Positions 1-64,000 of a DNA stretch of 64,000 bases are shown in pieces. The notes below the pieces were generated by a model that was given only the letters and a program-made list of their open reading frames with translations, was not told where the DNA came from and did not search any database. The stretch spans positions 2,666,001 through 2,730,000 of the forward strand of contig NC_016620.1 in NCBI RefSeq assembly GCF_000210915.2, read 5' to 3'. The stretch comes from Halobacteriovorax marinus SJ. GTDB taxonomy: Bacteria > Bdellovibrionota > Bacteriovoracia > Bacteriovoracales > Bacteriovoracaceae. The position numbers and the translations under genes were made by a program. The stretch's first letter is position 1. Every line of letters starts with the position of its first letter.

Positions 1-191
1 TTAGTTGCTTTCTTTGCTACTTTCTTAGTCGCTTTCTTAGCAACTTTTTTCTTTGTTGCTTTCTTAGCTACTTTCTTAGCTGCTTTTTTCTTAGTTGCTT
101 TCTTAGCTGTTTTCTTAGCAACTTTCTTTGCAGCTGTCTTTTTTGTGGCCTTCTTAGCTACTTTTTTAGTAGCTTTCTTTTTTACTGCCAT
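1..191 (-). CDS. Histone H1-like Lys/Ala-rich protein (3' end outside window)
   Basis: The visible 63 codons are almost only Lys, Ala, Thr and Val in a repeating pattern of the type KKVAKKATKK, after a start reading MAVKKKATKK. This is the composition of bacterial histone H1-like proteins (the C-terminal H1 type, as in Chlamydia Hc1/Hc2 and Bordetella BpH1), which bind and compact DNA through lysine charge. Two ATGs lie in frame at 197 and 191. An AGGAGG at 203-198 touches the first and stands six bases from the second, so 191 is the likely start. No stop codon is reached before base 1, so the gene continues off the left edge. A role in nucleoid compaction is family knowledge, not shown here. 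Confidence 0.8.
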   Translation of the reverse strand, partial: MAVKKKATKKVAKKATKKTAAKKVAKKTAKKATKKKAAKKVAKKATKKKVAKKATKKVAKKAT

Positions 192-617
192 TGACATCCT
201 CCTGGCTTTTTAACACTTATAGATTCAGAATAAACATAATTTTATTTTAACGCAAATAAAAAAGTACGCTTTTATTATGAATCTGTTAAAAAAAAATTTA
301 AACAGTTTATAAACTGATTTCGGTTTTAATTTAGAATTACTTTACAAAAAAATACATCACTAGTGAAACACACGATGAACATTAGTGTTTCACGTTTCGT
401 TTTTTTGTTCATTACTAATTTTCAATAGAAATTTCATGTTTTTCTAAATTTCAGATTACATTTTTAAGAGGTGATTTTTTTTTAGAAAATATCTACTCTC
501 ACCAAGAGAAAATGCGCAAAATATGCCCCTAAAGAGCACTAATAAGCACATATAGTTGGCATATTTTTAACTTTTTCTATCAAAATTATGCAGAAAATCT
601 CATGAACTTAAAGATTT
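192..617. other. AT-rich intergenic region with two dyads
   Basis: There is no coding signal in this 426-base gap. It should carry the promoter of the histone-like gene and the 3' end of the gene at 618. Two symmetric sites stand out. One is a perfect 14-bp palindrome, CAGTTTATAAACTG, at 303-316. The other is a 9-bp inverted repeat, GTGAAACAC (363-371) with GTGTTTCAC (385-393), with arm centres 22 bp apart, about two helical turns. Neither is followed closely enough by a T-run to be a convincing terminator, so operator sites are as likely. Confidence 0.4.
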
Positions 618-2963
618 TTATTCATCAGAAGAAGCGAGATCACTAATATATGGATATCCATGCCAAACTTCTTTAAATGATTCATTAAAATAATGCTCTT
701 CTCTCCCTCTATCACTCTCACTAACAGCAATAAATGGATCTATAGTTTTAGCACTTTTAAAGTTTAACATTATTGGGTTATAAGCTCTTCTTCCCAACTC
801 ACAAGAGACGAAATTTGGAGATTTTGTAGTACTTAAAGAGACATCATTCTTAAATTTCATACATTGATCTAGACATTCTCTTTCATTCTTAACATTAACC
901 TTTTTTGTACCTATATATTTTGAAGTTCTACCACCAATTCTTGATAAATTTCCCATCGTACATTGAGGATTAGAGCTAAATCGAAGAAGTGTTTTATTAT
1001 TGACCCTTACTTCAATATCATAGAGTTCATCTTTCTTAAGGCGAAATCCATAATGATCAGCATATGCCTTCGCCCCACCTTTTTTACTATTCATTCCAAT
1101 TGATAAACAATCTTCCTCACTTTCAACAATAAACTCTCTTATAGGTTTTCTTGACCAATGATAGTTAAAGTAAGAACAATTTAAGTATGTTTTCTCTTCT
1201 TCTGAGTAGATTAAACTCTTAAATCCAAACATTGGATTAGCTATCATATTCGGTAACTCTCGACATTTGAAATTAGAGAGCTTCTTCTTCCCAAGCTTAG
1301 CTCTCTGCTCTTTACAGACATCTAAGCAATCTCTTGCACCCGAAGGTAAATCAAACTCTCTTACAGATCTCTTATGCCCACTTCTCTCATAAGATATTTC
1401 ACATTTTGGAGCTGAAATATCATACGGCTGTGGATACTTGGCAAATTTAGAAATAGTTAGTCTATGAGGAAGGGCCTTCGAAGACATTCTAGTGAAGGGA
1501 ACATTTCCTAAGTAGAAGATATACTCTTGCCATTTACTCGGATCCAATTCATATATATCTCTATTGGCCATAAAGCGGCATTCATTTCTGGTTTTACTCT
1601 TATAGCTCTTGCTCTTAAAAACTCTCTTATTTGAGCTTTGTAAATCCTTTAAGTTTGGATTTCTACGATCACTCGATGGAGTATATATAATGGAGTGACA
1701 CTCCCCTCTTATATACTCCAAGATAGGAGGTGGAAGTTGTCCTCCTCGACCTAATTCTTCAAAACCAAAAGACTTCCTTGCTGGATAATTACCAAGTTCA
1801 ACCAAACGTGCCTTATAGGCCTGCTCAAACTTTGTCATTCTTTCGAGACACTCTAGTTTCGTTGCAGCGCTAAATGGATATGGATTAAAGCTCTCAAAAT
1901 AGTAACTATCTTTTTGAACTCCAATAACTTGCTCTTTAAATGGAGTTCTTCCTTTTGGAAGTTTATTAAAACCTATATTACAGAGTATTTGGTGAGGAGT
2001 TGTATACTTTAATTTATAAATACTCTCCGCAAGTGCAAATCCAGCATCTCTATCATTAAAGTAATTCCTAATAGCTGATATCCACTGATCATTCTCTTTT
2101 GCATATGAGCAATCCACTTCCCTGTAACGACTACAATTAAAATAATCTTTTCTATAATTATATTTAGATAAACTTAATTCTGATGAGTTTGATTTAAAGT
2201 GCTGAATCATTGCGGGAGAGAAGGGACCATCAGTTAAATATATCCTTACGATCTTAGATGGAATATGAGCAAACCTTTCATCCTGAACAATGTTTTCAAT
2301 ACTAACCTTATCAGCAGGACTCAACTTAGCATAAACTCTCTCCATCTCCATCAAGCATTCCTTACTCTGACACTTATCTTCATTTGCCTTTTGAGAGAGG
2401 TTCATCATTTCTTTTTGTGTATCAACTTTGTCTAATGAAGTTACTGAGCTGCTTGCAGAAGTTGTTATGCTCTTTGGTGCTGAAACTCTTGCGACACTCA
2501 CTCCAGATGATGTGCTTTTTGGATATGTTTTTTTAACGCCATTTGTATTTATTATTTTAGAATACTTTCTAATATTTTTAATTCTTCCTTTCTTTAATTC
2601 AGTTGGACTAATCTCTTTCTTAATTTCTTCACTAATATCTCTTATACAATCAAGATCTGAACACATGGCCGATCTAAAGGTAATTTGCCCAATACATCCT
2701 GAAAAGTTTTTTGACTTAGAACACTTCCATGCACTAAGTTCTTCAAATTCAACAAAACTCCCCATACAGGCCTTATCTGAACAAGCTTCAAACTTTCTCT
2801 TTTTTAAATTTAAGCAATCTTCATCAGAGCATGATCGCTCAATGAAATCATTGTAGAAATCACTTAATTGTTCAGAGGATAAGTCTTCTAAGCTAGATGA
2901 ATATACTAGTGAAGTCTTTATAATTAAAATAAGAGTAACAAGTGGATATAGATAAATTTTCAT
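618..2963 (-). CDS. Large Cys-rich secreted protein, unknown function
   Basis: This is a 781-residue protein with an N-terminal signal sequence (hydrophobic to about residue 20, then SSS). I do not recognise a family. The N-terminal third repeats a short motif of two cysteines four residues apart: C45-C50 (CSDEDC), C61-C66 (CSDKAC), C101-C106 (CSDLDC) and one more near residue 200 (CQSKEC). Further cysteine pairs recur to the C-terminus, which suggests a disulfide-bonded periplasmic or extracellular protein. A Ser/Thr/Val-rich stretch near residues 150-180 looks like a linker. It is transcribed alone; the ATG has no clear Shine-Dalgarno sequence. Confidence 0.75.
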   Translation of the reverse strand: MKIYLYPLVTLILIIKTSLVYSSSLEDLSSEQLSDFYNDFIERSCSDEDCLNLKKRKFEACSDKACMGSFVEFEELSAWKCSKSKNFSGCIGQITFRSAMCSDLDCIRDISEEIKKEISPTELKKGRIKNIRKYSKIINTNGVKKTYPKSTSSGVSVARVSAPKSITTSASSSVTSLDKVDTQKEMMNLSQKANEDKCQSKECLMEMERVYAKLSPADKVSIENIVQDERFAHIPSKIVRIYLTDGPFSPAMIQHFKSNSSELSLSKYNYRKDYFNCSRYREVDCSYAKENDQWISAIRNYFNDRDAGFALAESIYKLKYTTPHQILCNIGFNKLPKGRTPFKEQVIGVQKDSYYFESFNPYPFSAATKLECLERMTKFEQAYKARLVELGNYPARKSFGFEELGRGGQLPPPILEYIRGECHSIIYTPSSDRRNPNLKDLQSSNKRVFKSKSYKSKTRNECRFMANRDIYELDPSKWQEYIFYLGNVPFTRMSSKALPHRLTISKFAKYPQPYDISAPKCEISYERSGHKRSVREFDLPSGARDCLDVCKEQRAKLGKKKLSNFKCRELPNMIANPMFGFKSLIYSEEEKTYLNCSYFNYHWSRKPIREFIVESEEDCLSIGMNSKKGGAKAYADHYGFRLKKDELYDIEVRVNNKTLLRFSSNPQCTMGNLSRIGGRTSKYIGTKKVNVKNERECLDQCMKFKNDVSLSTTKSPNFVSCELGRRAYNPIMLNFKSAKTIDPFIAVSESDRGREEHYFNESFKEVWHGYPYISDLASSDE

Positions 2964-3069
2964 CTACTTAGCTTAACATAATATCATTATTCCAATGAAT
3001 AATTTCCATTTATTAAGCTAAGTATTTAAATATAAAAAACCTCAAATTAAAGCATCAGTGCCCTAGAAA

Positions 3070-5424
3070 TTACTCGTATTTAAAAGTAATTTCCTCGCCA
3101 TCATAGTCAACAATAACCTTTCCACCTTTGGCCAATTCCCCAAAGAGAACTTCATTGGATAGAGGCTTTTTAATTTGTTGATCAATAATTCTTCCAATCG
3201 GTCTAGCACCCATTTTTGGATCATAACCCGTATCGGCCAACCAAAGTTTTGCTTTTTGCGTAACTTCTATCTCAACATTCTTTGCTGCTAATCTCGTTTC
3301 TAAATCAAGTAAGAACTTATCAACGATCTTCACAATGAATTCACTACCAAGCTTATTGAAGTGAATAATTCCATCTAATCTATTTCTAAATTCAGGGCTA
3401 AAGAAATTCTTTAAGGTCTGATCTCTCTTTGCTGTATTGCCTTCAAATTTAGCTTGCCCAAGACCAATTGAGCCCGCATCCATTTGCTTTGCCCCAGCAT
3501 TAGTTGTCATGATAATCACTGTATTTCTAAAATCAGTGGTTCTACCTTGAGAGTCTGTTAATGAACCATGATCCATTACCTGTAAAAGAATATTATAAAT
3601 ATCAGGATGGGCCTTTTCAATTTCATCTAAAAGAAGAATACAATGTGGATTCTTTTTTACAGCATCTGTAAGTAGACCTCCATTATCATAACCAACATAA
3701 CCAGGAGGAGCCCCTATAAGTTTAGCCACAGAGTGTTTTTCCATATACTCCGACATATCAAAACGCTCTAAGTGGGAACCTAAATTATGGGCCAATTGTC
3801 TAGCAAGCTCTGTTTTCCCAACACCAGTTGGACCGGCAAAGAGAAAGTTCGCCATTGGCTTATTCTCATGCCCTAACCCTGATCTTGAAAGAATTATGGC
3901 ATCACTTACCTTCTCTACTGCTTCATCTTGACCATAGATTACGAGATGAAGATTAGACTTTAAATTCTTTAAGCGATCCTTATCGCTTCCTGTCACACTA
4001 ATCTCAGGAATTTTAGCGAGCTTAGAAATGATCGCCTCAACATCTTTTTTAGAGATATTCTTCTTTCTCTTATTCTTTGGAAGTAAGTGCACTCTTGCTC
4101 CAACTTCATCTACAACATCAATCGATTTATCTGGGTTCTTTCTATCTCCCAGAAACTTATCTGAAAGATCGACTGCCGCTCTAAGAACAGCATTTGAATA
4201 TTTAACACCGTGATGCTCTTCAAACTTAGGCTTTAATCCCTTTAGGATTTGATAAGTATCATCTAGTGATGGCTCATCCACATCAATTTTTTGAAACCTG
4301 CGACTAAAAGCATGATCTTTTTCAATAAATTTTCTGAATTCATCGTGAGTGGTACTTCCCACACAGCGTACTCTTCCAGAAGATAGAGCTGGCTTTAAAA
4401 GATTAGAAGCATCCATACTTCCTCCATTCGTTGCCCCAGCTCCCATGACGGTATGAATCTCATCGATAAAGAGGATTGCTTTCTCTCCTTTATCTTGAAT
4501 AGTGTCTAAATCTTTTAAAACGTTCTTTAGTCTCTTTTCAAAATCCCCTCTAAATTTTGCTCCAGCAAGTAGTGCGGCCATATCAAGACTAAAAATTGTT
4601 GTGCCTTCTAAAACTTCAGGAACATTTCCCTCTACTATACTTTTTGCCAATCCTTCTACGATTGCAGTTTTACCTACTCCGGCTTCTCCAACGAGAAGAG
4701 GGTTATTCTTTCTTCTACGACATAGTATTTCAACTATTCTCTCTAGTTCATCTTCTCTTCCAATGAGAGGATCTATTTTATTTTTCTTTGCTAAAGAATT
4801 TAGGTTCACACAGAACTCATTAAGTGCTGCATTCTCTTTCTTCTCTTTATTAATTCTACTAGGAGTTATTCCACCCTCAAGCTCTGAGTCACTAATAAAC
4901 TCTTCATCACTATTTGCAGGTTCATCTGCTCCATGAGCAATATATCTAACGACATCAAATCTTTCGATACCGTGCTTTTGAATAGAGTACAGAGCGAAGC
5001 TTTCTTTTTCTTGAAACATAGAAACCAAAATATTGATTCCCATAATGTGTCTTTTACCAGAGGACTGAACATGAATCGCGGCCCTTTGAATAACTCTTTG
5101 TAGGGATAGAGAAATCTCTGGTTGATACTTAATTCCATTCTCACTAGCGAGCTTTCTTAGCTCTTCATCGACAAATTGTTGTTCACTTAAATTTTGAACT
5201 TGTTCGTCTGTGAGAATACTAAAATTATCTTTATCATTTAGAAACTCTACGAGATCAGTTTGTATTTGATCAACATCTGCGCCTAGGTCATTTAAAACTT
5301 CTATAACCTGATCGTCATCTAGCATAGAGATAAGAACTGTCTCCAGTGTGAGATATTCATGCTTCTTCTCATTCGCGATCTGAATGGCTTGATTTATAAT
5401 TTCTTCTAGTTTCTTTGACATCAT
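3070..5424 (-). CDS. clpA: ClpA, AAA+ unfoldase of the ClpAP protease
   Basis: This 784-residue protein unfolds substrates and threads them into ClpP. It has an N-terminal double Clp-N repeat (about 1-150), a first AAA+ module with Walker A GEAGVGKT at 246-253 and DEIHTVMGAG downstream, and a second module with Walker A GPTGVGKT and the typical arginine-rich C-terminal segment (FRNRLD). An IGLG stretch in the second module matches the ClpP-binding IGL/IGF loop of ClpA. There is no ClpB-type middle coiled coil. It starts 9 bases after clpS, so the two are co-transcribed, the usual arrangement. A GAGG sits 5 bases before the first of two adjacent ATGs, so the start could be 5424 or 5421. Confidence 0.96.
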   Translation of the reverse strand: MMSKKLEEIINQAIQIANEKKHEYLTLETVLISMLDDDQVIEVLNDLGADVDQIQTDLVEFLNDKDNFSILTDEQVQNLSEQQFVDEELRKLASENGIKYQPEISLSLQRVIQRAAIHVQSSGKRHIMGINILVSMFQEKESFALYSIQKHGIERFDVVRYIAHGADEPANSDEEFISDSELEGGITPSRINKEKKENAALNEFCVNLNSLAKKNKIDPLIGREDELERIVEILCRRRKNNPLLVGEAGVGKTAIVEGLAKSIVEGNVPEVLEGTTIFSLDMAALLAGAKFRGDFEKRLKNVLKDLDTIQDKGEKAILFIDEIHTVMGAGATNGGSMDASNLLKPALSSGRVRCVGSTTHDEFRKFIEKDHAFSRRFQKIDVDEPSLDDTYQILKGLKPKFEEHHGVKYSNAVLRAAVDLSDKFLGDRKNPDKSIDVVDEVGARVHLLPKNKRKKNISKKDVEAIISKLAKIPEISVTGSDKDRLKNLKSNLHLVIYGQDEAVEKVSDAIILSRSGLGHENKPMANFLFAGPTGVGKTELARQLAHNLGSHLERFDMSEYMEKHSVAKLIGAPPGYVGYDNGGLLTDAVKKNPHCILLLDEIEKAHPDIYNILLQVMDHGSLTDSQGRTTDFRNTVIIMTTNAGAKQMDAGSIGLGQAKFEGNTAKRDQTLKNFFSPEFRNRLDGIIHFNKLGSEFIVKIVDKFLLDLETRLAAKNVEIEVTQKAKLWLADTGYDPKMGARPIGRIIDQQIKKPLSNEVLFGELAKGGKVIVDYDGEEITFKYE

Positions 5425-5433
5425 AAAAACCTC

Positions 5434-5805
5434 TTAGGCCTCGGGCTCAATGGTACATTTTAAGGGATGTCCATTCTCCTTGGCTTCTTGATTGACTTTC
5501 TCTGACTTGGTTTCTGCAATCTCATAGCTATAAACCCCACACACTCCTATTCCTTCATTGTGCACTTTAAGCATAATTGCTTGGGCCTCTTCTAAGTTCT
5601 TTGCAAAAACTTTTTGCAGAATATAAATGACAAACTCCATCGTGGTATAGTCATCATTATGAATGAGTACCTTATACTTTCTCGGTTTTTTCACCTTGAT
5701 TTTCTTTATGGTGGCGACACCTCCTTCGCCATACTCATCCTCTTCACTTAAGATGGGATTGAATCTGTAGTCGTCAAGGTTATATTTTTTTTCGTAATTA
5801 GACAT
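5434..5805 (-). CDS. clpS: ClpS, N-degron adaptor for ClpAP
   Basis: ClpS delivers proteins with destabilising N-terminal residues to ClpA. The core carries the substrate pocket: NDDYTTMEF with Asn50, Asp51, Asp52 and gatekeeper Met56, then the helix ending LKVHNEGIGVCG with His82, and an AETK segment. The protein is 123 residues; the first 40 or so, acidic then Lys-rich (IKKIKVKKPRKYK), form the flexible tail that in other ClpS proteins engages the ClpA pore. It is the first gene of clpS-clpA. The Shine-Dalgarno sequence (GAGAG) is weak. Confidence 0.95.
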   Translation of the reverse strand: MSNYEKKYNLDDYRFNPILSEEDEYGEGGVATIKKIKVKKPRKYKVLIHNDDYTTMEFVIYILQKVFAKNLEEAQAIMLKVHNEGIGVCGVYSYEIAETKSEKVNQEAKENGHPLKCTIEPEA

Positions 5806-5915
5806 ATTTAACTCTCATTTGCCTTTAGTATCTATTATTATTATCCTTTTATTGAATACTCTTTTCAACTAAACAAAGCTGAATTGATAAAAATTTAAAC
5901 AAAAAGGTCGTAACT

Positions 5916-6419
5916 ATGAGTTTTTGGGACATATTTATAGCAAAAGAAGAAGCTAAGCCTAAGTCTGTGCTTCAATCTAAAGTCCAAGAGCAATTTCCCA
6001 ATTATCCTGAATCAAAAAGGATTCTCATATCGTGCTTAGCTGGTCTATGCGCACGTATAGCCTATGTTGACTTTGATATTTCCCCAAAAGAAAAAGACGC
6101 TATAAAAGGCGCTCTAAGTAAGTGGATGAACCTCAGTGAGGAAGAAGCTGACTTTGTTGCAACCTCAGCTCTTGATGAAGTTAAAGAGCTATCTGGCATT
6201 GAACCAAGAAAGTACTGTACTGCACTTAATGACTTACTCGACAACGATGATAAGTTGCATATTCTAGAGTCTCTCTTTCAAGTTTCTGCCGCAGATGGAA
6301 ATGTTGAAGAACTAGAGAGCGAAGAAATAAGAATTATTGCAACGGCATTACTTCTAGAGCATAAACACTTTATCGCCGCTCGTGCGACAGTGGCCAAGTA
6401 CCTTGGAGCCCTCAAGTAA
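5916..6419 (+). CDS. TerB-like domain protein
   Basis: This 167-residue soluble, mostly helical protein resembles the TerB / DjlA N-terminal fold. The segment from about residue 42 (AYVDFDISPKEKDAI) is the typical first acidic metal-site helix pair, and SAADGNVEELESEE near residue 127 is the second; TerB proteins carry these two symmetric acid-rich repeats. TerB domains occur in tellurite/stress systems and co-chaperones and probably bind divalent metal. No ter operon partners are nearby, so a specific function is not supported. AAGG lies 8 bases before the ATG. It converges on the next gene with a one-base gap. Confidence 0.7.
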   Translation: MSFWDIFIAKEEAKPKSVLQSKVQEQFPNYPESKRILISCLAGLCARIAYVDFDISPKEKDAIKGALSKWMNLSEEEADFVATSALDEVKELSGIEPRKYCTALNDLLDNDDKLHILESLFQVSAADGNVEELESEEIRIIATALLLEHKHFIAARATVAKYLGALK

Positions 6420-6420
6420 T

Positions 6421-7587
6421 TTAATGACAATATTGGCTGATAATTTTATCTAAGTATTTATCTGGAATCTTATGCCCGTATTCTAAAGAGCACATAAGGT
6501 TCCCCTCGTCTCTTTCTAATTCATAGTAAATAAGCTCTTGTGACCTAGAATCATAATACTCAACATAGCAGTCTTTAAAGCCTAGAGAGTGACCAAATTC
6601 GTGAGCAATGGTTTTAACTCTCTCCATTCCCACGACATTAGAATTTAGATAGATTGTCTGTAATTCATTGATGGCCACACGAGATGGCCCACTACTTATA
6701 TTTACAACCCTTACACCGTCTACAGAGTTTACAAACTTAAGTTCAATATCATCTCTTTTCCAATACTGAGAAATAGCATTGATGACTTCCGCACTAGCTT
6801 GGTCTGAATATATTGGAATGGTAATTTCATATTTTTCATTTTTCTGACACTCTATATTCAATGGACCTTCACTCATTCCAAAAATATTCTTTTGAAAAAA
6901 AACTTTTGCACTCTTTAAATTTTCTTTTATAAATTCATCTTCACCATCAAAAATAGTGGCAATATCGTAGTGAACTTTACAATAATTTCGCCTTTGAAAA
7001 AGTGAGCAAATATTAACTGTTTTCTCTCTCTTTTCTTCAGCAGTAAGAGTCTTTGAAAGTCTCTCTTTGACAAAGCAGTCCTCTGTACAAAATGATGCTT
7101 CTAGCTCAATGAAGTCATTCAACTCTTGGGCGCTATTATCAATTAATGATGTTAAGTGACATTGGTGGAATGACCAACGATCGAAGTTAATTCTCAGCTT
7201 CTTTATTCGTTGAGAATAAAGTTGATAGTCATTAGTTGAGAGAGTTAGCTCTTGATTTGAATCTCGAAACTCCTCTAATTCATCAAGCTCCCCAGTCATA
7301 CTCTTTTCACTCAAAATAAGAGGACTAATAAGACTTGAATTTCCACTTTCAGAACTCTTATCAAATTTCGTTATCATATTGCTAGAGATTGAAAGTCTAG
7401 ACAGATATTCCTCTAGGGCAATAATTCTTCCCTCAATTTTCTCTCTCTGCTCTTCATTACAAGTTCTTGAGCTTAGACTTGCTTCTATATAAGCAGTACC
7501 AAGATCGGACTCACTTCTAGAGTTCTTCTTTACCCCACAAGAAATGAGAGTGAATAGACAAATGAATACTGTCCAAAATTTAGACAC
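6421..7587 (-). CDS. Lipoprotein with metzincin-type zinc protease motif
   Basis: A lipoprotein signal ends at LISC (Cys17), so the protein is probably membrane-anchored. The N-terminal two thirds are unrecognised, partly coiled and contain several cysteine pairs. The C-terminal part has His329, Glu330, His333, Gly336 and Asp339, the HExxHxxGxxD zinc site of metzincins in the rarer form where Asp replaces the third His. NLMCS around Met365 fits the Met-turn. This supports a zinc endopeptidase of 388 residues; a substrate cannot be inferred. The start is GTG with AGGAG six bases upstream. The gene is monocistronic, downstream of the terminator behind the hibernation factor. Confidence 0.8.
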   Translation of the reverse strand: MSKFWTVFICLFTLISCGVKKNSRSESDLGTAYIEASLSSRTCNEEQREKIEGRIIALEEYLSRLSISSNMITKFDKSSESGNSSLISPLILSEKSMTGELDELEEFRDSNQELTLSTNDYQLYSQRIKKLRINFDRWSFHQCHLTSLIDNSAQELNDFIELEASFCTEDCFVKERLSKTLTAEEKREKTVNICSLFQRRNYCKVHYDIATIFDGEDEFIKENLKSAKVFFQKNIFGMSEGPLNIECQKNEKYEITIPIYSDQASAEVINAISQYWKRDDIELKFVNSVDGVRVVNISSGPSRVAINELQTIYLNSNVVGMERVKTIAHEFGHSLGFKDCYVEYYDSRSQELIYYELERDEGNLMCSLEYGHKIPDKYLDKIISQYCH

Positions 7588-7665
7588 TAAAATCTCCTAA
7601 ATAACTAAAAGGTGGATAATAAACTCCACACCCTATTTAAGAGTTCAAATTCAGTGCCAAGAAAT

Positions 7666-7699
7666 AAAAAAACGCCTCATTAGAAGAGGCGCTTTTTTT
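7666..7699 (-). terminator. Rho-independent terminator of the hibernation-factor gene
   Basis: The stem is CGCCTC (7673-7678) with GAGGCG (7686-7691), closed by a 7-base loop. A run of seven A (7666-7672) and seven T (7693-7699) flank it, so it works on the minus strand just after the gene ending at 7720 and is symmetric enough to act both ways. Confidence 0.85.
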
Positions 7700-7719
7700 A
7701 ATTTAAATTTAGTGATCTC

Positions 7720-8088
7720 TTAAGCGACGTAATCTTCGTCGTACTCGGCCCAGGCCATCTCAGGATCATTAATTTTCATCTCTTTAACAGCAACTCTGTG
7801 TTTGCTATTCTTCCATTTCCCTTTCTTCTTTTGAAGCTGCTTCTCAAGCTTATCAACAACAACATCAATAGTCTTATAAAGACTATCAGAGTGTCCCGTA
7901 GCATGATAATGGAAAGTAGGCCCATTTAAGTCTACTTCAGCATAGTGATTTCCCTCTTTCACATAACAGCTCCACTTCAAATTAATTTCTCCGTCAATAA
8001 ACTTTTTAAGCTTAGCTGACTTTTCATGGATTCTGTCATCAAGTGCTTGAGTGTGCTCTAAATGAAGAAATGTGATAGTCACTTTCAT
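7720..8088 (-). CDS. hpf: Ribosome hibernation promoting factor (short HPF/YfiA)
   Basis: This 122-residue S30AE-family protein binds the decoding region of idle 30S subunits in stationary phase. Features are the N-terminal strand (TITFLHLEHTQALDDRIHEK), the core VDLNGPTFHYHATGHSDSLYKTID, and a Lys-rich helix (KLEKQQLQKKKGKWKN type) contacting rRNA. The long-HPF dimerisation domain is absent, so this is the short type. It follows rpoN by 69 bases, the same order as in Proteobacteria (lptB-rpoN-hpf). A small hairpin, ACACT with AGTGT, lies in the gap before it. Confidence 0.93.
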   Translation of the reverse strand: MKVTITFLHLEHTQALDDRIHEKSAKLKKFIDGEINLKWSCYVKEGNHYAEVDLNGPTFHYHATGHSDSLYKTIDVVVDKLEKQLQKKKGKWKNSKHRVAVKEMKINDPEMAWAEYDEDYVA

Positions 8089-8157
8089 AAACGTCCTACT
8101 CCTGTCGTTATGTTTTTCTACACTTTGCTAGTGTATGAAACTTATCGTAATAAATTA

Positions 8158-9630
8158 TTAAGATTTTACTTTTCTTTTCGAAGAAGATTCAATTCCCAGC
8201 ATCTCTCGATACTTAGCTACTGTTCTCCTCGCAACTTTTACGTCATCTCGACTTAAAAGGTCGGCGATTTTCTGATCAGAAAGAGGTTTCTTAGGGCTTT
8301 CGTTGGCCACTAATTCTTTAATCTTAAGCTTTAAAACTTCACTTGAGATATCGTCTCCACCATTCTTTCCACCAATACCAGTATTAAAGAAATACTTTAG
8401 TTCAAAGAGACCAATTGGCGTGTGCATATACTTATTCGTTGTCACTCTCGATACTGTTGACTCATGCATTCCAATTTCATTGGCAACATCTTTTAAGATC
8501 ATTGGCTTTAAATATTTTGGACCCTTTTTAAAGAATTCTTGTTGCTGCCTTACGATTGCTTTAGAAACTTTATAAATAGTTTGTTGTCTAGTTTGAATAG
8601 ACTTTAACAACCACTTTGCAGATTTTAATTTATCTAAAACATACTCACTTGCTTCACTCTTCTCACCTTTAGCACTCGTTAAAAGTTCTTGATAGAGCTT
8701 TGAAATTCTAAGACGAGGAATTCCTTCATCGTTCACTTGTACAACAAATTCTCCACCCACTTCAACGACATAAATATCAGGTGTGATATAGTGAGTATCT
8801 TGATCAGAGACAAGACGTCCTGGCTTTGGATGAAATTGATGTAGAAGCTTCGCAGTCTCCATTATAATTTCAGAAGACGCTCCCGTTTCCTTACTAATTT
8901 TTGCATAGTCTTTTCTATGTAGATCTTCTAAGTGGAAGCTAATAATCTTTTCTAACAAAGGAGATCTCTCCTCTGCGATTCTCGCCTGAGCAAGAAGACA
9001 GTCAGTTAGATTAGCTGCTCCACAACCTACAGGATCAAAGCGCTGAACCATTTCAAAGACATCAAATGCATGATCTCTCTCTAGCTCAGTCTTTGCAATG
9101 ATTTCATCATAAGATGTACTTAGGTAACCATCATCATTAATGTTGTGAATAATCTCTAGACCAAGAGCGAGTTCCTCGTTTGTAAGGTCTTCCATTCTTA
9201 GCTGCCACTCAAGGTGATCAGCAAGAGACATCCCCTTAGAGATTATATTTTCATAATTAGGTGTTTCATCACTTGAGGCCGGACCAACCATTGATGGAGT
9301 CGAAGACGAGTTATTATATGTCTCGACATATTTCTGCCAATCAAAGTCATCATCTTTTGAAATAACTGGTGCTTCATCAAAGTTTTCACTCTTTGCTTCC
9401 GCCCCCTGGCTCTCTAATTTTTCTACATTGTAATCGTCTTCTGATTTCTTATCTGGAACTTCATTACCATTGCCAAATTCTTCGAGCATTGGATTTTCAA
9501 CCATCTCTTCAGCAATAACAGAAGTCATTTCAAGGTGAGTTAAAGTCAAGAGTTTGATCGCCTGCTGCAATTGCGGCGTCATCATCAAGTTCTGAGATTG
9601 TTTAAGACTTTGTGAGATCTTAACTGCCAT
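8158..9630 (-). CDS. rpoN: RNA polymerase sigma-54 factor
   Basis: Sigma-54 directs RNA polymerase to -24/-12 promoters that need AAA+ activators. The 490-residue protein has the Gln/Leu-rich activator-interacting region I (SQNLMMTPQLQQAIKLL), an acidic variable region II (about 50-110), the core-binding domain, the central HTH (HESTVSRVTTNKY, about 385-400) and the RpoN box ARRTVAKYR at 467-475 near the C-terminus. It is in the lptCA-lptB-rpoN-hpf block. No sigma-54 enhancer-binding protein is encoded in the window. Confidence 0.97.
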   Translation of the reverse strand: MAVKISQSLKQSQNLMMTPQLQQAIKLLTLTHLEMTSVIAEEMVENPMLEEFGNGNEVPDKKSEDDYNVEKLESQGAEAKSENFDEAPVISKDDDFDWQKYVETYNNSSSTPSMVGPASSDETPNYENIISKGMSLADHLEWQLRMEDLTNEELALGLEIIHNINDDGYLSTSYDEIIAKTELERDHAFDVFEMVQRFDPVGCGAANLTDCLLAQARIAEERSPLLEKIISFHLEDLHRKDYAKISKETGASSEIIMETAKLLHQFHPKPGRLVSDQDTHYITPDIYVVEVGGEFVVQVNDEGIPRLRISKLYQELLTSAKGEKSEASEYVLDKLKSAKWLLKSIQTRQQTIYKVSKAIVRQQQEFFKKGPKYLKPMILKDVANEIGMHESTVSRVTTNKYMHTPIGLFELKYFFNTGIGGKNGGDDISSEVLKLKIKELVANESPKKPLSDQKIADLLSRDDVKVARRTVAKYREMLGIESSSKRKVKS

Positions 9631-9657
9631 AGTTCCACCTTTTATTTTTTAAAAGCT

Positions 9658-9691
9658 GGGTGACATTTTACATCTTAAATTCGTCACCCAA
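9658..9691 (-). other. Hairpin overlapping the lptB stop codon
   Basis: GGGTGAC (9658-9664) and GTCACCC (9683-9689) are perfect inverted repeats that enclose the lptB stop. On the minus strand the stem is followed by AGCTTTTAAAAAAT, an imperfect T-tract. It could be a partial terminator or processing site that sets rpoN level relative to lptB. Confidence 0.35.
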
Positions 9692-10399
9692 ATAGAACTT
9701 CCGTGCTCTTTCGTTATTTACAATTTCGTCTGGTGTTCCACTAACAAGTAGTTCACCACTATTCATAATATAGGCCCTATCTACAATTCCCAATGTTTCT
9801 CTCACATTGTGGTCTGTAATTAAGACGCCAATATTTCTATTCTTCAAACTGCGGATCACCCCTTGAATATCGCTTACAGCGAGAGGATCAACCCCAGCGA
9901 ATGGTTCATCGAGAAGAACAAATCTTGGCTCCAATGCCAAGGCCCTCGCAATTTCCACTCTTCTTCTCTCCCCACCGGAAAGAGCTGAACCTAGAGACTT
10001 TCTTATATGTCCCAGTCCAAAATCTTCTAAAAGAGACTCCAATAGATTTTGCCTTTTAACTTTTGGCAACTTTCTATTTTCTAAGACAGCATAGATATTT
10101 TCTTCTACTGTCAGGTCTCTAAAAACAGAAGCCTCTTGGGGTAAGTAGCCCACACCTTTAAGTGCGCGAACGTGAATGGGAAACTCCGTAAGCTCATCTC
10201 CAGAAAGTTCTATCCTTCCTTCGTCTGCTCTTACCAAACCAACGATCATATAAAATGATGTGGTTTTTCCTGCTCCGTTTGGTCCCAAGAGACCGACAAC
10301 TTCACCTTGCTCTACTCTTAGACTAACGTCTTTAACAACTGTTCTTCCCGAGTAGGTTTTCTTGAGGTTTGTAGCCTCTAGAAAGCTTCTTTCTTCCAT
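9668..10399 (-). CDS. lptB: LptB, ATPase of the LPS export ABC transporter
   Basis: LptB powers LptFG to pull LPS from the inner membrane onto the LptC/LptA bridge. The 243-residue ATPase shows Walker A (GPNGAGKTT), Q-loop (GYLPQEASVFRDLTVEEN), signature (LSGGERRRVEIARAL), Walker B (FVLLDEPFAGVDP) and switch His (ITDHNVRETL), all with LptB-type spacing. It begins 3 bases after lptCA, so translation is likely coupled. LptF and LptG are not in the window. Confidence 0.96.
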   Translation of the reverse strand: MEERSFLEATNLKKTYSGRTVVKDVSLRVEQGEVVGLLGPNGAGKTTSFYMIVGLVRADEGRIELSGDELTEFPIHVRALKGVGYLPQEASVFRDLTVEENIYAVLENRKLPKVKRQNLLESLLEDFGLGHIRKSLGSALSGGERRRVEIARALALEPRFVLLDEPFAGVDPLAVSDIQGVIRSLKNRNIGVLITDHNVRETLGIVDRAYIMNSGELLVSGTPDEIVNNERARKFYLGDEFKM

Positions 10400-10402
10400 A
10401 AA

Positions 10403-11410
10403 TTACCTTAATATAAAATTAGTGTTCGCATCATCTACTTCAACAACTTCGTTATTCTCACGGAGCACAATTTTATTTCCAGTAATTACATCGTTTTGTT
10501 GAAAAACCTTCGGGTATCCAGTGAGAATAATTTTACTCTCACTCATCATACCTTCCAGTTTTTCTCCAAAAGCACGTCTTTCAAAGGAGGAAACACGACC
10601 ATCCTTTTCCAGTTTTACTTTCTCTACAACCTTCACATCGTCATAAAGAACGAAATACTTGAGCTTTTTATTATAGTTTTCGAGAAATATTTCTCCGCGG
10701 TGAGAATCCGCCTTAAGTTGTTGTTTTTCCAAGTGTACTTTTTCAAGTAAATCTATTTGAAGCGTCAGCATATTTACGTCTACTTGCTGGGCCTTAAAGC
10801 TGACGCTTTCTTCATAAACTCGCTTTCTCTTAATCACGCCCCTAACATCTCCCTCGTAGCGACTCTTGTCTTTTGAGGGCCAAGTAATGGCGGAGTTTGA
10901 CCATACTTTTATATTTTCTTTGGTCTTATTCTTTTCACTAATACTTATTGTCTCAACATTGCCCTCTGAGACAATCTCATCAATATTCATAAAGTAAGTT
11001 GTTTTATCTGCACTAAGAGTTGAAGTCTCCATTTTAAACTTAACTTCATTCTCAAAAATAACTTGATCCTGGGCCCTAAAGAGAAATCCGTTGCGGGCAG
11101 AATATTGAACAGGCTCACCATTGCCAGTAAAGGCAACACCTTCTGGCTCAGCAAAGAGTGATTTACCGGTCGCAGAGTTCATAGACAATTCTTTTGCGTC
11201 TAGATGAAGAACTGGTTTTTCATTTTTAACACGATAGAAAGAGACTGTTTCAAAGTAACTTTCTTGATCATAGCTCTGACTCTCATCTTCCGCCTCATTT
11301 TTCAGGGCCTGCGAGCGCTTCCACTCCACACTCTCACCCCAAATAGTGATGCCTCCCAAAATCAGGAGAAAACTAAAGAAAACAAATGATTTTTTAAAAC
11401 TATTGATCAA
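10403..11410 (-). CDS. LptC-LptA fusion, periplasmic LPS bridge
   Basis: A single 335-residue protein covers what are normally two genes. It has an N-terminal membrane anchor (about 8-26). An LptC-like beta-jellyroll follows (about 60-165), in which DAKELSMNSATGKSLF and YSARNGFLF match the LptC strand pattern. A second OstA/LptA-like repeat (about 205-335) contains LKADSHRGEIF, FGEKLEGMMSESKIILTGYP and ITGNKIVLRE, the LptA signature order. It lies where lptC and lptA sit upstream of lptB in Proteobacteria, and no separate lptA is present. The start is TTG with GGAG six bases upstream. The fold is inferred from pattern, not alignment; a long LptC-family protein is the alternative. Confidence 0.72.
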   Translation of the reverse strand: MINSFKKSFVFFSFLLILGGITIWGESVEWKRSQALKNEAEDESQSYDQESYFETVSFYRVKNEKPVLHLDAKELSMNSATGKSLFAEPEGVAFTGNGEPVQYSARNGFLFRAQDQVIFENEVKFKMETSTLSADKTTYFMNIDEIVSEGNVETISISEKNKTKENIKVWSNSAITWPSKDKSRYEGDVRGVIKRKRVYEESVSFKAQQVDVNMLTLQIDLLEKVHLEKQQLKADSHRGEIFLENYNKKLKYFVLYDDVKVVEKVKLEKDGRVSSFERRAFGEKLEGMMSESKIILTGYPKVFQQNDVITGNKIVLRENNEVVEVDDANTNFILR

Positions 11411-11436
11411 ATTACGCTCCGCGCCTCTAAGTGAAG

Positions 11437-11442
11437 ATTATA
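11437..11442 (-). promoter_or_regulatory. -10 box upstream of lptCA
   Basis: A perfect TATAAT reads toward lptCA and ends 26 bases before its TTG start. It sits inside a GTGAAG / CTTCAC inverted repeat. No good -35 hexamer is visible at 16-18 bases. Confidence 0.45.
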
Positions 11443-11515
11443 TCACTCTTCCCTTCACCAAGCACATAGCAAATATAGTCTCGTTTTTTTTATTATTTTT
11501 CAATAACTTATTAAT

Positions 11516-11544
11516 TTGACAGGGAAAATCAGAGCTTTTATTTT
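11516..11544 (+). promoter_or_regulatory. Sigma-70-type promoter for mutS
   Basis: TTGACA (11516-11521) and TATTTT (11539-11544) are separated by 17 bases. Transcription should begin near 11551, giving a leader of about 60 bases before the TTG start of mutS. Confidence 0.55.
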
Positions 11545-11612
11545 GCGAAGAAATTGCCCCTATGCTACTGTTGCCCCCACAATAAAAAACCAATTTTATC
11601 AGGGATTTAACT

Positions 11613-14288
11613 TTGTCCACACACACTCTCGACACCTTGAATGAAATCGTTGAACACGGTGTAAAACTCACACCAATGATGGCCCAATTCTACGACGTAA
11701 AAAAAGAATACGCAGACCATCTCGTTCTCTTTCGAATGGGAGACTTCTATGAAGTCTTCTTCGATGATGCAAAGAAAGCTTCAAAACTTTTAAATATTAC
11801 TCTTACCCACCGAGGTAAGCTTGGCGACTTCCCTATTCCGATGGCCGGAATTCCTCACCATGCCGCTGCAGTTTACATTGATAGACTCAGTGCTTTTGGT
11901 CTCAAGGTTGCCATCTGTGAACAAGTTGAAGATCCTAAAGAAGCAAAAGGAATTGTAAAAAGGGCCGTTACTCAAGTGGTCTCCCCTGGCCTTCCATTTG
12001 ATTTGGAAAAAGCAGACTCACAAGATCATAAATTCATAGCCTCTGCCATCAAGCTAGAAGACGCTTATTATTTAGCAGCAATTGATTTCACAACAGGTGA
12101 GTTCAGTGGACATAAACTCACTACCATTGAGGACTTCTTAGACAAGCTCAGAATGCTTGCTCCTAAAGAGTTTATTTGCGCTATGGGAGATTGGGACGAA
12201 GTCAAAGAGCTCGACAACCTCCTAAATGCATTAGGTGTATTAAAGACTCACCTTTCAAAAGAATACTTTGAACAGAAATATACTGAAATCTATATTGAAA
12301 AGCTTATACCTGCCTTTAAAAGAGACAAGGTCATAGCAACTTGTCATGAGATATTAGGACCTATTGGTGCACTCTCCTACTATATCTGTTCTACTCAAAA
12401 TGCAGAGAACTTCTGCCATATAAGACCATTTCAAATGATTAGTGAAAAAGGTCATATGAAAGTTACTGCTCCCACACTAATTGGGCTTGAGATTTTACCT
12501 AAGTCTAGAGAGACTTATAAAGATTCACTACTAGGATTCTTAGATAAAACAAAAACAGCAATGGGCTCTAGAAACTTAAAGCAAGTTTTCACTAACCCTC
12601 TCAATGATCTCGTTGCCATTAGCGATAGACAGAACTTTGTCTCATACTTTCTGGATGAGAGTGATATCCTTGAATCTGTTAGAGAGAAATTAAGTGATGT
12701 TAGAGACCTTGAAAGAATTATGGCAAAGGTCTCAACGAATAAATCTACTGCTGGAGATCTCATTAACCTAGCGAAAGCAGTTAGAACATACGAAGAGCTT
12801 GGGGATGTTTTTTCACACCCAAGTGCAAAATTTCTAAGCACACTTAAAAAGAAAGAACTCACTTCACTTAGAGCACTCTCAAAGAGAGTTGAAAATACGA
12901 TTAATGATGAAATTGGTGCTGCCCTAGAGAAAGGGAATTTAATTAAAGAAGGTTGCGATCAAGAGAGAGACCGCTTGGCCAAACTAAGCACAAATACGGC
13001 CAACGAACTCTTAGAGCTTGAAGCCCGCTACAGAGAAGAGACGGGAATTCAAAAATTAAGAGTGAAGTCAAATAATGTTGCAGGCTACTTTATTGAAGTT
13101 TCAAAAACTCATACTGATAAAGTTCCAGATAACTTCAAGAGAAGACAAACATTAGTAAACTCTGAAAGATACACTACAGAGGAACTCACTGCTTTTGAAA
13201 AAGAAATCTTCTCTGCAAAAGAAAAGCTAGAGAGACTTGAGAGAGAAATCTTCAAAGCACTTATAAGTGAAGTTGCCGAAAATAATAATGCGATCATGAT
13301 GCTTTCAAAGTCACTTGGTCTATTAGATGTATTCCAAAGTTTTGCCTGGGTTGCAGCACAAGAAGACTTCACTAAGCCAAACTTAAATGAAAAGAGAAAG
13401 CTCACTCACCTAGAAGGAGCTTGGCACCCACTAATTAAATCTATTATTAAAGATCAATTTGTGGCCCACGACCTTATGCTTAATGAAGAGTGTTTCTTTG
13501 GTCTAATCACTGGTCCAAACATGGCCGGTAAAACAACCGTTATGCGTGAAGTGGCCATAGTACAACTCTTGGCCCAAGTAGGTTCATATGTTCCTGCCGA
13601 AAGTGCTAACCTTGGACTATGCGACTACCTCTTTAGTAGACTTGGGGCGAGTGATGATATCTTAAAGGGTCAATCAACATTTATGGTTGAAATGGCCGAG
13701 ACTGCAGAAATTCTTCGCCATGCAACTGAAAACTCACTTATCATTCTAGATGAAGTTGGAAGAGGGACATCAACATATGATGGGCTCAGTATTGCGTGGT
13801 CCCTAGTAGAGCACTTTGTAAATCAAACAAAAGCGCTTACTCTCTTTGCTACTCACTATCATGAACTTATTGAGATGGTAGAGCAATTACCTGGAGCAAA
13901 GAACTTAACAGTTGAAACTTTTAACAAAGATGGCGATGTTCAATTTCTTTATCGTCTCATTGAAGAAGGTGCATCTCAGAGTTTTGGTATCTACGTTGCT
14001 AAATTAGCGGGTCTTCCACAATCAATTCTAGAGCGCTCAACTCACCTCTTAAAAACTCTAGAGAGTGAAAATGGAAATAGCTCGGCGACAAGTCTTGATG
14101 TAAATACGAATGATATTTCATCTCCCCAGTTAAGCTTTTTTGGAGAGCCTGAAATTATTGTAGAGAGAGAAATTCCTGAACATCTTCAAAAGCTAGAAGT
14201 AGACCTAAGCTCTGTTGATGTTATGAACATGACTCCTCTTGAGGCCCTTAATAAGCTTAACCAACTTAAAGAGTCTCTTAGACAATAG
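11613..14288 (+). CDS. mutS: MutS, DNA mismatch recognition ATPase
   Basis: MutS binds base mismatches and signals repair. The 891-residue protein has the N-terminal mismatch-binding domain with the Phe-x-Glu wedge in GDFYEVFFDDA, the connector, lever and clamp regions, and the C-terminal ATPase with Walker A GPNMAGKTT, Walker B region IILDEVGRGTSTYDG and the ATHYHEL segment, ending in a short dimerisation tail (TPLEALNKLNQLKESL). It starts at TTG with AGGGA nine bases upstream; the nearest ATG (11641) is out of frame and the next in-frame ATGs (near 11675) would cut the domain. Divergent from lptCA. MutL is not in the window. Confidence 0.97.
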   Translation: MSTHTLDTLNEIVEHGVKLTPMMAQFYDVKKEYADHLVLFRMGDFYEVFFDDAKKASKLLNITLTHRGKLGDFPIPMAGIPHHAAAVYIDRLSAFGLKVAICEQVEDPKEAKGIVKRAVTQVVSPGLPFDLEKADSQDHKFIASAIKLEDAYYLAAIDFTTGEFSGHKLTTIEDFLDKLRMLAPKEFICAMGDWDEVKELDNLLNALGVLKTHLSKEYFEQKYTEIYIEKLIPAFKRDKVIATCHEILGPIGALSYYICSTQNAENFCHIRPFQMISEKGHMKVTAPTLIGLEILPKSRETYKDSLLGFLDKTKTAMGSRNLKQVFTNPLNDLVAISDRQNFVSYFLDESDILESVREKLSDVRDLERIMAKVSTNKSTAGDLINLAKAVRTYEELGDVFSHPSAKFLSTLKKKELTSLRALSKRVENTINDEIGAALEKGNLIKEGCDQERDRLAKLSTNTANELLELEARYREETGIQKLRVKSNNVAGYFIEVSKTHTDKVPDNFKRRQTLVNSERYTTEELTAFEKEIFSAKEKLERLEREIFKALISEVAENNNAIMMLSKSLGLLDVFQSFAWVAAQEDFTKPNLNEKRKLTHLEGAWHPLIKSIIKDQFVAHDLMLNEECFFGLITGPNMAGKTTVMREVAIVQLLAQVGSYVPAESANLGLCDYLFSRLGASDDILKGQSTFMVEMAETAEILRHATENSLIILDEVGRGTSTYDGLSIAWSLVEHFVNQTKALTLFATHYHELIEMVEQLPGAKNLTVETFNKDGDVQFLYRLIEEGASQSFGIYVAKLAGLPQSILERSTHLLKTLESENGNSSATSLDVNTNDISSPQLSFFGEPEIIVEREIPEHLQKLEVDLSSVDVMNMTPLEALNKLNQLKESLRQ

Positions 14289-14316
14289 ATCTGCTCAAGT
14301 ATAAAGTTCTAAAATA

Positions 14317-14348
14317 TTCATAACTTACTCCGAGGAGTAAGTTATGAA
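14317..14348 (+). promoter_or_regulatory. 15-bp perfect inverted repeat covering RBS and AUG of the L,D-transpeptidase
   Basis: TTCATAACTTACTCC (14317-14331) and GGAGTAAGTTATGAA (14334-14348) are perfectly complementary around GA. In RNA this gives a 14-bp stem with a CGAG loop. The right arm holds the Shine-Dalgarno GGAG and the ATG at 14344, so both would be paired when folded. It could be translational control, or a DNA operator, or both. Confidence 0.75.
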
Positions 14349-15036
14349 AAATCTACTACTACTTACACTTTTTATTTCTTTTAATACTCTTGCCTTTGAT
14401 GGATATCACATCGAGGGAACTAACGAGACCATTGAGCACTTTATTGCCCAAGGAGTTCCAGAAACACCTCTCGTTGAAGCAATGGATTTCTACGAGAACA
14501 ACTCACACCTTCTAAGCAATAGAAGATATATAACAATTGGAGATTTCTCTCAAAGTTCAAAAGAAAAGAGACTCTACATTCTCGATTTAAAAACTGGAGA
14601 ATTGCAAAGAGAGTTTGTTGCTCATGGAAGTGGCCGCAATAGACTTGGTTTCCCTAATGGAGACAGAAATCACGATGGCTACTTAGATAAGTGTATGCAC
14701 TCTAAATTTAGTAGAAGAATTAGACTTGTAAAACATAGACGCTACGGTATGACGAGACCGGGCTTTATGCGAGTGGATAGTACTTACTTCTCTAGCAAAT
14801 TTAATTACAACTCTATGCCTGGTCACAATGCAATTAGACTTACTGGACTAGAGAGCTCAAGTAGTGATGTACGAAGAAATGCTGTCGTCTTTCATGAAGC
14901 AAGCTACGTTAAAAATTATTCAAAAATTCAAGGTAGAACTCTTGGTTGCCCAGCAATTGCAGTAGGTCGAATGAAGGATGTCCTTCCAAAAATTAAGGGT
15001 GGAAGCCTCTACTACTCCTATGTACCACAATGCTAA
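14344..15036 (+). CDS. Murein L,D-transpeptidase catalytic-domain protein (YkuD_2 type)
   Basis: This 230-residue exported protein (signal MKNLLLLTLFISFNTLA) belongs to the murein L,D-transpeptidase-like family. Such enzymes make or exchange 3-3 crosslinks in peptidoglycan via a catalytic Cys. The pair is His184 (VVFHEASY) and Cys202 in GRTLGCPAI, the family's version of the YkuD SHGC motif. In Bdellovibrio-type predators such enzymes modify prey or own walls; which applies here is not visible. The start codon lies inside a long inverted repeat. It follows mutS by 55 bases. Confidence 0.85.
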   Translation: MKNLLLLTLFISFNTLAFDGYHIEGTNETIEHFIAQGVPETPLVEAMDFYENNSHLLSNRRYITIGDFSQSSKEKRLYILDLKTGELQREFVAHGSGRNRLGFPNGDRNHDGYLDKCMHSKFSRRIRLVKHRRYGMTRPGFMRVDSTYFSSKFNYNSMPGHNAIRLTGLESSSSDVRRNAVVFHEASYVKNYSKIQGRTLGCPAIAVGRMKDVLPKIKGGSLYYSYVPQC

Positions 15037-15041
15037 TCTTT

Positions 15042-15064
15042 CCGAGTAAAAGACTCGGGAATCT
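15042..15064 (+). terminator. Terminator after the L,D-transpeptidase gene
   Basis: CCGAGT (15042-15047) pairs with ACTCGG (15053-15058) over an AAAAG loop, followed by GAATCTTTT. It starts six bases after the stop codon. Confidence 0.6.
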
Positions 15065-15132
15065 TTTGCTACATAGAGATATTCCAAACATTACCATTTA
15101 AGGAATGAGAACGAAGAGACGATAAGACAAGC

Positions 15133-15738
15133 ATGTGGAAGAATAAGAACAACGTCACACATTTATCAAGCTTTAAGAATACGAGAAAGAGTCTCCTAAA
15201 AGATCGCCTCTATGCTTTCACTATGGACCTCTTCCTTATAAGTATTATAAATAAGGCCATAATGTTTACTTACGTAAATTTCGTAAAAGCATTCTTCTAT
15301 CAATTACCATTAGTCACAAGAGAGAACGTTGCGGATAAATTGTCAGCAGTAAACTTACTTAACTTTCTTGTAGTTTTCTGCGGATATTTTCTTCTCTCAT
15401 ACTATCTTTCTGAGGGAAAAACTCCTGGGAAAATTATTTTCAATCTTAAAGTTCAATGCCCACATACCCATAGTGATCAACTAAGTTTAAAAACTTCTGT
15501 TCTTAGAACTCTAGGGTACTTCATCACAATTCCAACAGGTTTTACCCTTCTTCTTATTCCTTACTTTAGAAGGGATGCTAAAGGTATTCCTGATTGGTTA
15601 TCAGACTCTTTTGTCATGAATGCAGATGAAGAGTACCTCATTGAAAGTTTAGAGGATACTGGATCTGCAAAAGTAACTCCTCTCTTTCCAGAGGACCCAG
15701 TCGCCAAGAAAATTTCAAAAGATAGAAAAGTTTCCTAA
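15133..15738 (+). CDS. RDD family membrane protein
   Basis: This 201-residue integral membrane protein has three to four hydrophobic segments. The RDD hallmarks are present: an Arg then Asp in the first helix (RLYAFTMDLFLI, about 24-35), and GKTPGKIIFNLKV after the second helix, then RDAKGIPDWLSDSFV at the end of the domain. The charged C-terminal 40 residues are probably cytoplasmic. Function of the family is broadly unknown (some members are ion transporters). No strong Shine-Dalgarno precedes the ATG. Confidence 0.75.
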   Translation: MWKNKNNVTHLSSFKNTRKSLLKDRLYAFTMDLFLISIINKAIMFTYVNFVKAFFYQLPLVTRENVADKLSAVNLLNFLVVFCGYFLLSYYLSEGKTPGKIIFNLKVQCPHTHSDQLSLKTSVLRTLGYFITIPTGFTLLLIPYFRRDAKGIPDWLSDSFVMNADEEYLIESLEDTGSAKVTPLFPEDPVAKKISKDRKVS

Positions 15739-15749
15739 TATCTATTAGC

Positions 15750-15778
15750 TTGCTAGAAATTGACTTGCCCTTTACTAT
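15750..15778 (+). promoter_or_regulatory. Promoter predicting a leaderless mRNA (solute-binding protein)
   Basis: TTGCTA (15750-15755), a 17-base spacer, TACTAT (15773-15778), then six bases and the ATG at 15785. There is no Shine-Dalgarno. The predicted +1 is the A of ATG. Confidence 0.55.
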
Positions 15779-15784
15779 AAATAA

Positions 15785-16537
15785 ATGAAACTTTTATCAA
15801 AAACTTTCCTATTATTTATCATAAATCTTAGTATTTGCGCCAAGCCGTTTCTAGTTTGTTACGAAGATACAAATTTCTTTCCTTACGACGCTAAGGATGG
15901 AAAAAAGCAAGTACTCACTCCTGTAATAAAAACAATAAGTGAAGCTGTAAGTAATATTGGATTTGAAGCGGACTTCATAAGAACTTCTTGGTCTAGATGC
16001 CTAAAAGATATTAAAGATAATAAAGTCGATGCAATTCTTACTTCCCTTTGGAGCAAGGAGCGTGATGAGATCGCAGTCTTCCCTAAGAAAAGTCCGCAAC
16101 AAGCAGATAGTGAATATAGAATTCTACAAGCAAATTACAAAGTCTATACTTTAAAGAACTCCTCACTAAAATGGGACGGAAAAACTTTTAGTGGAGTAAA
16201 GCAAGGAATTGGAGCGCCTAAGAATTATGTTGCCGCAAAGATGTTGCAAGATATGAAACTTCTCAAGGAAACCAATCTGAAAGTAAAACAATCTTTTGAG
16301 TTAATGATTATGGGAAGATTAGATGCCTATATTGTTCTAGAAGAGGTTGGCAATATTATACTTAGAGATTTCAAAGAGAGAGATTCTATTAAAACCTTAG
16401 ATAAGAATTTTCTAGAAGACTTTCTCTATATTCCTGTAAGCCATAAATTTAATAATGAGTACCCTGAAAAGACTCAGCAATTTTTTAAGGAGCTGGCCAA
16501 GGCAAGAGAGAAGTATATGCCAAATGGTCTACTGTAG
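15785..16537 (+). CDS. Periplasmic solute-binding protein (SBP family 3)
   Basis: This 250-residue protein with a signal peptide (cleavage probably after SICA) has the bacterial extracellular solute-binding family 3 pattern: an N-terminal strand with a short binding loop (CYEDTNFFPYD), a hinge segment DAILTSLWSKERDE matching the usual D-A-I-x-x-x-x-x-T/S-x-x-R-x-x, and a second lobe ending with GRLDAYIVLEE. No ABC permease is adjacent, so it may be an orphan binder or a sensor partner. Its 3' end overlaps the next gene (convergent) by 9 bases. Confidence 0.8.
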   Translation: MKLLSKTFLLFIINLSICAKPFLVCYEDTNFFPYDAKDGKKQVLTPVIKTISEAVSNIGFEADFIRTSWSRCLKDIKDNKVDAILTSLWSKERDEIAVFPKKSPQQADSEYRILQANYKVYTLKNSSLKWDGKTFSGVKQGIGAPKNYVAAKMLQDMKLLKETNLKVKQSFELMIMGRLDAYIVLEEVGNIILRDFKERDSIKTLDKNFLEDFLYIPVSHKFNNEYPEKTQQFFKELAKAREKYMPNGLL

Positions 16538-16819
16538 AAAATCTGAAATATTTTGAAAGAGCTCTTTTGCTCTTTCTTGAATTTTTAACCCCATCAATTC
16601 ATCTTCACTGAGAGACTGACTCTTTTCAAATGGAGACATAACACGACTATTCTTTTGAGGCTCTTGTGCTCTTTCTTGCGAACTCTCCCAAGGACGTAGT
16701 ACTCTCTTCTTTCGAGTCTTTCCCGAGAGTTTCTCTTCTTTTCTCTCCAGAATAACATCTAGAATAGACTTCACTCCCCTAGTGGCTTTCTTATTAATGT
16801 CGTTTAGTCCAATGGCCAT
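16529..16819 (-). CDS. Small charged protein, unknown function
   Basis: This 96-residue soluble, basic protein has no recognised family. It contains two similar short peptides, RPWESSQE (about 42-49) and SPFEKSQS (about 62-69), both P-aromatic-E-x-S, linked by a charged low-complexity stretch; these look like short linear binding motifs. AGGAT stands five bases before the ATG, and the upstream DNA has a CCTAT/ATAGG dyad. It lies just downstream of aspS, beyond a hairpin terminator. Confidence 0.6.
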   Translation of the reverse strand: MAIGLNDINKKATRGVKSILDVILERKEEKLSGKTRKKRVLRPWESSQERAQEPQKNSRVMSPFEKSQSLSEDELMGLKIQERAKELFQNISDFLQ

Positions 16820-16875
16820 AAAAATCCTATAAGTAATAGGATAGCAGAATTCGAATTTTTTTAAAGAATTTAATA

Positions 16876-16894
16876 GGCCCTAGATTCTAGGGCC
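16876..16894 (-). terminator. Hairpin downstream of aspS
   Basis: GGCCCTAGA (16876-16884) and TCTAGGGCC (16886-16894) form a near-perfect palindrome. On the minus strand it is followed by TATTAAATTCTTT, a weak T-tract. It begins 18 bases after the aspS stop. Confidence 0.55.
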
Positions 16895-16911
16895 CATAAA
16901 ATGAAGTGAAT

Positions 16912-18702
16912 TTATTTTTTATTCCAATTAAAGTGAAGCTCGTCTAGCTGGGCCTGTGCTGGGACAGATGGAGCTTTTGACATAAGATCACTTGCTGAAG
17001 TTGTCTTTGGAAATGCGATGACGTCTCTAATAGAGTCTGTTTTGGCCAGTAACATAATGATTCTATCTAGACCAAATGCCAGTCCCCCGTGTGGAGGAAC
17101 ACCATACTTAAGGGCCTCAACAAAGAAACCAAATTGAGATTGAATTTCTTCTTCACCCATTCCTAAAACTTCAAACATTTTCTTTTGAATTGGTTGCTCA
17201 TGGATTCTAATAGATCCACCACCTAGCTCATATCCATTACAAACTACGTCATAGGCCTGAGCAGGCATATCTTTTAGAGACTCCGAATCCTTAGGATCAG
17301 CAGCAATGAACGTATCTTTTTGATCTACATTGATCATAGTGAATGGATGGTGACGAGCAATATATCTCTTATCATCAGGGTTCCACTCAAGAAGTGGGAA
17401 GTCATAAACCCATAAGAATTTATATCCGTCTTCAATAATATCTAACTTCTTACCAAGGTGTCTTCTAAGGGCATCAGCACAACCATGAGTTGTATCGTGA
17501 TCAGCATCAGCACAGAAGAGCCAAGTTCCATTTCCAGACTCTTCACCCGTTGCCACAAGTGCTTGGTAGATTTCATCTGTAATAAACTTAGAGATACCAC
17601 CAGTTCTCTCTTCACCAGAAACTTTAAAGAACGCTACACCTTTTCCACCGTGAGGTTTAACAACTTCTGTTAGAGCGTCTGTATCCTTACGAGAGAAGCT
17701 TCCCATTGCTTCAGGTACGAAAATAGCTTTAATTAAACCATTCGCTCCGGCTACACTTGAGAAAACAGAAAAGTCAGAATCTTTAAAAATATTTGTTACG
17801 ATTCTATGCTCTAATCCAAATCTTAAATCTGGCTTATCTGAACCAAAGCGCGCTAGAGCTTCGTTATAAGACATCATTGGAAGAGTAAACCCGTCTTCTA
17901 AATCAAAGAGCTCCCCTAAGATTTTTTCAACTAAGTTTTTAATATACTCAGGTGTTGCAAATGAGATTTCCATATCAATCTGAGTAAACTCAGGCTGTCT
18001 GTCAGCTCTTAAGTCTTCATCGCGAAAACATCTACAGATTTGAAAGTACTTATCTGTTGATCCAATCATTAATAACTGCTTTAGGGTTTGTGGCGACTGA
18101 GGAAGAGCATAGACTTTTCCAGGGTGAACTCTTGAAGGAACAACATAATCTCTAGCACCCTCAGGTGTTGATTTATAGAGAATTGGAGTTTCTACTTCAA
18201 TGAACTTTTGCTCTTGTAGAATTCTTCTTACAGTATTTGTAGCTTTTGATCTTAGGGCCAAAATATCTTGTAACTTCTTAGTTCTTAACTCTAAGTAGCG
18301 GTACTTTAGCTTGAGATCTTCAGTAGCCTCAATCTGACCAAATGGTAGAAATGGAATATTGTCGATATCATTTCTAGAGAGAACTTCAATTTCCTTTACT
18401 TGAACTTCGACTAGTCCAGTATCCATTTTCTTATTCTGTGCGGCCTCTGGTCGCTTAGCAACTTCACCAGTAACTTTAATCACTGACTCAAGAGCACAGT
18501 CCTTTAATATAGCTAGATCACCAGTAAAGGCCTCAAAGCCAAGCTGTGTGAGTCCATACTTATCTCTAATATCAATGAAGTGAAGAGCGCCAAGATCTCG
18601 GTACTTATTTACCCAACCACAAAGTGTTACTGTTTGTCCTACATGTTCTTCGCGAAGCTCACCACAATTGTGAGTCCTCATTAGTCCCTTAATTTCGGCC
18701 AT
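16912..18702 (-). CDS. aspS: Aspartyl-tRNA synthetase
   Basis: AspRS charges tRNA-Asp. The 596-residue length is that of the bacterial type with an inserted GAD domain (about 285-430). The N-terminal OB fold (CGWVNKYRDLGALHFIDIRDKYG) binds the anticodon; the class II core shows motif 2 (CFRDEDLRADRQPEFTQID) and motif 3 (HGGLAFGLDRIIMLL). The Asp-binding loop is present. Whether it is discriminating or Asp/Asn-dual cannot be told. The start has GGGGAG upstream. It is divergent from the DUF192 gene, sharing a 35-base promoter region. Confidence 0.97.
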   Translation of the reverse strand: MAEIKGLMRTHNCGELREEHVGQTVTLCGWVNKYRDLGALHFIDIRDKYGLTQLGFEAFTGDLAILKDCALESVIKVTGEVAKRPEAAQNKKMDTGLVEVQVKEIEVLSRNDIDNIPFLPFGQIEATEDLKLKYRYLELRTKKLQDILALRSKATNTVRRILQEQKFIEVETPILYKSTPEGARDYVVPSRVHPGKVYALPQSPQTLKQLLMIGSTDKYFQICRCFRDEDLRADRQPEFTQIDMEISFATPEYIKNLVEKILGELFDLEDGFTLPMMSYNEALARFGSDKPDLRFGLEHRIVTNIFKDSDFSVFSSVAGANGLIKAIFVPEAMGSFSRKDTDALTEVVKPHGGKGVAFFKVSGEERTGGISKFITDEIYQALVATGEESGNGTWLFCADADHDTTHGCADALRRHLGKKLDIIEDGYKFLWVYDFPLLEWNPDDKRYIARHHPFTMINVDQKDTFIAADPKDSESLKDMPAQAYDVVCNGYELGGGSIRIHEQPIQKKMFEVLGMGEEEIQSQFGFFVEALKYGVPPHGGLAFGLDRIIMLLAKTDSIRDVIAFPKTTSASDLMSKAPSVPAQAQLDELHFNWNKK

Positions 18703-18731
18703 TTGATTTATCTCCCCTCATAAATTAGAGT
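18703..18731 (+). promoter_or_regulatory. Promoter predicting a leaderless mRNA (DUF192 lipoprotein)
   Basis: TTGATT (18703-18708), 17 bases, TAGAGT (18726-18731), then six bases and the ATG at 18738. No Shine-Dalgarno is present. This geometry also supports 18738 over the in-frame ATG at 18768. Confidence 0.6.
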
Positions 18732-18737
18732 TAAGTT

Positions 18738-19277
18738 ATGAAGACATTTATAGCGCATTTTACACCGATGCTCATTAAAAATATTTCTCAAATCCTAATA
18801 ATATCCTTAACTTTGTTAAGTTGTAATTCTCCTAGTGCGGCCTTTAAAGAGCGCAAGAGAACAAAGATTTTCATTCAAAAGAAAGAAGCGGTGGAAGTCA
18901 TACTCTCGACTACTAGTGAGCAAATGAGCTTAGGGCTCAGCGGAACTAAAGAAAGTGAATTTAGAAAAGATCAGGCCATGCTCTTTTGGTATTCAAAAGA
19001 CGGTGCGCGTAAATTTTGGATGCCCAATACTCTCTTTGACTTAGATATCTTCTTTATCGACTCTCAGATGAAAATCATTGCAGTGGAGAGAAATGTTCCC
19101 CACCATCCGGGAGTTCAAGAGCCTCCGGCGATTTATAGAACGAAGCTCTACCATTGTCGTCATGTTTTAGAAATGAGAAGTGATTCACCTTTAGCTAAGA
19201 AACTAAAGGTGGGCGATAAGATTACCTTTGAGAAAGGCTTTTCTCTCTTGGAAAAAGAATTAAGTACTCGTCCTTAG
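18738..19277 (+). CDS. DUF192 family lipoprotein
   Basis: This 179-residue protein carries a lipoprotein signal ending LTLLSC (Cys29 from this start). The mature part is a DUF192 domain: MSLGLSGTKE, then a methionine-rich MLFWYSKDGARKFWMPNTLFDLDIFFID, and a Val-x-x-N-Val-x-P-H-H-P loop. DUF192 proteins are small beta-barrels of unknown function. An in-frame ATG at 18768 would give a shorter signal peptide; the promoter geometry favours 18738. Its last 56 bases overlap, in antisense, the 3' end of the FtsB-like gene. Confidence 0.8.
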   Translation: MKTFIAHFTPMLIKNISQILIISLTLLSCNSPSAAFKERKRTKIFIQKKEAVEVILSTTSEQMSLGLSGTKESEFRKDQAMLFWYSKDGARKFWMPNTLFDLDIFFIDSQMKIIAVERNVPHHPGVQEPPAIYRTKLYHCRHVLEMRSDSPLAKKLKVGDKITFEKGFSLLEKELSTRP

Positions 19278-20109
19278 CGATAAAACCTAAATTATCTCTA
19301 ACAAGTTTCTTTTGATACATTGAATTGCTTCCAATTTTCTTGATCTCTTCTGCGAGGTCTTTATTCTCTTGAATGATTCTCTTGTGTTCATATTGCTTGT
19401 CTTCTAAGAGGTTTAGTGATGAGTAATAATCCATAACTCCACCACCAGAGAATACCAATCTAAAGAGTAGAAATGTGCAAAAGGCCCAACCAAACTTTAC
19501 AAGGTAGCCTACAAAATTAGTTTCAGACTTCTTCTTTGATTTTGTATTAACTTTTCTCTTAGCGCTTGTATAACCAACTTTCGCAGGTGCTTTTGAAACT
19601 GCTTTTCTAACTGGTGTTAAAAACTCTGCTTCATCAGGTTTTCCAACTGTTCTTCTTGTCGCCATTGTAGAAGATTGATCTGCCGCTCTTGTTTGAGTCT
19701 CGCTCTTTTTCTTTAATAGACCACTGCCCCAACTTCTCGAGCTAGTTTCTTCACTTTCTCTAGAAGATGCACTCATCTCAGGCTTTGGTGTTGAAGGCGA
19801 TGATGAAAATCTAGATGCTGGTCTTCTTGGGATTGAAGATCCTGGAGTTCCTGACGCTTGCGCCGCTCTCAGTCTTTCAGAAATATTTCTTGAACTCGCC
19901 CCCGCTGGTCTAGGACCTGTGGAGCTAGAAAATAACGGTCCATCACTTGGTCCATTATTAACTTGTTTTTGAATATTATCTCTCTTTGCTTGTTTTGCGC
20001 GATTGCGCTCAATTGCTTTTCTTAGACGATCACTTGCGACATCACCAGCAGCTGGCGCGCTTTGGGCTCCCCTTTGTTGGGAGTCGAACGAAAATTCCAA
20101 TTTAAACAT
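19222..20109 (-). CDS. FtsB/DivIC-like division protein with long disordered N-terminus
   Basis: The C-terminal 90 residues have the septum formation initiator plan: one transmembrane helix (about 207-225), then a leucine-rich coiled coil (about 228-262, LLEDKQYEHKRIIQENKDLAEEI) and the closing VRDNLGFIAKDEYLILFP, which matches FtsB/DivIC. In other bacteria FtsB joins FtsL and FtsQ to activate septal synthesis. Unusually, about 200 residues precede the membrane helix; they are rich in Ser, Arg, Pro, Ala and Thr, look disordered and would be cytoplasmic. Typical FtsB is about 100 residues with almost no cytoplasmic tail. The promoter region is packed with dyads. Confidence 0.72.
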   Translation of the reverse strand: MFKLEFSFDSQQRGAQSAPAAGDVASDRLRKAIERNRAKQAKRDNIQKQVNNGPSDGPLFSSSTGPRPAGASSRNISERLRAAQASGTPGSSIPRRPASRFSSSPSTPKPEMSASSRESEETSSRSWGSGLLKKKSETQTRAADQSSTMATRRTVGKPDEAEFLTPVRKAVSKAPAKVGYTSAKRKVNTKSKKKSETNFVGYLVKFGWAFCTFLLFRLVFSGGGVMDYYSSLNLLEDKQYEHKRIIQENKDLAEEIKKIGSNSMYQKKLVRDNLGFIAKDEYLILFPREKSLSQR

Positions 20110-20166
20110 CCTGTTTAAAGTTTAGTATTCACAAAATAATCCTAATTTTGTGACAACATCCTGTTA
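20105..20166 (-). promoter_or_regulatory. Three dyads in the FtsB-like gene promoter
   Basis: Two copies of AACATCCTGTT (each AACA-N3-TGTT, about 20106-20116 and 20155-20165) flank an 8-bp inverted repeat, CACAAAAT (20130-20137) with ATTTTGTG (20145-20152). The middle dyad surrounds TAGGAT on the minus strand, a possible -10. The proximal AACA repeat covers the start codon. Confidence 0.5.
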
Positions 20167-20196
20167 TTACTATTTTAAGTGAACTCTGCGTTCTTC

Positions 20197-21240
20197 TCAA
20201 GGCTTATTATTAAGAATTTCTTCCACTGAAATCCAAAAACCACGTACAGCAGCTATTTCTTGAAGAAATATCACCAAACGTTGCTGCTCGAGAGTTAATT
20301 CAGAGCTTGAGAATTCAAAGTTGAACTCTCCCTTTTCAAATATGTCTTTAAAGTTTAAGTAATTATTGTCTTTCGAGTTAATCGGTCTAACCTCAAAACT
20401 CTTTTCTGTAGTGCTATACTCAGATATTGAAAATAGCCTTCTAAGCATTGATTCACATTTTAAAAACTTTAGTGAAGCAATTCCTCTATCTCCAATTGGA
20501 CCAAGGCGAGTGAATTGAGTGTCCCTCTCTACAGACTGGGCCTTGAAGTAGATTTTCATTCCCTCATCGTTAGACTCGAGCCACCAACTAAATCCAGGAT
20601 CACTTAAGTTGCAGACCATCTCCTCTTGCAGAGGAAATCTCTTATTTAAAATATACTCGGCGATCATCTCTGACTGCTCTATTGAAGCAGTTTCAAAGTA
20701 ATGAATTCCAGAGAGTTCTTCGCGCTCTCTTATCTTTAATTTCTTCCAACTATCATTCTCGTTATTCATGACCCCATGAACTGATTCGTTGATATTGTGA
20801 CAGAGGACTCCTCGAACACAGAAAGTTGAAATTCCAGCATCTATTTTAAAAATAAGTCCTGGTGACATGGGAAAGAGCTCTTCTTGCTCGTCTACAATTT
20901 CTTCCTCTTCTTCAAGAACTGAAGAGAATTCAATATCGACATCCTGAGGCAGTTGAACTTCAAAGAGAGAATCACAAAGTGCAGTGTCGTCTTCCACCTC
21001 TTGTGCGGATGATTCTTTTACTTTTACTTCTATTTCTATTTCTTCTTTGCGAGAAGTCTTGTCTTCAGAACTTTGATCTACAGAGCGATCAGACCTTAAA
21101 AGAAAGTCCTCACCTCTTTCAAATTGAAAATCACCATCAAAGAGTGATGGCTGTCCAAAATCTTCACTTCCCTTAAGAGCTTCGCTTAAGGCCAGTGTTT
21201 CTTTTGCTAAAAAATCTATATCAATATTTGGCGAATCCAT
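20197..21240 (-). CDS. Acidic protein of unknown function
   Basis: This 347-residue protein has no signal peptide or membrane helix. Its first 125 residues are strongly acidic and low-complexity (runs such as LEEEEEIVDEQEELF), probably disordered. The remainder looks globular, mixed alpha/beta, with Trp-rich FSWWLES near residue 220 and a C-terminal helix (SSELTLEQQRLVIFLQEIA). I recognise no family. AAGGGA precedes the ATG. It lies upstream of the FtsB-like gene in the same direction, with an 87-base gap holding regulatory dyads. Confidence 0.65.
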   Translation of the reverse strand: MDSPNIDIDFLAKETLALSEALKGSEDFGQPSLFDGDFQFERGEDFLLRSDRSVDQSSEDKTSRKEEIEIEVKVKESSAQEVEDDTALCDSLFEVQLPQDVDIEFSSVLEEEEEIVDEQEELFPMSPGLIFKIDAGISTFCVRGVLCHNINESVHGVMNNENDSWKKLKIREREELSGIHYFETASIEQSEMIAEYILNKRFPLQEEMVCNLSDPGFSWWLESNDEGMKIYFKAQSVERDTQFTRLGPIGDRGIASLKFLKCESMLRRLFSISEYSTTEKSFEVRPINSKDNNYLNFKDIFEKGEFNFEFSSSELTLEQQRLVIFLQEIAAVRGFWISVEEILNNKP

Positions 21241-21315
21241 TCGATCCCTTTTTCATCCATGAAAAAAAGTACAGTTATTAAAATTGTGAACTAAATAGAT
21301 TAAAAAGACAAGTTT

Positions 21316-21543
21316 TTACCACAAGGCTTTTAAGATCGTGAGGATTACGACAACAATCAGAGGAGAGAAATCAAATGGCAAATCATTTGGAAGATATCTT
21401 CTTACGGGCGCACAAGTATAGTTTGCTAATTTATGAATTCTTACCACCCAAATATTTCTACGGTACTGAGGAAGATATGACAGAATTACATCTACAAAGA
21501 GTAATAAAATATATAATTCAATAAGAGTTCTAATTAATCCCAC
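21316..21543 (-). CDS. YggT family membrane protein
   Basis: This 75-residue protein has two transmembrane helices separated by a short loop with the YggT pattern: IELYILLLFVDVILSYLP, then a hydrophilic loop, CAPVRRYLPNDLPFDFSPLIVVVILTIL. YggT proteins are near division genes in many bacteria and have been linked to osmotic tolerance and chloroplast nucleoid partition, but the mechanism is unclear. The start is GTG with AGGAG upstream. Confidence 0.85.
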   Translation of the reverse strand: MGLIRTLIELYILLLFVDVILSYLPQYRRNIWVVRIHKLANYTCAPVRRYLPNDLPFDFSPLIVVVILTILKALW

Positions 21544-21584
21544 AATTTTCTCCTAATAAAAATATATCTTGTTTCAATAATAAT

Positions 21585-22496
21585 TCAAGTCGCATTATGT
21601 TCAACATTTCTTCTATCCTTTAACAAAGTCGTACAAACACAAGCACCGAAATAGAAGAAACTCATTGTGAAGTATATCCAAATTACACCGACGATCAACG
21701 TATAGTAGTCACCGTAGTTCTTTATTAAATTATCGCGAACATATATAAAATAAATCCAAAAAAGATTCTTCCCAACTATAACGAGACAGCTAAAGATCAG
21801 TGAAGAGATAAAGGCCTCTTTTAAACTTAGTCTCCATGAAAAGAACCAGCGGTATAAGAATGCGAAGAAGAAGGTAAAGATAATCGCATGAAAGATATTC
21901 GATTTTAAAATATAGGAGAATCCATAATTAAAACCTGAGAAATAATCACTAACGCTTAAGAGCGAGGGAAAGTTCGTGGCCAAATAATCGACTACAGTAT
22001 TATTGGTGAATAATTGTCCTGAGTAAAAGAATAAAGAAGGGAGAAAGAAGAAGAGAGTTAAACACATAATTGTCACCCCTATCACAAATATTCCTTTCAG
22101 ATGCTTTGTAAATCTTAAATAGCTTCTATCCTCAGTTATTAAAAATAAACCGTTCCAAATAGAATTAAAGAATGAGAGTGAGGAGATCAAAAGAATTGCA
22201 AAGTTGATAACTGTAAACTCTCCACCTGCAAAGAGTGGCCCTTTAACTATCCCTTGCACTTGAGTCAGAATCTCTGGTGCAACATCTGGAAAAAAGCTCT
22301 CTACCAAATTGAAGATCTTTAATTGAGTTGAATTTATATCACCAATAAAAATACCAACAACTCTAATAAGTAATAAAAAGAATGGAACAATTGTAAGTAA
22401 GATATAGAAAGTTGAAGATGAAGCTAAAGTCGTTCCTCTTTTATGATTGAATAATAGAATTGAAGATTTAAATAAGTGATAGGTTTCTTGAATCAT
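21585..22496 (-). CDS. YihY/BrkB family inner membrane protein
   Basis: This 303-residue protein has about six transmembrane helices. It fits the YihY/virulence factor BrkB family: start LASSSTFYILLTIVPFFLLLI in helix one, the long periplasmic loop, and the end LIVGVIWIYFTMSFFYFGACVCTTL. It was once misannotated as RNase BN; transport or envelope roles are unproven. The ATG lacks a clear Shine-Dalgarno; TAGAAT stands eight bases before it. It is next to yggT, 41 bases apart. Confidence 0.82.
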   Translation of the reverse strand: MIQETYHLFKSSILLFNHKRGTTLASSSTFYILLTIVPFFLLLIRVVGIFIGDINSTQLKIFNLVESFFPDVAPEILTQVQGIVKGPLFAGGEFTVINFAILLISSLSFFNSIWNGLFLITEDRSYLRFTKHLKGIFVIGVTIMCLTLFFFLPSLFFYSGQLFTNNTVVDYLATNFPSLLSVSDYFSGFNYGFSYILKSNIFHAIIFTFFFAFLYRWFFSWRLSLKEAFISSLIFSCLVIVGKNLFWIYFIYVRDNLIKNYGDYYTLIVGVIWIYFTMSFFYFGACVCTTLLKDRRNVEHNAT

Positions 22497-22831
22497 AGAA
22501 ATCTATTCTACTCAAAAAAAATAATTTGTGAGGAAAACTTAAAGGCCCTCCCGGATCCAGCTAAAAATCCAGGAGGGAAAACTTACAAAGACCAGGAGAA
22601 TGTCAATGGATTTGTAAGTCTTTGTAAATCAAAATAACCCTTAAATTTCAAACACTTAAGTTATAACTCAAGAGGCTATCTCATTTATTGATAAATCACT
22701 TTCGACTTTTTTGCAAAAGATTTTAGAGGGGATTCTAGAAATATTTCATCATTTTTTACCGCGTCGCGCACTCCCCGCGTGATTCTGGGAGCTTGGAAAA
22801 ATGGGGTAAAACGGTTGTCTAAGGGGTGGAA
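22497..22831. other. Intergenic region with hairpins and a GC-rich element
   Basis: No gene is visible in these 335 bases. A hairpin lies near 22543-22573 (CCCTCC ... GGAGGG with GGAT/ATCC inside). ACTTACAAAGAC near 22580 is nearly complementary to GTCTTTGTAAAT near 22617. At 22758-22810 a GC-rich stretch (TCGCGCACTCCCCGCG, GATTCTGGGAGC) is enclosed by TTTTACC / GGTAAAA. It contrasts with the AT-rich surroundings and partly resembles the element near 40830. It may be a small structured RNA or a dispersed repeat. Confidence 0.4.
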
Positions 22832-23074
22832 CTATTTTTTATTGAGTTCATCACAGGCCATCTCATACTTGAGCTTACAGCTTCGATCTAAGTAGCGTTT
22901 AGCCGCCTCAGGGCTCTTATCCCCTTGATGGAGTTTATGAGTCACATAGCAAGCCGCTCCATTCTCTTCGTTCTCACAGAACCAAGTATAGACCTCTAAT
23001 TCGTATCTATTGTAGAGCAGGGCCACGAGGAAAATTGTAAAGACAACTGTTGCCATTTTATATTGATACTTCAT
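22832..23074 (-). CDS. Small membrane-anchored Sel1-like Cys protein
   Basis: This 80-residue protein has an N-terminal hydrophobic segment (about 8-22), then a short domain with cysteines at regular spacing: GAACYVTHKL, AAKRYLDRSCKLKYEMACDEL. This is one Sel1/Hcp-type repeat (helix pair with a disulfide, as in Helicobacter Hcp proteins). GAGG precedes the ATG. It lies 6 bases downstream of polB and is probably transcribed with it; no functional link is evident. Confidence 0.6.
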   Translation of the reverse strand: MKYQYKMATVVFTIFLVALLYNRYELEVYTWFCENEENGAACYVTHKLHQGDKSPEAAKRYLDRSCKLKYEMACDELNKK

Positions 23075-23080
23075 GCGTCC

Positions 23081-25402
23081 TCAGAAAAAAGATAATTGAT
23101 CTCCACAAATTATATCATCAAAGCTCTTATCAAAAATATAGAGAACAGAGTCCGCCAATGGCTTAATTTGTTTTTCAATATAATGTTCATAATCCACGTT
23201 TGGAAAATCCAACTCACTTGGGTATGGACCAGAACTAGTCATAATATATTCAATACTCTTTAAATTAGTCTGACCAGTTTTTTCTGCATAAATCTTGGCC
23301 GCCTTAACATGAGGAGGAATCGATTTCGTATACTCAGAGATATCCTTAGTTAATCTCTTTCTATAGATGAGAAGATCGTCAAACTCCCCATTCTTAAGTC
23401 TATCAACATAACCTTTTATAAAGTTCTCATAGTCTTCACCTTGAAAGATTTTCTTAAAGAGTGTGTATTGAAAATTCTTAGCTAGCTTAGTCCAGTCAGA
23501 GCGAACAAACTCCATGCCAGAGAAATAGAGTTTATCTTCTCCCTCACCTTGCAAGAGTCCTACATATCTCTTCTTAGCTCCACCCTCGCCCCCGCGAGCA
23601 CTCGGTAGAAAGAGCTTCTTAAAGACTTTCTCAAACTCCATCTCCAAATGAGACTCAACACCAAAGCGAGTCTCTAGCTTTTTAGTTAAAAACTCATTCG
23701 CTCGTCTTACTAACTCATTTGACCGCTCTTTTATTTTATAAATATCTTCAGACTTAAGTTTTACAAATACTGAGTCCGTATCTCCATAAAGAACTTCATA
23801 ACCAAGGCTTTTAAAGAATTCAATCGACTCTAGTAATATCCACTGACCAGTTCCAGTAATAGCACTTGGAAGGTCTGCATGATAGAAACGACACCCCGGA
23901 GAACCCATCACACCGTAGAAAGAGTTCATTAAAATTTTAATTGCCATTGAAAGATGCTCATCTCCCACTGACTTTGCTCTTACTCTCTTCTCGAATAACT
24001 CAGTAATAAAATCTGGTAAAATATTTTCAGTCTTAGAGAACTTATGCCCTGTTGGAGTCGTCACAGTATCTATGTCAGACATTACTCTTGAATAAGGATC
24101 AATTCCAAATGTTTTTATAATTGAAGGATAGAGACTTCTAAAATCTAAAACAACTACATTCTCATAGAGGCCTACTTTAGGCTCCATTACATAACCGCCA
24201 GCAGCGTGAGCATCCCTTTGAATATCTAAAACGTTGGGAGCAACAAAGCCTTTTCTATGAATGTGAGGTAATAAGAAATGATCAAAGGCCGCAGTTGAAA
24301 TTCCAATTCGATCAAGTTGTAATCCAGAGATTTTAGATCTCGTAATATAGAGTTCGATTAACTCTGTTTTCTTAAATATATCACTAACGAGTGTACAGTC
24401 TAAGAGATTATACTTAGCAAGAGACTCCTTATCTTCTCTAAATCTTCTCTCTATTTCTTCTACTTTCGTTGATCCAGTTGCACTAATATCTTTCTGAGCC
24501 CCAAGTAACTCTGAAGCAACAGTATCAAGCTTGAAATTCTCAAAGCTATAGAAAGCTCCTCTTAAAGTTGGTGGACCATCGAGAACGACTCTCCCACCGA
24601 TGGCACAAGTATATGTCCCACTCTTTCTTTGATGAATTTTAACTTTTTCACCATCTCTTCCAAGTTCAAAAGGAATTGAATACTGAGTAAATTTTCTCTG
24701 TAGGAAATCGAGATCAAATCCAATTACGTGCCATCCGATTAATATATCAGGGTCCTTTTGAAGAATATTATCTTTAAAGGCCAATAGAACTTCTTTCTCG
24801 GAGGGGTAATATGTCAGTTCTTCATTAACTTCTTTATACTCATTAGCAACCATGAAGACTTTTTTAAATTCTCTATGGTCCTCAAATTGGTAGTGAACAC
24901 CAATAGAGTAAAGATCATTGCCAAAACTTGTTTCAATATCAAGAGAGAGAATATTTAATCTCACTTGATAACTAGACTTCTTTAGCTTGGGATTTATAAA
25001 GACTTTTAACTTCCCTCTCTCGTGGGACTCACCTTGTAATTCCACATCTCCATTAATGAATCTCTCCATGAGAAAACGCTCATTTGGTCTAACATCAGAT
25101 TCATAAGTTCTTATTCCATTATCTGCAAGAAAGTCCCTCGCTTCAAATAGGTCTACTTGTTTTGAAAAATAAATGGCATCGAGAGGTTCTTTTGCAAAAC
25201 TTTTTAAGCCTACACTTTTTCTTTCAAAGAGCTTAGGTATCTTCACTCCGCTAACTTTAGACTCAATAAAGAAAACAGGTCTAAAATTTGAAATGATAAC
25301 CTTGGCAGGACCCTGATCAGTCTTTAAATAGAAATTAAGCTCAATACCACTAGAGGTGTCGCTATAAGATGATGAGAGGATAAAGCCCTTTATATTTTCC
25401 AT
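23081..25402 (-). CDS. polB: DNA polymerase II (family B)
   Basis: The 773-residue polymerase is close to E. coli Pol II in length (783). The 3'-5' exonuclease has Exo I (LDIETSFG), Exo II (WHVIGFDLDFL) and Exo III (YNLLDCTLV); the polymerase domain has motif A (DFRSLYPSII), motif B (KILMNSFYGVMG) and motif C (YGDTDSVF). Pol II works in restart and translesion repair and is SOS-controlled in E. coli. A 16-base imperfect palindrome around GAATTC (25421-25436) lies just upstream; it is not the TTAC-N3-GTAA site described for the Bdellovibrio LexA. Transcribed with the small Sel1-like gene. Confidence 0.95.
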   Translation of the reverse strand: MENIKGFILSSSYSDTSSGIELNFYLKTDQGPAKVIISNFRPVFFIESKVSGVKIPKLFERKSVGLKSFAKEPLDAIYFSKQVDLFEARDFLADNGIRTYESDVRPNERFLMERFINGDVELQGESHERGKLKVFINPKLKKSSYQVRLNILSLDIETSFGNDLYSIGVHYQFEDHREFKKVFMVANEYKEVNEELTYYPSEKEVLLAFKDNILQKDPDILIGWHVIGFDLDFLQRKFTQYSIPFELGRDGEKVKIHQRKSGTYTCAIGGRVVLDGPPTLRGAFYSFENFKLDTVASELLGAQKDISATGSTKVEEIERRFREDKESLAKYNLLDCTLVSDIFKKTELIELYITRSKISGLQLDRIGISTAAFDHFLLPHIHRKGFVAPNVLDIQRDAHAAGGYVMEPKVGLYENVVVLDFRSLYPSIIKTFGIDPYSRVMSDIDTVTTPTGHKFSKTENILPDFITELFEKRVRAKSVGDEHLSMAIKILMNSFYGVMGSPGCRFYHADLPSAITGTGQWILLESIEFFKSLGYEVLYGDTDSVFVKLKSEDIYKIKERSNELVRRANEFLTKKLETRFGVESHLEMEFEKVFKKLFLPSARGGEGGAKKRYVGLLQGEGEDKLYFSGMEFVRSDWTKLAKNFQYTLFKKIFQGEDYENFIKGYVDRLKNGEFDDLLIYRKRLTKDISEYTKSIPPHVKAAKIYAEKTGQTNLKSIEYIMTSSGPYPSELDFPNVDYEHYIEKQIKPLADSVLYIFDKSFDDIICGDQLSFF

Positions 25403-25599
25403 GAAGTACTACTATCGTTAGAGGTGAATTCGCCTCAGTATATAACGAATAAACTCTTTAGCCAAATACTAGTCGCTCAAAAAAGGCTGTAATTACAACG
25501 AGATACCACATTTCAATCAGTGACCAAAATATGGACACCCAGTGAAGTTATTACAATCTCACTCTCCTCGGTGCCTCTTTATTTTAGAATAGAATTACT

Positions 25600-26433
25600 A
25601 TGAAAGTTAAATCAATACTTCTACTTACACTGCTCATAGCTGTGAGCTGCGGGAAGAAAGAGCCCGATCAAAGCTACATCATTCATGATGAGAGATCCTC
25701 TATTGAATCAGTGAGTGTGACTGATGGAAGTTCAAGCGCACAGGACAACTTATCCAAGCAAGAAGTAAGTGAACTTCTAAAAGACATTACATTTGGTGAA
25801 GATAGTTGTACCAAGAATAACATCCTAAGAGATGTACTTCTTCTAGAGTCAAAGATTCAAACTCTAGGTGGCAATATCTTGGATCTAGAAAACTACAAGC
25901 ACGACGAAGTCGACTTTCAAAGATTTCTAGTTGACTCTGGAGCACAGGCCACAAATGCCATTGCGATCTCAAGAGCAGGTTCGACTCAAACAATGAAGTC
26001 TTGCAATATTTCTAATATGATTCCACCTAAGTCTTGTTGGTATAGAAGCCTTAGCCTTGCCCTACTTAAAGAAGAAATTGAAGATCAAACTGGAATATCG
26101 ACAACTTTAACAAGTCACTACAGAGGCTCATGCTATAACGAAAAGTTAGGAGGAGCAAAAGAGAGTGATCACATCTCCGCCAAGGCGATGGATATTTCAA
26201 TGGGTAGCCAAGAGAACCGCTACGCCATTGAGAAATTTGTTTGCGATAATTTATGGAAAGAAAATTACTTTATTCAAGATGAATCGAATAAGCTCTCAAA
26301 TATTTCTATTGGGCTAGGACAAACATATATTCATCTAGGACTTGAGAGTAATCATGGTAGAAGGCATTGGATATATAACGATTACGCCAAGAAGAACTCT
26401 ATGCCTTCGACTTGTTGGAAAGTTAAGATATAA
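25600..26433 (+). CDS. M15-type peptidase lipoprotein
   Basis: A lipoprotein signal ends at IAVSC (Cys17). The C-terminal domain fits peptidase family M15 (D-Ala-D-Ala carboxypeptidase/endopeptidase-like): a substrate-loop Arg (TSHYRGSCYNEKLGGA), zinc ligands His191 and Asp198 (SDHISAKAMDI), and His245 (YIHLGLE) followed by GRRHW. Such enzymes cut peptidoglycan crosslinks or stem peptides. Cysteine pairs suggest disulfides. The N-terminal 110 residues are unrecognised, acidic and probably a spacer. There is no Shine-Dalgarno; two overlapping TAGAAT boxes (25585-25595) lie immediately upstream. Confidence 0.78.
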   Translation: MKVKSILLLTLLIAVSCGKKEPDQSYIIHDERSSIESVSVTDGSSSAQDNLSKQEVSELLKDITFGEDSCTKNNILRDVLLLESKIQTLGGNILDLENYKHDEVDFQRFLVDSGAQATNAIAISRAGSTQTMKSCNISNMIPPKSCWYRSLSLALLKEEIEDQTGISTTLTSHYRGSCYNEKLGGAKESDHISAKAMDISMGSQENRYAIEKFVCDNLWKENYFIQDESNKLSNISIGLGQTYIHLGLESNHGRRHWIYNDYAKKNSMPSTCWKVKI

Positions 26434-26489
26434 AATTATTTTATATAAACCATGACAACTATTAATTATATTTTACACCCTCTAACCGC

Positions 26490-26495
26490 TATAAT
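26490..26495 (+). promoter_or_regulatory. -10 box of the aromatic amino-acid operon
   Basis: A perfect TATAAT predicts a start near 26502 and a leader of about 85 bases containing GGGCGGGG. No good -35 is visible at the usual distance, and I see no attenuator-type leader peptide. Confidence 0.4.
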
Positions 26496-26587
26496 AGCTA
26501 GACAATGGGCGGGGAAGAGATTTTAGCCTTGATAATATACTAAAGAAAACTATAGTAAGTAGATTGAATACAGATAGCGGAGAAATT

Positions 26588-27679
26588 ATGGACTTTTTAC
26601 CTTTAAACAAATGGCTACCAAACCTTAAAAGGCCTTTGGTGATTGCAGGCCCTTGCTCTGCTGAAAGTCATGACCAAATGCTATCGACAGCAAGGGAAAT
26701 TGCTAAAATACCAGACGTAAGAATATTTAGAGCAGGAATTTGGAAGCCAAGAACAAGACCTAATTGTTTTGAAGGTGTTGGTGAAGAAGGACTAAAGTGG
26801 CTCTCTGATGTTAAGGCCGAGACAGGTCTACTTACAACTACAGAAGTTGCAAATACTCAACACGTAGAACTTGCTCTTAAGCATGGAGTTGATATTCTAT
26901 GGATTGGTGCTCGTACGACAGTTTCTCCATTTGCAGTTCAAGAAATTGCCGATGCACTTAAAGGGACTAATATCCCCGTTATGGTAAAAAATCCAGTTAA
27001 CCAAGATCTGGCCCTTTGGATTGGAGCGCTAGAAAGAATTGCTGGTTCAGGAATTAATAAAATTGCGGCCATTCATAGAGGTTTTTCAACTGGAGATACT
27101 TCAAAGTATAGAAACCTCCCTCTTTGGAAAATTCCAATCGAACTTAAGAGTAAGTTTCAAGATCTTCCAATCATTTGTGACCCAAGTCATATCGCAGGAA
27201 AAAGAGACCTTATAGCTTATGTATGTCAAAAGGCCATGGATGCTGATATGGAAGGTCTAATGGTAGAGACTCATATCGATCCAACAAAAGCACTCTCGGA
27301 CGCTGCTCAACAAGTAACTCCAGAAGCTCTTGGAGCTATCATCGAAGGACTTTCACTTAGAACTGAGTTTGGAGTCGATAGAACATTTGAACAAGAACTA
27401 GATGCCTTACGAGGACAAGTTGATAGAGTTGATCAAGAAATTTTAGAGGCCTTAAAAACTCGAACTGAAATTATCAAGAAGATTGGTGAAGCCAAGAAAG
27501 AAAAGAATATCATGCCTCTTCAAATTCAGAGAATGGATGAACTTATGAAGAAGAGAATCGACCTTGGTAAAGACTTAGGTCTAACTGAAACATTTGTAAA
27601 AGATATTTATGACACTATTCACAGTGAAAGTGTGAGAATTCAAAGCCAAATTGTTAATGACTTTGACAGCAAAAAATAA
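26588..27679 (+). CDS. Bifunctional DAHP synthase / chorismate mutase
   Basis: The first half (about 1-265) is a class I-beta (KDO8PS-like) 3-deoxy-D-arabino-heptulosonate 7-phosphate synthase: GPCSAES, RAGIWKPRTRP, then KNPV, HRGFS and DPSH motifs. The C-terminal 90 residues are an AroQ-type chorismate mutase (LRGQVDRVDQEILEAL, then KIGEAKKEKN). The fusion makes the first step of the shikimate pathway and the branch to prephenate, and the mutase domain often gives feedback control. An upstream in-frame TTG at 26564 exists, but GGAG stands six bases from the ATG at 26588, so that is the start (363 residues). First gene of the operon. Confidence 0.93.
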   Translation: MDFLPLNKWLPNLKRPLVIAGPCSAESHDQMLSTAREIAKIPDVRIFRAGIWKPRTRPNCFEGVGEEGLKWLSDVKAETGLLTTTEVANTQHVELALKHGVDILWIGARTTVSPFAVQEIADALKGTNIPVMVKNPVNQDLALWIGALERIAGSGINKIAAIHRGFSTGDTSKYRNLPLWKIPIELKSKFQDLPIICDPSHIAGKRDLIAYVCQKAMDADMEGLMVETHIDPTKALSDAAQQVTPEALGAIIEGLSLRTEFGVDRTFEQELDALRGQVDRVDQEILEALKTRTEIIKKIGEAKKEKNIMPLQIQRMDELMKKRIDLGKDLGLTETFVKDIYDTIHSESVRIQSQIVNDFDSKK

Positions 27680-27694
27680 AAACTTGTGTATAAT
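27663..27694 (+). promoter_or_regulatory. Internal promoter predicting a leaderless mRNA (aminotransferase)
   Basis: TTGACA (27663-27668) and TATAAT (27689-27694) are both perfect, but the spacer is 20 bases. Six bases separate TATAAT from the ATG at 27701, and no Shine-Dalgarno exists. The box overlaps the end of the DAHP synthase gene, so the later operon genes may be expressed on their own. Confidence 0.5.
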
Positions 27695-27700
27695 AAACAC

Positions 27701-28858
27701 ATGGAAAATTCGAATAGAGTAAAAAGCATTGAACCATCAAAAAGTATTTCTCTCTCAGCAAAGATAGCAGAGCTAAAAGAGCAGGGAGAGGATATCATAG
27801 GCCTAAATGTTGGAGAGCCTGACTTTGCAACACCTGCTCCTATAATAGAAGCTACAATCAAGGCCCTAAAAGAAAATAAAACCCGTTACTCCCTAGTCCA
27901 AGGACTAGATCAATTAAGAGATGGTATCGCCTACTATCTCAATAAGAAATATAATTTAAATGCAAATAAAGACCATATTCTTTTAGGAAATGGTTCTAAG
28001 CATATCTTATACCTCATTTTTCAAACACTCCTTAACGATGGTGACGAAGTTATTATCCCCTCTCCTTATTGGGTAACATTTCCAGAATCAGTCAAACTCG
28101 CTGGAGGAGTTCCAAAGTTTGTTGAAACATTGGATAACTTCCAACTCGATTTAAATGCAATTGAGAGTGCGATCACTGATAAGACAAAGGTCATCTTAAT
28201 TAATACCCCTAATAATCCAACAGGTGCTGTATATAATGAAGAGAGCTTAAATAAAGTTGTAGAGCTTGCTGTTAAATATGATTTAAAGATAGTCTCTGAT
28301 GAAGCCTACGAAATTCTTACTTACAATAAAGTAAAGCACGTCAATATATCCTCTCTAAGTGAAGAGGCATTCAATAGAACGCTCACGGTACAATCATTCT
28401 CAAAGAGTTTTTGTATGACAGGCTTTAGAATCGGATACCTCTGTGCAGAGAAATCATTTATTGATGATGTAAATAAATTACAAGGTCACTTATCTGGTAA
28501 TAATTGTACCTTTGCTCAATACGGTGCTCTAGAGGCGCTAAGGCTAGATGCTGGACTCATAAGAATTTTAACAAAAGAGCTAGAATCTAGAATGAAGCTG
28601 GCCCACCAACTCTTTAGCGAGTTCTTCCCAATAGAAAAGCCAGATGGAGCATTCTATCTCTTTCCAAATGTAACGGAGACAATTGAGAAATTAGGTCTTA
28701 AAAACTCTGAGGAATTGTCTCTCTACATCTTAGAAAAGGCCAAAGTTGCTATTCTCCCAGGTATTGCCTTTGGAAAAGAAAATCATTTAAGAATCTCATT
28801 TGCTCAAAGTAGAGAAGAAATTATTGAAGCCCATAAAAGGATGAAAGAAGTTTTATGA
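27701..28858 (+). CDS. Class I PLP aminotransferase (aspartate/prephenate type)
   Basis: This 385-residue fold-type I aminotransferase has the family pattern: LNVGEPDFATPAPI, RYSLVQGLDQLRD, the PNNPTGAVYN loop, SDEAYEIL, and the PLP lysine in SFSKSFCMTGFRIGY; the C-terminal R in LRISFAQS binds the alpha-carboxylate. The position between chorismate mutase and prephenate dehydrogenase suggests transamination of phenylpyruvate, hydroxyphenylpyruvate or prephenate. A GTG at 27686 is in frame, but the promoter box covers it; 27701 is preferred. The stop overlaps tyrA (ATGA). Confidence 0.9.
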   Translation: MENSNRVKSIEPSKSISLSAKIAELKEQGEDIIGLNVGEPDFATPAPIIEATIKALKENKTRYSLVQGLDQLRDGIAYYLNKKYNLNANKDHILLGNGSKHILYLIFQTLLNDGDEVIIPSPYWVTFPESVKLAGGVPKFVETLDNFQLDLNAIESAITDKTKVILINTPNNPTGAVYNEESLNKVVELAVKYDLKIVSDEAYEILTYNKVKHVNISSLSEEAFNRTLTVQSFSKSFCMTGFRIGYLCAEKSFIDDVNKLQGHLSGNNCTFAQYGALEALRLDAGLIRILTKELESRMKLAHQLFSEFFPIEKPDGAFYLFPNVTETIEKLGLKNSEELSLYILEKAKVAILPGIAFGKENHLRISFAQSREEIIEAHKRMKEVL

Positions 28859-29583
28859 AAGTAGGAATTATCGGTTTCGGTAGGCTTGGTAAGCTGTTAA
28901 CTAAGAATCTATCAAAAGATGCCACCACTATTTGCTACGATATAAATATCTCCAAAGAAGAAGTAGAGAGCCTTGGCTCAAAGGTTGGGACTTTAGAAGA
29001 AGTTTGTAAAAGTACTATTCTTATCCTTTGTGTTCCCATTTCAGCAATTGAGTCAATTGCCGATCAAATAGCACCACTCGTTTCAAAAGAAACTTTAGTT
29101 GTAGATGTTTGTTCAGTAAAAATTCACCCGATGAAAATTTTAGAAGAGAAGTTGCCACAGGATACTCAAATTCTTGGAACTCATCCTATGTTTGGTCCAG
29201 ACTCTGCGGCCAAAAGTCTTTATGGATGTAAAATCGTTCTGTGCCAACAGCGAGTGAGCGATGAGAGATATAGAAATATAAAAGGTTATTTAGAGTCACA
29301 CGGTCTTAAAGTTATTGAGGCGACAGCTGATGAGCATGATCAACAAATAGCTAATACCTTAATCCTCACTCATACCATTGGTAGAACACTTATGGAGATG
29401 AATGCCACAGAAATGGAAATAGATACAAAAGGATATCGCAGACTCTTAAAAATTTTAGAGACTGTTGAAAATGATAGTGTTCAACTTTTCAAAGATATGA
29501 ATAAATACAATCCTCACGCAAAAAACATGCGCACTTCCCTATCGAGCGCTCTTGAAGAAACATTGGCGAGTGTCCAGTCGTGA
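28855..29583 (+). CDS. tyrA: Prephenate/arogenate dehydrogenase
   Basis: This 242-residue protein has an N-terminal NAD(P) Rossmann fold (VGIIGFGRLGKLLTKNL) and a helical C-terminal dimerisation domain. LGTHPMFGPDSA holds the conserved catalytic His and active-site loop of TyrA, which oxidatively decarboxylates prephenate or arogenate toward tyrosine. There is no fused ACT or chorismate mutase domain. It starts at ATG overlapping the aminotransferase stop and ends overlapping the GTG start of pheA, so the genes are coupled. Confidence 0.9.
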   Translation: MKVGIIGFGRLGKLLTKNLSKDATTICYDINISKEEVESLGSKVGTLEEVCKSTILILCVPISAIESIADQIAPLVSKETLVVDVCSVKIHPMKILEEKLPQDTQILGTHPMFGPDSAAKSLYGCKIVLCQQRVSDERYRNIKGYLESHGLKVIEATADEHDQQIANTLILTHTIGRTLMEMNATEMEIDTKGYRRLLKILETVENDSVQLFKDMNKYNPHAKNMRTSLSSALEETLASVQS

Positions 29584-30401
29584 AAGTAGCTTTTCAAGGA
29601 AAAAAAGGTGCCTATAGTGAAATGGCCATTAGAGAGTACTTCAAAAAGGATGTAGAGCCCAAAGGCTTTGATCTCAGTGAAGAAGTTTGTAACGCTCTTG
29701 AAGATGATGACGTGGCCATTGGTGTACTTCCAGTTGAAAATAGTATTGTTGGAAATGTCGCAGTAAATGTAGACCTATTACTTAAACACCACTTCTTTAT
29801 TATTGGAGAAATCTATCTTCCCATTAATCACTGTCTACTGGCAAAGAAGGGAGTAAAGCTCAAAGATATAAAGTATGTTAAATCTCATCCTATCGCACTT
29901 GCACAATGCCATGATTTTCTAACTAAGAATAAAATTAAGGGTATTCCTGAATTTGATACTGCTGGATCAAGTGAGCTACTTTCTAAAAGTAATATTTTAG
30001 ATGAGGCCACAATAAGTTCCTCACTAAGTGCACAGTACTATGATTTAGAAATCATCAGTGAAGATATTCAAAAGGTGAATACAAACTTCACTCGCTTTGT
30101 AGTATTTGTAAAAGAGAAAAATATCCCAGAGGGACTTAAGCTAGAAAAGACAAGTATTGCTTTTTCCACTAATCACAAGCCTGGTGCACTTCTTGGATGT
30201 CTGCAAGAGTTTGCAACCTTTGGACTGAATTTAACGAAGATTGAATCGCGCCCTATTCCCGAGAATCCTTTTATGTACACATTCTTTGTAGATTTCCTAG
30301 GCTCTATTCACGATGATAAAGTGAGAGACTGTCTGGTTAAGCTCAAAGATCACACGAGCTCAATAAAAATCTTAGGAAGTTACCCTAAGGCGAAATTCTA
30401 A
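29580..30401 (+). CDS. pheA: Prephenate dehydratase
   Basis: This 273-residue enzyme turns prephenate into phenylpyruvate. The catalytic domain starts VAFQGKKGAYSEMAI and ends with the TRF motif (NFTRFVVF), and a C-terminal ACT domain (about 195-270, TSIAFSTNHKPGALLGCL ... NLTKIESRP) with the ESRP signature binds phenylalanine for feedback. It has no chorismate mutase domain because that function is on the DAHP synthase fusion. The start is GTG overlapping the tyrA stop. It is the last operon gene, converging with yciB by 4 bases. Confidence 0.94.
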   Translation: MKVAFQGKKGAYSEMAIREYFKKDVEPKGFDLSEEVCNALEDDDVAIGVLPVENSIVGNVAVNVDLLLKHHFFIIGEIYLPINHCLLAKKGVKLKDIKYVKSHPIALAQCHDFLTKNKIKGIPEFDTAGSSELLSKSNILDEATISSSLSAQYYDLEIISEDIQKVNTNFTRFVVFVKEKNIPEGLKLEKTSIAFSTNHKPGALLGCLQEFATFGLNLTKIESRPIPENPFMYTFFVDFLGSIHDDKVRDCLVKLKDHTSSIKILGSYPKAKF

Positions 30402-31000
30402 GGTTTAGTTGAAGTGAGAACTTCTTTTTCTCGCTTGGCTCTAGCATAGTCTTTCGCCAACTTTCTGCTCCAAAAGATTTCGAAAATATAGAAGACTCCA
30501 AAGAGTATGTAATTGCCAATCGTTTTGAAAAAGATCCAAGTATCGACACTCTCAAAGATTGCAACATAGGCCATAAAGAGACCTGTTACAAAGAAGTAAT
30601 ATGTTAAATGCCTCTCCATCGAAGTCACGAAGAAAAGTGGAGGCTTGGACTTTAAAGGTAATCCCTCTAGAAATTCTTCTAGTAAACCTCTCCCAACTTT
30701 TATTCTATAAAACATAAAGCTAGAGATACCAATACCTGTGAGAGCCGGCTGTAATCGAAACCATACACCTTCCTCACCTAATAGGCTCAAACCACCTAAG
30801 AAAAGAATTAAGAAGAAATTTGCTTTTGAGATTGTATGTACGTGTTTAAATAAAATTTTCTCTGCTGCAATCTCAAGTATTGCCAGAGCAAGTCCACCTG
30901 TAATGGCCACGCGAACGGGGTAATATTCATCTAAATACCAATAAGCAATCGCTGGAAGAAATGAAATGAGAAAGAAGCTCTTAGAGAATTGTTTATCCAT
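30398..31000 (-). CDS. YciB/IspZ-like septation membrane protein
   Basis: This 200-residue protein has about five transmembrane helices and the YciB/IspZ outline: LLPAIAYW-like first helix (FLISFLPAIAYWYLDEYY), TISKANFFLILFLGGLSLL, the FMFYRI helix and the HLTYYFFVTGLFMAYVAI helix. YciB contributes to septum formation and envelope synthesis in enteric bacteria. The C-terminal tail (ARAKREKEVLTSTKP) is charged and cytoplasmic. There is no clear Shine-Dalgarno. Identification rests on topology and short motifs only. Confidence 0.65.
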   Translation of the reverse strand: MDKQFSKSFFLISFLPAIAYWYLDEYYPVRVAITGGLALAILEIAAEKILFKHVHTISKANFFLILFLGGLSLLGEEGVWFRLQPALTGIGISSFMFYRIKVGRGLLEEFLEGLPLKSKPPLFFVTSMERHLTYYFFVTGLFMAYVAIFESVDTWIFFKTIGNYILFGVFYIFEIFWSRKLAKDYARAKREKEVLTSTKP

Positions 31001-31035
31001 ATTTTAGAACTAACATGGATAAACTCTCTTTGTCA

Positions 31036-32022
31036 TTATCCTGCTTTCTTATAGTCGTCTTCTAAGTATTCAAGCTTAGCTTCACAGTACTCCAAATATT
31101 TTTTCTTTAAACTACTTGGGTCTAGAATTTCAACATGATCCTTAATACTTAGAATCCATTCAAAAAGCTCATCACAAGGCTCTACAGAGGCAGCCCATAT
31201 AAGATCACCATTTAAGTTAGTCGTGACATATGGATTACCTAAGAATTGATAGGCAGGTCTAAGATCCACCGATTCCGATGAGATTATCTTTAGAACAAGC
31301 CTCTCTTCTTGTCCCGTAATAGCTCGCACGGCAGAGATAAAGTCATTGATCTCTATAGAACTAAAATTGGGACAATAATTTGTATCAATATCTACATTTA
31401 TTTTCTTTATTTCTAATATATTAAAATAGATTAAACAGCGATCATTGCAGTCTTCGCCAACGAGACATAACTCTCCCTCAAGGAATACGGCCTTACGAGG
31501 AAAGAAATCTATAATGCGTTTATCATGAAGTTGAATATTCAAACAGAATTCCCTACTCATGGCCTCTTCTGTTTTTCTTAGAAAGTCCTTATGCTTTAAA
31601 TCTAAGTTTTCTAAAAGTTGAAATCTCTTCTCTTCATCGTCAATCGCTTTAAAAAGATCATGACCAGAGTATTCATTTTCAACTTCACACAATTTCAAAC
31701 TCAAGACTTCATGGTGAGCAGTTCCCTGCTCCTCTTGCATTTTTGGAAAGTGTGCCTGGAACGCAAGCCACTCTTTGAAAGTTAATTGCATTGAGATCAT
31801 CTGATCGGCCTTAACAGGATGAATATAATTTCTTCCAGCAACCTCAGATACTTCTACAAAGTAATTTAAGTTTTGTAAGAATGAGACAGCATCAGTGAAG
31901 AGGTTCTCATCTATTTCTGATAAATCTAAAAATTGTTTTAAAGGCATGGGCTCATTGAGGTTTTCCAGACATGTTAGAAATGTCCAAAATTGTTCCTTTA
32001 AAATCAGTGAGTTATTGTGCAT
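31036..32022 (-). CDS. WYL-domain transcriptional regulator-like protein
   Basis: This 328-residue protein has an N-terminal winged-helix-like part (LTCLENLNEPMPLKQFLDLSEID), a middle helical region, and a C-terminal WYL-type module. The module has the strand-rich IDFFPRKAVFLEGELCLVGEDCNDRCLIYFNILEIKKINV, where the Trp-Tyr-Leu triad is degenerate, then the WCX-like end with PYVTTNLNGDLIWAASV and LFEWILSIKDHVEILDPSSLKKKYLE. WYL proteins bind nucleic acid or nucleotides and act as regulators. SD AAGGA precedes the ATG. No obvious target is adjacent. Confidence 0.75.
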   Translation of the reverse strand: MHNNSLILKEQFWTFLTCLENLNEPMPLKQFLDLSEIDENLFTDAVSFLQNLNYFVEVSEVAGRNYIHPVKADQMISMQLTFKEWLAFQAHFPKMQEEQGTAHHEVLSLKLCEVENEYSGHDLFKAIDDEEKRFQLLENLDLKHKDFLRKTEEAMSREFCLNIQLHDKRIIDFFPRKAVFLEGELCLVGEDCNDRCLIYFNILEIKKINVDIDTNYCPNFSSIEINDFISAVRAITGQEERLVLKIISSESVDLRPAYQFLGNPYVTTNLNGDLIWAASVEPCDELFEWILSIKDHVEILDPSSLKKKYLEYCEAKLEYLEDDYKKAG

Positions 32023-32093
32023 TAACGTTTCCTTAATAAAAGATAATCTAAATAACTTACTTTTCTTGTCGGATATTTTCCCAAACCTCTTTA

Positions 32094-32122
32094 GTGATTT
32101 TTATTAAAAAAGAGTGCATAAT
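32094..32122 (+). promoter_or_regulatory. Possible leaderless promoter (hypothetical at 32129)
   Basis: GTGATT (32094-32099), 17 bases, CATAAT (32117-32122), then six bases and the ATG at 32129. Same geometry as at 18738 and 47237, but weaker hexamers. Confidence 0.4.
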
Positions 32123-32128
32123 AGGTCT

Positions 32129-32623
32129 ATGGCATCGAAATTACTGACAAAGTACCCTATTTTAATGGTTGGCCTCCTACTCATGGCCCTCTTTCTTTTT
32201 CAACTAAGAGATAAGGGAATTTTTCAATCTCGAAAAGAGAGTATGACTGCAAGCTCCTGTAAAGCGGTTAGAGTCATGCTTGATAAGAGAATACCTTCCA
32301 ATTGGAATTCAAAGTGCGAGGGGAATAACCTCGCCCTCTCCATTAATATGATGATTGAGCAGTCCAAATATAAGAGTTTTGAAAACCTACGTGCCATTAT
32401 GTACCGAGAACTGGCCAACGATCTTATCTTAACTGCTAAGAACTCACCGAGTGATAGTCTTGAGAGAACTGATATAGTTCGCGTTCGCCTGAATCACGAT
32501 AAGCTTGAGATTAATGCAATTACTGAGGGAAGGTTTATTGTTAAATTAGCGACAATTAAATCGAGTCAACTTATTAAAGAGCACCTAAAGGCCACTGTTC
32601 AAGTTAAAGAGAGTAAGAAATAA
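32129..32623 (+). CDS. Membrane-anchored protein, unknown function
   Basis: This 164-residue protein has one N-terminal transmembrane segment (about 9-25, YPILMVGLLLMALFLFQL) and a periplasmic domain with two cysteines (Cys43 region and KCEGNN), and a C-terminal alpha/beta segment. I recognise no family. An in-frame GTG at 32114 is possible; the ATG at 32129 is preferred because a -10-like CATAAT lies six bases upstream. The last 39 bases overlap, convergently, the end of the pseudouridine synthase gene. Confidence 0.6.
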   Translation: MASKLLTKYPILMVGLLLMALFLFQLRDKGIFQSRKESMTASSCKAVRVMLDKRIPSNWNSKCEGNNLALSINMMIEQSKYKSFENLRAIMYRELANDLILTAKNSPSDSLERTDIVRVRLNHDKLEINAITEGRFIVKLATIKSSQLIKEHLKATVQVKESKK

Positions 32624-33460
32624 ATCTGTGACCTCTGCCTTTGCACTAAATTGAATATCATCGACTTCAATTCTATATTCATATGCATGAAGAAAGAGTC
32701 TACTACTCTCACATCCACCATAGAGAGTATCACCAACTATAGGAAAGCCAATTTCACTTAACTGACAACGAATTTGATGACGAACTCCTTGTCCCAATTC
32801 AATCCTTATAAGAGAGAGACCTCGCTGCTCATTATATTCAACGAGAGAGGTCTTAATAGAAACTCTCTCTTCTCCTGAGCTGGCAGCACGCATTTGAGCT
32901 CCCTTCTTACCAAAGCTCTCCAAGTAATGACTGTGGACTCCCTCTTGATTAAATTCTCCTTCAACCACTGCGAGATACACCTTCTCTTTAACCATATGAT
33001 TAAAGTTTTGTCTGATACTCTCATAGATTGAATTCTTCTTTGCAAAAATCATAAGACCGCTAGTCTCTCTATCAATTCTATAGAGTAAATTGGACTCACC
33101 CCTCTTACTCTCATCTAAGAAAGCACTTAAGCAGAACTGATTTCTAAGAAAATTTACGACCGTATTTCTCTCGCTATAATTTAGAGGATGTCCGTGTATT
33201 CCATGCTGCTTATTAATAGCAATAAAATTATCATCTTCCTTTATAACCATCATTGACTCCCCTTCATAAGAAGGATTCACCCATTGATAATTTAATAAAT
33301 CGAGAGGTAAACTTAGCTCATCGCCTTTATTCACACCACGTTTTAAAAAATTTTTGCTTAGGAGCCTCTTTACTATAGATTTAGAAAAAGAGAGCTCCTT
33401 AGTTAGGAGCTCTTCAATCGAATTATATGAATTTAATGTACAGAATTTACTATCTTGCAT
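32585..33460 (-). CDS. RluA-family pseudouridine synthase
   Basis: This 291-residue enzyme isomerises uridine in RNA. It has an N-terminal S4-like segment (about 10-65, SFSKSIVKRLLSKNFLKRGVNKGDEL), then the catalytic RluA domain with YRIDRETSGLMIFAKK, where the Asp of the HRLD-like motif is the nucleophile; His is replaced by Tyr. Further motifs are GVRHQIRCQL and PIVGDTLYGG. Target (23S rRNA or tRNA) cannot be assigned. Its start overlaps the end of motB by 11 bases, so it is co-transcribed with motAB. Confidence 0.88.
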   Translation of the reverse strand: MQDSKFCTLNSYNSIEELLTKELSFSKSIVKRLLSKNFLKRGVNKGDELSLPLDLLNYQWVNPSYEGESMMVIKEDDNFIAINKQHGIHGHPLNYSERNTVVNFLRNQFCLSAFLDESKRGESNLLYRIDRETSGLMIFAKKNSIYESIRQNFNHMVKEKVYLAVVEGEFNQEGVHSHYLESFGKKGAQMRAASSGEERVSIKTSLVEYNEQRGLSLIRIELGQGVRHQIRCQLSEIGFPIVGDTLYGGCESSRLFLHAYEYRIEVDDIQFSAKAEVTDLFLTLFNLNSGL

Positions 33461-34316
33461 CGACCTTATGACCCTCAGTATTTAGATCTCTCTTTCTGAG
33501 GATAAAGTCAACTCGCCTAGAGGCCCTTTCAATTTCAGTCTGACTTCTCCCTGGAATATTCTCAGGTCTAATATCACCATAGAAGACTGTCGATATCTGA
33601 TCTGGCTTCACACCTCTTCTTATAAGTGATCTGGTTACAGCACTAGCTCGCGCTGCTGATAACTCAAAGGCGTCCATATTTTTACCATCTTCAGTTGAGA
33701 CTTCTCCTCTACTTGAATAACCTTGAACAAAGACAGACCAATCCTTATTTGTAAGTAAACGAACTAGTCTTGTATAAACTTCAATAGAAACTTGCTCATT
33801 TGCTATCCTAAGTGAACCGTATCTAAAGAGTATTTTATCTTTTACTTTAACCTTTATTCCCTCTGGCATTTCGTAGATATTTACAGAGTCAGAGAGGTTG
33901 TATTCATAGAGATCATTTTTCATAGTCTTTAATTCTTCGTCTGACTCTCTATTGATTTCATGCTTATCTAATATCCCCTCCATAGTGAGAAAATCAATTG
34001 GAAAAGGTCTAACAGGCTCTTGTGAGTCAATCATTGTAGGAGAATCATCAGGAGACTTTCCTCTTTGAATAACTTCACCGTGCTTTAAAACATTTCCACC
34101 AAAGGCATCTCTAATAGAACCTAGGGCCGCTTCATATTTTGCAGTTTCAGTTTTTGCAAATGAAAGAAGTAAAACAAAGAATGTCAGTAGTAGTGTTACA
34201 AGGTCAGAGAATGTGGCCATCCAACCGGGAAGACCGGGAGGACACTCAGGACATTTCGTTTCTTCGGCTTGAGGAGACTCTTCTCCTCCACCAATATTTT
34301 CAGCTTCTTCTGCCAT
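33450..34316 (-). CDS. motB: MotB, flagellar stator protein
   Basis: This 288-residue protein anchors the stator to peptidoglycan. A short cytoplasmic tail carries a CPEC pair, then one transmembrane helix with the proton-binding Asp38 in WMATFSDLVTLLLTFFVLLLSF-type sequence. The C-terminal OmpA-like domain (about 150-280) has VQGYSSRGEVS, ELSAARASAVTRSLIRRG and the RRVDFILR end. Co-transcribed with motA, 30 bases downstream. Confidence 0.95.
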   Translation of the reverse strand: MAEEAENIGGGEESPQAEETKCPECPPGLPGWMATFSDLVTLLLTFFVLLLSFAKTETAKYEAALGSIRDAFGGNVLKHGEVIQRGKSPDDSPTMIDSQEPVRPFPIDFLTMEGILDKHEINRESDEELKTMKNDLYEYNLSDSVNIYEMPEGIKVKVKDKILFRYGSLRIANEQVSIEVYTRLVRLLTNKDWSVFVQGYSSRGEVSTEDGKNMDAFELSAARASAVTRSLIRRGVKPDQISTVFYGDIRPENIPGRSQTEIERASRRVDFILRKRDLNTEGHKVDAR

Positions 34317-34346
34317 AAAATTCCTCGTCTTCCATAACGATTATTC

Positions 34347-35126
34347 TTATTCTGCCTGCGCCTCTTCATTTCCACCATCTCTCTGAGCAGGAGGAAGAAA
34401 GGCATTTAACTTCTCTTTAATTAGTCGAGGGTTCTCACCTGCAACAATCCCAAGAGTACCGGCGATAATAATATTCATTTTCGTGGCCTCAAGACTCGAT
34501 CTAAAAGCGATCTTATTCTTCATTGGGTTACAAAATACGTTGGCAATAATCGCACCATAGAATGTCGTTAAGAGTGCAACCGCCATGGCCGGACCAATAG
34601 CTGATGGATCGGATAAGTTCTGAAGCATCTGTACAAGACCAATCAGTGTCCCGATCATCCCCATCGCAGGACCGTCATCGGCCATACCTTGGAAAACATC
34701 TGCACCTACTTTATGTCTCTCCACCATGGCATCAATTTCTAATTGTAGAATCGAAGCAATAACTTCAGGTGGTCTATTATCTGCTGCTAATGTCATTGCT
34801 TTCTTTAAGAAAGGATCATCAATTGGTACTTTTTCTAGAGCGAAAACTGATTCCCTTCTCGCAGTCTCAGCTAAGTTTCCAATTTCTTCAATAGTATCTT
34901 TAGGGTCACTAGGAGAGAAAAAGAATCCCTTCATTGCAAAGGCGACAATATTCTTTATAACTTCCATTGGCCATTTAAAGAAGGTCACACCAATCAGCCC
35001 CAGCCCAACAACAAGTGTGGACGGTACATCAATGAAAATACCAAGATCCCCACCGACGAGAATCGAACCTAGGATTGCAGCGGTTGCTACAACCAAACCA
35101 ATAATGGATGCTATATCCATAATCAT
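34347..35126 (-). CDS. motA: MotA, flagellar stator protein
   Basis: MotA forms the ion channel with MotB and drives rotation. The 259-residue protein has four transmembrane helices; two N-terminal (IIGLVVATAAILGSILVGG; TLVVGLGLIGVTF), a large cytoplasmic loop with charged rotor-contact residues (about 80-150), then GMIGTLIGLVQML and MAVALLTTFYGAIIANVF. It is the first gene of motA-motB-rluA-type. A sigma-28-like promoter lies 29-55 bases upstream of its start. Confidence 0.95.
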   Translation of the reverse strand: MIMDIASIIGLVVATAAILGSILVGGDLGIFIDVPSTLVVGLGLIGVTFFKWPMEVIKNIVAFAMKGFFFSPSDPKDTIEEIGNLAETARRESVFALEKVPIDDPFLKKAMTLAADNRPPEVIASILQLEIDAMVERHKVGADVFQGMADDGPAMGMIGTLIGLVQMLQNLSDPSAIGPAMAVALLTTFYGAIIANVFCNPMKNKIAFRSSLEATKMNIIIAGTLGIVAGENPRLIKEKLNAFLPPAQRDGGNEEAQAE

Positions 35127-35154
35127 CTTCCTTGTGATTGTATTTATACCCTAA

Positions 35155-35181
35155 CTATCGGAAAATAAGAGAGTTTCTTTA
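35155..35181 (-). promoter_or_regulatory. Sigma-28 (FliA)-type promoter of motAB
   Basis: On the minus strand TAAA (35181-35178) is followed after exactly 15 bases by TCCGATAG (35162-35155). The sigma-28 consensus is TAAA-N15-GCCGATAA, so 10 of the 12 fixed positions match. It stands about 29 bases before motA. Flagellar late genes are the normal targets. Confidence 0.65.
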
Positions 35182-35284
35182 AAATTAATTGAATCCGCTC
35201 TCCGAGATTCTAAAATAGCTCGATAATTCTATTATAAGTAAATTTCTATGTATTTTCGCTATGATAGGATTTACCTAGTGAGGA

Positions 35285-35301
35285 CCGAGCAAAAAGCTCG
35301 G
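35285..35301 (-). terminator. Hairpin after the propeller-cytochrome gene
   Basis: CCGAGC (35285-35290) pairs with GCTCGG (35296-35301) over AAAAA. It lies six bases beyond the stop at 35307 but lacks a downstream T-run on the minus strand, so it may be a weak terminator. Confidence 0.4.
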
Positions 35302-35306
35302 CTTTC

Positions 35307-36764
35307 CTAGAGAGATTTGAAGTATTCAGTGAATTCCTTCTTCTCTTCCTTAGTCAACTCTCCCCCTAGAGGCATTCTATAACTAGGGTCATTAGAGTTT
35401 ATCCTCTTAAGAATTTCATCTTTGTGAGACTTTACTTTTTCTTTATCAAAGAATGGAATGTTCTCTTGATGGCAAATCATGCACTTCACCTTTACCATCT
35501 TTTTGAACTTATCTTTTGTATTTGAAACTCTAGGTCTTTTAATTTCAGACTTCTTTAGAGCGTCACACATAAGAGACACTTCTCTATCCCCTGTGGCCTT
35601 GGCAATCTGTCTACATAGCTCATCAGGCATATTAAGCATCATAACTTTACTTCCACCTGAGTTATTACCAGTCCAATCAGTACAAACACTCTTCCAAAGA
35701 TCTGCAAGGTTTTCTAGAGAGCGATCAAAGTCATCCCCTTCAAAACAGCTTCTTGCAACCTCAATAGATTTTGGAACAACCTTAGGAACTTCCTTGATTA
35801 CAAAAGATAACTTCCCACTTGTTTGATCAAGATAAACGACTTTATCGTCTTCTAAGAATACAGGGTAATAAGAATTCCCTCTTTGATTTTGAGTTACTGG
35901 GGTAATAGACTTTGTCTCCCTATCATAGACAAAGACATTTCTAACTTCATGTCTATTATCAAATGTAGGTGGCATTTGAACTTCTGAAGACCTTGGACCA
36001 GAACGTGAAACCTTCTCCGTCACGTGAAAGACTAGCTTCTTTCGATCATTACTAAAATCAACTTTTCCAGAAGGGAAATCTAATCTTTCAATTTCCTTTG
36101 CCCCTGTTCCATCATCATTAATTCTGTAGATAACAGTTTGATTTGTTTCTATATCAAGACTCGCAAATTCCTTACCATCTTTGGATATCATAGGAAGTCT
36201 CATATTAGGAAATTTCTGTTGGTTATCATTACGATTTGCACTAAAGCTTCCATTACTGGTAAGAGTGTAGTCTTTAAGACTAATACTTGCAGCTCTCTCA
36301 TCATAGCTTAAGACACGGTATTTATTTCCACCTAACGTTCCAACACTTTGATACGTTCTTTCAGTATTAGTATCTACAGTTACTTTTTCATAATTAATCT
36401 TTCCAAAGAATCCCCTGGAAATATCCCAGTTCTCCATTGGCATAAGGTTCAAGCTCCAATTTTTCCTACCTGAAACTCTCCAATTAATTGACGTCATAAT
36501 CTTCCCATCAATACTTGGAACAGGGTCAGCTGAACCTGGCAATAGAAGCTCTTCTCCATTTGTAGTGTCTAATCTCCAATTCTTATGACCTCCAATATAA
36601 TAAATATATCTTCCATCAGGTGAAGTCTTAAAGAAGTAATTGGGAGTATACATAGGAGTGATTCTTCTAATTATTTTATCTTCATTTAAATTACATAAAT
36701 TCTTATCTACTTGGGCCATTGAATTAAATGAAAGCAGGAGAATTGGAACTAAAGCTATTTTCAT
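35307..36764 (-). CDS. Periplasmic beta-propeller protein with C-terminal cytochrome c domain
   Basis: This 485-residue protein has a signal peptide. The first 310 residues show TolB/WD40-like repeats (for example FFKTSPDGRYIYYIGGHKNW, FSNDRKKLVFHVTEK), probably a beta-propeller. The last 70 residues hold a c-type heme site CMICH (about 427-431) with a possible Met ligand in RMPLGG. A propeller plus small cytochrome suggests a periplasmic redox or sensing protein; the partner is unknown. The start overlaps the stop of the upstream gene by one base (TAATG) and has GGAGAG upstream. Confidence 0.72.
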   Translation of the reverse strand: MKIALVPILLLSFNSMAQVDKNLCNLNEDKIIRRITPMYTPNYFFKTSPDGRYIYYIGGHKNWRLDTTNGEELLLPGSADPVPSIDGKIMTSINWRVSGRKNWSLNLMPMENWDISRGFFGKINYEKVTVDTNTERTYQSVGTLGGNKYRVLSYDERAASISLKDYTLTSNGSFSANRNDNQQKFPNMRLPMISKDGKEFASLDIETNQTVIYRINDDGTGAKEIERLDFPSGKVDFSNDRKKLVFHVTEKVSRSGPRSSEVQMPPTFDNRHEVRNVFVYDRETKSITPVTQNQRGNSYYPVFLEDDKVVYLDQTSGKLSFVIKEVPKVVPKSIEVARSCFEGDDFDRSLENLADLWKSVCTDWTGNNSGGSKVMMLNMPDELCRQIAKATGDREVSLMCDALKKSEIKRPRVSNTKDKFKKMVKVKCMICHQENIPFFDKEKVKSHKDEILKRINSNDPSYRMPLGGELTKEEKKEFTEYFKSL

Positions 36765-37459
36765 TAAATCTCTCCCAAGTATTTCTTAATTAAGTCCTGC
36801 AGTGACTTCTTCCCATTGAAGCCCGGAACACGTTTAACCAACTCACCATCCTTATAAAAAATTGTACTTGGATAATGGATCGTGGCCCCAAAGTTTTCCA
36901 ATTTGCGTGAATTCATTCTCTTTAAGTACTCAAGCGGGAGATCATATTTTTGAAGTGATTTATTAGCGAAATCAATATCAGCATTGAGGTCCAATAAAAT
37001 TGTCACCGGAATTTTCAGAGAAGAGAGGTATTTCTTCATTTCCACTAGCTCGTAGACAGAAAGAGACATGTGGGGAGACCATAGATAAATAACTCCCCTC
37101 TTTTCTTTCTTAAGAAGCTGATCTAAGTCTCGGTCTAAGAAGCCTCCGCTAGACGAAGATATCTTCAAGACTTTCATCTTACAATCAGGCTCAGAGAACT
37201 CTAGTTTAAGGAGGAGCCCATTTTGGTTAGACGTCAAAGTCGACTTACTCTTCTCGACATCAATTGTAACACTTCCTCCGCCTTCAAAGTCAGAGCTAAC
37301 ACTTGCATCTAAGTTCTTCTTCCATTCCTTTGGCTCTCCCAATGAGGAGACGGCTCCCAGAACGCTATTAGTGCATCTTAATTTATTTAAAAAAGGTGCC
37401 TTTTTTTGAGCAAAAATAGGCATAGATATTAGAAATGACAGGGCGATAATTATCTTCAT
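36764..37459 (-). CDS. Exported thioredoxin-fold protein without CxxC
   Basis: This 231-residue protein has a signal peptide (MKIIIALSFLISMPIFA). From about residue 115 a thioredoxin-like order is visible: a strand (GVIYLWSPHMSLSVYEL), a helix, then the cis-Pro loop (YPSTIFYKDGELVKRVPGF). The active-site CxxC is replaced by SPHMS, so it is not a disulfide oxidoreductase of the usual kind. The N-terminal part is unrecognised. It is the first gene of a pair with the propeller-cytochrome; its mRNA is predicted to be leaderless. Confidence 0.6.
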   Translation of the reverse strand: MKIIIALSFLISMPIFAQKKAPFLNKLRCTNSVLGAVSSLGEPKEWKKNLDASVSSDFEGGGSVTIDVEKSKSTLTSNQNGLLLKLEFSEPDCKMKVLKISSSSGGFLDRDLDQLLKKEKRGVIYLWSPHMSLSVYELVEMKKYLSSLKIPVTILLDLNADIDFANKSLQKYDLPLEYLKRMNSRKLENFGATIHYPSTIFYKDGELVKRVPGFNGKKSLQDLIKKYLGEI

Positions 37460-37465
37460 TTGATA

Positions 37466-37471
37466 ATTATA
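37466..37471 (-). promoter_or_regulatory. -10 box predicting a leaderless mRNA (thioredoxin-fold protein)
   Basis: A perfect TATAAT on the minus strand, then TATCAA (six bases) and the ATG at 37459. No Shine-Dalgarno; no recognisable -35 at 16-18 bases. Confidence 0.5.
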
Positions 37472-37520
37472 GACGATCTCGTTGCAGTTCTCTAGGTAGG
37501 TTAAAACCTACCCATTAGCT

Positions 37521-37853
37521 CTAGATACTACAATTTGCCGTTTCAAAGTTCACGTCAAACGCATTAGCAGTCTGAGATAACTCTATAGAATCACTAACAG
37601 AAGCCAACTTTAACAAGTTCCCCTTCTGTGTTTTAAAGAAGATTCCATCTCTAGACTTAGAAACAACTTCTAGCAAATGAGAAGTCTGGCTCTCCTTAGT
37701 CGTCACTGTTGCCTTAGCATCAGTTCCGCTTAAAAACTCCAACTTGATTTTACTTCCATTTGCATGGGCATTTTCACACTCTACAACACTCCCCTTTGCG
37801 GCCATCGCATTAAAAGAAGTCATTACAAAAAATACCCAAATTAACTTTTTCAT
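37521..37853 (-). CDS. Small secreted protein, unknown function
   Basis: The start is placed at 37853, where GGAG stands five bases before the ATG and the first residues form a signal peptide (MKKLIWVFFVMTSFNAMAA). An upstream in-frame start at 37910 would add a non-signal tail and is less likely. The mature protein is about 90 residues, has two cysteines and beta-strand periodicity. I recognise no family. TATAAT at 37914-37909 with a GC-rich discriminator (GGGCGC) lies upstream, and a GGGCGC/GCGCCC dyad spans 37882-37908. Confidence 0.6.
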   Translation of the reverse strand: MKKLIWVFFVMTSFNAMAAKGSVVECENAHANGSKIKLEFLSGTDAKATVTTKESQTSHLLEVVSKSRDGIFFKTQKGNLLKLASVSDSIELSQTANAFDVNFETANCSI

Positions 37854-38046
37854 ACTATCTCCAAAAAAGTCATGATTACAGGGGCGCTTTAAACCACCAC
37901 CTGCGCCCATTATAAACCCATTAGGAATTTTTTATAGGTTAAAAAAGCTTAATTTTTAGTAAAATAAATGAAGTTTATACGAGTGTTACTCGTCAAGGAA
38001 TTGAAGAAGGCAGGAGAAAATTGAGTATTAGTAGGCTTGAAGCAAT

Positions 38047-38637
38047 CTATTCATCTACGAAGTCATAGAGAAGTAAATGTTTAGGAGGTGAATAACAACC
38101 ATAATCAGGATTCTTTTTTAAAATCCGAGGATTTATAGTTCCATACTTAAAGTAATTTTTAATTTTAATATAATAAGGTAAGAAGATATTATAGTAATTC
38201 ACCTTATTAAATCTAAATCGAACTACTCTATCTCCGCTCTTAAAAATAACGTCAGGATAGTTCTTAAAGTATTCACTACGGCTACGACCTTCCAGAAGAT
38301 TCCCTGCGAGTCTCTTCATACTTAAGCTCCTTCTATCGAGAAACCCTACTGAGGTTTTATATTGATAAGCAGTAATATCAGAATTGTGATCCCAACCTCC
38401 CCCTAGCGTCCAACCATCTGCTGGGATAAATTGTAAGTCACTTCCTTTAGGATCAAAAAATAAATTAAACTTTTCAAAGTCTGATAAAACACTGTAGACG
38501 TCAATTATCTTTACACTCTCTGGTATCTTTCCCAATAGAACAGTACCTGAGAAGTAATCCTCCTGGCAGTCATAAACAGGACCAAAACCAAAACTGTTAG
38601 AACAAAGTATCAGTAAAAATAAGGCGAGTTTCTTCAC
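38047..38637 (-). CDS. Exported protein, unknown function
   Basis: The start is GTG at 38637, with GGGAG eight bases upstream and a signal peptide (VKKLALFLLILCSNSFG); a TTG at 38652 is in frame but less likely. The 196-residue product is aromatic-rich. The region VKIIDVYSVLSDFEKFNLFFDP followed by a Gly-rich strand suggests a START/SRPBCC-like fold, but this is only a pattern. The C-terminal part has many Tyr. It is monocistronic. Confidence 0.55.
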   Translation of the reverse strand: MKKLALFLLILCSNSFGFGPVYDCQEDYFSGTVLLGKIPESVKIIDVYSVLSDFEKFNLFFDPKGSDLQFIPADGWTLGGGWDHNSDITAYQYKTSVGFLDRRSLSMKRLAGNLLEGRSRSEYFKNYPDVIFKSGDRVVRFRFNKVNYYNIFLPYYIKIKNYFKYGTINPRILKKNPDYGCYSPPKHLLLYDFVDE

Positions 38638-38769
38638 TTTGGTAACTCCCAAGCTTTAAGGTTCCAACTATTAAGGGAAAACCAATAACACTTCCCTTTA
38701 AACATTTTTCTAAAACTGCAAATTCAAATCTTTAAATAGGATTAATTATCGAGATAATCTATATCTTTG

Positions 38770-39501
38770 TTAGTTAAGATATTTTTCATATAAATATCTT
38801 TTATCTTTCCCGTACTCATCCTCATACATTTTCAAATAATTAAAAATTTGATATTTTTTATAACCCTTAAATCTATATTCTAACAACTTTGTGCTAATTT
38901 TTTTAGATTGATCTTCGGTAAAGCCACAAAATTCACTTAGGCTAATCTCTAGGTCAAAGCTTCTTAAACTTCCAGTTACAAGCCCACTCCACATATGAAA
39001 ATTATTATCAAATGTATTCAACGTATTACTTCTTAAAGCTGTATTATGGACCTTATCTCGCACCTTTTTACTCACTTCATAAATTTCTCGCGACTTTAAA
39101 ATATTGTTCGGAAAAGACCTTGAGTAAGCGGAAGTACACTCAACTAAAATATTTAAGTCATACCAATACTTCTTTAAATACTCCTCGGAAGGGTTGTGAA
39201 TTAATGCCGACTGAGAATGCACAGCTGCATTATAAATCATTATCAATTCGCTCTCATTTAGATCTTTGAACTCATTATTAATATAAATCTCCACATCATC
39301 ACGTATTCCATTCTTATTTCTATCTGGCCCTTTTAACGACCACATAACTTCGAACCAATTGGGAAATGATGGCTCCATATTTCCCATAAAAGTTTTTGGC
39401 TCATAAGTTAGCCACATCCTCGTGTAGTAGATAAAGTCTCTACATCGGTAAAGAGTGATCAAAAGAATGAATATAGAAAAACTAATTAGAGTTTTCTTCA
39501 A
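38770..39501 (-). CDS. Exported protein with a DxNxNGxxDDVE motif, unknown function
   Basis: This 243-residue protein has an N-terminal hydrophobic segment (about 5-20). After the mature N-terminus, GPDRNKNGIRDDVEIYI (about 56-71) resembles the calcium-binding D-x-N-x-N-G-x-x-D repeat of thrombospondin type 3 or EF-hand-like loops. The rest is helical with no recognised family. The start is TTG with GGA eight bases upstream, so confidence in it is moderate. Confidence 0.55.
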   Translation of the reverse strand: MKKTLISFSIFILLITLYRCRDFIYYTRMWLTYEPKTFMGNMEPSFPNWFEVMWSLKGPDRNKNGIRDDVEIYINNEFKDLNESELIMIYNAAVHSQSALIHNPSEEYLKKYWYDLNILVECTSAYSRSFPNNILKSREIYEVSKKVRDKVHNTALRSNTLNTFDNNFHMWSGLVTGSLRSFDLEISLSEFCGFTEDQSKKISTKLLEYRFKGYKKYQIFNYLKMYEDEYGKDKRYLYEKYLN

Positions 39502-39591
39502 TTAAAATTCCAGTTAAATATGCTTCACTAAAATTATAAACGAAGTTGATTCGAAAAATTTAAGATCAAGAAAAATTAAGGATAAGGTAGG

Positions 39592-40599
39592 CTATCTCCA
39601 TAATTCATAATCAACAGCCCAAGGGAAAAAAGATGAGAGATAGATACAAGAGTCATCTTTCTTACCTATTACAAGGCTAGCACCTGCACTCATCTTCAGG
39701 CGAAGATATACACTACGAATTCTGTTTTTCTTAAACTCTAAACCCACTTCAAGGTTCTTTGAATCGGCCTTAAATAAATTTAAAATTCTCTCCTCTTCTT
39801 TATTTAGATAATCTTGAAAAGATGTATAATTCACACCTTCAGGTATAGCAGAGGATATCTCCTCTCGATTCTTTGTTGTTGGAAAGCCTTCATTTATAAA
39901 CTCTCTTTTTGCCTCTAGATGTTTCTCCCTTCTTCTCTTATCAGAAATACATCTACTCATTTCCTTAAGTATTAGTTCACCATTTTTCTGTTTGATTATT
40001 TTCTTCAACCTATCCATATAAGAAACAATACTCTCATCTTTTAAAACAAATTTCTCAAAGATCTCTTTAGCTGATGGCCTAATTACAGCAAGCCTCTTAC
40101 CTTTATAAATAACTTCGGATTCAACACTATCTGTAATCGCCTTAACTTCTCCAGGAAGTCTAAAGTAATAAGTATTTTCACCTTTTACTAAAGAAGATTT
40201 AAAGCCATAGACCTCTCCTTTATTCTCTGAGAAATATATCTTTAACTTTCCACTTGTCATTCTTCCTTTATGAATATTGTAATCACAGAAATGACTTTTA
40301 CCGTATCGGTGAAAATTCATACTATACGGGTCGATATCTTTCTCTTTTAAATGCTCCTCACTTAGCTTGCAAACTGTATCATTTCCAAGTTTTATATCTC
40401 GACTTGAAAAGGAGCCTACAGGCTTCCCCCTAAGCTCTCTATTGGTAAAAAGAGAGATTCTTCCCTCAAAAGCTCTAACAAAAGAAAGAGAAGATTCTAG
40501 CCTATCTTTTATAATAAAATGTCGTACAATTTCGCCAGGGTCTCGATTATCTCCGTGGCAGCTAAAACTAAATAATAATGTTATCAAAAAATATTTCAT
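39592..40599 (-). CDS. Exported protein, unknown function
   Basis: The start is placed at the ATG at 40599, giving a signal peptide (MKYFLITLLFSFSC) with GGAG about ten bases upstream; a GTG at 40632 would add 11 residues before it. The 335-residue product is Lys/Glu/Arg-rich with a coiled middle (about 200-270), three to four cysteines, and a C-terminal beta segment. A lipoprotein-like Cys follows FSFS but the lipobox is non-standard. I recognise no family. Confidence 0.5.
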   Translation of the reverse strand: MKYFLITLLFSFSCHGDNRDPGEIVRHFIIKDRLESSLSFVRAFEGRISLFTNRELRGKPVGSFSSRDIKLGNDTVCKLSEEHLKEKDIDPYSMNFHRYGKSHFCDYNIHKGRMTSGKLKIYFSENKGEVYGFKSSLVKGENTYYFRLPGEVKAITDSVESEVIYKGKRLAVIRPSAKEIFEKFVLKDESIVSYMDRLKKIIKQKNGELILKEMSRCISDKRRREKHLEAKREFINEGFPTTKNREEISSAIPEGVNYTSFQDYLNKEEERILNLFKADSKNLEVGLEFKKNRIRSVYLRLKMSAGASLVIGKKDDSCIYLSSFFPWAVDYELWR

Positions 40600-40930
40600 A
40601 CTATAAGTTCTCCAGTCATTCATTAACTTCACTATGTTTTAGTTTTTCTAGATCAACTAAGATTATCACGTTTAAAACTAGTCTAAACTTTTAATAGAGA
40701 CTTTAAGGTTAAGATTTCTAAAGGAATAAAGATCGACGTCTTCAGTTCTTATGGCAGGTTTGCTTGCAAGTAAATCTTTGAAATATGGGGGTTAAATAGC
40801 TTCGCATCCAAACGCGACACCCGACCTCGCGCTTCCTGCGCTCGCCTGGGATTCTCAGCATCATTTTTCCATCCTGGAAAATGTAAGACCCTCTCTCGGT
40901 CGCATCATGCTCCCTCGTCAGGGTTGTTCG

Positions 40931-40961
40931 GCGTCATATGCCATCGTGGCATATGACGCCT
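40931..40961. repeat. Perfect 14-bp inverted repeat, 3-base loop
   Basis: Arms at 40931-40944 and 40948-40961 enclose TCG. Each contains CATATG. It lies 3 bases from the A-run of the neighbouring terminator, so the two hairpins would stack in RNA. Confidence 0.8.
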
Positions 40962-40964
40962 CCA

Positions 40965-40990
40965 AAAAAAAACCCGGCCGAAGCCGGGTC
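40965..40990 (-). terminator. Strong terminator of the small gene at 41062
   Basis: On the minus strand CCCGGC-TTCG-GCCGGG (stable UUCG tetraloop) is followed by nine T. It lies 72 bases beyond the stop codon at 41062. Confidence 0.9.
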
Positions 40991-41061
40991 CTTAATCAAG
41001 ATGTCTACCCTTAAATTGAAAACAACTCCTATGTTTCCCCGCCCAAGGCTTAAGAGTGTCA

Positions 41062-41280
41062 TCAACCTCTTACGTGATCAATTGTCGATTCCAAATAAAT
41101 GGCCATCGATTCTCTAAGCTGGGACATTGAAATAGGTTCTTCGTCTAACAGTAATTCCTTTTTGATAAAATCAACTGGAAAACCTGTCATTTGTGAAAGA
41201 GTTGAAAACGAAACCATCTCTTCCGTACTGGTCGATTTTGAATTCAATTCTGCCGTTCTGGCTAAATTCTGCTGTGTCAT
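41062..41280 (-). CDS. Small HTH-like protein, unknown function
   Basis: This 72-residue protein has a polar N-terminus and then a compact helical segment, VSFSTLSQMTGFPVDFIKKEL (about 23-43) with a helix-turn-helix-like rhythm, followed by LLLDEEPISMSQLRESMAIYLE, an acidic helix. A DNA-binding role is possible but not shown. GGAG lies seven bases before the ATG, and a strong terminator follows, so it is a genuine single-gene unit. The reading frames on the other strand over the same bases are weaker and have no such support. Confidence 0.6.
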   Translation of the reverse strand: MTQQNLARTAELNSKSTSTEEMVSFSTLSQMTGFPVDFIKKELLLDEEPISMSQLRESMAIYLESTIDHVRG

Positions 41281-41537
41281 TCCTACACTCCCTTGTACCT
41301 ACTTCAGCCGTCACAATATTAAAAACTCTTATTTTTAATATTAGTATGACCTGTCCATGCCGAAGGCCCATGTTTTCTTATGGTGCATAAAAATGATACA
41401 AATCTCTTTTTCACCATGTCAAATAAATGAGGGTTCTTACAGCGAGTTGTAAGACTTTATTAGATTCTTTCAGTAACTATAAATTGTTGAATTTATAAGA
41501 TTATAAGAAAAACACTCAGGTAAAAGTAGAGCGTCAT
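41281..41537. other. AT-rich region with three hairpins
   Basis: Three perfect inverted repeats lie between the small gene and pabB. AATATTAAAAA / TTTTTAATATT (41315-41342, 6-base loop) is in the leader or promoter of the small gene. TCTTACA / TGTAAGA (41435-41454) and TATAAATT / AATTTATA (41478-41497, GTTG loop) come next. The middle one contains TTAC-N8-GTAA with CGAG at its centre, as in the 14317 inverted repeat. No terminator with a T-run is evident for pabB. Confidence 0.5.
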
Positions 41538-42701
41538 TTAGAGGTTTCTTACAAAGCTATCCTTCTTAAGATGCATCTCTAGGAACTCTTCTTCGCACTT
41601 GCTAAGTAAAGTAATGCCCCCGCCAGCGTGATAGCGCATCATTTTGTCATCCATGCAAAAGTCACCCGAGCGAATATTAATGGAGGCCGCAAAAAGATCT
41701 CTATCAATCAATATTGTGCTACCGCAGTAGAAGCCTCTCTTTTCTTTCTCTAGTGAAGATAAAATTTTCACAACATTCTTCTTTGGCGCACCCGTGACAC
41801 TACCGCCAGGAAACATGGCCTTCACAATTTTTAAAAGAGATGTACTCTCCCTTAGCTTTGTTTCAATTAGTGAGTATTGATGAATAATTTTTGGAACAAC
41901 GAGAGGAGCACACTTTTTAATAACCCTTCCGACTTGCAGATCTATTTTAGTTAAATCATTTCTTAGAAGATCAGTAATCATATTTAACTCACCCTGATCT
42001 TTCTTAGATGATTTGAGCTTCTTAAACGACTCTCTCCAATCTTCTCCCCTAGGAAGCGTCCCTTTTATAGGCATTGTCCACAGACTCGCCTGTGGCCCTT
42101 TTAAGTCACCTTGAAAAAGACACTCAGGTGAATTACTTAGATAGAGTTTTCCTAGCTTTGGGATATATGTGGCGTGCGCATATGGAGATCGACTCTCTTT
42201 CTCTCTCCACAGTCTTGAACAAATCTCCTTAGCGGAGTGGTTCTTCTTCCACCTATAGCTAAAAGGAAAGGTTAAATTAAATTGATAAATATCCCCTCTT
42301 AGAAGATGCTCATACCCTTTATCAAATGCTGCCTTGTAATCGCGACTAGAAACAGCTCCGACGGCCTTTAACTCAAGAGAAGGTATATTCTCTATTAATG
42401 ACCAAGGTTTCTTTTCTTTGTACTGAATCTCAATAGCGAGAGGATCATCTGCACCAGGACCAGAGTGGTCTAAGAGAATTTCTCCCAACTCATAGAAGAG
42501 GTGCACAACATAATTTCTCTTTTGCCTAATTTCTTCTAGAGATCCATGATCACTTTCTAAACGCTCTAAGAAGTGATCTATTTTAATATCACTTCTCTGC
42601 CCAGTTAATAGATCAATGGAATAATGACGATAGAAAACTCTTGCAAAGCTTGGAGAGGAGTATTTTACAAAACCATCCCCCATCCAAAAGATGGACCACA
42701 T
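41538..42701 (-). CDS. pabB: Aminodeoxychorismate synthase component I (PabB-like)
   Basis: This 387-residue chorismate-binding enzyme has GSVTGAPKKN, the LRNDLTKI segment, and FYCGSTILIDRDLFAASINIRSG followed by a GGGI pattern, all in the order of PabB/TrpE. PabB makes 4-amino-4-deoxychorismate for folate. The N-terminal lobe is short for TrpE, favouring PabB. PabA and PabC are not adjacent. It lies three bases after dnaB, so it is the last gene of the rpsF-type operon. The ATG at 42701 lacks a Shine-Dalgarno; an ATG six codons later is possible. Confidence 0.82.
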   Translation of the reverse strand: MWSIFWMGDGFVKYSSPSFARVFYRHYSIDLLTGQRSDIKIDHFLERLESDHGSLEEIRQKRNYVVHLFYELGEILLDHSGPGADDPLAIEIQYKEKKPWSLIENIPSLELKAVGAVSSRDYKAAFDKGYEHLLRGDIYQFNLTFPFSYRWKKNHSAKEICSRLWREKESRSPYAHATYIPKLGKLYLSNSPECLFQGDLKGPQASLWTMPIKGTLPRGEDWRESFKKLKSSKKDQGELNMITDLLRNDLTKIDLQVGRVIKKCAPLVVPKIIHQYSLIETKLRESTSLLKIVKAMFPGGSVTGAPKKNVVKILSSLEKEKRGFYCGSTILIDRDLFAASINIRSGDFCMDDKMMRYHAGGGITLLSKCEEEFLEMHLKKDSFVRNL

Positions 42702-42703
42702 AA

Positions 42704-44047
42704 TTAATGTTCGTTTTCTATATTAAAGGCCGGATTTTCAAAACTCGTATATTGACCAACCCAAGAGAGTTTAGCCGTTCCCGTTTCACCGGCTCTATTC
42801 TTACCGACGATAACCTCGGCAATACCAGGCTCTTTAGTATCTTGGTTATAATACTCGTCACGGTAAACGAACATAATGATATCCGCATCCTGCTCAATGG
42901 CACCAGACTCTCTAAGGTCACTCGTCATTGGTCTCTTATTTGGTCTCGATTCAACACCACGGTTAAGCTGAGAGAGAGCAATAACAGGACAACCCAATTC
43001 CTTTGCCATTGACTTAAGACCCCTAGACATCTCTGAAATCTGCTGTTCTCTAGATGGGTTCTTAGTGTGAGAGTTCATTAACTGAAGGTAATCAATAATT
43101 ATAAGTCCAAGACCTTGCTCAGTTTTAATTTTACGACACTGGGATTGAATATCTAAAATTGTTGAGTCACCTGAATCATTTATAAAAATTGGAAATTGAG
43201 ATAACTCTTGAACAGCTTTACCTATACTTCTTAGGTCAGTGTCCAAGAAATTTTTCTGTCTAATTCTCTTAGAGTCTACCTTCGCCTTTTGTGAGAGAAG
43301 TCTCATTGAAAGTTCGTTAGATAACATCTCCAGAGAGAAGATTGCAACAGGTAGCCCTGAAGTAGCACAAGCGTTTTGAGCAATATTTAGGGCCAAAGCC
43401 GTTTTCCCCATCGCAGGACGGGCAGCTAAGATAATTAATTGCCCCGGCTGCATTCCAAGAAGCATTTCATCCAATTTAGGATAGCCAGTTGGAAGTCCAT
43501 TAATTTCACCTGGAACTCTTGAAGTGTCCTCTAGTTCTTTAAGATTGAGCTTCAAGCAAGAATTAAGCTTTTGCATTTTTCCAGACTTGGCTTCATTAGT
43601 AAGCTTGAAGAAAGTTGACTCTACTTCTTGAATGAAGTCCTCAGACTTACCACCGAAGTCGTAACCCATTGAGGCCACACGTTCAGCACTTCTTATAACT
43701 TCGCGCATACCAGACTTATCTTTAACGACTTTAGCGTAGTGATAAATATTGGCCGCCGAAGCTTGGTCTTCGACAATTTCCATAACAGAAGATTGTCCAC
43801 CAACAGCTTCTAATTTTCCAATCTCAGTAAGTTTTGAACATACTGTTACAAAGTCAATTGGAAGACTTGCACTATTTAAATCTGCGATGGCTTCGTAAAT
43901 GACTCCGTATTGAGGGTGATAAAAGTCCTCACCTTTTAATTTTAAATCACTCATCTCATCGAAAGAGTTCCCATCAATAATTAAACAACCTAGTAGAGAT
44001 TTCTCCGCCAATAAGTCATGGGGTAATTGCTTAATATTATTTTCCAT
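42704..44047 (-). CDS. dnaB: DnaB replicative helicase
   Basis: The hexameric 5'-3' helicase at the replication fork, 447 residues. It has an N-terminal helical domain (LPHDLLAEKSLLGCLIID), and the RecA-like domain with Walker A ARPAMGKTALAL, IIIDYLQLM as Walker B region, and the C-terminal arginine-finger region AKLSWVGQYTSFENP. There is no intein. GGAGG precedes the ATG. In the conserved rpsF-rpsR-rplI-dnaB neighbourhood. Confidence 0.96.
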   Translation of the reverse strand: MENNIKQLPHDLLAEKSLLGCLIIDGNSFDEMSDLKLKGEDFYHPQYGVIYEAIADLNSASLPIDFVTVCSKLTEIGKLEAVGGQSSVMEIVEDQASAANIYHYAKVVKDKSGMREVIRSAERVASMGYDFGGKSEDFIQEVESTFFKLTNEAKSGKMQKLNSCLKLNLKELEDTSRVPGEINGLPTGYPKLDEMLLGMQPGQLIILAARPAMGKTALALNIAQNACATSGLPVAIFSLEMLSNELSMRLLSQKAKVDSKRIRQKNFLDTDLRSIGKAVQELSQFPIFINDSGDSTILDIQSQCRKIKTEQGLGLIIIDYLQLMNSHTKNPSREQQISEMSRGLKSMAKELGCPVIALSQLNRGVESRPNKRPMTSDLRESGAIEQDADIIMFVYRDEYYNQDTKEPGIAEVIVGKNRAGETGTAKLSWVGQYTSFENPAFNIENEH

Positions 44048-44086
44048 TGGAACCTCCAGAGATTTTACTGTCGATTTAAAATATAG

Positions 44087-44108
44087 GCCCAGAGAAAACT
44101 CTGGGCCC
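44087..44108 (-). terminator. Hairpin between rplI and dnaB
   Basis: GGCCCAGAG (44087-44095) and CTCTGGGCC (44100-44108) pair perfectly over AAAA. On the minus strand TATATTTTAAA follows, a weak T-tract, so it may attenuate rather than end transcription into dnaB. Confidence 0.55.
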
Positions 44109-44145
44109 TAAATGTAGCTAGGCTACGAAACTTTGGAATAAAATC

Positions 44146-44769
44146 TTAAGATCTTAAGATTTTGTTGGCTTCTTCTTTAAGCTTTTCTTCTTCAGTAAGT
44201 TCTTTTACTTCAGAAGTTGCTTCTTCAGTTTCACCATTTTCTTTAGCAAGAGCGGCTGCTTCAGCTGCTGCAGCTTTCTTTCTGTCTGCATCTTCTTGCT
44301 TCTTCTTCATCTCTTCTGCTTGAGCTGGATCAAGTGTAACGTTAACTTTAAAGTTAGCTTCTACACCTTCGAATAACTTAGCTGTTACATCAAAGTTACC
44401 AATTGCTTTAATTGGGTTAGCAACAACGATCATTCTCTTTTCAACTTCAACACCTTGAGCTTCAAGTTCCTTTGCAATTTCTAAGTTAGAAACTGTTCCG
44501 AAAAGCTTTCCAGAACCAGCTACTCTTCTTACGAACTCAAGAGTGATTCCTTCTACTTTCTTAGCACTTGCAACTGCAGTAGCTTTTTGTTCTTCCATTT
44601 TCTTTGCAAGAACTTTTTGTTGGTGGTTAAGTTGCTTAGTATTAGACTCATCAGCTAATACAGCAAATCTATTTGGTAATAAATAGTTTCTAGCATAACC
44701 TTGAGAAACATTTACGATCTCACCAACATTTCCAAGAGTCTTTACTCTTTCTGTTAAGATCACTTTCAT
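44146..44769 (-). CDS. rplI: Ribosomal protein bL9 with C-terminal extension
   Basis: The first 150 residues are a normal bL9: N-terminal MKVILTERVKTLGNVGEIVNVSQGYARNYLLP, the long connecting helix, and the C-terminal rRNA-binding lobe. The protein is 207 residues against about 150 usually; the extra 55 or so (from EEMKKKQEDADRKK) are Ala/Lys/Glu-rich, likely a helix or disordered. AAGGAG precedes the ATG. Located in the rpsF-type operon. Confidence 0.95.
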   Translation of the reverse strand: MKVILTERVKTLGNVGEIVNVSQGYARNYLLPNRFAVLADESNTKQLNHQQKVLAKKMEEQKATAVASAKKVEGITLEFVRRVAGSGKLFGTVSNLEIAKELEAQGVEVEKRMIVVANPIKAIGNFDVTAKLFEGVEANFKVNVTLDPAQAEEMKKKQEDADRKKAAAAEAAALAKENGETEEATSEVKELTEEEKLKEEANKILRS

Positions 44770-44770
44770 A

Positions 44771-45829
44771 TTATATCTCCTTCATTTTATTCTTTTTTTT
44801 TAAGAACTTTCTAAAATCAATCCAAATATCCGCTATCCCTAATATAGTTACCGCTTGATAACCCATAAATATTGATAGGATAACGACAATACTTCTAAAA
44901 AATCCAAAAATGCCGTACGTATCTAGCGCATCAGAAACAATTCCAAACCCTTGGAAGAAATAAAAGATTCCTAGAGAGTAAACAATATTCCATCCAATTG
45001 TTTCCATTAACTGACTTTCAAAAACAAAACTTCCAAGAGGAATTAATGCCATTGCTAAAATCAGTCCGTAAACAAATTGTTCAGGAACCTTAAAGCGAAC
45101 TAAGTCTTTCATCTTGTAAGGATAATCGTAGAATTGACGCCAGATAAGTGAGTTTCTCATCAGCATAAATTGCGATATCCATAAAAAGAAGAAAGTTCCA
45201 ACAAACGTCACTGCGAATGTCATTCTTAGAACTAAAATTGCTACTTCTTTTGGCTTATCAATTATAAACTTCATGGCCTCGGCTTGTTCACCGCCTTCAG
45301 CTAGAAAATTATCAAATCCCTTACTTGCCTTTAAACTATCTCCAACCTGGACGACTGTATCAGTAAACATGTCCACAGTTGTTTTTCCAGATAGCATAAC
45401 AAGTAAACCAAATAATAGAGCTAAAACTGTAAAAACTGAAAAACCATTCTTTAGAAGGGCCGATACTGGGTTTTGCTTATTCCACACAACTCTTGCAGTT
45501 AAAAAAGCTACAATTGAAGTGACCACAAAGTAGAGGCTCATCATTCTTGTTCCCTCTAAAGAAGAAACTAAGAAAGAAGCTCCAACAATAACAGCAATAG
45601 TTGCTGCGATGAGGCCAAATGTCTTTCCCTTACCATAAAGTAAAAAGGCAATACAAAGTGGAATTGGTGCAAAAACAATTAAAGGACCTGCCACAGATAA
45701 TAATAACGAGATCACTGCTAGGAAAACTAATTTCCCAATAGTCAGTTGACCAAAAACCTTCTCCTTAGACTTCTGTTCAGAACCCTGAGATGTTTTTAAA
45801 TAGTTGTTATCATCGTTGTGATTTGTCAT
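44771..45829 (-). CDS. DUF2232 (YybS-like) membrane protein
   Basis: This 352-residue polytopic protein has about eight hydrophobic segments after a charged N-terminus of 30 residues. Position between rpsR-type sequence and rplI, and topology, match the YybS/DUF2232 family, for which an ECF-transporter-like S-component role has been proposed. The C-terminus is Lys-rich. It begins 20 bases downstream of the S6-S18 gene and its stop lies one base before the rplI start codon's neighbour, so the operon is tight. No Shine-Dalgarno is obvious. Confidence 0.75.
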   Translation of the reverse strand: MTNHNDDNNYLKTSQGSEQKSKEKVFGQLTIGKLVFLAVISLLLSVAGPLIVFAPIPLCIAFLLYGKGKTFGLIAATIAVIVGASFLVSSLEGTRMMSLYFVVTSIVAFLTARVVWNKQNPVSALLKNGFSVFTVLALLFGLLVMLSGKTTVDMFTDTVVQVGDSLKASKGFDNFLAEGGEQAEAMKFIIDKPKEVAILVLRMTFAVTFVGTFFFLWISQFMLMRNSLIWRQFYDYPYKMKDLVRFKVPEQFVYGLILAMALIPLGSFVFESQLMETIGWNIVYSLGIFYFFQGFGIVSDALDTYGIFGFFRSIVVILSIFMGYQAVTILGIADIWIDFRKFLKKKNKMKEI

Positions 45830-45849
45830 TTTACAATTAAAACCAATTC

Positions 45850-46473
45850 TTATTCAGCTAAGCTATTTGTAATGTGACTTACAACACCCATGTTTCTCGC
45901 TCTCTTAATTGCTGTATCAGCAAGTCTGTGAGCTTTACGGCTAATACCTGAAACACGACCTGGATTAATTTTTCCAAACTCGTTGATTAACCATGCATAA
46001 GTTTTTGGGTCTTTCCAATCTGGTGTAATGTTGTTTGCAGCAAACCAACAAGACTTTCTTCTTGAGAATCTCTTCTTATCTTTTTCAAGATCAGAATCAG
46101 AATCATTTTCATCAAGGATTGAACCGTTGAATTTCTTAGAAAAAGGTGACTTGAATTTCTTAGCAATCTCAGTACCTTGCTCAGCAGTCTCACCAACTTT
46201 AACAATCATTTTCTTAAGAATTGATTCGTTGATTTTTAGACGTCTTTCGATTTCTAAGTTAACAGCACCGTTACCAGAGTAGATGAAGTAAAGGTAGTGA
46301 CCTGTTCTTACACCTTTTGATGTCGCTTGTGCGAAGTGCTTGTTACCCCAGTCATCAGTTAAAAATACTTCACCAGCATTTGCACCAACAACTTCAGTAA
46401 CCATTGCTTGAAGAGCAGCTCTTTGCTCCTCAGTAGTTTCCGTCTTAGCCACTATGGCCAATTCATAAATCAT
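45850..46473 (-). CDS. rpsF: Fused ribosomal proteins bS6-bS18
   Basis: One uninterrupted 207-residue frame encodes both proteins. Residues 1-100 are bS6 (MIYELAIVAKTETTEEQ, HYLYFIYSGNGAVNLEIERRLK), ending in a Lys-rich, then acidic linker (about 100-133, DENDSDSDLEKDKK). Residues 134-207 are bS18 (RRKSCWFAANN, AWLINEFGKINPGRVSGIS, AHRLADTAIKRARNMGVV). S6 and S18 pair on the 30S platform, so a covalent link is sterically plausible. No separate rpsR lies in the operon. GGGAGG stands before the ATG. I checked that no stop lies between the domains in the given sequence; a sequencing frameshift could still fake such a join. Confidence 0.9.
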   Translation of the reverse strand: MIYELAIVAKTETTEEQRAALQAMVTEVVGANAGEVFLTDDWGNKHFAQATSKGVRTGHYLYFIYSGNGAVNLEIERRLKINESILKKMIVKVGETAEQGTEIAKKFKSPFSKKFNGSILDENDSDSDLEKDKKRFSRRKSCWFAANNITPDWKDPKTYAWLINEFGKINPGRVSGISRKAHRLADTAIKRARNMGVVSHITNSLAE

Positions 46474-46625
46474 AAAAACCTCCCGGACAATTTATGGCCC
46501 CACCTAACTAATGATGGAGCGAGATTTACGCAAAAATGTTTCGAAAAGATAACAAAAAAGCGAGCAAAGGTAAATGGCCAAAGAACTTTCTTTAGCAATT
46601 ATAAGTATCTAATTTTAAAGGAATT

Positions 46626-47237
46626 CTAACTATTGAAGATCAAATATTGAATCTTTTCATTAATATCGTCCATCTCCAGCAAAAGCTGCTTCGTTTCAGG
46701 GGATTCCACCAATAATTCAATATAGAGACCAACCACTCTCTCGGGTTGCGTCAAACAAGGTTTTAAATGATCTTTTTGGCACTCAAGCTTTACCATCTTT
46801 CCCACCCATTTTTCAAGTTTCGTCTTGAGTCTGCGCAGAAGTAAAATATTTTCGGCCTTAAGCTCTTGAACACTTGCCTTGGGAGTAAATTCACATACCA
46901 AGTAGGGAGTCCCCTCGTCGAGAACTTCCATAATAGTGCCGCGCAGGGTTCCCGTGAGCAGAATAACCATTGTGCCGTCGCTACATTCTTGAACAATCTC
47001 AGGCACTCCCATACAAACAGTCTTACGTACATAGCTATGATGTTCATGAACAATTGCAGTGGATTCACTGGCCAGCGAGTCTTCGCTATGGGCAAAGGCC
47101 AGGGCAATGGGAATATTCTTTTCAATTGAATCCTTAACCATCTCTAAATACCTTGGCTCGAAGATATTCAGCGGCTTTCGAGTTCCCTCTTGCAAGGAAA
47201 TTTTCGACAATGGAAAAAGATAAGCTTTATTTGGCAT
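46626..47237 (-). CDS. LON substrate-binding domain protein
   Basis: This 203-residue protein is a stand-alone N-terminal domain of Lon protease: FPLSKISLQEGTRKPLNIFEPRYLEMVKD, the conserved GTLRGTIME strand and the helical end ELLVESPETKQLLLEMDDINEK. There is no AAA+ or protease domain. Such PUA-like proteins are of unknown function, often near stress genes. Its promoter predicts a leaderless mRNA. Confidence 0.85.
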   Translation of the reverse strand: MPNKAYLFPLSKISLQEGTRKPLNIFEPRYLEMVKDSIEKNIPIALAFAHSEDSLASESTAIVHEHHSYVRKTVCMGVPEIVQECSDGTMVILLTGTLRGTIMEVLDEGTPYLVCEFTPKASVQELKAENILLLRRLKTKLEKWVGKMVKLECQKDHLKPCLTQPERVVGLYIELLVESPETKQLLLEMDDINEKIQYLIFNS

Positions 47238-47243
47238 CTGCGA

Positions 47244-47272
47244 ATAATAATAGTCTCTGTAAAACTAATCAA
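47244..47272 (-). promoter_or_regulatory. Leaderless promoter (LON-domain protein)
   Basis: TTGATT (47272-47267), 17 bases, TATTAT (47249-47244), then TCGCAG and the ATG at 47237. The same -35 and spacer as at 18738. No Shine-Dalgarno. Confidence 0.65.
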
Positions 47273-47332
47273 GTCCTAGTACGAATGTCTTAGACAAAAC
47301 CTAAGGAGGGCCAAACATCAAGATAACTTAAG

Positions 47333-47361
47333 TTTGCACAATTTCAATCTCTACTTATTAT
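47333..47361 (+). promoter_or_regulatory. Leaderless promoter (degenerate response regulator)
   Basis: TTTGCA (47333-47338), 17 bases, TATTAT (47356-47361), then six bases and the ATG at 47368. The -35 is identical to that at xseA. No Shine-Dalgarno. Confidence 0.6.
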
Positions 47362-47367
47362 TCTTAT

Positions 47368-48033
47368 ATGAATTATGACTTCGATATTTATCTACTCGGA
47401 CTACCTATAGCTATCGTTAAGCTAATTGGAGATTCCTTAGAGTCTAAATTCACATTAAAAGTAGATGCCCAAGACAAGCATGATCTTGAGCTTGAAAAGA
47501 AGCCTATTCTCATTATCTACAATCAGGCCATTCAAAGAAGGGTGAATGAGTTTAGACAGAACTATTCACTCGAGGGCATTCCAACAATTGCTTATATTGA
47601 CTCAGTTAAGAGAGGCCGCCAAAAGAAGATTAGATCTCTTGAAAATGGTGCCGACGACGTTCTAGACTATGAAATGAGTTTTGAAGAGAAGTTAGTTCGC
47701 ATCAATAAATTGATACAACTCTACTTGAAGAGAAATAAAATGCTTATTTGTCTCAATGACTTTATTTTAGATAAGAATTGTCAGCGTGGCTTCTTTCAAA
47801 AGAAAAATCTCAATCTCTCACCTATTGAATTTAATATTCTCTTTGCACTTTTTGAAAATTTAAAAGTTTCCATCTCCAAAGAAAAGCTCACTCGCCTAAT
47901 ATGGAACTCAACTCAAACGAGTAAACTAAACTCACATATAACAAATACAAAGAAGAAATTGGCCCAAACTCCTCTTGAGATTTCTTTCAAAAAAGAGATG
48001 GGCTATTCGATAAAATTTAAAGAAGTGAATTAA
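47368..48033 (+). CDS. Response regulator with degenerate receiver, winged-helix output
   Basis: The 221-residue protein has a receiver-like N-terminal part (about 1-115): the helix ENGADDVLDYEMSFEEKLVRINKLI is typical, but the strand that should hold the phospho-Asp reads KPILIIYNQ, without Asp, and the early acidic pair is absent. The C-terminal part (about 122-221) is an OmpR/PhoB-type winged helix (LNLSPIEFNILFALFEN, KEKLTRLIWN, LNSHITNTKKKL, GYSIKF). It probably works without phosphorylation. Its 3' end overlaps the RNase gene by 4 bases (convergent). Confidence 0.75.
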   Translation: MNYDFDIYLLGLPIAIVKLIGDSLESKFTLKVDAQDKHDLELEKKPILIIYNQAIQRRVNEFRQNYSLEGIPTIAYIDSVKRGRQKKIRSLENGADDVLDYEMSFEEKLVRINKLIQLYLKRNKMLICLNDFILDKNCQRGFFQKKNLNLSPIEFNILFALFENLKVSISKEKLTRLIWNSTQTSKLNSHITNTKKKLAQTPLEISFKKEMGYSIKFKEVN

Positions 48034-49610
48034 TACTCTTGCGAGAAAATTTCGTATTGCTCAATATGATAATTATTCTCTGATCTAATTTGCAGAGATT
48101 TACCATAACCCTCTTCAAGGTTTTCAATAAGATCTAAATCGTCGCCACACAGTCTTGCTGTAACTTCAGGGTGAGCATAAATATAGACCTTTGAGCCTGT
48201 GGATTTATTTAATACTTTTAAAAGTTCACGAATCAATTCGTAACAAACAGTTAGAGTCGACTTAACTCTCCCCGTCCCTTCACAATATGGACATGGCTCA
48301 CAGAGAACTCTTGTTAGCGTGTCTCTCGTTCTCTTTCTAGTCATTTCGACTAGGCCAAGTCCTGAGATAGGAAGAACATTTGTTTTTGAACGATCTTTTT
48401 TAAGGGCTTCGATAAGAAGATTATAAACCGTTTCTCTATGCTCTTCTTTTTCCATATCGATGAAATCGATAATAATAATCCCACCACAATTTCTAAGTCT
48501 TAATTGGTAAGCGATTTCTTTAACCGCCTCCATATTAGTTCGAAGGATTGTTTCTTCGAGATTCTTGCGACCAACAAATTTTCCAGTGTTCACATCAATA
48601 GAGACAAGAGCTTCGGTTTGATCAATATTCAAAGACCCACCAGAGCGCAGGTAAACCTTATTACTAATCCCTCTTTCGATCTCCATATCTACGCCAAATT
48701 TTTCAAAAATAGGAGTTGTATCATCGTAGAGCACTGTTTTCCCTTTCATTGAAGGTAGGTACTTTGATGTAAACTTCTCAACTTCTTTTTGATTATCTTT
48801 GGAGTCGATAATAATTTCAGAAACATCTTCGTCTGTAATATCTCTTAAGAGTCTTTGAATAAAACTCAAGTCTCTATAACAGACAGTGGAAGGCTTAGAT
48901 TTCTCCGCCTTCTTTTGAACATCTTTCCAAATCTTAACAAGCATATTGTAATCAGATTTAAGAGTTCTATAACTCTGTCCCTCGGCAACAGTTCTAGCGA
49001 TAACACCCTTACCTTCTGGTCTAATGGTATCTAAAATTTCACGCAATCTCTCGCGCTCACCTTCATTTTCAATTCTTCTTGAAACACCTGTGTGCTCAAT
49101 GAATGGCATGAAAACGACATGTCTTCCCGCTAGAGTGATCTGTCTTGTAACCCTTGGCCCCTTTGTTGAAATAGGCTCTTTAGCAACTTGAACTAAAATT
49201 TCCTGACCCTCTTTTAAGAAAGTCTCTATCGTTGCATGCTCAGGGCGAAAGCGCATATTTACCGATTCATTGAGAGTTGAAAATTCATCGGGAATAACTT
49301 CCCCTACTCTCTCTTGTGACTCAATCATCTTGCGCGTTTTTTCGGCCATCTCTCTCTGCTCTTGCAGAGTAGGAATATAGGCGTCATCTACATAGAGAAA
49401 TGCGGCCTTTTCCCAACCAATATCAACAAAAGCAGATTGCATCCCAGGTAAGACTCGCAGAACGCGCCCTTTAAAAATATCTCCAACTTGTGGAACTTTA
49501 TCCTCACCTTCAGTTGTTCTCTCCATTAGGAAGTCTAAGATTTCTCCATTGAGAACTAATGCCGCTCTACACTCGTTTAGAGTTTGATTGATAATTAATT
49601 GTTTACCCAT
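48030..49610 (-). CDS. rng: Ribonuclease E/G family endonuclease
   Basis: This 526-residue RNase has an S1 domain (about 38-125, GDIFKGRVLRVLPGMQSAFVDIG), the catalytic core with VSIDVNTGKF and IIIDFIDM (metal-binding Asp), and the zinc-link Cys pair in CEPCPYCEGTG. There is no long Arg-rich degradosome scaffold, so it is RNase G-like in length. It would process rRNA and decay mRNA. SD AAGGA precedes the ATG. Confidence 0.93.
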   Translation of the reverse strand: MGKQLIINQTLNECRAALVLNGEILDFLMERTTEGEDKVPQVGDIFKGRVLRVLPGMQSAFVDIGWEKAAFLYVDDAYIPTLQEQREMAEKTRKMIESQERVGEVIPDEFSTLNESVNMRFRPEHATIETFLKEGQEILVQVAKEPISTKGPRVTRQITLAGRHVVFMPFIEHTGVSRRIENEGERERLREILDTIRPEGKGVIARTVAEGQSYRTLKSDYNMLVKIWKDVQKKAEKSKPSTVCYRDLSFIQRLLRDITDEDVSEIIIDSKDNQKEVEKFTSKYLPSMKGKTVLYDDTTPIFEKFGVDMEIERGISNKVYLRSGGSLNIDQTEALVSIDVNTGKFVGRKNLEETILRTNMEAVKEIAYQLRLRNCGGIIIIDFIDMEKEEHRETVYNLLIEALKKDRSKTNVLPISGLGLVEMTRKRTRDTLTRVLCEPCPYCEGTGRVKSTLTVCYELIRELLKVLNKSTGSKVYIYAHPEVTARLCGDDLDLIENLEEGYGKSLQIRSENNYHIEQYEIFSQEY

Positions 49611-49628
49611 AGTAATCCTTACTCTCTT

Positions 49629-50849
49629 TTATAAGAACATACCTGCAACTGCTGCGGTCATTAAACAAGCTAGAGTTCCTCCGATCATAGACTTGACTCC
49701 AAGTTCGGCCAGATCTTTTCTTCTATCTGGTGCGAGGACTCCAATCCCGCCAACTTGAATGGCAATGGAGCTAAAGTTTGCAAAACCACAAAGGGCATAA
49801 GTTGAAATAATAATTGCGCGCTCTGAAAGAGCACCTTCACTCATGGCCTTAGTTAAATCTAGATATGCTACAAATTCATTTAAAATCATTTTCTTACCTA
49901 GGAGACTTCCCACAATTTGACAGTCTGCCCATGGAACACCTAGGAGCCACGCCACTGGCGCGAAGAGGTATCCAGAAATAAGCTCCATAGAGAGCTCAGG
50001 ATAGTTAAACCAACCACCCACGAACGAAAGGATACCATTAAACATAGCGATGAGAGCGATGAAGGCCAAGAGCATGGCGCCTACATTTAAGGCAAGCTTT
50101 AAACCTTCACTGGCTCCGTGTGCTGCCGCATCTACTAAATTCGTCGTTTCTTTTTCAATTTCTAATTTAAGGTCCCCGTGAGTTTGTGAAGATTCTGTTT
50201 CAGGGACAAGTAGTTTTGCACAAACAAGTGCAGCTGGTGCAGACATTACAGAGGCTGCCAATAAATGAGCAGCATCGACACCAAAACCAACATAAGCGGC
50301 TAAAACCCCACCAGCAACAGTGGCCATACCACCAGTCATCAAGGCCATTAATTCAGACTTTGTCATCTTTGAAATAAAGGGTCTAATGACAAGTGGTGCT
50401 TCTGTTTGACCAGCAAAGACATTAGCTGCTGCCGCAAGAGATTCCCCACCTGAAGTTCCCATCACCTTAACCATTATCTTGGCCATAAATCGAATTACGA
50501 CTTGCATAACTCCCAAGTGATAGAGAATAGACATTAGTGCACTCATAAAGAGAATAGTAGGAAGAACTTGAACGAAGAAAATAAAACCAAACTTCTCAAC
50601 ACCTGTCAGACTTCCAAAAATAAATTTTGAACCTTCATTAGTGTAAGCTAAAATTCCAGTAAAGAATGTTCTCGCATATTCAAAGAAACCCTTACCAAAG
50701 CTCGTCTTTAAGATGATGAGTCCTAGGAAGATTTGTAGGCCAATTCCCGAGGCGACTGTTCGCCAACAAACTTTCTTTTTATTCGTACTCAATAAGTACG
50801 CAGCAAAAAGCATTAACAAAAGGCCGAAAAAGGAAATGAATCTTTCCAT
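49629..50849 (-). CDS. NupC-type concentrative nucleoside transporter
   Basis: This 406-residue protein is a CNT-family symporter with about ten membrane segments. Motifs are GQTEAPLVIRPF, EGLKLALNVGAMLLAFIALIA, and GFANFSSIAIQVGGIGVLAPDRR near the end. It imports nucleosides with a proton or sodium ion. It lies near the phosphorylases at 51493-53676, which would use the imported nucleosides. It is 18 bases upstream of the RNase E/G gene. Confidence 0.92.
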   Translation of the reverse strand: MERFISFFGLLLMLFAAYLLSTNKKKVCWRTVASGIGLQIFLGLIILKTSFGKGFFEYARTFFTGILAYTNEGSKFIFGSLTGVEKFGFIFFVQVLPTILFMSALMSILYHLGVMQVVIRFMAKIMVKVMGTSGGESLAAAANVFAGQTEAPLVIRPFISKMTKSELMALMTGGMATVAGGVLAAYVGFGVDAAHLLAASVMSAPAALVCAKLLVPETESSQTHGDLKLEIEKETTNLVDAAAHGASEGLKLALNVGAMLLAFIALIAMFNGILSFVGGWFNYPELSMELISGYLFAPVAWLLGVPWADCQIVGSLLGKKMILNEFVAYLDLTKAMSEGALSERAIIISTYALCGFANFSSIAIQVGGIGVLAPDRRKDLAELGVKSMIGGTLACLMTAAVAGMFL

Positions 50850-50890
50850 AGTAATCTACTCCATCATTAGTTTGGATAGACTTTAGCAAA

Positions 50891-50916
50891 GCGAAGAGGA
50901 TATGGGAACTCTTCGC
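50891..50916 (-). terminator. Hairpin upstream of the nucleoside transporter gene
   Basis: GCGAAGAG (50891-50898) pairs with CTCTTCGC (50909-50916). On the minus strand it follows the gene ending at 50943 and precedes the transporter; the downstream TTTGCTAAAG is a poor T-run. Confidence 0.4.
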
Positions 50917-50942
50917 AAAGCAGCAAACAAAGAAAAAATTAA

Positions 50943-51374
50943 TTAAAACGAGAAGTTGTAACTAAAAGTAGGAATGGATTTAGCTTGAGATTGAAATTTC
51001 TTTTGAATCTGAGACTTTTGCCAGGCCACGCGTCTAGCTGTAGAGAACTCTTCACTTGAGTTCATACCGTGAGACTCAATCACTCCCTTACTCTTCGTCG
51101 CTTGTTGCCAAGCAACAATTCCAACACCGGCGATAATCCCAATAGCTCCACCTACAAGAATATTCTTTAAGTGATCCTTAGGCTCTTCAGTGAATGAAAG
51201 AGTTGAAAGTCCAAGTATTGCCCCACCAAGACCAATTGCAGCAACTGTTGTTAAGTCTCCAACTGACTCTTGCAGGATCGAAGACTCTCCCTCTTGTGCC
51301 ATTGCGCTAGGAGCTAAGGACAGAGAAAAAGCCGTCATTAGTATTAAAAACATTTTATTAAATTTATTGAACAT
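50943..51374 (-). CDS. Small exported/membrane protein, unknown function
   Basis: This 143-residue protein has a signal peptide (about 1-25, ending AMA) and two Gly-rich hydrophobic segments (about 40-60 and 75-95), resembling a glycine-zipper or small membrane protein. The ATG at 51374 is preferred; a GTG nine bases upstream overlaps the Shine-Dalgarno AAGGTGG. I recognise no family. Confidence 0.55.
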   Translation of the reverse strand: MFNKFNKMFLILMTAFSLSLAPSAMAQEGESSILQESVGDLTTVAAIGLGGAILGLSTLSFTEEPKDHLKNILVGGAIGIIAGVGIVAWQQATKSKGVIESHGMNSSEEFSTARRVAWQKSQIQKKFQSQAKSIPTFSYNFSF

Positions 51375-51492
51375 TAAAACCACCTTAATCGGGCATTTAC
51401 AGTTAAAGGCCCGGCGAATATGATGTTGTTTCCTTTCTTTTAAGAAAGTTACATATATAACGATGCTTTTTTTTTAATAATGAGTCAAGTAC

Positions 51493-52842
51493 ATGAAAAA
51501 TCTCGAAACAAATTTAAATTACTCCGCCTACGATATTATCGCCAAGAAAAGGGACGGAAAAACATTAACAGATACTGAAATCAAGTGGTTCATCGCAGGT
51601 GTGACTAATAAGTCCATCACAGACTACCAGATGAGTGCCCTTCTAATGGCCATCTACATCAAAGGTTTTGATAAGGCCGAGACTGCATCTCTTACAGATG
51701 CGATGCTCTTTTCAGGTTCTACAATCTCTTTTGAAGGGGTCGATGTTATCGACAAGCACAGTACAGGTGGTGTCGGAGACAAGGCTTCATTCATTCTCGC
51801 GCCTATTGCCCACGCGGCAGGTGTAAAAGTTCCTATGATGGCCGGGAGAGGTCTAGGTCACACAGGTGGAACCATCGATAAGGTTGAGTCAATTAAAGGA
51901 TTTAAAACTTCCCTATCACTGGAAGAATTTAAAAAGGCCGTAGACAAGAATCGAATGGCCCTCATTGGTCAAACAGGAGAAATTGCTCCGGCCGATAAGA
52001 AAATTTACGCTCTAAGAGATGTTACTGCCACTGTCGATAGTATTCCTCTCATCACTGCTTCTATTATGAGTAAGAAACTCGCAGAAGGGGCCAACGGAAT
52101 AGTCATGGATATCAAGACAGGTTCTGGCGCATTTATGAAAACTCGTCAAAAGGCCAAGGCGCTTGGCAAGAGTCTTCGCGACACGGCGACTCGCTTTGAT
52201 AAGAAGATGCTTACAATGATTACTGATATGAACCAACCTCTTGGTGAAGCTGTCGGTAATAGTTTAGAGATCATTGAAAGTATTGAAGTTCTAAAGAACA
52301 AAGGTCCAAAAGATATTACTGATATTTCAGTGGAACTTGCTGGAGCGATGATTTACTTAGCAGAAATTACAAAGACACATAAGGCCGGAATAAAGAAGGC
52401 CAAGGAAGTTCTAAAAAATGGTAAGGCACTTGAAAGCTTCAGAGAGCTCATACGCCTACAGGGTGGAGATCACAAGGTTGTCGACGACTACTCAAGATTA
52501 CCATTAGCAAAGAATACCAAAGAGGTCCTCGCCACGAAATCTGGTTATATCTCAAGTATTGCCTGCCAAGAATTTGGAGAGCACGTAGTGACTCTAGGCG
52601 GAGGAAGAAAGAAGACCGAAGATCTCATCGACTTTGGTGTTGGATTCATTGTCCATAAATGTGTCGGTCAAAAAGTTAAGAAGGGCGAGAAGCTCGTTAC
52701 TATTTATTACAATAATGACCAAGCTGAAATTGTAAAAAATATTGAAGAAGAAATACTAACTAAGAATATCAAAATTAAAGATGCAAAGCCTAAGGTTATC
52801 AAGCCATTGATTTATGAAATTGATGAGAACCCTCTTTGTTAA
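51493..52842 (+). CDS. deoA: Thymidine/pyrimidine-nucleoside phosphorylase
   Basis: This 449-residue glycosyl transferase family 3 enzyme cleaves thymidine (or uridine) with phosphate to base and (deoxy)ribose-1-phosphate. Motifs are KHSTGGVGDKASF (phosphate loop), AGRGLGHTGGTIDKVES and VMDIKTGSGAFM. The C-terminal lobe has GGGRKKTED. It is likely in an operon with the purine enzyme (15-base gap). Shine-Dalgarno is weak. Confidence 0.93.
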   Translation: MKNLETNLNYSAYDIIAKKRDGKTLTDTEIKWFIAGVTNKSITDYQMSALLMAIYIKGFDKAETASLTDAMLFSGSTISFEGVDVIDKHSTGGVGDKASFILAPIAHAAGVKVPMMAGRGLGHTGGTIDKVESIKGFKTSLSLEEFKKAVDKNRMALIGQTGEIAPADKKIYALRDVTATVDSIPLITASIMSKKLAEGANGIVMDIKTGSGAFMKTRQKAKALGKSLRDTATRFDKKMLTMITDMNQPLGEAVGNSLEIIESIEVLKNKGPKDITDISVELAGAMIYLAEITKTHKAGIKKAKEVLKNGKALESFRELIRLQGGDHKVVDDYSRLPLAKNTKEVLATKSGYISSIACQEFGEHVVTLGGGRKKTEDLIDFGVGFIVHKCVGQKVKKGEKLVTIYYNNDQAEIVKNIEEEILTKNIKIKDAKPKVIKPLIYEIDENPLC

Positions 52843-52857
52843 AACTGGAAGAAAATT

Positions 52858-53676
52858 ATGTATGAGAAATTAGCTACAGCTGCGGCCCATATTCAAAAAG
52901 TTAAACCTTGTAGTCCTAAAGTAGGAGTTGTACTTGGGTCTGGTCTCGGAGACTTCGTTGATCAAATCGAAGATAAAACAATCATCTCTTATGATGATAT
53001 TCCTTTCTTCCACAAGACTACTGTTGAAGGTCATGCTGGAAAATTGATCCTTGGAAAGATTGGCAATACTGAGATCGCTGCTCTTCAAGGAAGGTTCCAC
53101 TCTTATGAAGGACTAGAGATGGATGATGTAGTCTTTCCAACAAGACTCTTATCAACTCTTGGTGTAGACACTTTAATCCTTACCAATGCCGCAGGTGGAA
53201 TCAATACTAATTATCAAGCAGGTGATCTTGTCGTTATTGAAGATCATATTAATATGACAGGTAATAATCCACTAGTTGGGCCAAATATTAAAGAAATGGG
53301 TCCACGCTTTCCTGATATGTCTAAGGCCTATCACCCAGAGCTAAGAGAAATTATCTTAAAGAGTGCTGAAAAACTTGGTTACACAATGCAAACAGGAATC
53401 TATGCAGGAGTTCTTGGACCAACTTATGAAACACCGGCCGAAGTGAGAATGCTTAGAACACTTGGAGCTGATGTTGTAGGAATGAGTACAGTTCCTGAGT
53501 GTATTGCTGCCAATCATATTGGTATGAAAGTTTGTGGAATTAGTTGTGTGACAAATATGGCCTCAGGTATCGAAAATGTTGAACTAAAGCATGAAGATAT
53601 TAAAGATGAAGCCCTTAGAGTCATGGAAAAGTTTACGAGCATACTTAAAGAAACTGTTAAAACAATAGGCGCATAA
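52858..53676 (+). CDS. punA: Purine nucleoside phosphorylase (inosine/guanosine type)
   Basis: This 272-residue trimeric-type PNP has LGSGLGDF, VEGHAGKLILG, QGRFHSYEG, TNAAGGINTNY, EDHINMTGNNPLVGPN and TVPECIAANHIGMKVCGIS. It yields base plus (deoxy)ribose-1-phosphate. Together with the CNT transporter and pyrimidine phosphorylase it makes a nucleoside-salvage unit. GGAAG precedes the ATG; a terminator follows. Confidence 0.94.
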   Translation: MYEKLATAAAHIQKVKPCSPKVGVVLGSGLGDFVDQIEDKTIISYDDIPFFHKTTVEGHAGKLILGKIGNTEIAALQGRFHSYEGLEMDDVVFPTRLLSTLGVDTLILTNAAGGINTNYQAGDLVVIEDHINMTGNNPLVGPNIKEMGPRFPDMSKAYHPELREIILKSAEKLGYTMQTGIYAGVLGPTYETPAEVRMLRTLGADVVGMSTVPECIAANHIGMKVCGISCVTNMASGIENVELKHEDIKDEALRVMEKFTSILKETVKTIGA

Positions 53677-53680
53677 TTTA

Positions 53681-53701
53681 AGGGGGGAGTATATTCCCCC
53701 T
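53681..53701 (+). terminator. Terminator after punA
   Basis: GGGGGGA (53682-53688) and TCCCCC (53695-53700) pair over GTATAT; TATTCTAATT follows. The T-tract is weak, but position and stem support termination. Confidence 0.55.
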
Positions 53702-53783
53702 ATTCTAATTAGCGTAACTTATTTAAAATATTTATTATTATTTACCCTTTTCAACCCGAGCGAATGTTCGGCGAAGGTCATCC

Positions 53784-55100
53784 ATGTCAGAAGCTTTTGA
53801 ATTAATAAATAATCTCGAATTTTGTGTCTTTGATTTAGAAACCACAGGTGGAAATCACAAGAGCGATAAAATCATAGAAATTGGTTTAGTTAAAATTAAA
53901 AACTTTGAAGTTATTGATCAAAAGAACTATCTCATTCAACCCGAAATTAAGATTCCTGAATTTATTCAAAAGCTGACGAGCATAAAAGAGGAAGACGTCA
54001 AAGACTCCCCCGTTATTGAAGATGTCATTGATGAAATCTTGAAATTTATGGGAGACTCAATTCTTGTTGCACACAATACAAGTTTTGATGTTCCCTTTTT
54101 TAACTCTGTTCTAAAAAGACTCGGTAAGCCTCAGCTAAAGAATAAAAGTCTTTGTACAAACCTAATGACAAAGTACCTCATTCCAAATTTGATGAACTCA
54201 AATCTAAACTATATGAGTAAGATTTTTGGAATTAAGCATAAGAAGGCCCATAGAGCACTTGATGATGCTTTGGCCACTGCTGAGTTACTACTTATTTACT
54301 TAAAGATTTATATCGATAAGGGAATCACAAAAATTAATCACCTCTACTACCCTAGAGGTCGCTATGAATTAGATAGGGCCAACTTCAAGTCAGACGATAA
54401 TATCCAAGAGATTAGAGATAAGTTCATGTCTCTAAAGACTCCACATATTGTAACCATTAAAGGTGAAAATGGAGTGATCCTCTTTGCTCTACCTTGTAAT
54501 AATACTGATAGTGAAAAGGAGTTAATTTTCTCTAAGCTAGAAGAACTGGATTGGAGAAACTTAACGATTAAATTAGTTGGTCCGTTTATTGAGGCGCTTA
54601 TAAATTATAATAGCCTCTTTAATAAAATAGACTCTACCGATAAGGGAGAAGTATCTAGATTCCTTTGGAAAGAGCATCTTCCTGAGCAGAAACCGCCTCT
54701 AAAGGACGATATACGAGGTGAAAATATTCTAGGAAATAACTTTGGGGATTTTATTATTATAAATAACCTAGTCCCAGAGCAATACAATATCTATCCAATC
54801 AACGCTCTCTCTCAAAAGTCTGAGCTTGTTTTTAGATACCCTGGACACAGAAAGAAGTTAATTCAATACATCAACTCTAAATCGAATAAGTTGAGCAATA
54901 ATAAATTGAAGAAAACATTTTTCAATCCACTCTTTAAACAATTTCTCGACTCTTATATTTTAAAAGAGGCGCAGGAAGGTTCTATTTTTTGCTTTAAGAA
55001 AAGTCTTCCAGCAAAGAATCAGGAAAACTTCTTCAAAGAAATGGAAGAGTATTTAAAAGAGAATCCAAATTCTTACGACTACCCAAAATATTATATTTAA
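53784..55100 (+). CDS. DnaQ-like exonuclease with unknown C-terminal half
   Basis: Residues 1-170 are a DEDDh 3'-5' exonuclease: FDLETTGG (Asp17, Glu19), AHNTSFDVPFF, and HRALDDALATAEL with the catalytic His and Asp. The C-terminal 260 residues have no recognised family; they do not show the UvrC/GIY-YIG or helicase motifs found in some DnaQ fusions. The product could be a proofreading or RNA-processing nuclease. GAAGG precedes the ATG; it converges with the kinase-like gene by 4 bases. Confidence 0.82.
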   Translation: MSEAFELINNLEFCVFDLETTGGNHKSDKIIEIGLVKIKNFEVIDQKNYLIQPEIKIPEFIQKLTSIKEEDVKDSPVIEDVIDEILKFMGDSILVAHNTSFDVPFFNSVLKRLGKPQLKNKSLCTNLMTKYLIPNLMNSNLNYMSKIFGIKHKKAHRALDDALATAELLLIYLKIYIDKGITKINHLYYPRGRYELDRANFKSDDNIQEIRDKFMSLKTPHIVTIKGENGVILFALPCNNTDSEKELIFSKLEELDWRNLTIKLVGPFIEALINYNSLFNKIDSTDKGEVSRFLWKEHLPEQKPPLKDDIRGENILGNNFGDFIIINNLVPEQYNIYPINALSQKSELVFRYPGHRKKLIQYINSKSNKLSNNKLKKTFFNPLFKQFLDSYILKEAQEGSIFCFKKSLPAKNQENFFKEMEEYLKENPNSYDYPKYYI

Positions 55101-56617
55101 AGTTTCTTTAAACTTCTTATAATAATTTTATTCTCTTTACCTTCAAGCTCTAACTCGAGAAGACTCATTAGGTGTAATAAGAGTTTTGACTTAGCGATTA
55201 CATCAAATAACTTCATATACGGGTGGAAGTGCAATTGAATATCACTTCCCTCTTCAATTATTTCAATTCTAATTTGATCAAACTCACTGCTTAGAAGCTT
55301 TTGATGGTGCCCTAAAGTAAAGGCCTCACTTAAAATGAGATAGAAAATCATTGAAGAGATACTATTATTTAAATTGCGAGCAAAAGGTCTCTTCTTGTTA
55401 TAATCAAAAACCATCTTCAAATTAGACTCAACCATTCTAGATCTGAGTAACTGCAATGATTGCTCAACCGAACTCTCTAGAGTATCGTTCTGAGAATTAG
55501 TTGGATCAAGCTTTGAGAATCCTAAGAAGACTTCAATCAACTTCTTACACCTCTTGGCCCCCGTTTCCATATCACTTATGAGATTCTCCGACTCTTCACC
55601 TAGATCATCTTCTAGTTTAAGAAGAGTTAAAGCGGCCAAGATTCCAGCAATAGGATTATTTAACTCATGGGCAATAGACCCTGAGATAATTCCTAATTCC
55701 TCAGATGAAATAGTCAGTCCTCCCTCACGAGTTTGGGATTCATCAGAGATAAAGATATAAGAAATATAATCTCTTCCCTTAATTCTTAGAGGAGTTTTTA
55801 GAACTTTAAAGAACTTCTCATTGCATTCAATTGTTTCATTATTTTCTAGTTTTAAACAATCACTGGCATAGAGCCCTAGTGATGAGAAGTGAGAGTTGTG
55901 AATAACCAGCTCTCCTCTAGGAGAGACGAGGCAGGTTGAAAAACTTAAACTATTTAAGATAATTTCCCAATCACTTTTAGAGTACTTCTCTAAAGTGTAC
56001 TTCTCTCTTTTTTGGTCTTGATAAATAATCAAAAGTCCCAGTAATAATTTTACTTCTTCCTCAAGAACTTCTTCCCTAAAACAAAAGAAAAGAGAGCTAT
56101 CTTTTGAGTGTGTCCGTAAAATACTTTTATAATTTAAAAATTCATTACCTTTTTGGAGCTCTTCTTCCGAGCAAAGAGTGATTTCAATATCAAAGTGATC
56201 GTATAGAAAGTGAATTAGTCTCTCTCGCTCTTGGACAATTGAAATATCTCCCCAAGAAGCGAGGAAGGCCAAGAAATCATTTAATGGGAAGTCCCCATAA
56301 CTACTTAGCTTTGTTTTAAAGAAAGAGTTAAAGAGCTCCTTCTCCCCTTCACATAACTGTAACCACTTCTCAGTTGCAACGGACTCTTCAATTAACCTTA
56401 GAACATTTGGAATATATTTAAAGGAAAACTCAGGGATAATGATTGTTCTCTCACCTGTAGCAGAGAGATCTGTTACTATTTGCCAACCACCAAAACGAGG
56501 GTCCTCACGGCGAGAAAGTAAGAGATCAGAATCATCGCACTCTCTCCATCCGTTATTAATCATAAGTCCATTAACTTCTCTGCAATCTAAATTTGATTGG
56601 AAAGACTTAAGACTCAT
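55097..56617 (-). CDS. Histidine kinase-like protein with degenerate ATPase domain
   Basis: The 506-residue protein has a PAS-like segment (about 221-290) and a HisKA dimerisation helix with the phospho-His317 (SIAHELNNPIAGI). The C-terminal region should be a HATPase_c domain, but I find no N-box, no DxGxG (G1) and no GxGxG (G2) motif; instead it has FARNLNNSISSMIFYLILSEAF and ends without a Gly-rich lid. No membrane segment is evident, so it is cytosolic. It may be a phosphate-relay or scaffold protein. Start overlaps the xseA stop by 4 bases. Confidence 0.72.
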   Translation of the reverse strand: MSLKSFQSNLDCREVNGLMINNGWRECDDSDLLLSRREDPRFGGWQIVTDLSATGERTIIIPEFSFKYIPNVLRLIEESVATEKWLQLCEGEKELFNSFFKTKLSSYGDFPLNDFLAFLASWGDISIVQERERLIHFLYDHFDIEITLCSEEELQKGNEFLNYKSILRTHSKDSSLFFCFREEVLEEEVKLLLGLLIIYQDQKREKYTLEKYSKSDWEIILNSLSFSTCLVSPRGELVIHNSHFSSLGLYASDCLKLENNETIECNEKFFKVLKTPLRIKGRDYISYIFISDESQTREGGLTISSEELGIISGSIAHELNNPIAGILAALTLLKLEDDLGEESENLISDMETGAKRCKKLIEVFLGFSKLDPTNSQNDTLESSVEQSLQLLRSRMVESNLKMVFDYNKKRPFARNLNNSISSMIFYLILSEAFTLGHHQKLLSSEFDQIRIEIIEEGSDIQLHFHPYMKLFDVIAKSKLLLHLMSLLELELEGKENKIIIRSLKKL

Positions 56618-57903
56618 ACTTTGCTCACCTTGTTCTTGCCGTCACTGAATTGAATATCTAACTCAGCACCACTTTCAAGTTTAGAAAACTCTTTTGAACT
56701 TGCAACAACATGCCCAGAAGAATCTGTCATATAACTATAGCCTCTCTCTAAGACATTGCTAGGATTGAGGGCCCCGAGCATATTGAATGATTTATTTACT
56801 CTGTGCTCTCGGTCCTTCAATGTTCTCTCAAGGGCCAAATTCATTCTCTTTAATGATTCATCAAGTCTTTGCCATTGTTCGTGTAGACCAAGTAATTCAA
56901 ACTCCCTTTTCTCAAGTGAGCATCTAGAGAGTCTAAATTTATAGTCTTGATATAAATTCATCACTTTATTCATTAGAGCTTCTGGTCTTAGAGAATGAAC
57001 TCTATCCTTCCTGGCTAAAATAATTTCACGCCCACTACTAGAGAGGTGCTTCTTAATATTTTCAAGTCTTGAAATAATTTGAGATTGCCCCTCACTGAGA
57101 ATTTGTGCAGCAGCTGATGGTGTTTCACATCGAAGATCACTTACATAATCAGATATTGAGAAATCAACCTGATGTCCTACTGCACTAATAATAGGGATAG
57201 GACAATTAAAGATATCCCATGCTAGGGCCTCGTCATTAAATGCCCAGAGATCTTCTAGACTTCCGCCCCCTCTAGTAAGAACAATGACATCAACAGCATT
57301 CTCTTTATTCTCAAGTGAGTACTTAATGGTATTAAATAGAGCCTTTCTAATTGAAGCTGCTGCTCCCTCACCTTGAACAAGTGCCGGAACAACCATTACA
57401 TTACTCCAAAGAGTCCTTCTCTTTGTAATGTTTAAAAAGTCCTGCAGTGCTGCACCCCTTTGAGCAGTAATTACCGCAATCTTCTTAGGCAGTGTAGGTA
57501 TTTTATTTTTGTTAGAGAGATCAAAGAGGCCCTCTCCTGCTAACTTCTTCTTTAGTCTTTCAAATTCTGCCAGTAAATCACCACCAACATTGGTCTTGGT
57601 GATTCTCTTTACGATGACTTGAAATGATCCTCTCTTAGCATAGACGCCAATACCACCTATACACTGAACCTTGTCACCATTCTTTATTTCTCTAATGGCC
57701 GGGTTTCTCATAGCATCCATTTTAAAGAGACACGCAGAAAGGGCCGATGACTTATCCGATAGAGTGAAATAATAATGTCCAGATGAGGAAAGTGATAGAT
57801 TCGTCACCTCTCCCTCTATTGAAACACTTCGAAACTGTCCCTCGAGAAGTCCTTTGACTTTACCAACAAGTGTAGAAACTGAATCGTACTGGATATTGCT
57901 CAT
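56614..57903 (-). CDS. xseA: Exodeoxyribonuclease VII large subunit
   Basis: ExoVII degrades single-stranded DNA with XseB. The 429-residue protein has the N-terminal OB fold (SIEGEVTNLSLSSSGHYYFTLSD), the catalytic region PKKIAVITAQRGAALQDF and VIVLTRGGGSLEDLWAFND, and SAVGHQVDFSISDYVSDLRCETPSAA, followed by a coiled-coil (about 270-390) and ERGYSYM. XseB is not adjacent. Its promoter is leaderless-type, after the ctpA terminator, so it and the kinase-like gene form a separate unit. Confidence 0.95.
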   Translation of the reverse strand: MSNIQYDSVSTLVGKVKGLLEGQFRSVSIEGEVTNLSLSSSGHYYFTLSDKSSALSACLFKMDAMRNPAIREIKNGDKVQCIGGIGVYAKRGSFQVIVKRITKTNVGGDLLAEFERLKKKLAGEGLFDLSNKNKIPTLPKKIAVITAQRGAALQDFLNITKRRTLWSNVMVVPALVQGEGAAASIRKALFNTIKYSLENKENAVDVIVLTRGGGSLEDLWAFNDEALAWDIFNCPIPIISAVGHQVDFSISDYVSDLRCETPSAAAQILSEGQSQIISRLENIKKHLSSSGREIILARKDRVHSLRPEALMNKVMNLYQDYKFRLSRCSLEKREFELLGLHEQWQRLDESLKRMNLALERTLKDREHRVNKSFNMLGALNPSNVLERGYSYMTDSSGHVVASSKEFSKLESGAELDIQFSDGKNKVSKV

Positions 57904-57909
57904 GGAAAA

Positions 57910-57938
57910 ATTCTAGCAATTTAGTTTGGATATGCAAA
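57910..57938 (-). promoter_or_regulatory. Leaderless promoter (xseA)
   Basis: TTTGCA (57938-57933), 17 bases, TAGAAT (57915-57910), then TTTTCC and the ATG at 57903. No Shine-Dalgarno. It lies directly after the ctpA terminator. Confidence 0.65.
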
Positions 57939-57948
57939 TTTTAGAAGA

Positions 57949-57980
57949 GAAAAAGCGCCGATAAAGAAGCTATCGACGCT
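57949..57980 (-). terminator. Terminator after ctpA
   Basis: AGCGCCGATA (57954-57963) and TATCGACGCT (57971-57980) pair with one mismatch; the minus strand then reads TTTTTCTCTT. Confidence 0.75.
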
Positions 57981-57991
57981 ATGAAATATAG

Positions 57992-59404
57992 TTATTTATT
58001 CATTTTCTTAAAGAGATCAAATGAACGAATATAATTTACGGCCTGAAGAACTTGGTAATCCTCACTTGGATTATATTTAATCATCCACATATTCTTATGA
58101 TCTTTCTTCTTTTCTTTTTTAAGCTTTTTGAGCTTTTCCATTCTCTCTTTTCTATCTTCTTTCTCTCTGACTAGACGACGTTTCTTTTCTTCTTTAGTCT
58201 CTATCGTTGCAGTGAGGTGATTCTTTAAGTCTGACTCCCTGATGTAACTAGATTCTTTTCTATTTTCGCTAACCCATGTGGCCTCAACCTCATCGACGAA
58301 TACATCAGGAACAATTCCTACCGCCTGAATTTTTCTTCCTTTAGGAGTCATATACTGAGCGATTGTAAGCTTAACGCCCTTCTCATCATCAATCTTAGCA
58401 ACAGTCTGAACAGAACCTTTTCCAAATGATTGAGAACCCATGATAATTCCCCTCTTCATATCTTGTATTGCTCCTGAGACAATTTCACTTGCAGATGCTG
58501 AAGATGAATTAATAAGTACAACTAGCGGCACATCTAATTCTTTGTAACCTGACTTTTTCACGTATCTAATTTCTTTATTCTTTGGATCTCGGCCTTCAGT
58601 ACTAACGACAATACCATCCTTTAGAAAGATTGAAGTTACATCTACAGCTTCATCGAGTAGTCCACCAGGGTTAGATCTTAAATCAAGAATAACACCTTTG
58701 AGTCCACCGTTCTTCTCTGTCTTTTTTCTGATATCTTTAAGGGCATTAATAATTCCCTCTGCTGATCTTTTTTGGAATTGCTTTAATCTTACAAATCCAT
58801 AATTCTTTCTTACGACATCATATTTAACAGGTTTGATCTTTATGATTTGTCTTGTGAGTACGAAGTTCTTAACTCCTTCCTCATTTTCCCTAACTACGCC
58901 AATAGTGATTTTATCGCCGTTCTTTCCTCTCATTTTATCGACAGCTTCTTCCAGAGTAACTCCAATTGTAGACTCATGATTGATTTCTACAATTCTATCT
59001 CCAGGAAGTATTCCTGCCTTAAAAGCGGGAGAATCCTCAATAGGAGTAACAACAATGAGGTGGCCATTTTTCTGAGTAACTTCTAGTCCAAGTCCACCAA
59101 ATTCACCTTGAGTCTCCTCTTGCATCTTTGCAAAGACTTCTTTATTTAAGAATGCAGAGTGAGGATCTAATGTATTCATCATCCCCTTAATTGCACCTTG
59201 AATTAATTTATCAGTATCAACTTCACGGTAGTATTGAGACTCAACTAAGAATAAAACTTTATTGAATAACTCTAACTTCTCAAATCTTGACTTTGTAACC
59301 GCCAAAACCTTCTCTGTTCCAACGAAGCCCATAAAGAGGCCTCCAACAGATAAAGTGATACAAAGAGCTATAGCTCTTACGCTTCTGCCACTCTCTCTTT
59401 TCAT
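57992..59404 (-). CDS. ctpA: CtpA-type S41 C-terminal processing peptidase
   Basis: This 470-residue protein is a membrane-anchored Ser protease. It has an N-terminal hydrophobic anchor (about 10-32), PDZ domain (about 95-180, GGLGLEVTQKNGHLIVVTPIEDSPA), and the catalytic S41 core with SSSASASEIVSGA (Ser) and GKGSVQT (Lys). A Lys/Glu-rich C-terminal segment (about 395-440) follows. CtpA proteins often trim wall enzymes; here it is downstream of the EnvC-like gene, so a role in control of wall hydrolysis is likely. Confidence 0.93.
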   Translation of the reverse strand: MKRESGRSVRAIALCITLSVGGLFMGFVGTEKVLAVTKSRFEKLELFNKVLFLVESQYYREVDTDKLIQGAIKGMMNTLDPHSAFLNKEVFAKMQEETQGEFGGLGLEVTQKNGHLIVVTPIEDSPAFKAGILPGDRIVEINHESTIGVTLEEAVDKMRGKNGDKITIGVVRENEEGVKNFVLTRQIIKIKPVKYDVVRKNYGFVRLKQFQKRSAEGIINALKDIRKKTEKNGGLKGVILDLRSNPGGLLDEAVDVTSIFLKDGIVVSTEGRDPKNKEIRYVKKSGYKELDVPLVVLINSSSASASEIVSGAIQDMKRGIIMGSQSFGKGSVQTVAKIDDEKGVKLTIAQYMTPKGRKIQAVGIVPDVFVDEVEATWVSENRKESSYIRESDLKNHLTATIETKEEKKRRLVREKEDRKERMEKLKKLKKEKKKDHKNMWMIKYNPSEDYQVLQAVNYIRSFDLFKKMNK

Positions 59405-59418
59405 AATTTTTCCTTAAA

Positions 59419-60483
59419 TTATATATTTACATTGTTTAGATTATTTTTTGCTACGAATGCTTCATCCATTAACAGAGAAGTATTTTGAGCGATATTCTTC
59501 TTTCTCACTTCAAAATATAATTTCGCTAACTCACGAGACTTCTTATTAACGAGGGTATAACCAAGAATATCTCCTGCATTTACCGATTGCCCTTTCTTTA
59601 CCTTGCTCTTTAATTGTCCTAGAAAGATTGATCTGGTCTGATTTCCATGTTCAACCATAATGACGTTACCATAATTAGATAAAGAACCTACGAAAGAAAC
59701 TTTCCCATTAATCGTATTCTTAATTGGCTGGCGATCTCTAAATTTAAAATTAATCCCCTTCTTACCATATTCAACTGCGACATAGTCTTCAATTGGAGAT
59801 GAAAATCTTAAATTTACTAATGTTTTATTACTACTAATTTTCTTCTTTGATTTATTATAAACAATCTTAGATTTAAGCGATGAGATCTCAGCACTTAAAT
59901 CGGTTCTCTTCTTTTCAACTTCAACATATTGAGAAGCATATTCTTTTTTCTGATTTTCTAAATTCTCAATTACAGTAAGAAGTGTTCTCTCGCTCTCTTC
60001 TAAACCTTTAAAAGAGTCTGTTATCTCTTTATACTTCTTCTGCTTAAGTTCTAAGACCTGTTCAATGGCCTTAAGTTTTAAAATTTTCTGAGTTAATGCC
60101 TTCGCCATCATCTTTTTAGTTAAAAGATCTGCACTCGTTTCCTCATCACTTAATGAATTAGCAACAACTGATCCAAGAAGGTTCTTAACTTTTTCCTTCT
60201 CTTCTTTTACAACAACGAGATATTTCTCTATTTTTTCAGAATTCTTATAAATTTGATTTTCGATTGTTCTCTTAGACTCTAAGATCTGAATATAATCTTT
60301 ATTCTTACTTCCTAGAGATTTTTCAAGACTAATAATTCTATGATTAATTTTTTTAAGGACTCTCTCCTGTGATCTCAAATTCTTTCGAAGATCAGAGATT
60401 GTTGAGCTCTTAGCAGCAAAGACCTTAGAGCAAGAGAGAGTTAGAGCTAATGTAATGAAGATTGACGGGGCTATTCGTGCCAC
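59419..60483 (-). CDS. EnvC-like murein hydrolase activator (degenerate LytM)
   Basis: This 354-residue protein has a signal peptide, a long coiled coil (about 30-225) and a C-terminal M23/LytM domain (about 245-345). The active-site His of the usual motifs are lost: the YAHL position reads FLGQL and the LHFEV position reads LYFEV, so it is probably non-catalytic, like E. coli EnvC, which activates amidases when FtsEX changes state. It directly follows ftsX. The start is GTG overlapping the ftsX end by 13 bases. Confidence 0.85.
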   Translation of the reverse strand: MARIAPSIFITLALTLSCSKVFAAKSSTISDLRKNLRSQERVLKKINHRIISLEKSLGSKNKDYIQILESKRTIENQIYKNSEKIEKYLVVVKEEKEKVKNLLGSVVANSLSDEETSADLLTKKMMAKALTQKILKLKAIEQVLELKQKKYKEITDSFKGLEESERTLLTVIENLENQKKEYASQYVEVEKKRTDLSAEISSLKSKIVYNKSKKKISSNKTLVNLRFSSPIEDYVAVEYGKKGINFKFRDRQPIKNTINGKVSFVGSLSNYGNVIMVEHGNQTRSIFLGQLKSKVKKGQSVNAGDILGYTLVNKKSRELAKLYFEVRKKNIAQNTSLLMDEAFVAKNNLNNVNI

Positions 60484-61262
60484 TGTAAATTCCTTAACTG
60501 TACAATTGAAAGTAACGCGACAAGGGCAACCCCAATTAAGGCACCATACGTGTTCACACTTCCAAGGCTAAAACTAATTGCGAAACAAAAACTAAGTAAA
60601 GTTGCCATACCTGTTAGCATAACTTTTAGTCCTACTTTATTTCTTCTTTGAAATTTCTCAATAATATATGAGCTCTGCTGAACTTTACTAGAAAAGACAA
60701 TTGAAATGAGAGACCAAATAACCAAGCAAGCAATGCTTACAACAGTTATTCCCCACTCTTTAAATTGTGTAAAAACTTGATTCTTTAATTCTTCTGCTTT
60801 TGAAATTGCTTTAACTGCCCCAAGTGTTAACTTTGAAGAACCAACGAGTCTAACAAGGTAATCTCTAATTAGGTTTTGACTTCTCTCTTGCAGACTTTTA
60901 TCAAGAATAACTTTTAGTCCGGCATAGTTAAGATTCATCTCTTCCATTTCCATCCCAAGATCCAGATTTGAAAGTACTTTTGAAACTTGATCTTGAATCT
61001 CAGCTTCTCCTAAGATCTCAACTCTATTCACTCCAGGAAGTTCCGTAAGTTTTCTCGATATTCTCTTATGATTTTCCTGTCCAGAGATCAGCGCATGAAA
61101 GTATGGCCCTGTAGAGTAAGATGAATTAGTAGCAAACACACTCTCTTCAATACTTGTGAAGTTAATTGCACATGCCAGTACAAAGATAGAAGTCATTGCG
61201 AATAGGCCGCCCCAAAAAGGGTGATTCTTTATATTTAGAAAGAAGTTACTTAGATAAAACAT
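60471..61262 (-). CDS. ftsX: FtsX, membrane subunit of the FtsEX divisome ABC system
   Basis: This 263-residue protein has four transmembrane segments (about 15-35, 170-195, 210-235, 240-260) with a large periplasmic loop between the first two (about 40-165), which contains the SGQENHKRISRKLTELPGVNRVEI FtsX-type ECD pattern. It couples cytoplasmic ATP hydrolysis by FtsE to periplasmic hydrolase activators. Overlaps ftsE by 13 bases and envC by 13, so the three are translated together. Confidence 0.92.
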   Translation of the reverse strand: MFYLSNFFLNIKNHPFWGGLFAMTSIFVLACAINFTSIEESVFATNSSYSTGPYFHALISGQENHKRISRKLTELPGVNRVEILGEAEIQDQVSKVLSNLDLGMEMEEMNLNYAGLKVILDKSLQERSQNLIRDYLVRLVGSSKLTLGAVKAISKAEELKNQVFTQFKEWGITVVSIACLVIWSLISIVFSSKVQQSSYIIEKFQRRNKVGLKVMLTGMATLLSFCFAISFSLGSVNTYGALIGVALVALLSIVQLRNLQWHE

Positions 61263-61954
61263 GCATGCCCCGAGTAAACAAGTCTACCACCATCTAAGTG
61301 TACGATTCTCCCAGAGAATTGTTTTACCAACTCTTTATTGTGAGAGGCCCAGATAACGGTAAGCTTTCGTTTAACATTATATAAATTTAAAATATCAAAT
61401 ATCTTTCTAGCACTCTCGGCATCAAGTGAACTTGTTGGTTCGTCACAAACAATAATATCTGGCCTTGAAAGAAGTGCTCTTATGATGGCAATCTTTTGTT
61501 TTAATCCACCATTTGCATTTTTCATCTTTATATCGAGTCTATCAGTGATACCTACAATTCTTGATAGCTCCATAACATCTTTATCAAACTCTTTTCTAGA
61601 ATTATAAAACTTAGGATCGTAACTAAAATTCAAATTCTCTCTACAACTTAAATTTCCAAAGACTCTAAGATCTTGAAAAACTTGTGAGATAAAAACACTT
61701 GAATCAGGTCTCTTCACTCTCCCACTATCCGGCTCAATATCTCCAGCAAGAACTTTTAGTAATGTCGTCTTACCTGCCCCTGAAGCACCTGTTATAAAAA
61801 CGACTTCACCTTTTTCTACTGAAAATTGAACATGTCTAAGACCTACAGTTGTACCAAACGTAACTGTGACATCTTCAAGATAGAAGAGGTTTTTAGATGT
61901 GAAATTTGAGCGATTTTGTGGGCTTTGCGTTCTATGAAACGAATTATTGATCAT
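61250..61954 (-). CDS. ftsE: FtsE, ATPase of FtsEX
   Basis: This 234-residue ABC ATPase has Walker A (GASGAGKTTLL), a signature-like segment NGGLKQKIAIIRALL in place of LSGGQ-RVAIARAL, Walker B (IIVCDEPTSSLDA) and switch His (WASHNKELV). The signature GGLKQK is a divergence from LSGGQ. A 20-residue N-terminal tail precedes the ABC core. First gene of ftsE-ftsX-envC-ctpA. SD AAAGG precedes the ATG. Confidence 0.93.
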   Translation of the reverse strand: MINNSFHRTQSPQNRSNFTSKNLFYLEDVTVTFGTTVGLRHVQFSVEKGEVVFITGASGAGKTTLLKVLAGDIEPDSGRVKRPDSSVFISQVFQDLRVFGNLSCRENLNFSYDPKFYNSRKEFDKDVMELSRIVGITDRLDIKMKNANGGLKQKIAIIRALLSRPDIIVCDEPTSSLDAESARKIFDILNLYNVKRKLTVIWASHNKELVKQFSGRIVHLDGGRLVYSGHACFI

Positions 61955-62256
61955 CCTGACCTTTCCTTAAATTCTATTATTCAAATCATCCTAATTTGAA
62001 GCTGTAATGCATTTGCTACAGCTCTTATATTCTAACCAATTGCTGGATTTTAGTAAAGAAATCCATTAGATATGAATGAATTTTGAAAATTTTTCTAAGG
62101 CTAAGTCCCCTATAATACATCATAGGTAAAACCGACCATAGTAGTTGGTTACACTTTGGCCCCAAATGCGCACAGCAACATCAAACTTCACAGACTCCTA
62201 ACTTGAGCCCTTGATCACAGCGTGATAGAAAATAGCAAAACTTCTAAGGAGAAAGT
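61955..62256. other. Divergent promoter region, ftsE and the 62257 gene
   Basis: These 302 bases hold promoters in both directions. Toward the right, TATAAT at 62111-62116 predicts a leader of about 135 bases; it contains AACCGAC (62130-62136) nearly paired with GTTGGTT (62144-62150), and the SD AAGGAG. Toward ftsE lie the two dyads described at 61980-62023. Confidence 0.5.
61980..62023 (-). promoter_or_regulatory. Two inverted repeats upstream of ftsE
   Basis: TTCAAAT (61980-61986) with ATTTGAA (61994-62000), centred on TAGGAT on the minus strand, and AGCTGTA (62000-62006) with TACAGCT (62017-62023). The first shares a 15-base core (AAATNATCCTAATTT, plus strand) with the FtsB-like gene promoter at 20134-20148. 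Confidence 0.5.
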
Positions 62257-63123
62257 ATGGCCACTCAAGCTTGGAAAATTGAAAGAGATTTACTTCTTTC
62301 AAATAGAATTAAGAATTACTCTAATCACTTTGTGTCGCTTGGTTACTATGACCTTGTTTATGTAGAAGTAGATGAAGAAGATAATCCTTTGATTAATTCT
62401 GATGGAAGAAGTTTTAGTGCATTTACTTCTAAAGAACTTGCATGGAGAAGTAAAACAAACCAAGAGCTAGAAGATATTATCAGCAATAAGATTCCTCTTG
62501 CTACTAAATCAATTAATTTAAAATCTTTTATGATTGGAGACTTGGCCTTTTCTCTCTCAAGCAATACAGATATTAGATTTATAAAAATAAATCCTATACT
62601 TTTCACAGAGCAAGAGAAAACTCTCCTACTCCATGAAGAAGTTTTGATTATTCCTATTAAAGATGAGTTAACTTCTAAACACATTCTCACATCTGCGGAT
62701 GAATCAATGGCACTGCTAGCAATAAAGCCCAATGATGAGAAGAGAATGGGAATGGAGTTAGTCTTCTATTGTTTAACAACTAAAAATCTTCCTGATGATT
62801 TAGAAGAAAAAGAGCGCGTTCTCAATGAGAGAATTGCAGAGCTATCTTTCTATAGTTCTAGAGTTCCTATTAAAAAAGGAAGTAGTTCAATACTCTGTGT
62901 AATTGTTAATTTAGAAAATTCAATGGAAGAGACCGCTTTCATTAGAAACTACAAGACGATGGATAAGCATAGTGATGTGATCTTTGTCACCAGTGATTTA
63001 AAAATCAAAACTGGTGACTTAGAAGTAATCCCTTACAACGGTGAAAGTATCGATACTGTTTTTATGCCAATTATTAACTGGCAAAATAATCACAGATCAC
63101 CAATGCAATCTACAATGAACTAG
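62257..63123 (+). CDS. Soluble protein, unknown function
   Basis: This 288-residue protein has no signal or membrane segment. I recognise no family. The middle has an alternating hydrophobic pattern (about 95-130 and 200-260) suggesting alpha/beta, with conserved-looking DGRSFSAFTSKELAWR near residue 50. It is preceded by AAGGAG and a long leader, and overlaps the HD-domain gene by 4 bases, convergently. Confidence 0.65.
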   Translation: MATQAWKIERDLLLSNRIKNYSNHFVSLGYYDLVYVEVDEEDNPLINSDGRSFSAFTSKELAWRSKTNQELEDIISNKIPLATKSINLKSFMIGDLAFSLSSNTDIRFIKINPILFTEQEKTLLLHEEVLIIPIKDELTSKHILTSADESMALLAIKPNDEKRMGMELVFYCLTTKNLPDDLEEKERVLNERIAELSFYSSRVPIKKGSSSILCVIVNLENSMEETAFIRNYKTMDKHSDVIFVTSDLKIKTGDLEVIPYNGESIDTVFMPIINWQNNHRSPMQSTMN

Positions 63124-64000
63124 CCTGGAATTAATCCGGCCTTAACTAACCTCTCATGTGTTTTCATTGAGCAAAACACATTGGGAGTGTAATTCATCTT
63201 CTTATGCAGACTTGAGATAACTGAATTTTCAACATCTGCTAAAAGTTTAATATCCCCATTATCATAACTTATTTTTACCGGATCTCTCTCTAGTAATAAA
63301 TTAGACTTCTGTCCATTCTTCGCAATGGCCTTTGGAGATTTAACATAAATAATATCTTTCTTAGGAAGATCAGGTAGAATCCAGTCCTCCGGACTTCCAT
63401 TTTTCTGGAGATACTCTTCTAGCTCTTTAACTTTTGCCTGTGCCTTTTTTACGACTTTATCATTTTCAGTGGCCTTATCTTGATCAAAGAGTATTTGCTT
63501 GAACTCACTACAATTAATAGTCTTCGCCCCTCTCTCTAATAATAAAGTAAGCGCCATATCCTTTATATGAGGAACTTTATCTAGATCTCCATTTGAATAA
63601 TGCTTTTGAACTAAGCTAATGAAGTAACTATCGTTAAAGCCATAGAACTTCATTGGATCATTTGCAATCATATCCAATAGATCACTGTAGCGATAAATAT
63701 AACCTTTCTCTAAAAAGTGAAATGTAATTTTCTCAGCAATAGCATCATACTTTGATCCTCTAGGTGATCTGATGACTTGAGAGTACCAAGCAAATCTAGA
63801 CATTAGAAAATCTTCTACACAGTGAAGAGCATTATGCCTGATCGTTAGAATATCATGCTGATCGACCTTTCTAACTTCAAAGTGGTGAAGAAGATAGTCG
63901 CGATCATAAGCTCCATACTTTAGACCAGTATAGTGAGCATCTCTAAGCAGGTAGTCCATTCTATCGCAGTCAATCTCTGAATGAAGAATTTGATTTGCCA
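63120..64000 (-). CDS. HD-domain phosphohydrolase (5' end outside window)
   Basis: The gene runs off the right edge; the frame stays open through 64000. The part in view begins ANQILHSEIDCDRMDYLLRD and continues DAHYTGLKYGAYDRDYLL, the SQLDADRMDYLLRDSYYTG-type segment of SAMHD1/YwfO-like HD-superfamily proteins (dNTPase-like). The HD metal residues themselves lie upstream, outside the window. An internal ATG at 63959 is in the middle of the conserved motif, so it is not the start. Confidence 0.8.
   Translation of the reverse strand, partial: ANQILHSEIDCDRMDYLLRDAHYTGLKYGAYDRDYLLHHFEVRKVDQHDILTIRHNALHCVEDFLMSRFAWYSQVIRSPRGSKYDAIAEKITFHFLEKGYIYRYSDLLDMIANDPMKFYGFNDSYFISLVQKHYSNGDLDKVPHIKDMALTLLLERGAKTINCSEFKQILFDQDKATENDKVVKKAQAKVKELEEYLQKNGSPEDWILPDLPKKDIIYVKSPKAIAKNGQKSNLLLERDPVKISYDNGDIKLLADVENSVISSLHKKMNYTPNVFCSMKTHERLVKAGLIPG

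Follow-up and report, generated by a model that had tools for sequence, protein, structure and literature searches.

A single-copy, family-wide fusion of ribosomal proteins S6 and S18 in Halobacteriovorax marinus SJ and other Bacteriovoracaceae

To our knowledge, bacterial ribosomal proteins are nearly always made as separate chains, and the locus considered here raises the question of whether S6 and S18 are joined into one protein in Halobacteriovorax marinus SJ and, if so, in what form that protein works. The window, i.e., the whole stretch of 64,000 nucleotides analysed (NC_016620.1, positions 2,666,001 to 2,730,000), contains a frame of 207 codons that the original prediction had taken, giving no strand, for a single S6 plus S18 gene. 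This reading is borne out, and the gene lies on the minus strand:

45850..46473, minus strand (46473→45850): fused bS6–bS18 gene, 207 aa, ATG start; the genome has no other S6 or S18 gene
46198..46467, minus strand: bS6 domain (Pfam range, aa 3-92), PF01250, with an AlphaFold model match to E. coli S6
45868..46068, minus strand: bS18 domain of the C-minus type (aa 136-202, range from TIGR00165), with C142 kept and the other CxxC…CxxH zinc ligands missing

Both domains are matched above the curated cut-offs in this one frame. With Pfam, the fused protein matches PF01250 (S6) at aa 3-92 with 66.7 bits against a cut-off of 27 and PF01084 (S18) at aa 147-196 with 52.8 bits against 21; with NCBIfam, it matches TIGR00166 (S6) at aa 1-93 (46.9, cut-off 42.9) and TIGR00165 (S18) at aa 136-202 (48.2, cut-off 38.75). 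The S18 homology of the C-terminal part is thus clear, and the protein consists of two full domains, bS6 (aa 1-93) and bS18 (aa 136-202), joined by a linker of about 42 aa. A stop or frameshift near codons 100-130 was looked for and none was found; nor was a second rpsR, next to which the C-terminal part could be a remnant, found in the complete genome (3,437,906 bp, two contigs, 100% complete), whose one S6 match and one S18 match both lie in the fused frame. Since S6 and S18 are one protein without separate copies, the 1:1 ratio and co-delivery that had been proposed for the pair are supported, and they hold unless the linker is cut.

An AlphaFold run with 47 fused sequences gives a model of the fusion with a pLDDT of 85.9 and a pTM of 0.81, the linker and part of S18 having a pLDDT of 60-66. 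The S6 part of the model matches S6 from many ribosomes with Z up to 16.6, the value obtained for E. coli S6 (5mdv chain k; rmsd 1.2 Å, 103 residues). In a sequence search, no PDB chain spanning both halves was found among the matches listed, each of which covers either the S6 or the S18 half. The counterparts in the fusion of K60 and R63, the RNA-contacting S18 residues in E. coli numbering, are K190 and R193, both invariant in the 47 fused proteins.

The fusion is a genuine feature of the family as a whole, present in single copy and of old date. The phylum sample comprises 241 genomes, and the family of the window, Bacteriovoracaceae in the GTDB sense, is represented by 129 genomes from 48 genera. 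An S18 match is found in 118 of these 129 genomes, one apiece and nearly all in frames of 203-252 aa, and the S6 matches of the family fall within those same long frames. In the other families of the phylum sample, S18 frames measure 74-162 aa among the stronger matches, which were the ones listed, and none of these listed frames is of fused length. Reading of 80 Bacteriovoracaceae loci besides the window and of 20 outgroup loci gives 72 Bacteriovoracaceae loci, the window counted, with S6 and S18 in one frame. The nearest named relative loci are from Bacteriovoracaceae and Halobacteriovorax, the matches in a scan of GTDB species contigs read as Bacteriovoracia, and the fusion is present in cultured Bacteriovorax sp. 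BSW11_IV, Bacteriovorax sp. DB6_IX and an H. marinus isolate. That errors or local breaks can occur is illustrated by one draft genome (G091) with an in-frame TAA in the linker; an artefact or remnant, arising from a sequencing error or beside a second functional rpsR elsewhere, is nevertheless refuted for the lineage of the window by the single copies of S6 and S18 in a complete genome, by the frame open in 72 loci and by the cultured isolates, and its probability is negligible.

Regarding a separate rpsR in relatives, as the original prediction had asked, clearly separate S6 and S18 genes occur in only five genomes of the family (G249, G264, G265, G266 and G193, from four genera). In these five, S18 has its own start codon shortly past the S6 stop, mostly with a Shine-Dalgarno-like sequence. 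Because they keep separate genes, the fusion is dispensable for this kind of ribosome. Some further genomes call for comment. G286 was considered as unfused and rejected, its contigs breaking inside the frame with a common end ANFKLGE, and it is read as fused. In G091 (C61; loci L069 and L253), a single draft assembly, the halves are of the fusion type, but the linker is interrupted by one in-frame TAA, and no start codon lies between this and the S18 core; the TAA may be a mistake of the assembly, a stop that is read through or a recently acquired mutation. The second S6 of G238 (L063, C102) is of another S6 type, has FHA and hydrolase-like genes as neighbours on a small contig and is probably contamination. 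Several high-completeness genomes of the phylum, namely G162 (complete, f6), G168, G194, G237 and G068, have no S18 recognisable with Pfam and a relative's S18 as query, G162 and G168 having S6 all the same; bS18 is possibly lost or extremely diverged in these genomes.

Gene order among relatives points to a path towards the fusion. Three other outgroup families have S6, S18, DUF2232 and L9 in the same cluster as the family of the window; in Bdellovibrionaceae and related families (outgroups G005, G112, G061 and others), unlike Bacteriovoracaceae, rpsR is far from rpsF. In view of the adjacent S6 and S18 genes in relatives, the fusion likely arose from adjacent genes by loss of the S6 stop and the S18 start. 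The composition of the segment between the two domains can be followed in the same way:

46069..46194, minus strand: linker, aa 94-135 (42 aa), the first part of which (as far as about aa 118) is aligned with the C-terminal tail that is ordered in E. coli S6
46084..46113, minus strand: acidic stretch DENDSDSDLE, aa 121-130, of low model confidence (pLDDT about 60)

Linker length ranges from 32 to 48 aa across the fused loci. The linker has a stop in frame 0 in 0/72 loci, whereas the two alternative frames have one in 42/72 and 72/72; this excludes a chance open frame, and the linker reading frame is under selection. The first part of the linker is the S6 tail, which is also present on unfused S6 (KNYKSPF), and the second part is an acidic N-terminal extension found on unfused S18 too, ending in DKDRRMF ahead of the S18 core. 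The linker is hence an old S6 tail plus an old acidic S18 N-terminal extension, brought together from genes that are adjacent in unfused relatives.

These observations bear on the proposal that the acidic stretch is a cleavage site, in which case one chain would be translated and cut by a protease in the acidic linker, freeing ordinary S6 and S18 with the 1:1 ratio set and the tether gone. A flexible and acidic linker would suit such processing, as would the motif YKTPFSKKYxGSVxD that members of the window clade have in common, with acidic residues next. However, the linker of the second fused clade has YKNPNH, and no motif of the acidic part is common to both fused clades (YKTPFSKKYxGS versus YKNPNH); furthermore, the window clade motif starts with the S6 tail that unfused S6 carries as well, and acidic S18 extensions exist without any fusion. 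Judged from these comparisons, the acidic linker appears better explained as an inherited tail and extension than as a purpose-made cleavage site, and processing into two proteins is unlikely. An internal translation start, by which a separate S18 would be made from a start codon inside the linker in addition to the fusion, is far less probable still. An in-frame ATG does occur in or near the linker in 33 of the 72 fused genes, but an SD-like motif precedes the candidates in only 7 of the 72, and their positions vary across the family. The linker of the window gene contains no ATG, GTG or TTG in frame, nor was an in-frame start codon found in the linker elsewhere in its genus.

The fusion goes together with a change in S18 itself. 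The CxxC…CxxH zinc ligands are present in all five unfused Bacteriovoracaceae S18 (5/5) and in none of the fused ones (0/72). For bS18, C+ and C- forms have been described, and many genomes have them as paralogues (PMC9976891). The fused S18 resembles these zinc-independent bS18(C-) forms in the missing CxxC-type ligands; unlike them, it is no paralogue beside a C+ copy, being the sole S18 of the H. marinus genome and going with the fusion. The absence of the site from the fused proteins suggests that zinc was no longer needed to stabilise S18, as a result either of the tether or of the same evolutionary episode. The correlation alone is no proof of coupling, because it is complete but may stand for only one or two events. 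The trees are divided on whether the fusion arose once or twice. Those of L9, DUF2232 and DnaB, of RpoB/RpoC and of all combined place the unfused g145/g146 beside the window clade and the second fused clade apart, with no rejection of a single fused clade by the AU test (p 0.063 and 0.055). In the S6+S18 tree, a single fused clade is preferred, the log-likelihood being 22 higher when the fused sequences are held together (p 0.84), although shared fusion-linked changes could draw the S6+S18 rows together in that tree. It is doubtful, if conceivable, that fusion and zinc-site loss are functionally coupled, the tether replacing zinc as the stabiliser of S18, and that the pair of changes arose twice independently in Bacteriovoracaceae, once in the window lineage and once in another, deep clade.

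The expression of the gene can be approached from the sequences around it:

46474..46526, minus strand: covarying 5' leader immediately upstream of the fused gene, built like the rpsF leader of E. coli
46523-46521, minus strand: leader CUC, which can pair with the GAG of the SD (H1)
46520-46513/46504-46497, minus strand: leader H2 stem, with covariation
46496-46487, minus strand: leader bulge
46486-46485, minus strand: conserved CC of the leader
46484-46479, minus strand: SD GGGAGG of the leader
44771..45829, minus strand: DUF2232 membrane protein, whose gene comes next in the likely transcription unit
44146..44769, minus strand: rplI (bL9), with an extra C-terminal extension
44108-44085, minus strand: terminator-like hairpin (GGGCCCAGAG-TTTT-CTCTGGGCCT), after rplI and before dnaB
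42704..44047, minus strand: dnaB replicative helicase, a flanking gene and marker of the conserved locus

The transcription unit is likely formed by the leader, S6–S18, DUF2232 and L9, followed by the terminator-like hairpin. The extension of the bL9 in the window comprises about 60 additional C-terminal residues, rich in Ala, Lys and Glu, past the L9 family match (aa 1-145). The leader plan, in which CUC is followed by a stem (4-11 bp), a bulge, CC and the SD, recurs across about 70 related loci, the CC being conserved in 67 of 70. The stem measures 7.8 bp on average, against 4.4 after exchanging 5' arms among sequences. In 24 aligned leaders, 98.8% of the cells are paired. Double-changed cells number 56, compared with 16.6 in shuffles, and the covariation score reaches 0.621, compared with 0.165; this signal is abolished by sliding the partner by one column. 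The main stem is also recovered by RNAalifold unaided. Because H1 is nearly invariant, covariation is neutral on whether CUC and GAG pair and so hide the SD, and H1 is compatible with the leader sequences but not established by covariation. When the whole genome is searched with a covariance model of the leader, the best match is the site at 46526-46474 (1.5e-11), the next being at 0.117. The model also matches before S6 of the unfused G193 and of G091 and, weakly, before S6 of an outgroup; no match was found before S6 of G249 (L065, g142) or of g145/g146 (G264-G266; L066, L067 and L068). A different hairpin lies ahead of S6 in g145/g146, e.g., GTGCGCACA…TGTGCGC in L068.

In E. coli, the S6:S18 heterodimer shuts off translation via the rpsF leader; repression by the two proteins together depends on both stems, H1 (which holds the SD) and H2, as well as on the CC, and S18 residues K60 and R63 are needed for leader binding (PMC4647458). 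The H. marinus leader is like the rpsF leaders of E. coli and B. subtilis (PMC4647458) in having a possible H1 stem with the SD, H2 and a conserved unpaired CC directly before rpsF, and the likeness to the E. coli leader can be followed by eye (CCUU, GCCUCC/GGAGGC, a bulge with CC, UAAGGAG). It differs in preceding the gene of a fused protein, and an Rfam 15 scan of nine loci with E up to 5 matched no leader family at the right place. Since the known ligand of this leader is the S6:S18 pair, the ligand predicted here is one chain, and we infer by analogy that the fused chain binds its own leader.

Taken together, the fused gene probably yields an uncut, single-chain tethered S6–S18 that works as an S6:S18 unit and keeps its autoregulation. 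One uncut polypeptide would be made, in which the flexible linker would tether S6 and S18, partners on the 30S platform, and the two domains would dock on each other within the chain. With such intrachain docking, the association of S6 and S18 before platform assembly would become concentration-independent and strictly 1:1. The single chain would bind both 16S rRNA and its own leader, and the leader-bound chain would hold the SD paired, thus repressing its own translation like the E. coli heterodimer.

Compared with the bS6:bS18 heterodimer encoded by rpsF and rpsR, the same two proteins are found, ordered as they are in E. coli (rpsF–priB–rpsR–rplI operon), with K60 and R63 kept; however, H. 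marinus has one polypeptide, with neither a free S6 C-terminus nor a free S18 N-terminus. The S6 C-terminus is the target of RimK in E. coli, and the S18 N-terminus is the target of RimI. With both ends gone, these modifications should be absent or different in the fusion. A RimK-family search of the H. marinus genome gave six ATP-grasp matches, a result too unspecific to bear on S6 modification. A bacterial ribosomal protein fused to another protein is also represented by NCBIfam NF011110 (signalling protein–L9), but the partner there is non-ribosomal, whereas both halves of S6–S18 are ribosomal and direct structural partners. No published description of an S6–S18 fusion was found in the open-access literature searched; the fusion is apparently undescribed in that literature, and its domain architecture may already have an entry in automatic protein databases.

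In these predatory bacteria, S6 and S18, which are normally separate in bacteria, are joined throughout a family. As a natural, family-wide fusion of direct partners, it makes testable whether pre-association of S6 and S18 limits assembly of the 30S platform, and it offers the autoregulatory RNA of S6:S18 a natural ligand in single-chain form. The ribosomal proteins of these genomes can be miscounted by annotation pipelines in which rpsF and rpsR are expected as separate genes. For the family itself, the fusion connects a change in ribosome architecture with the loss of a zinc site.
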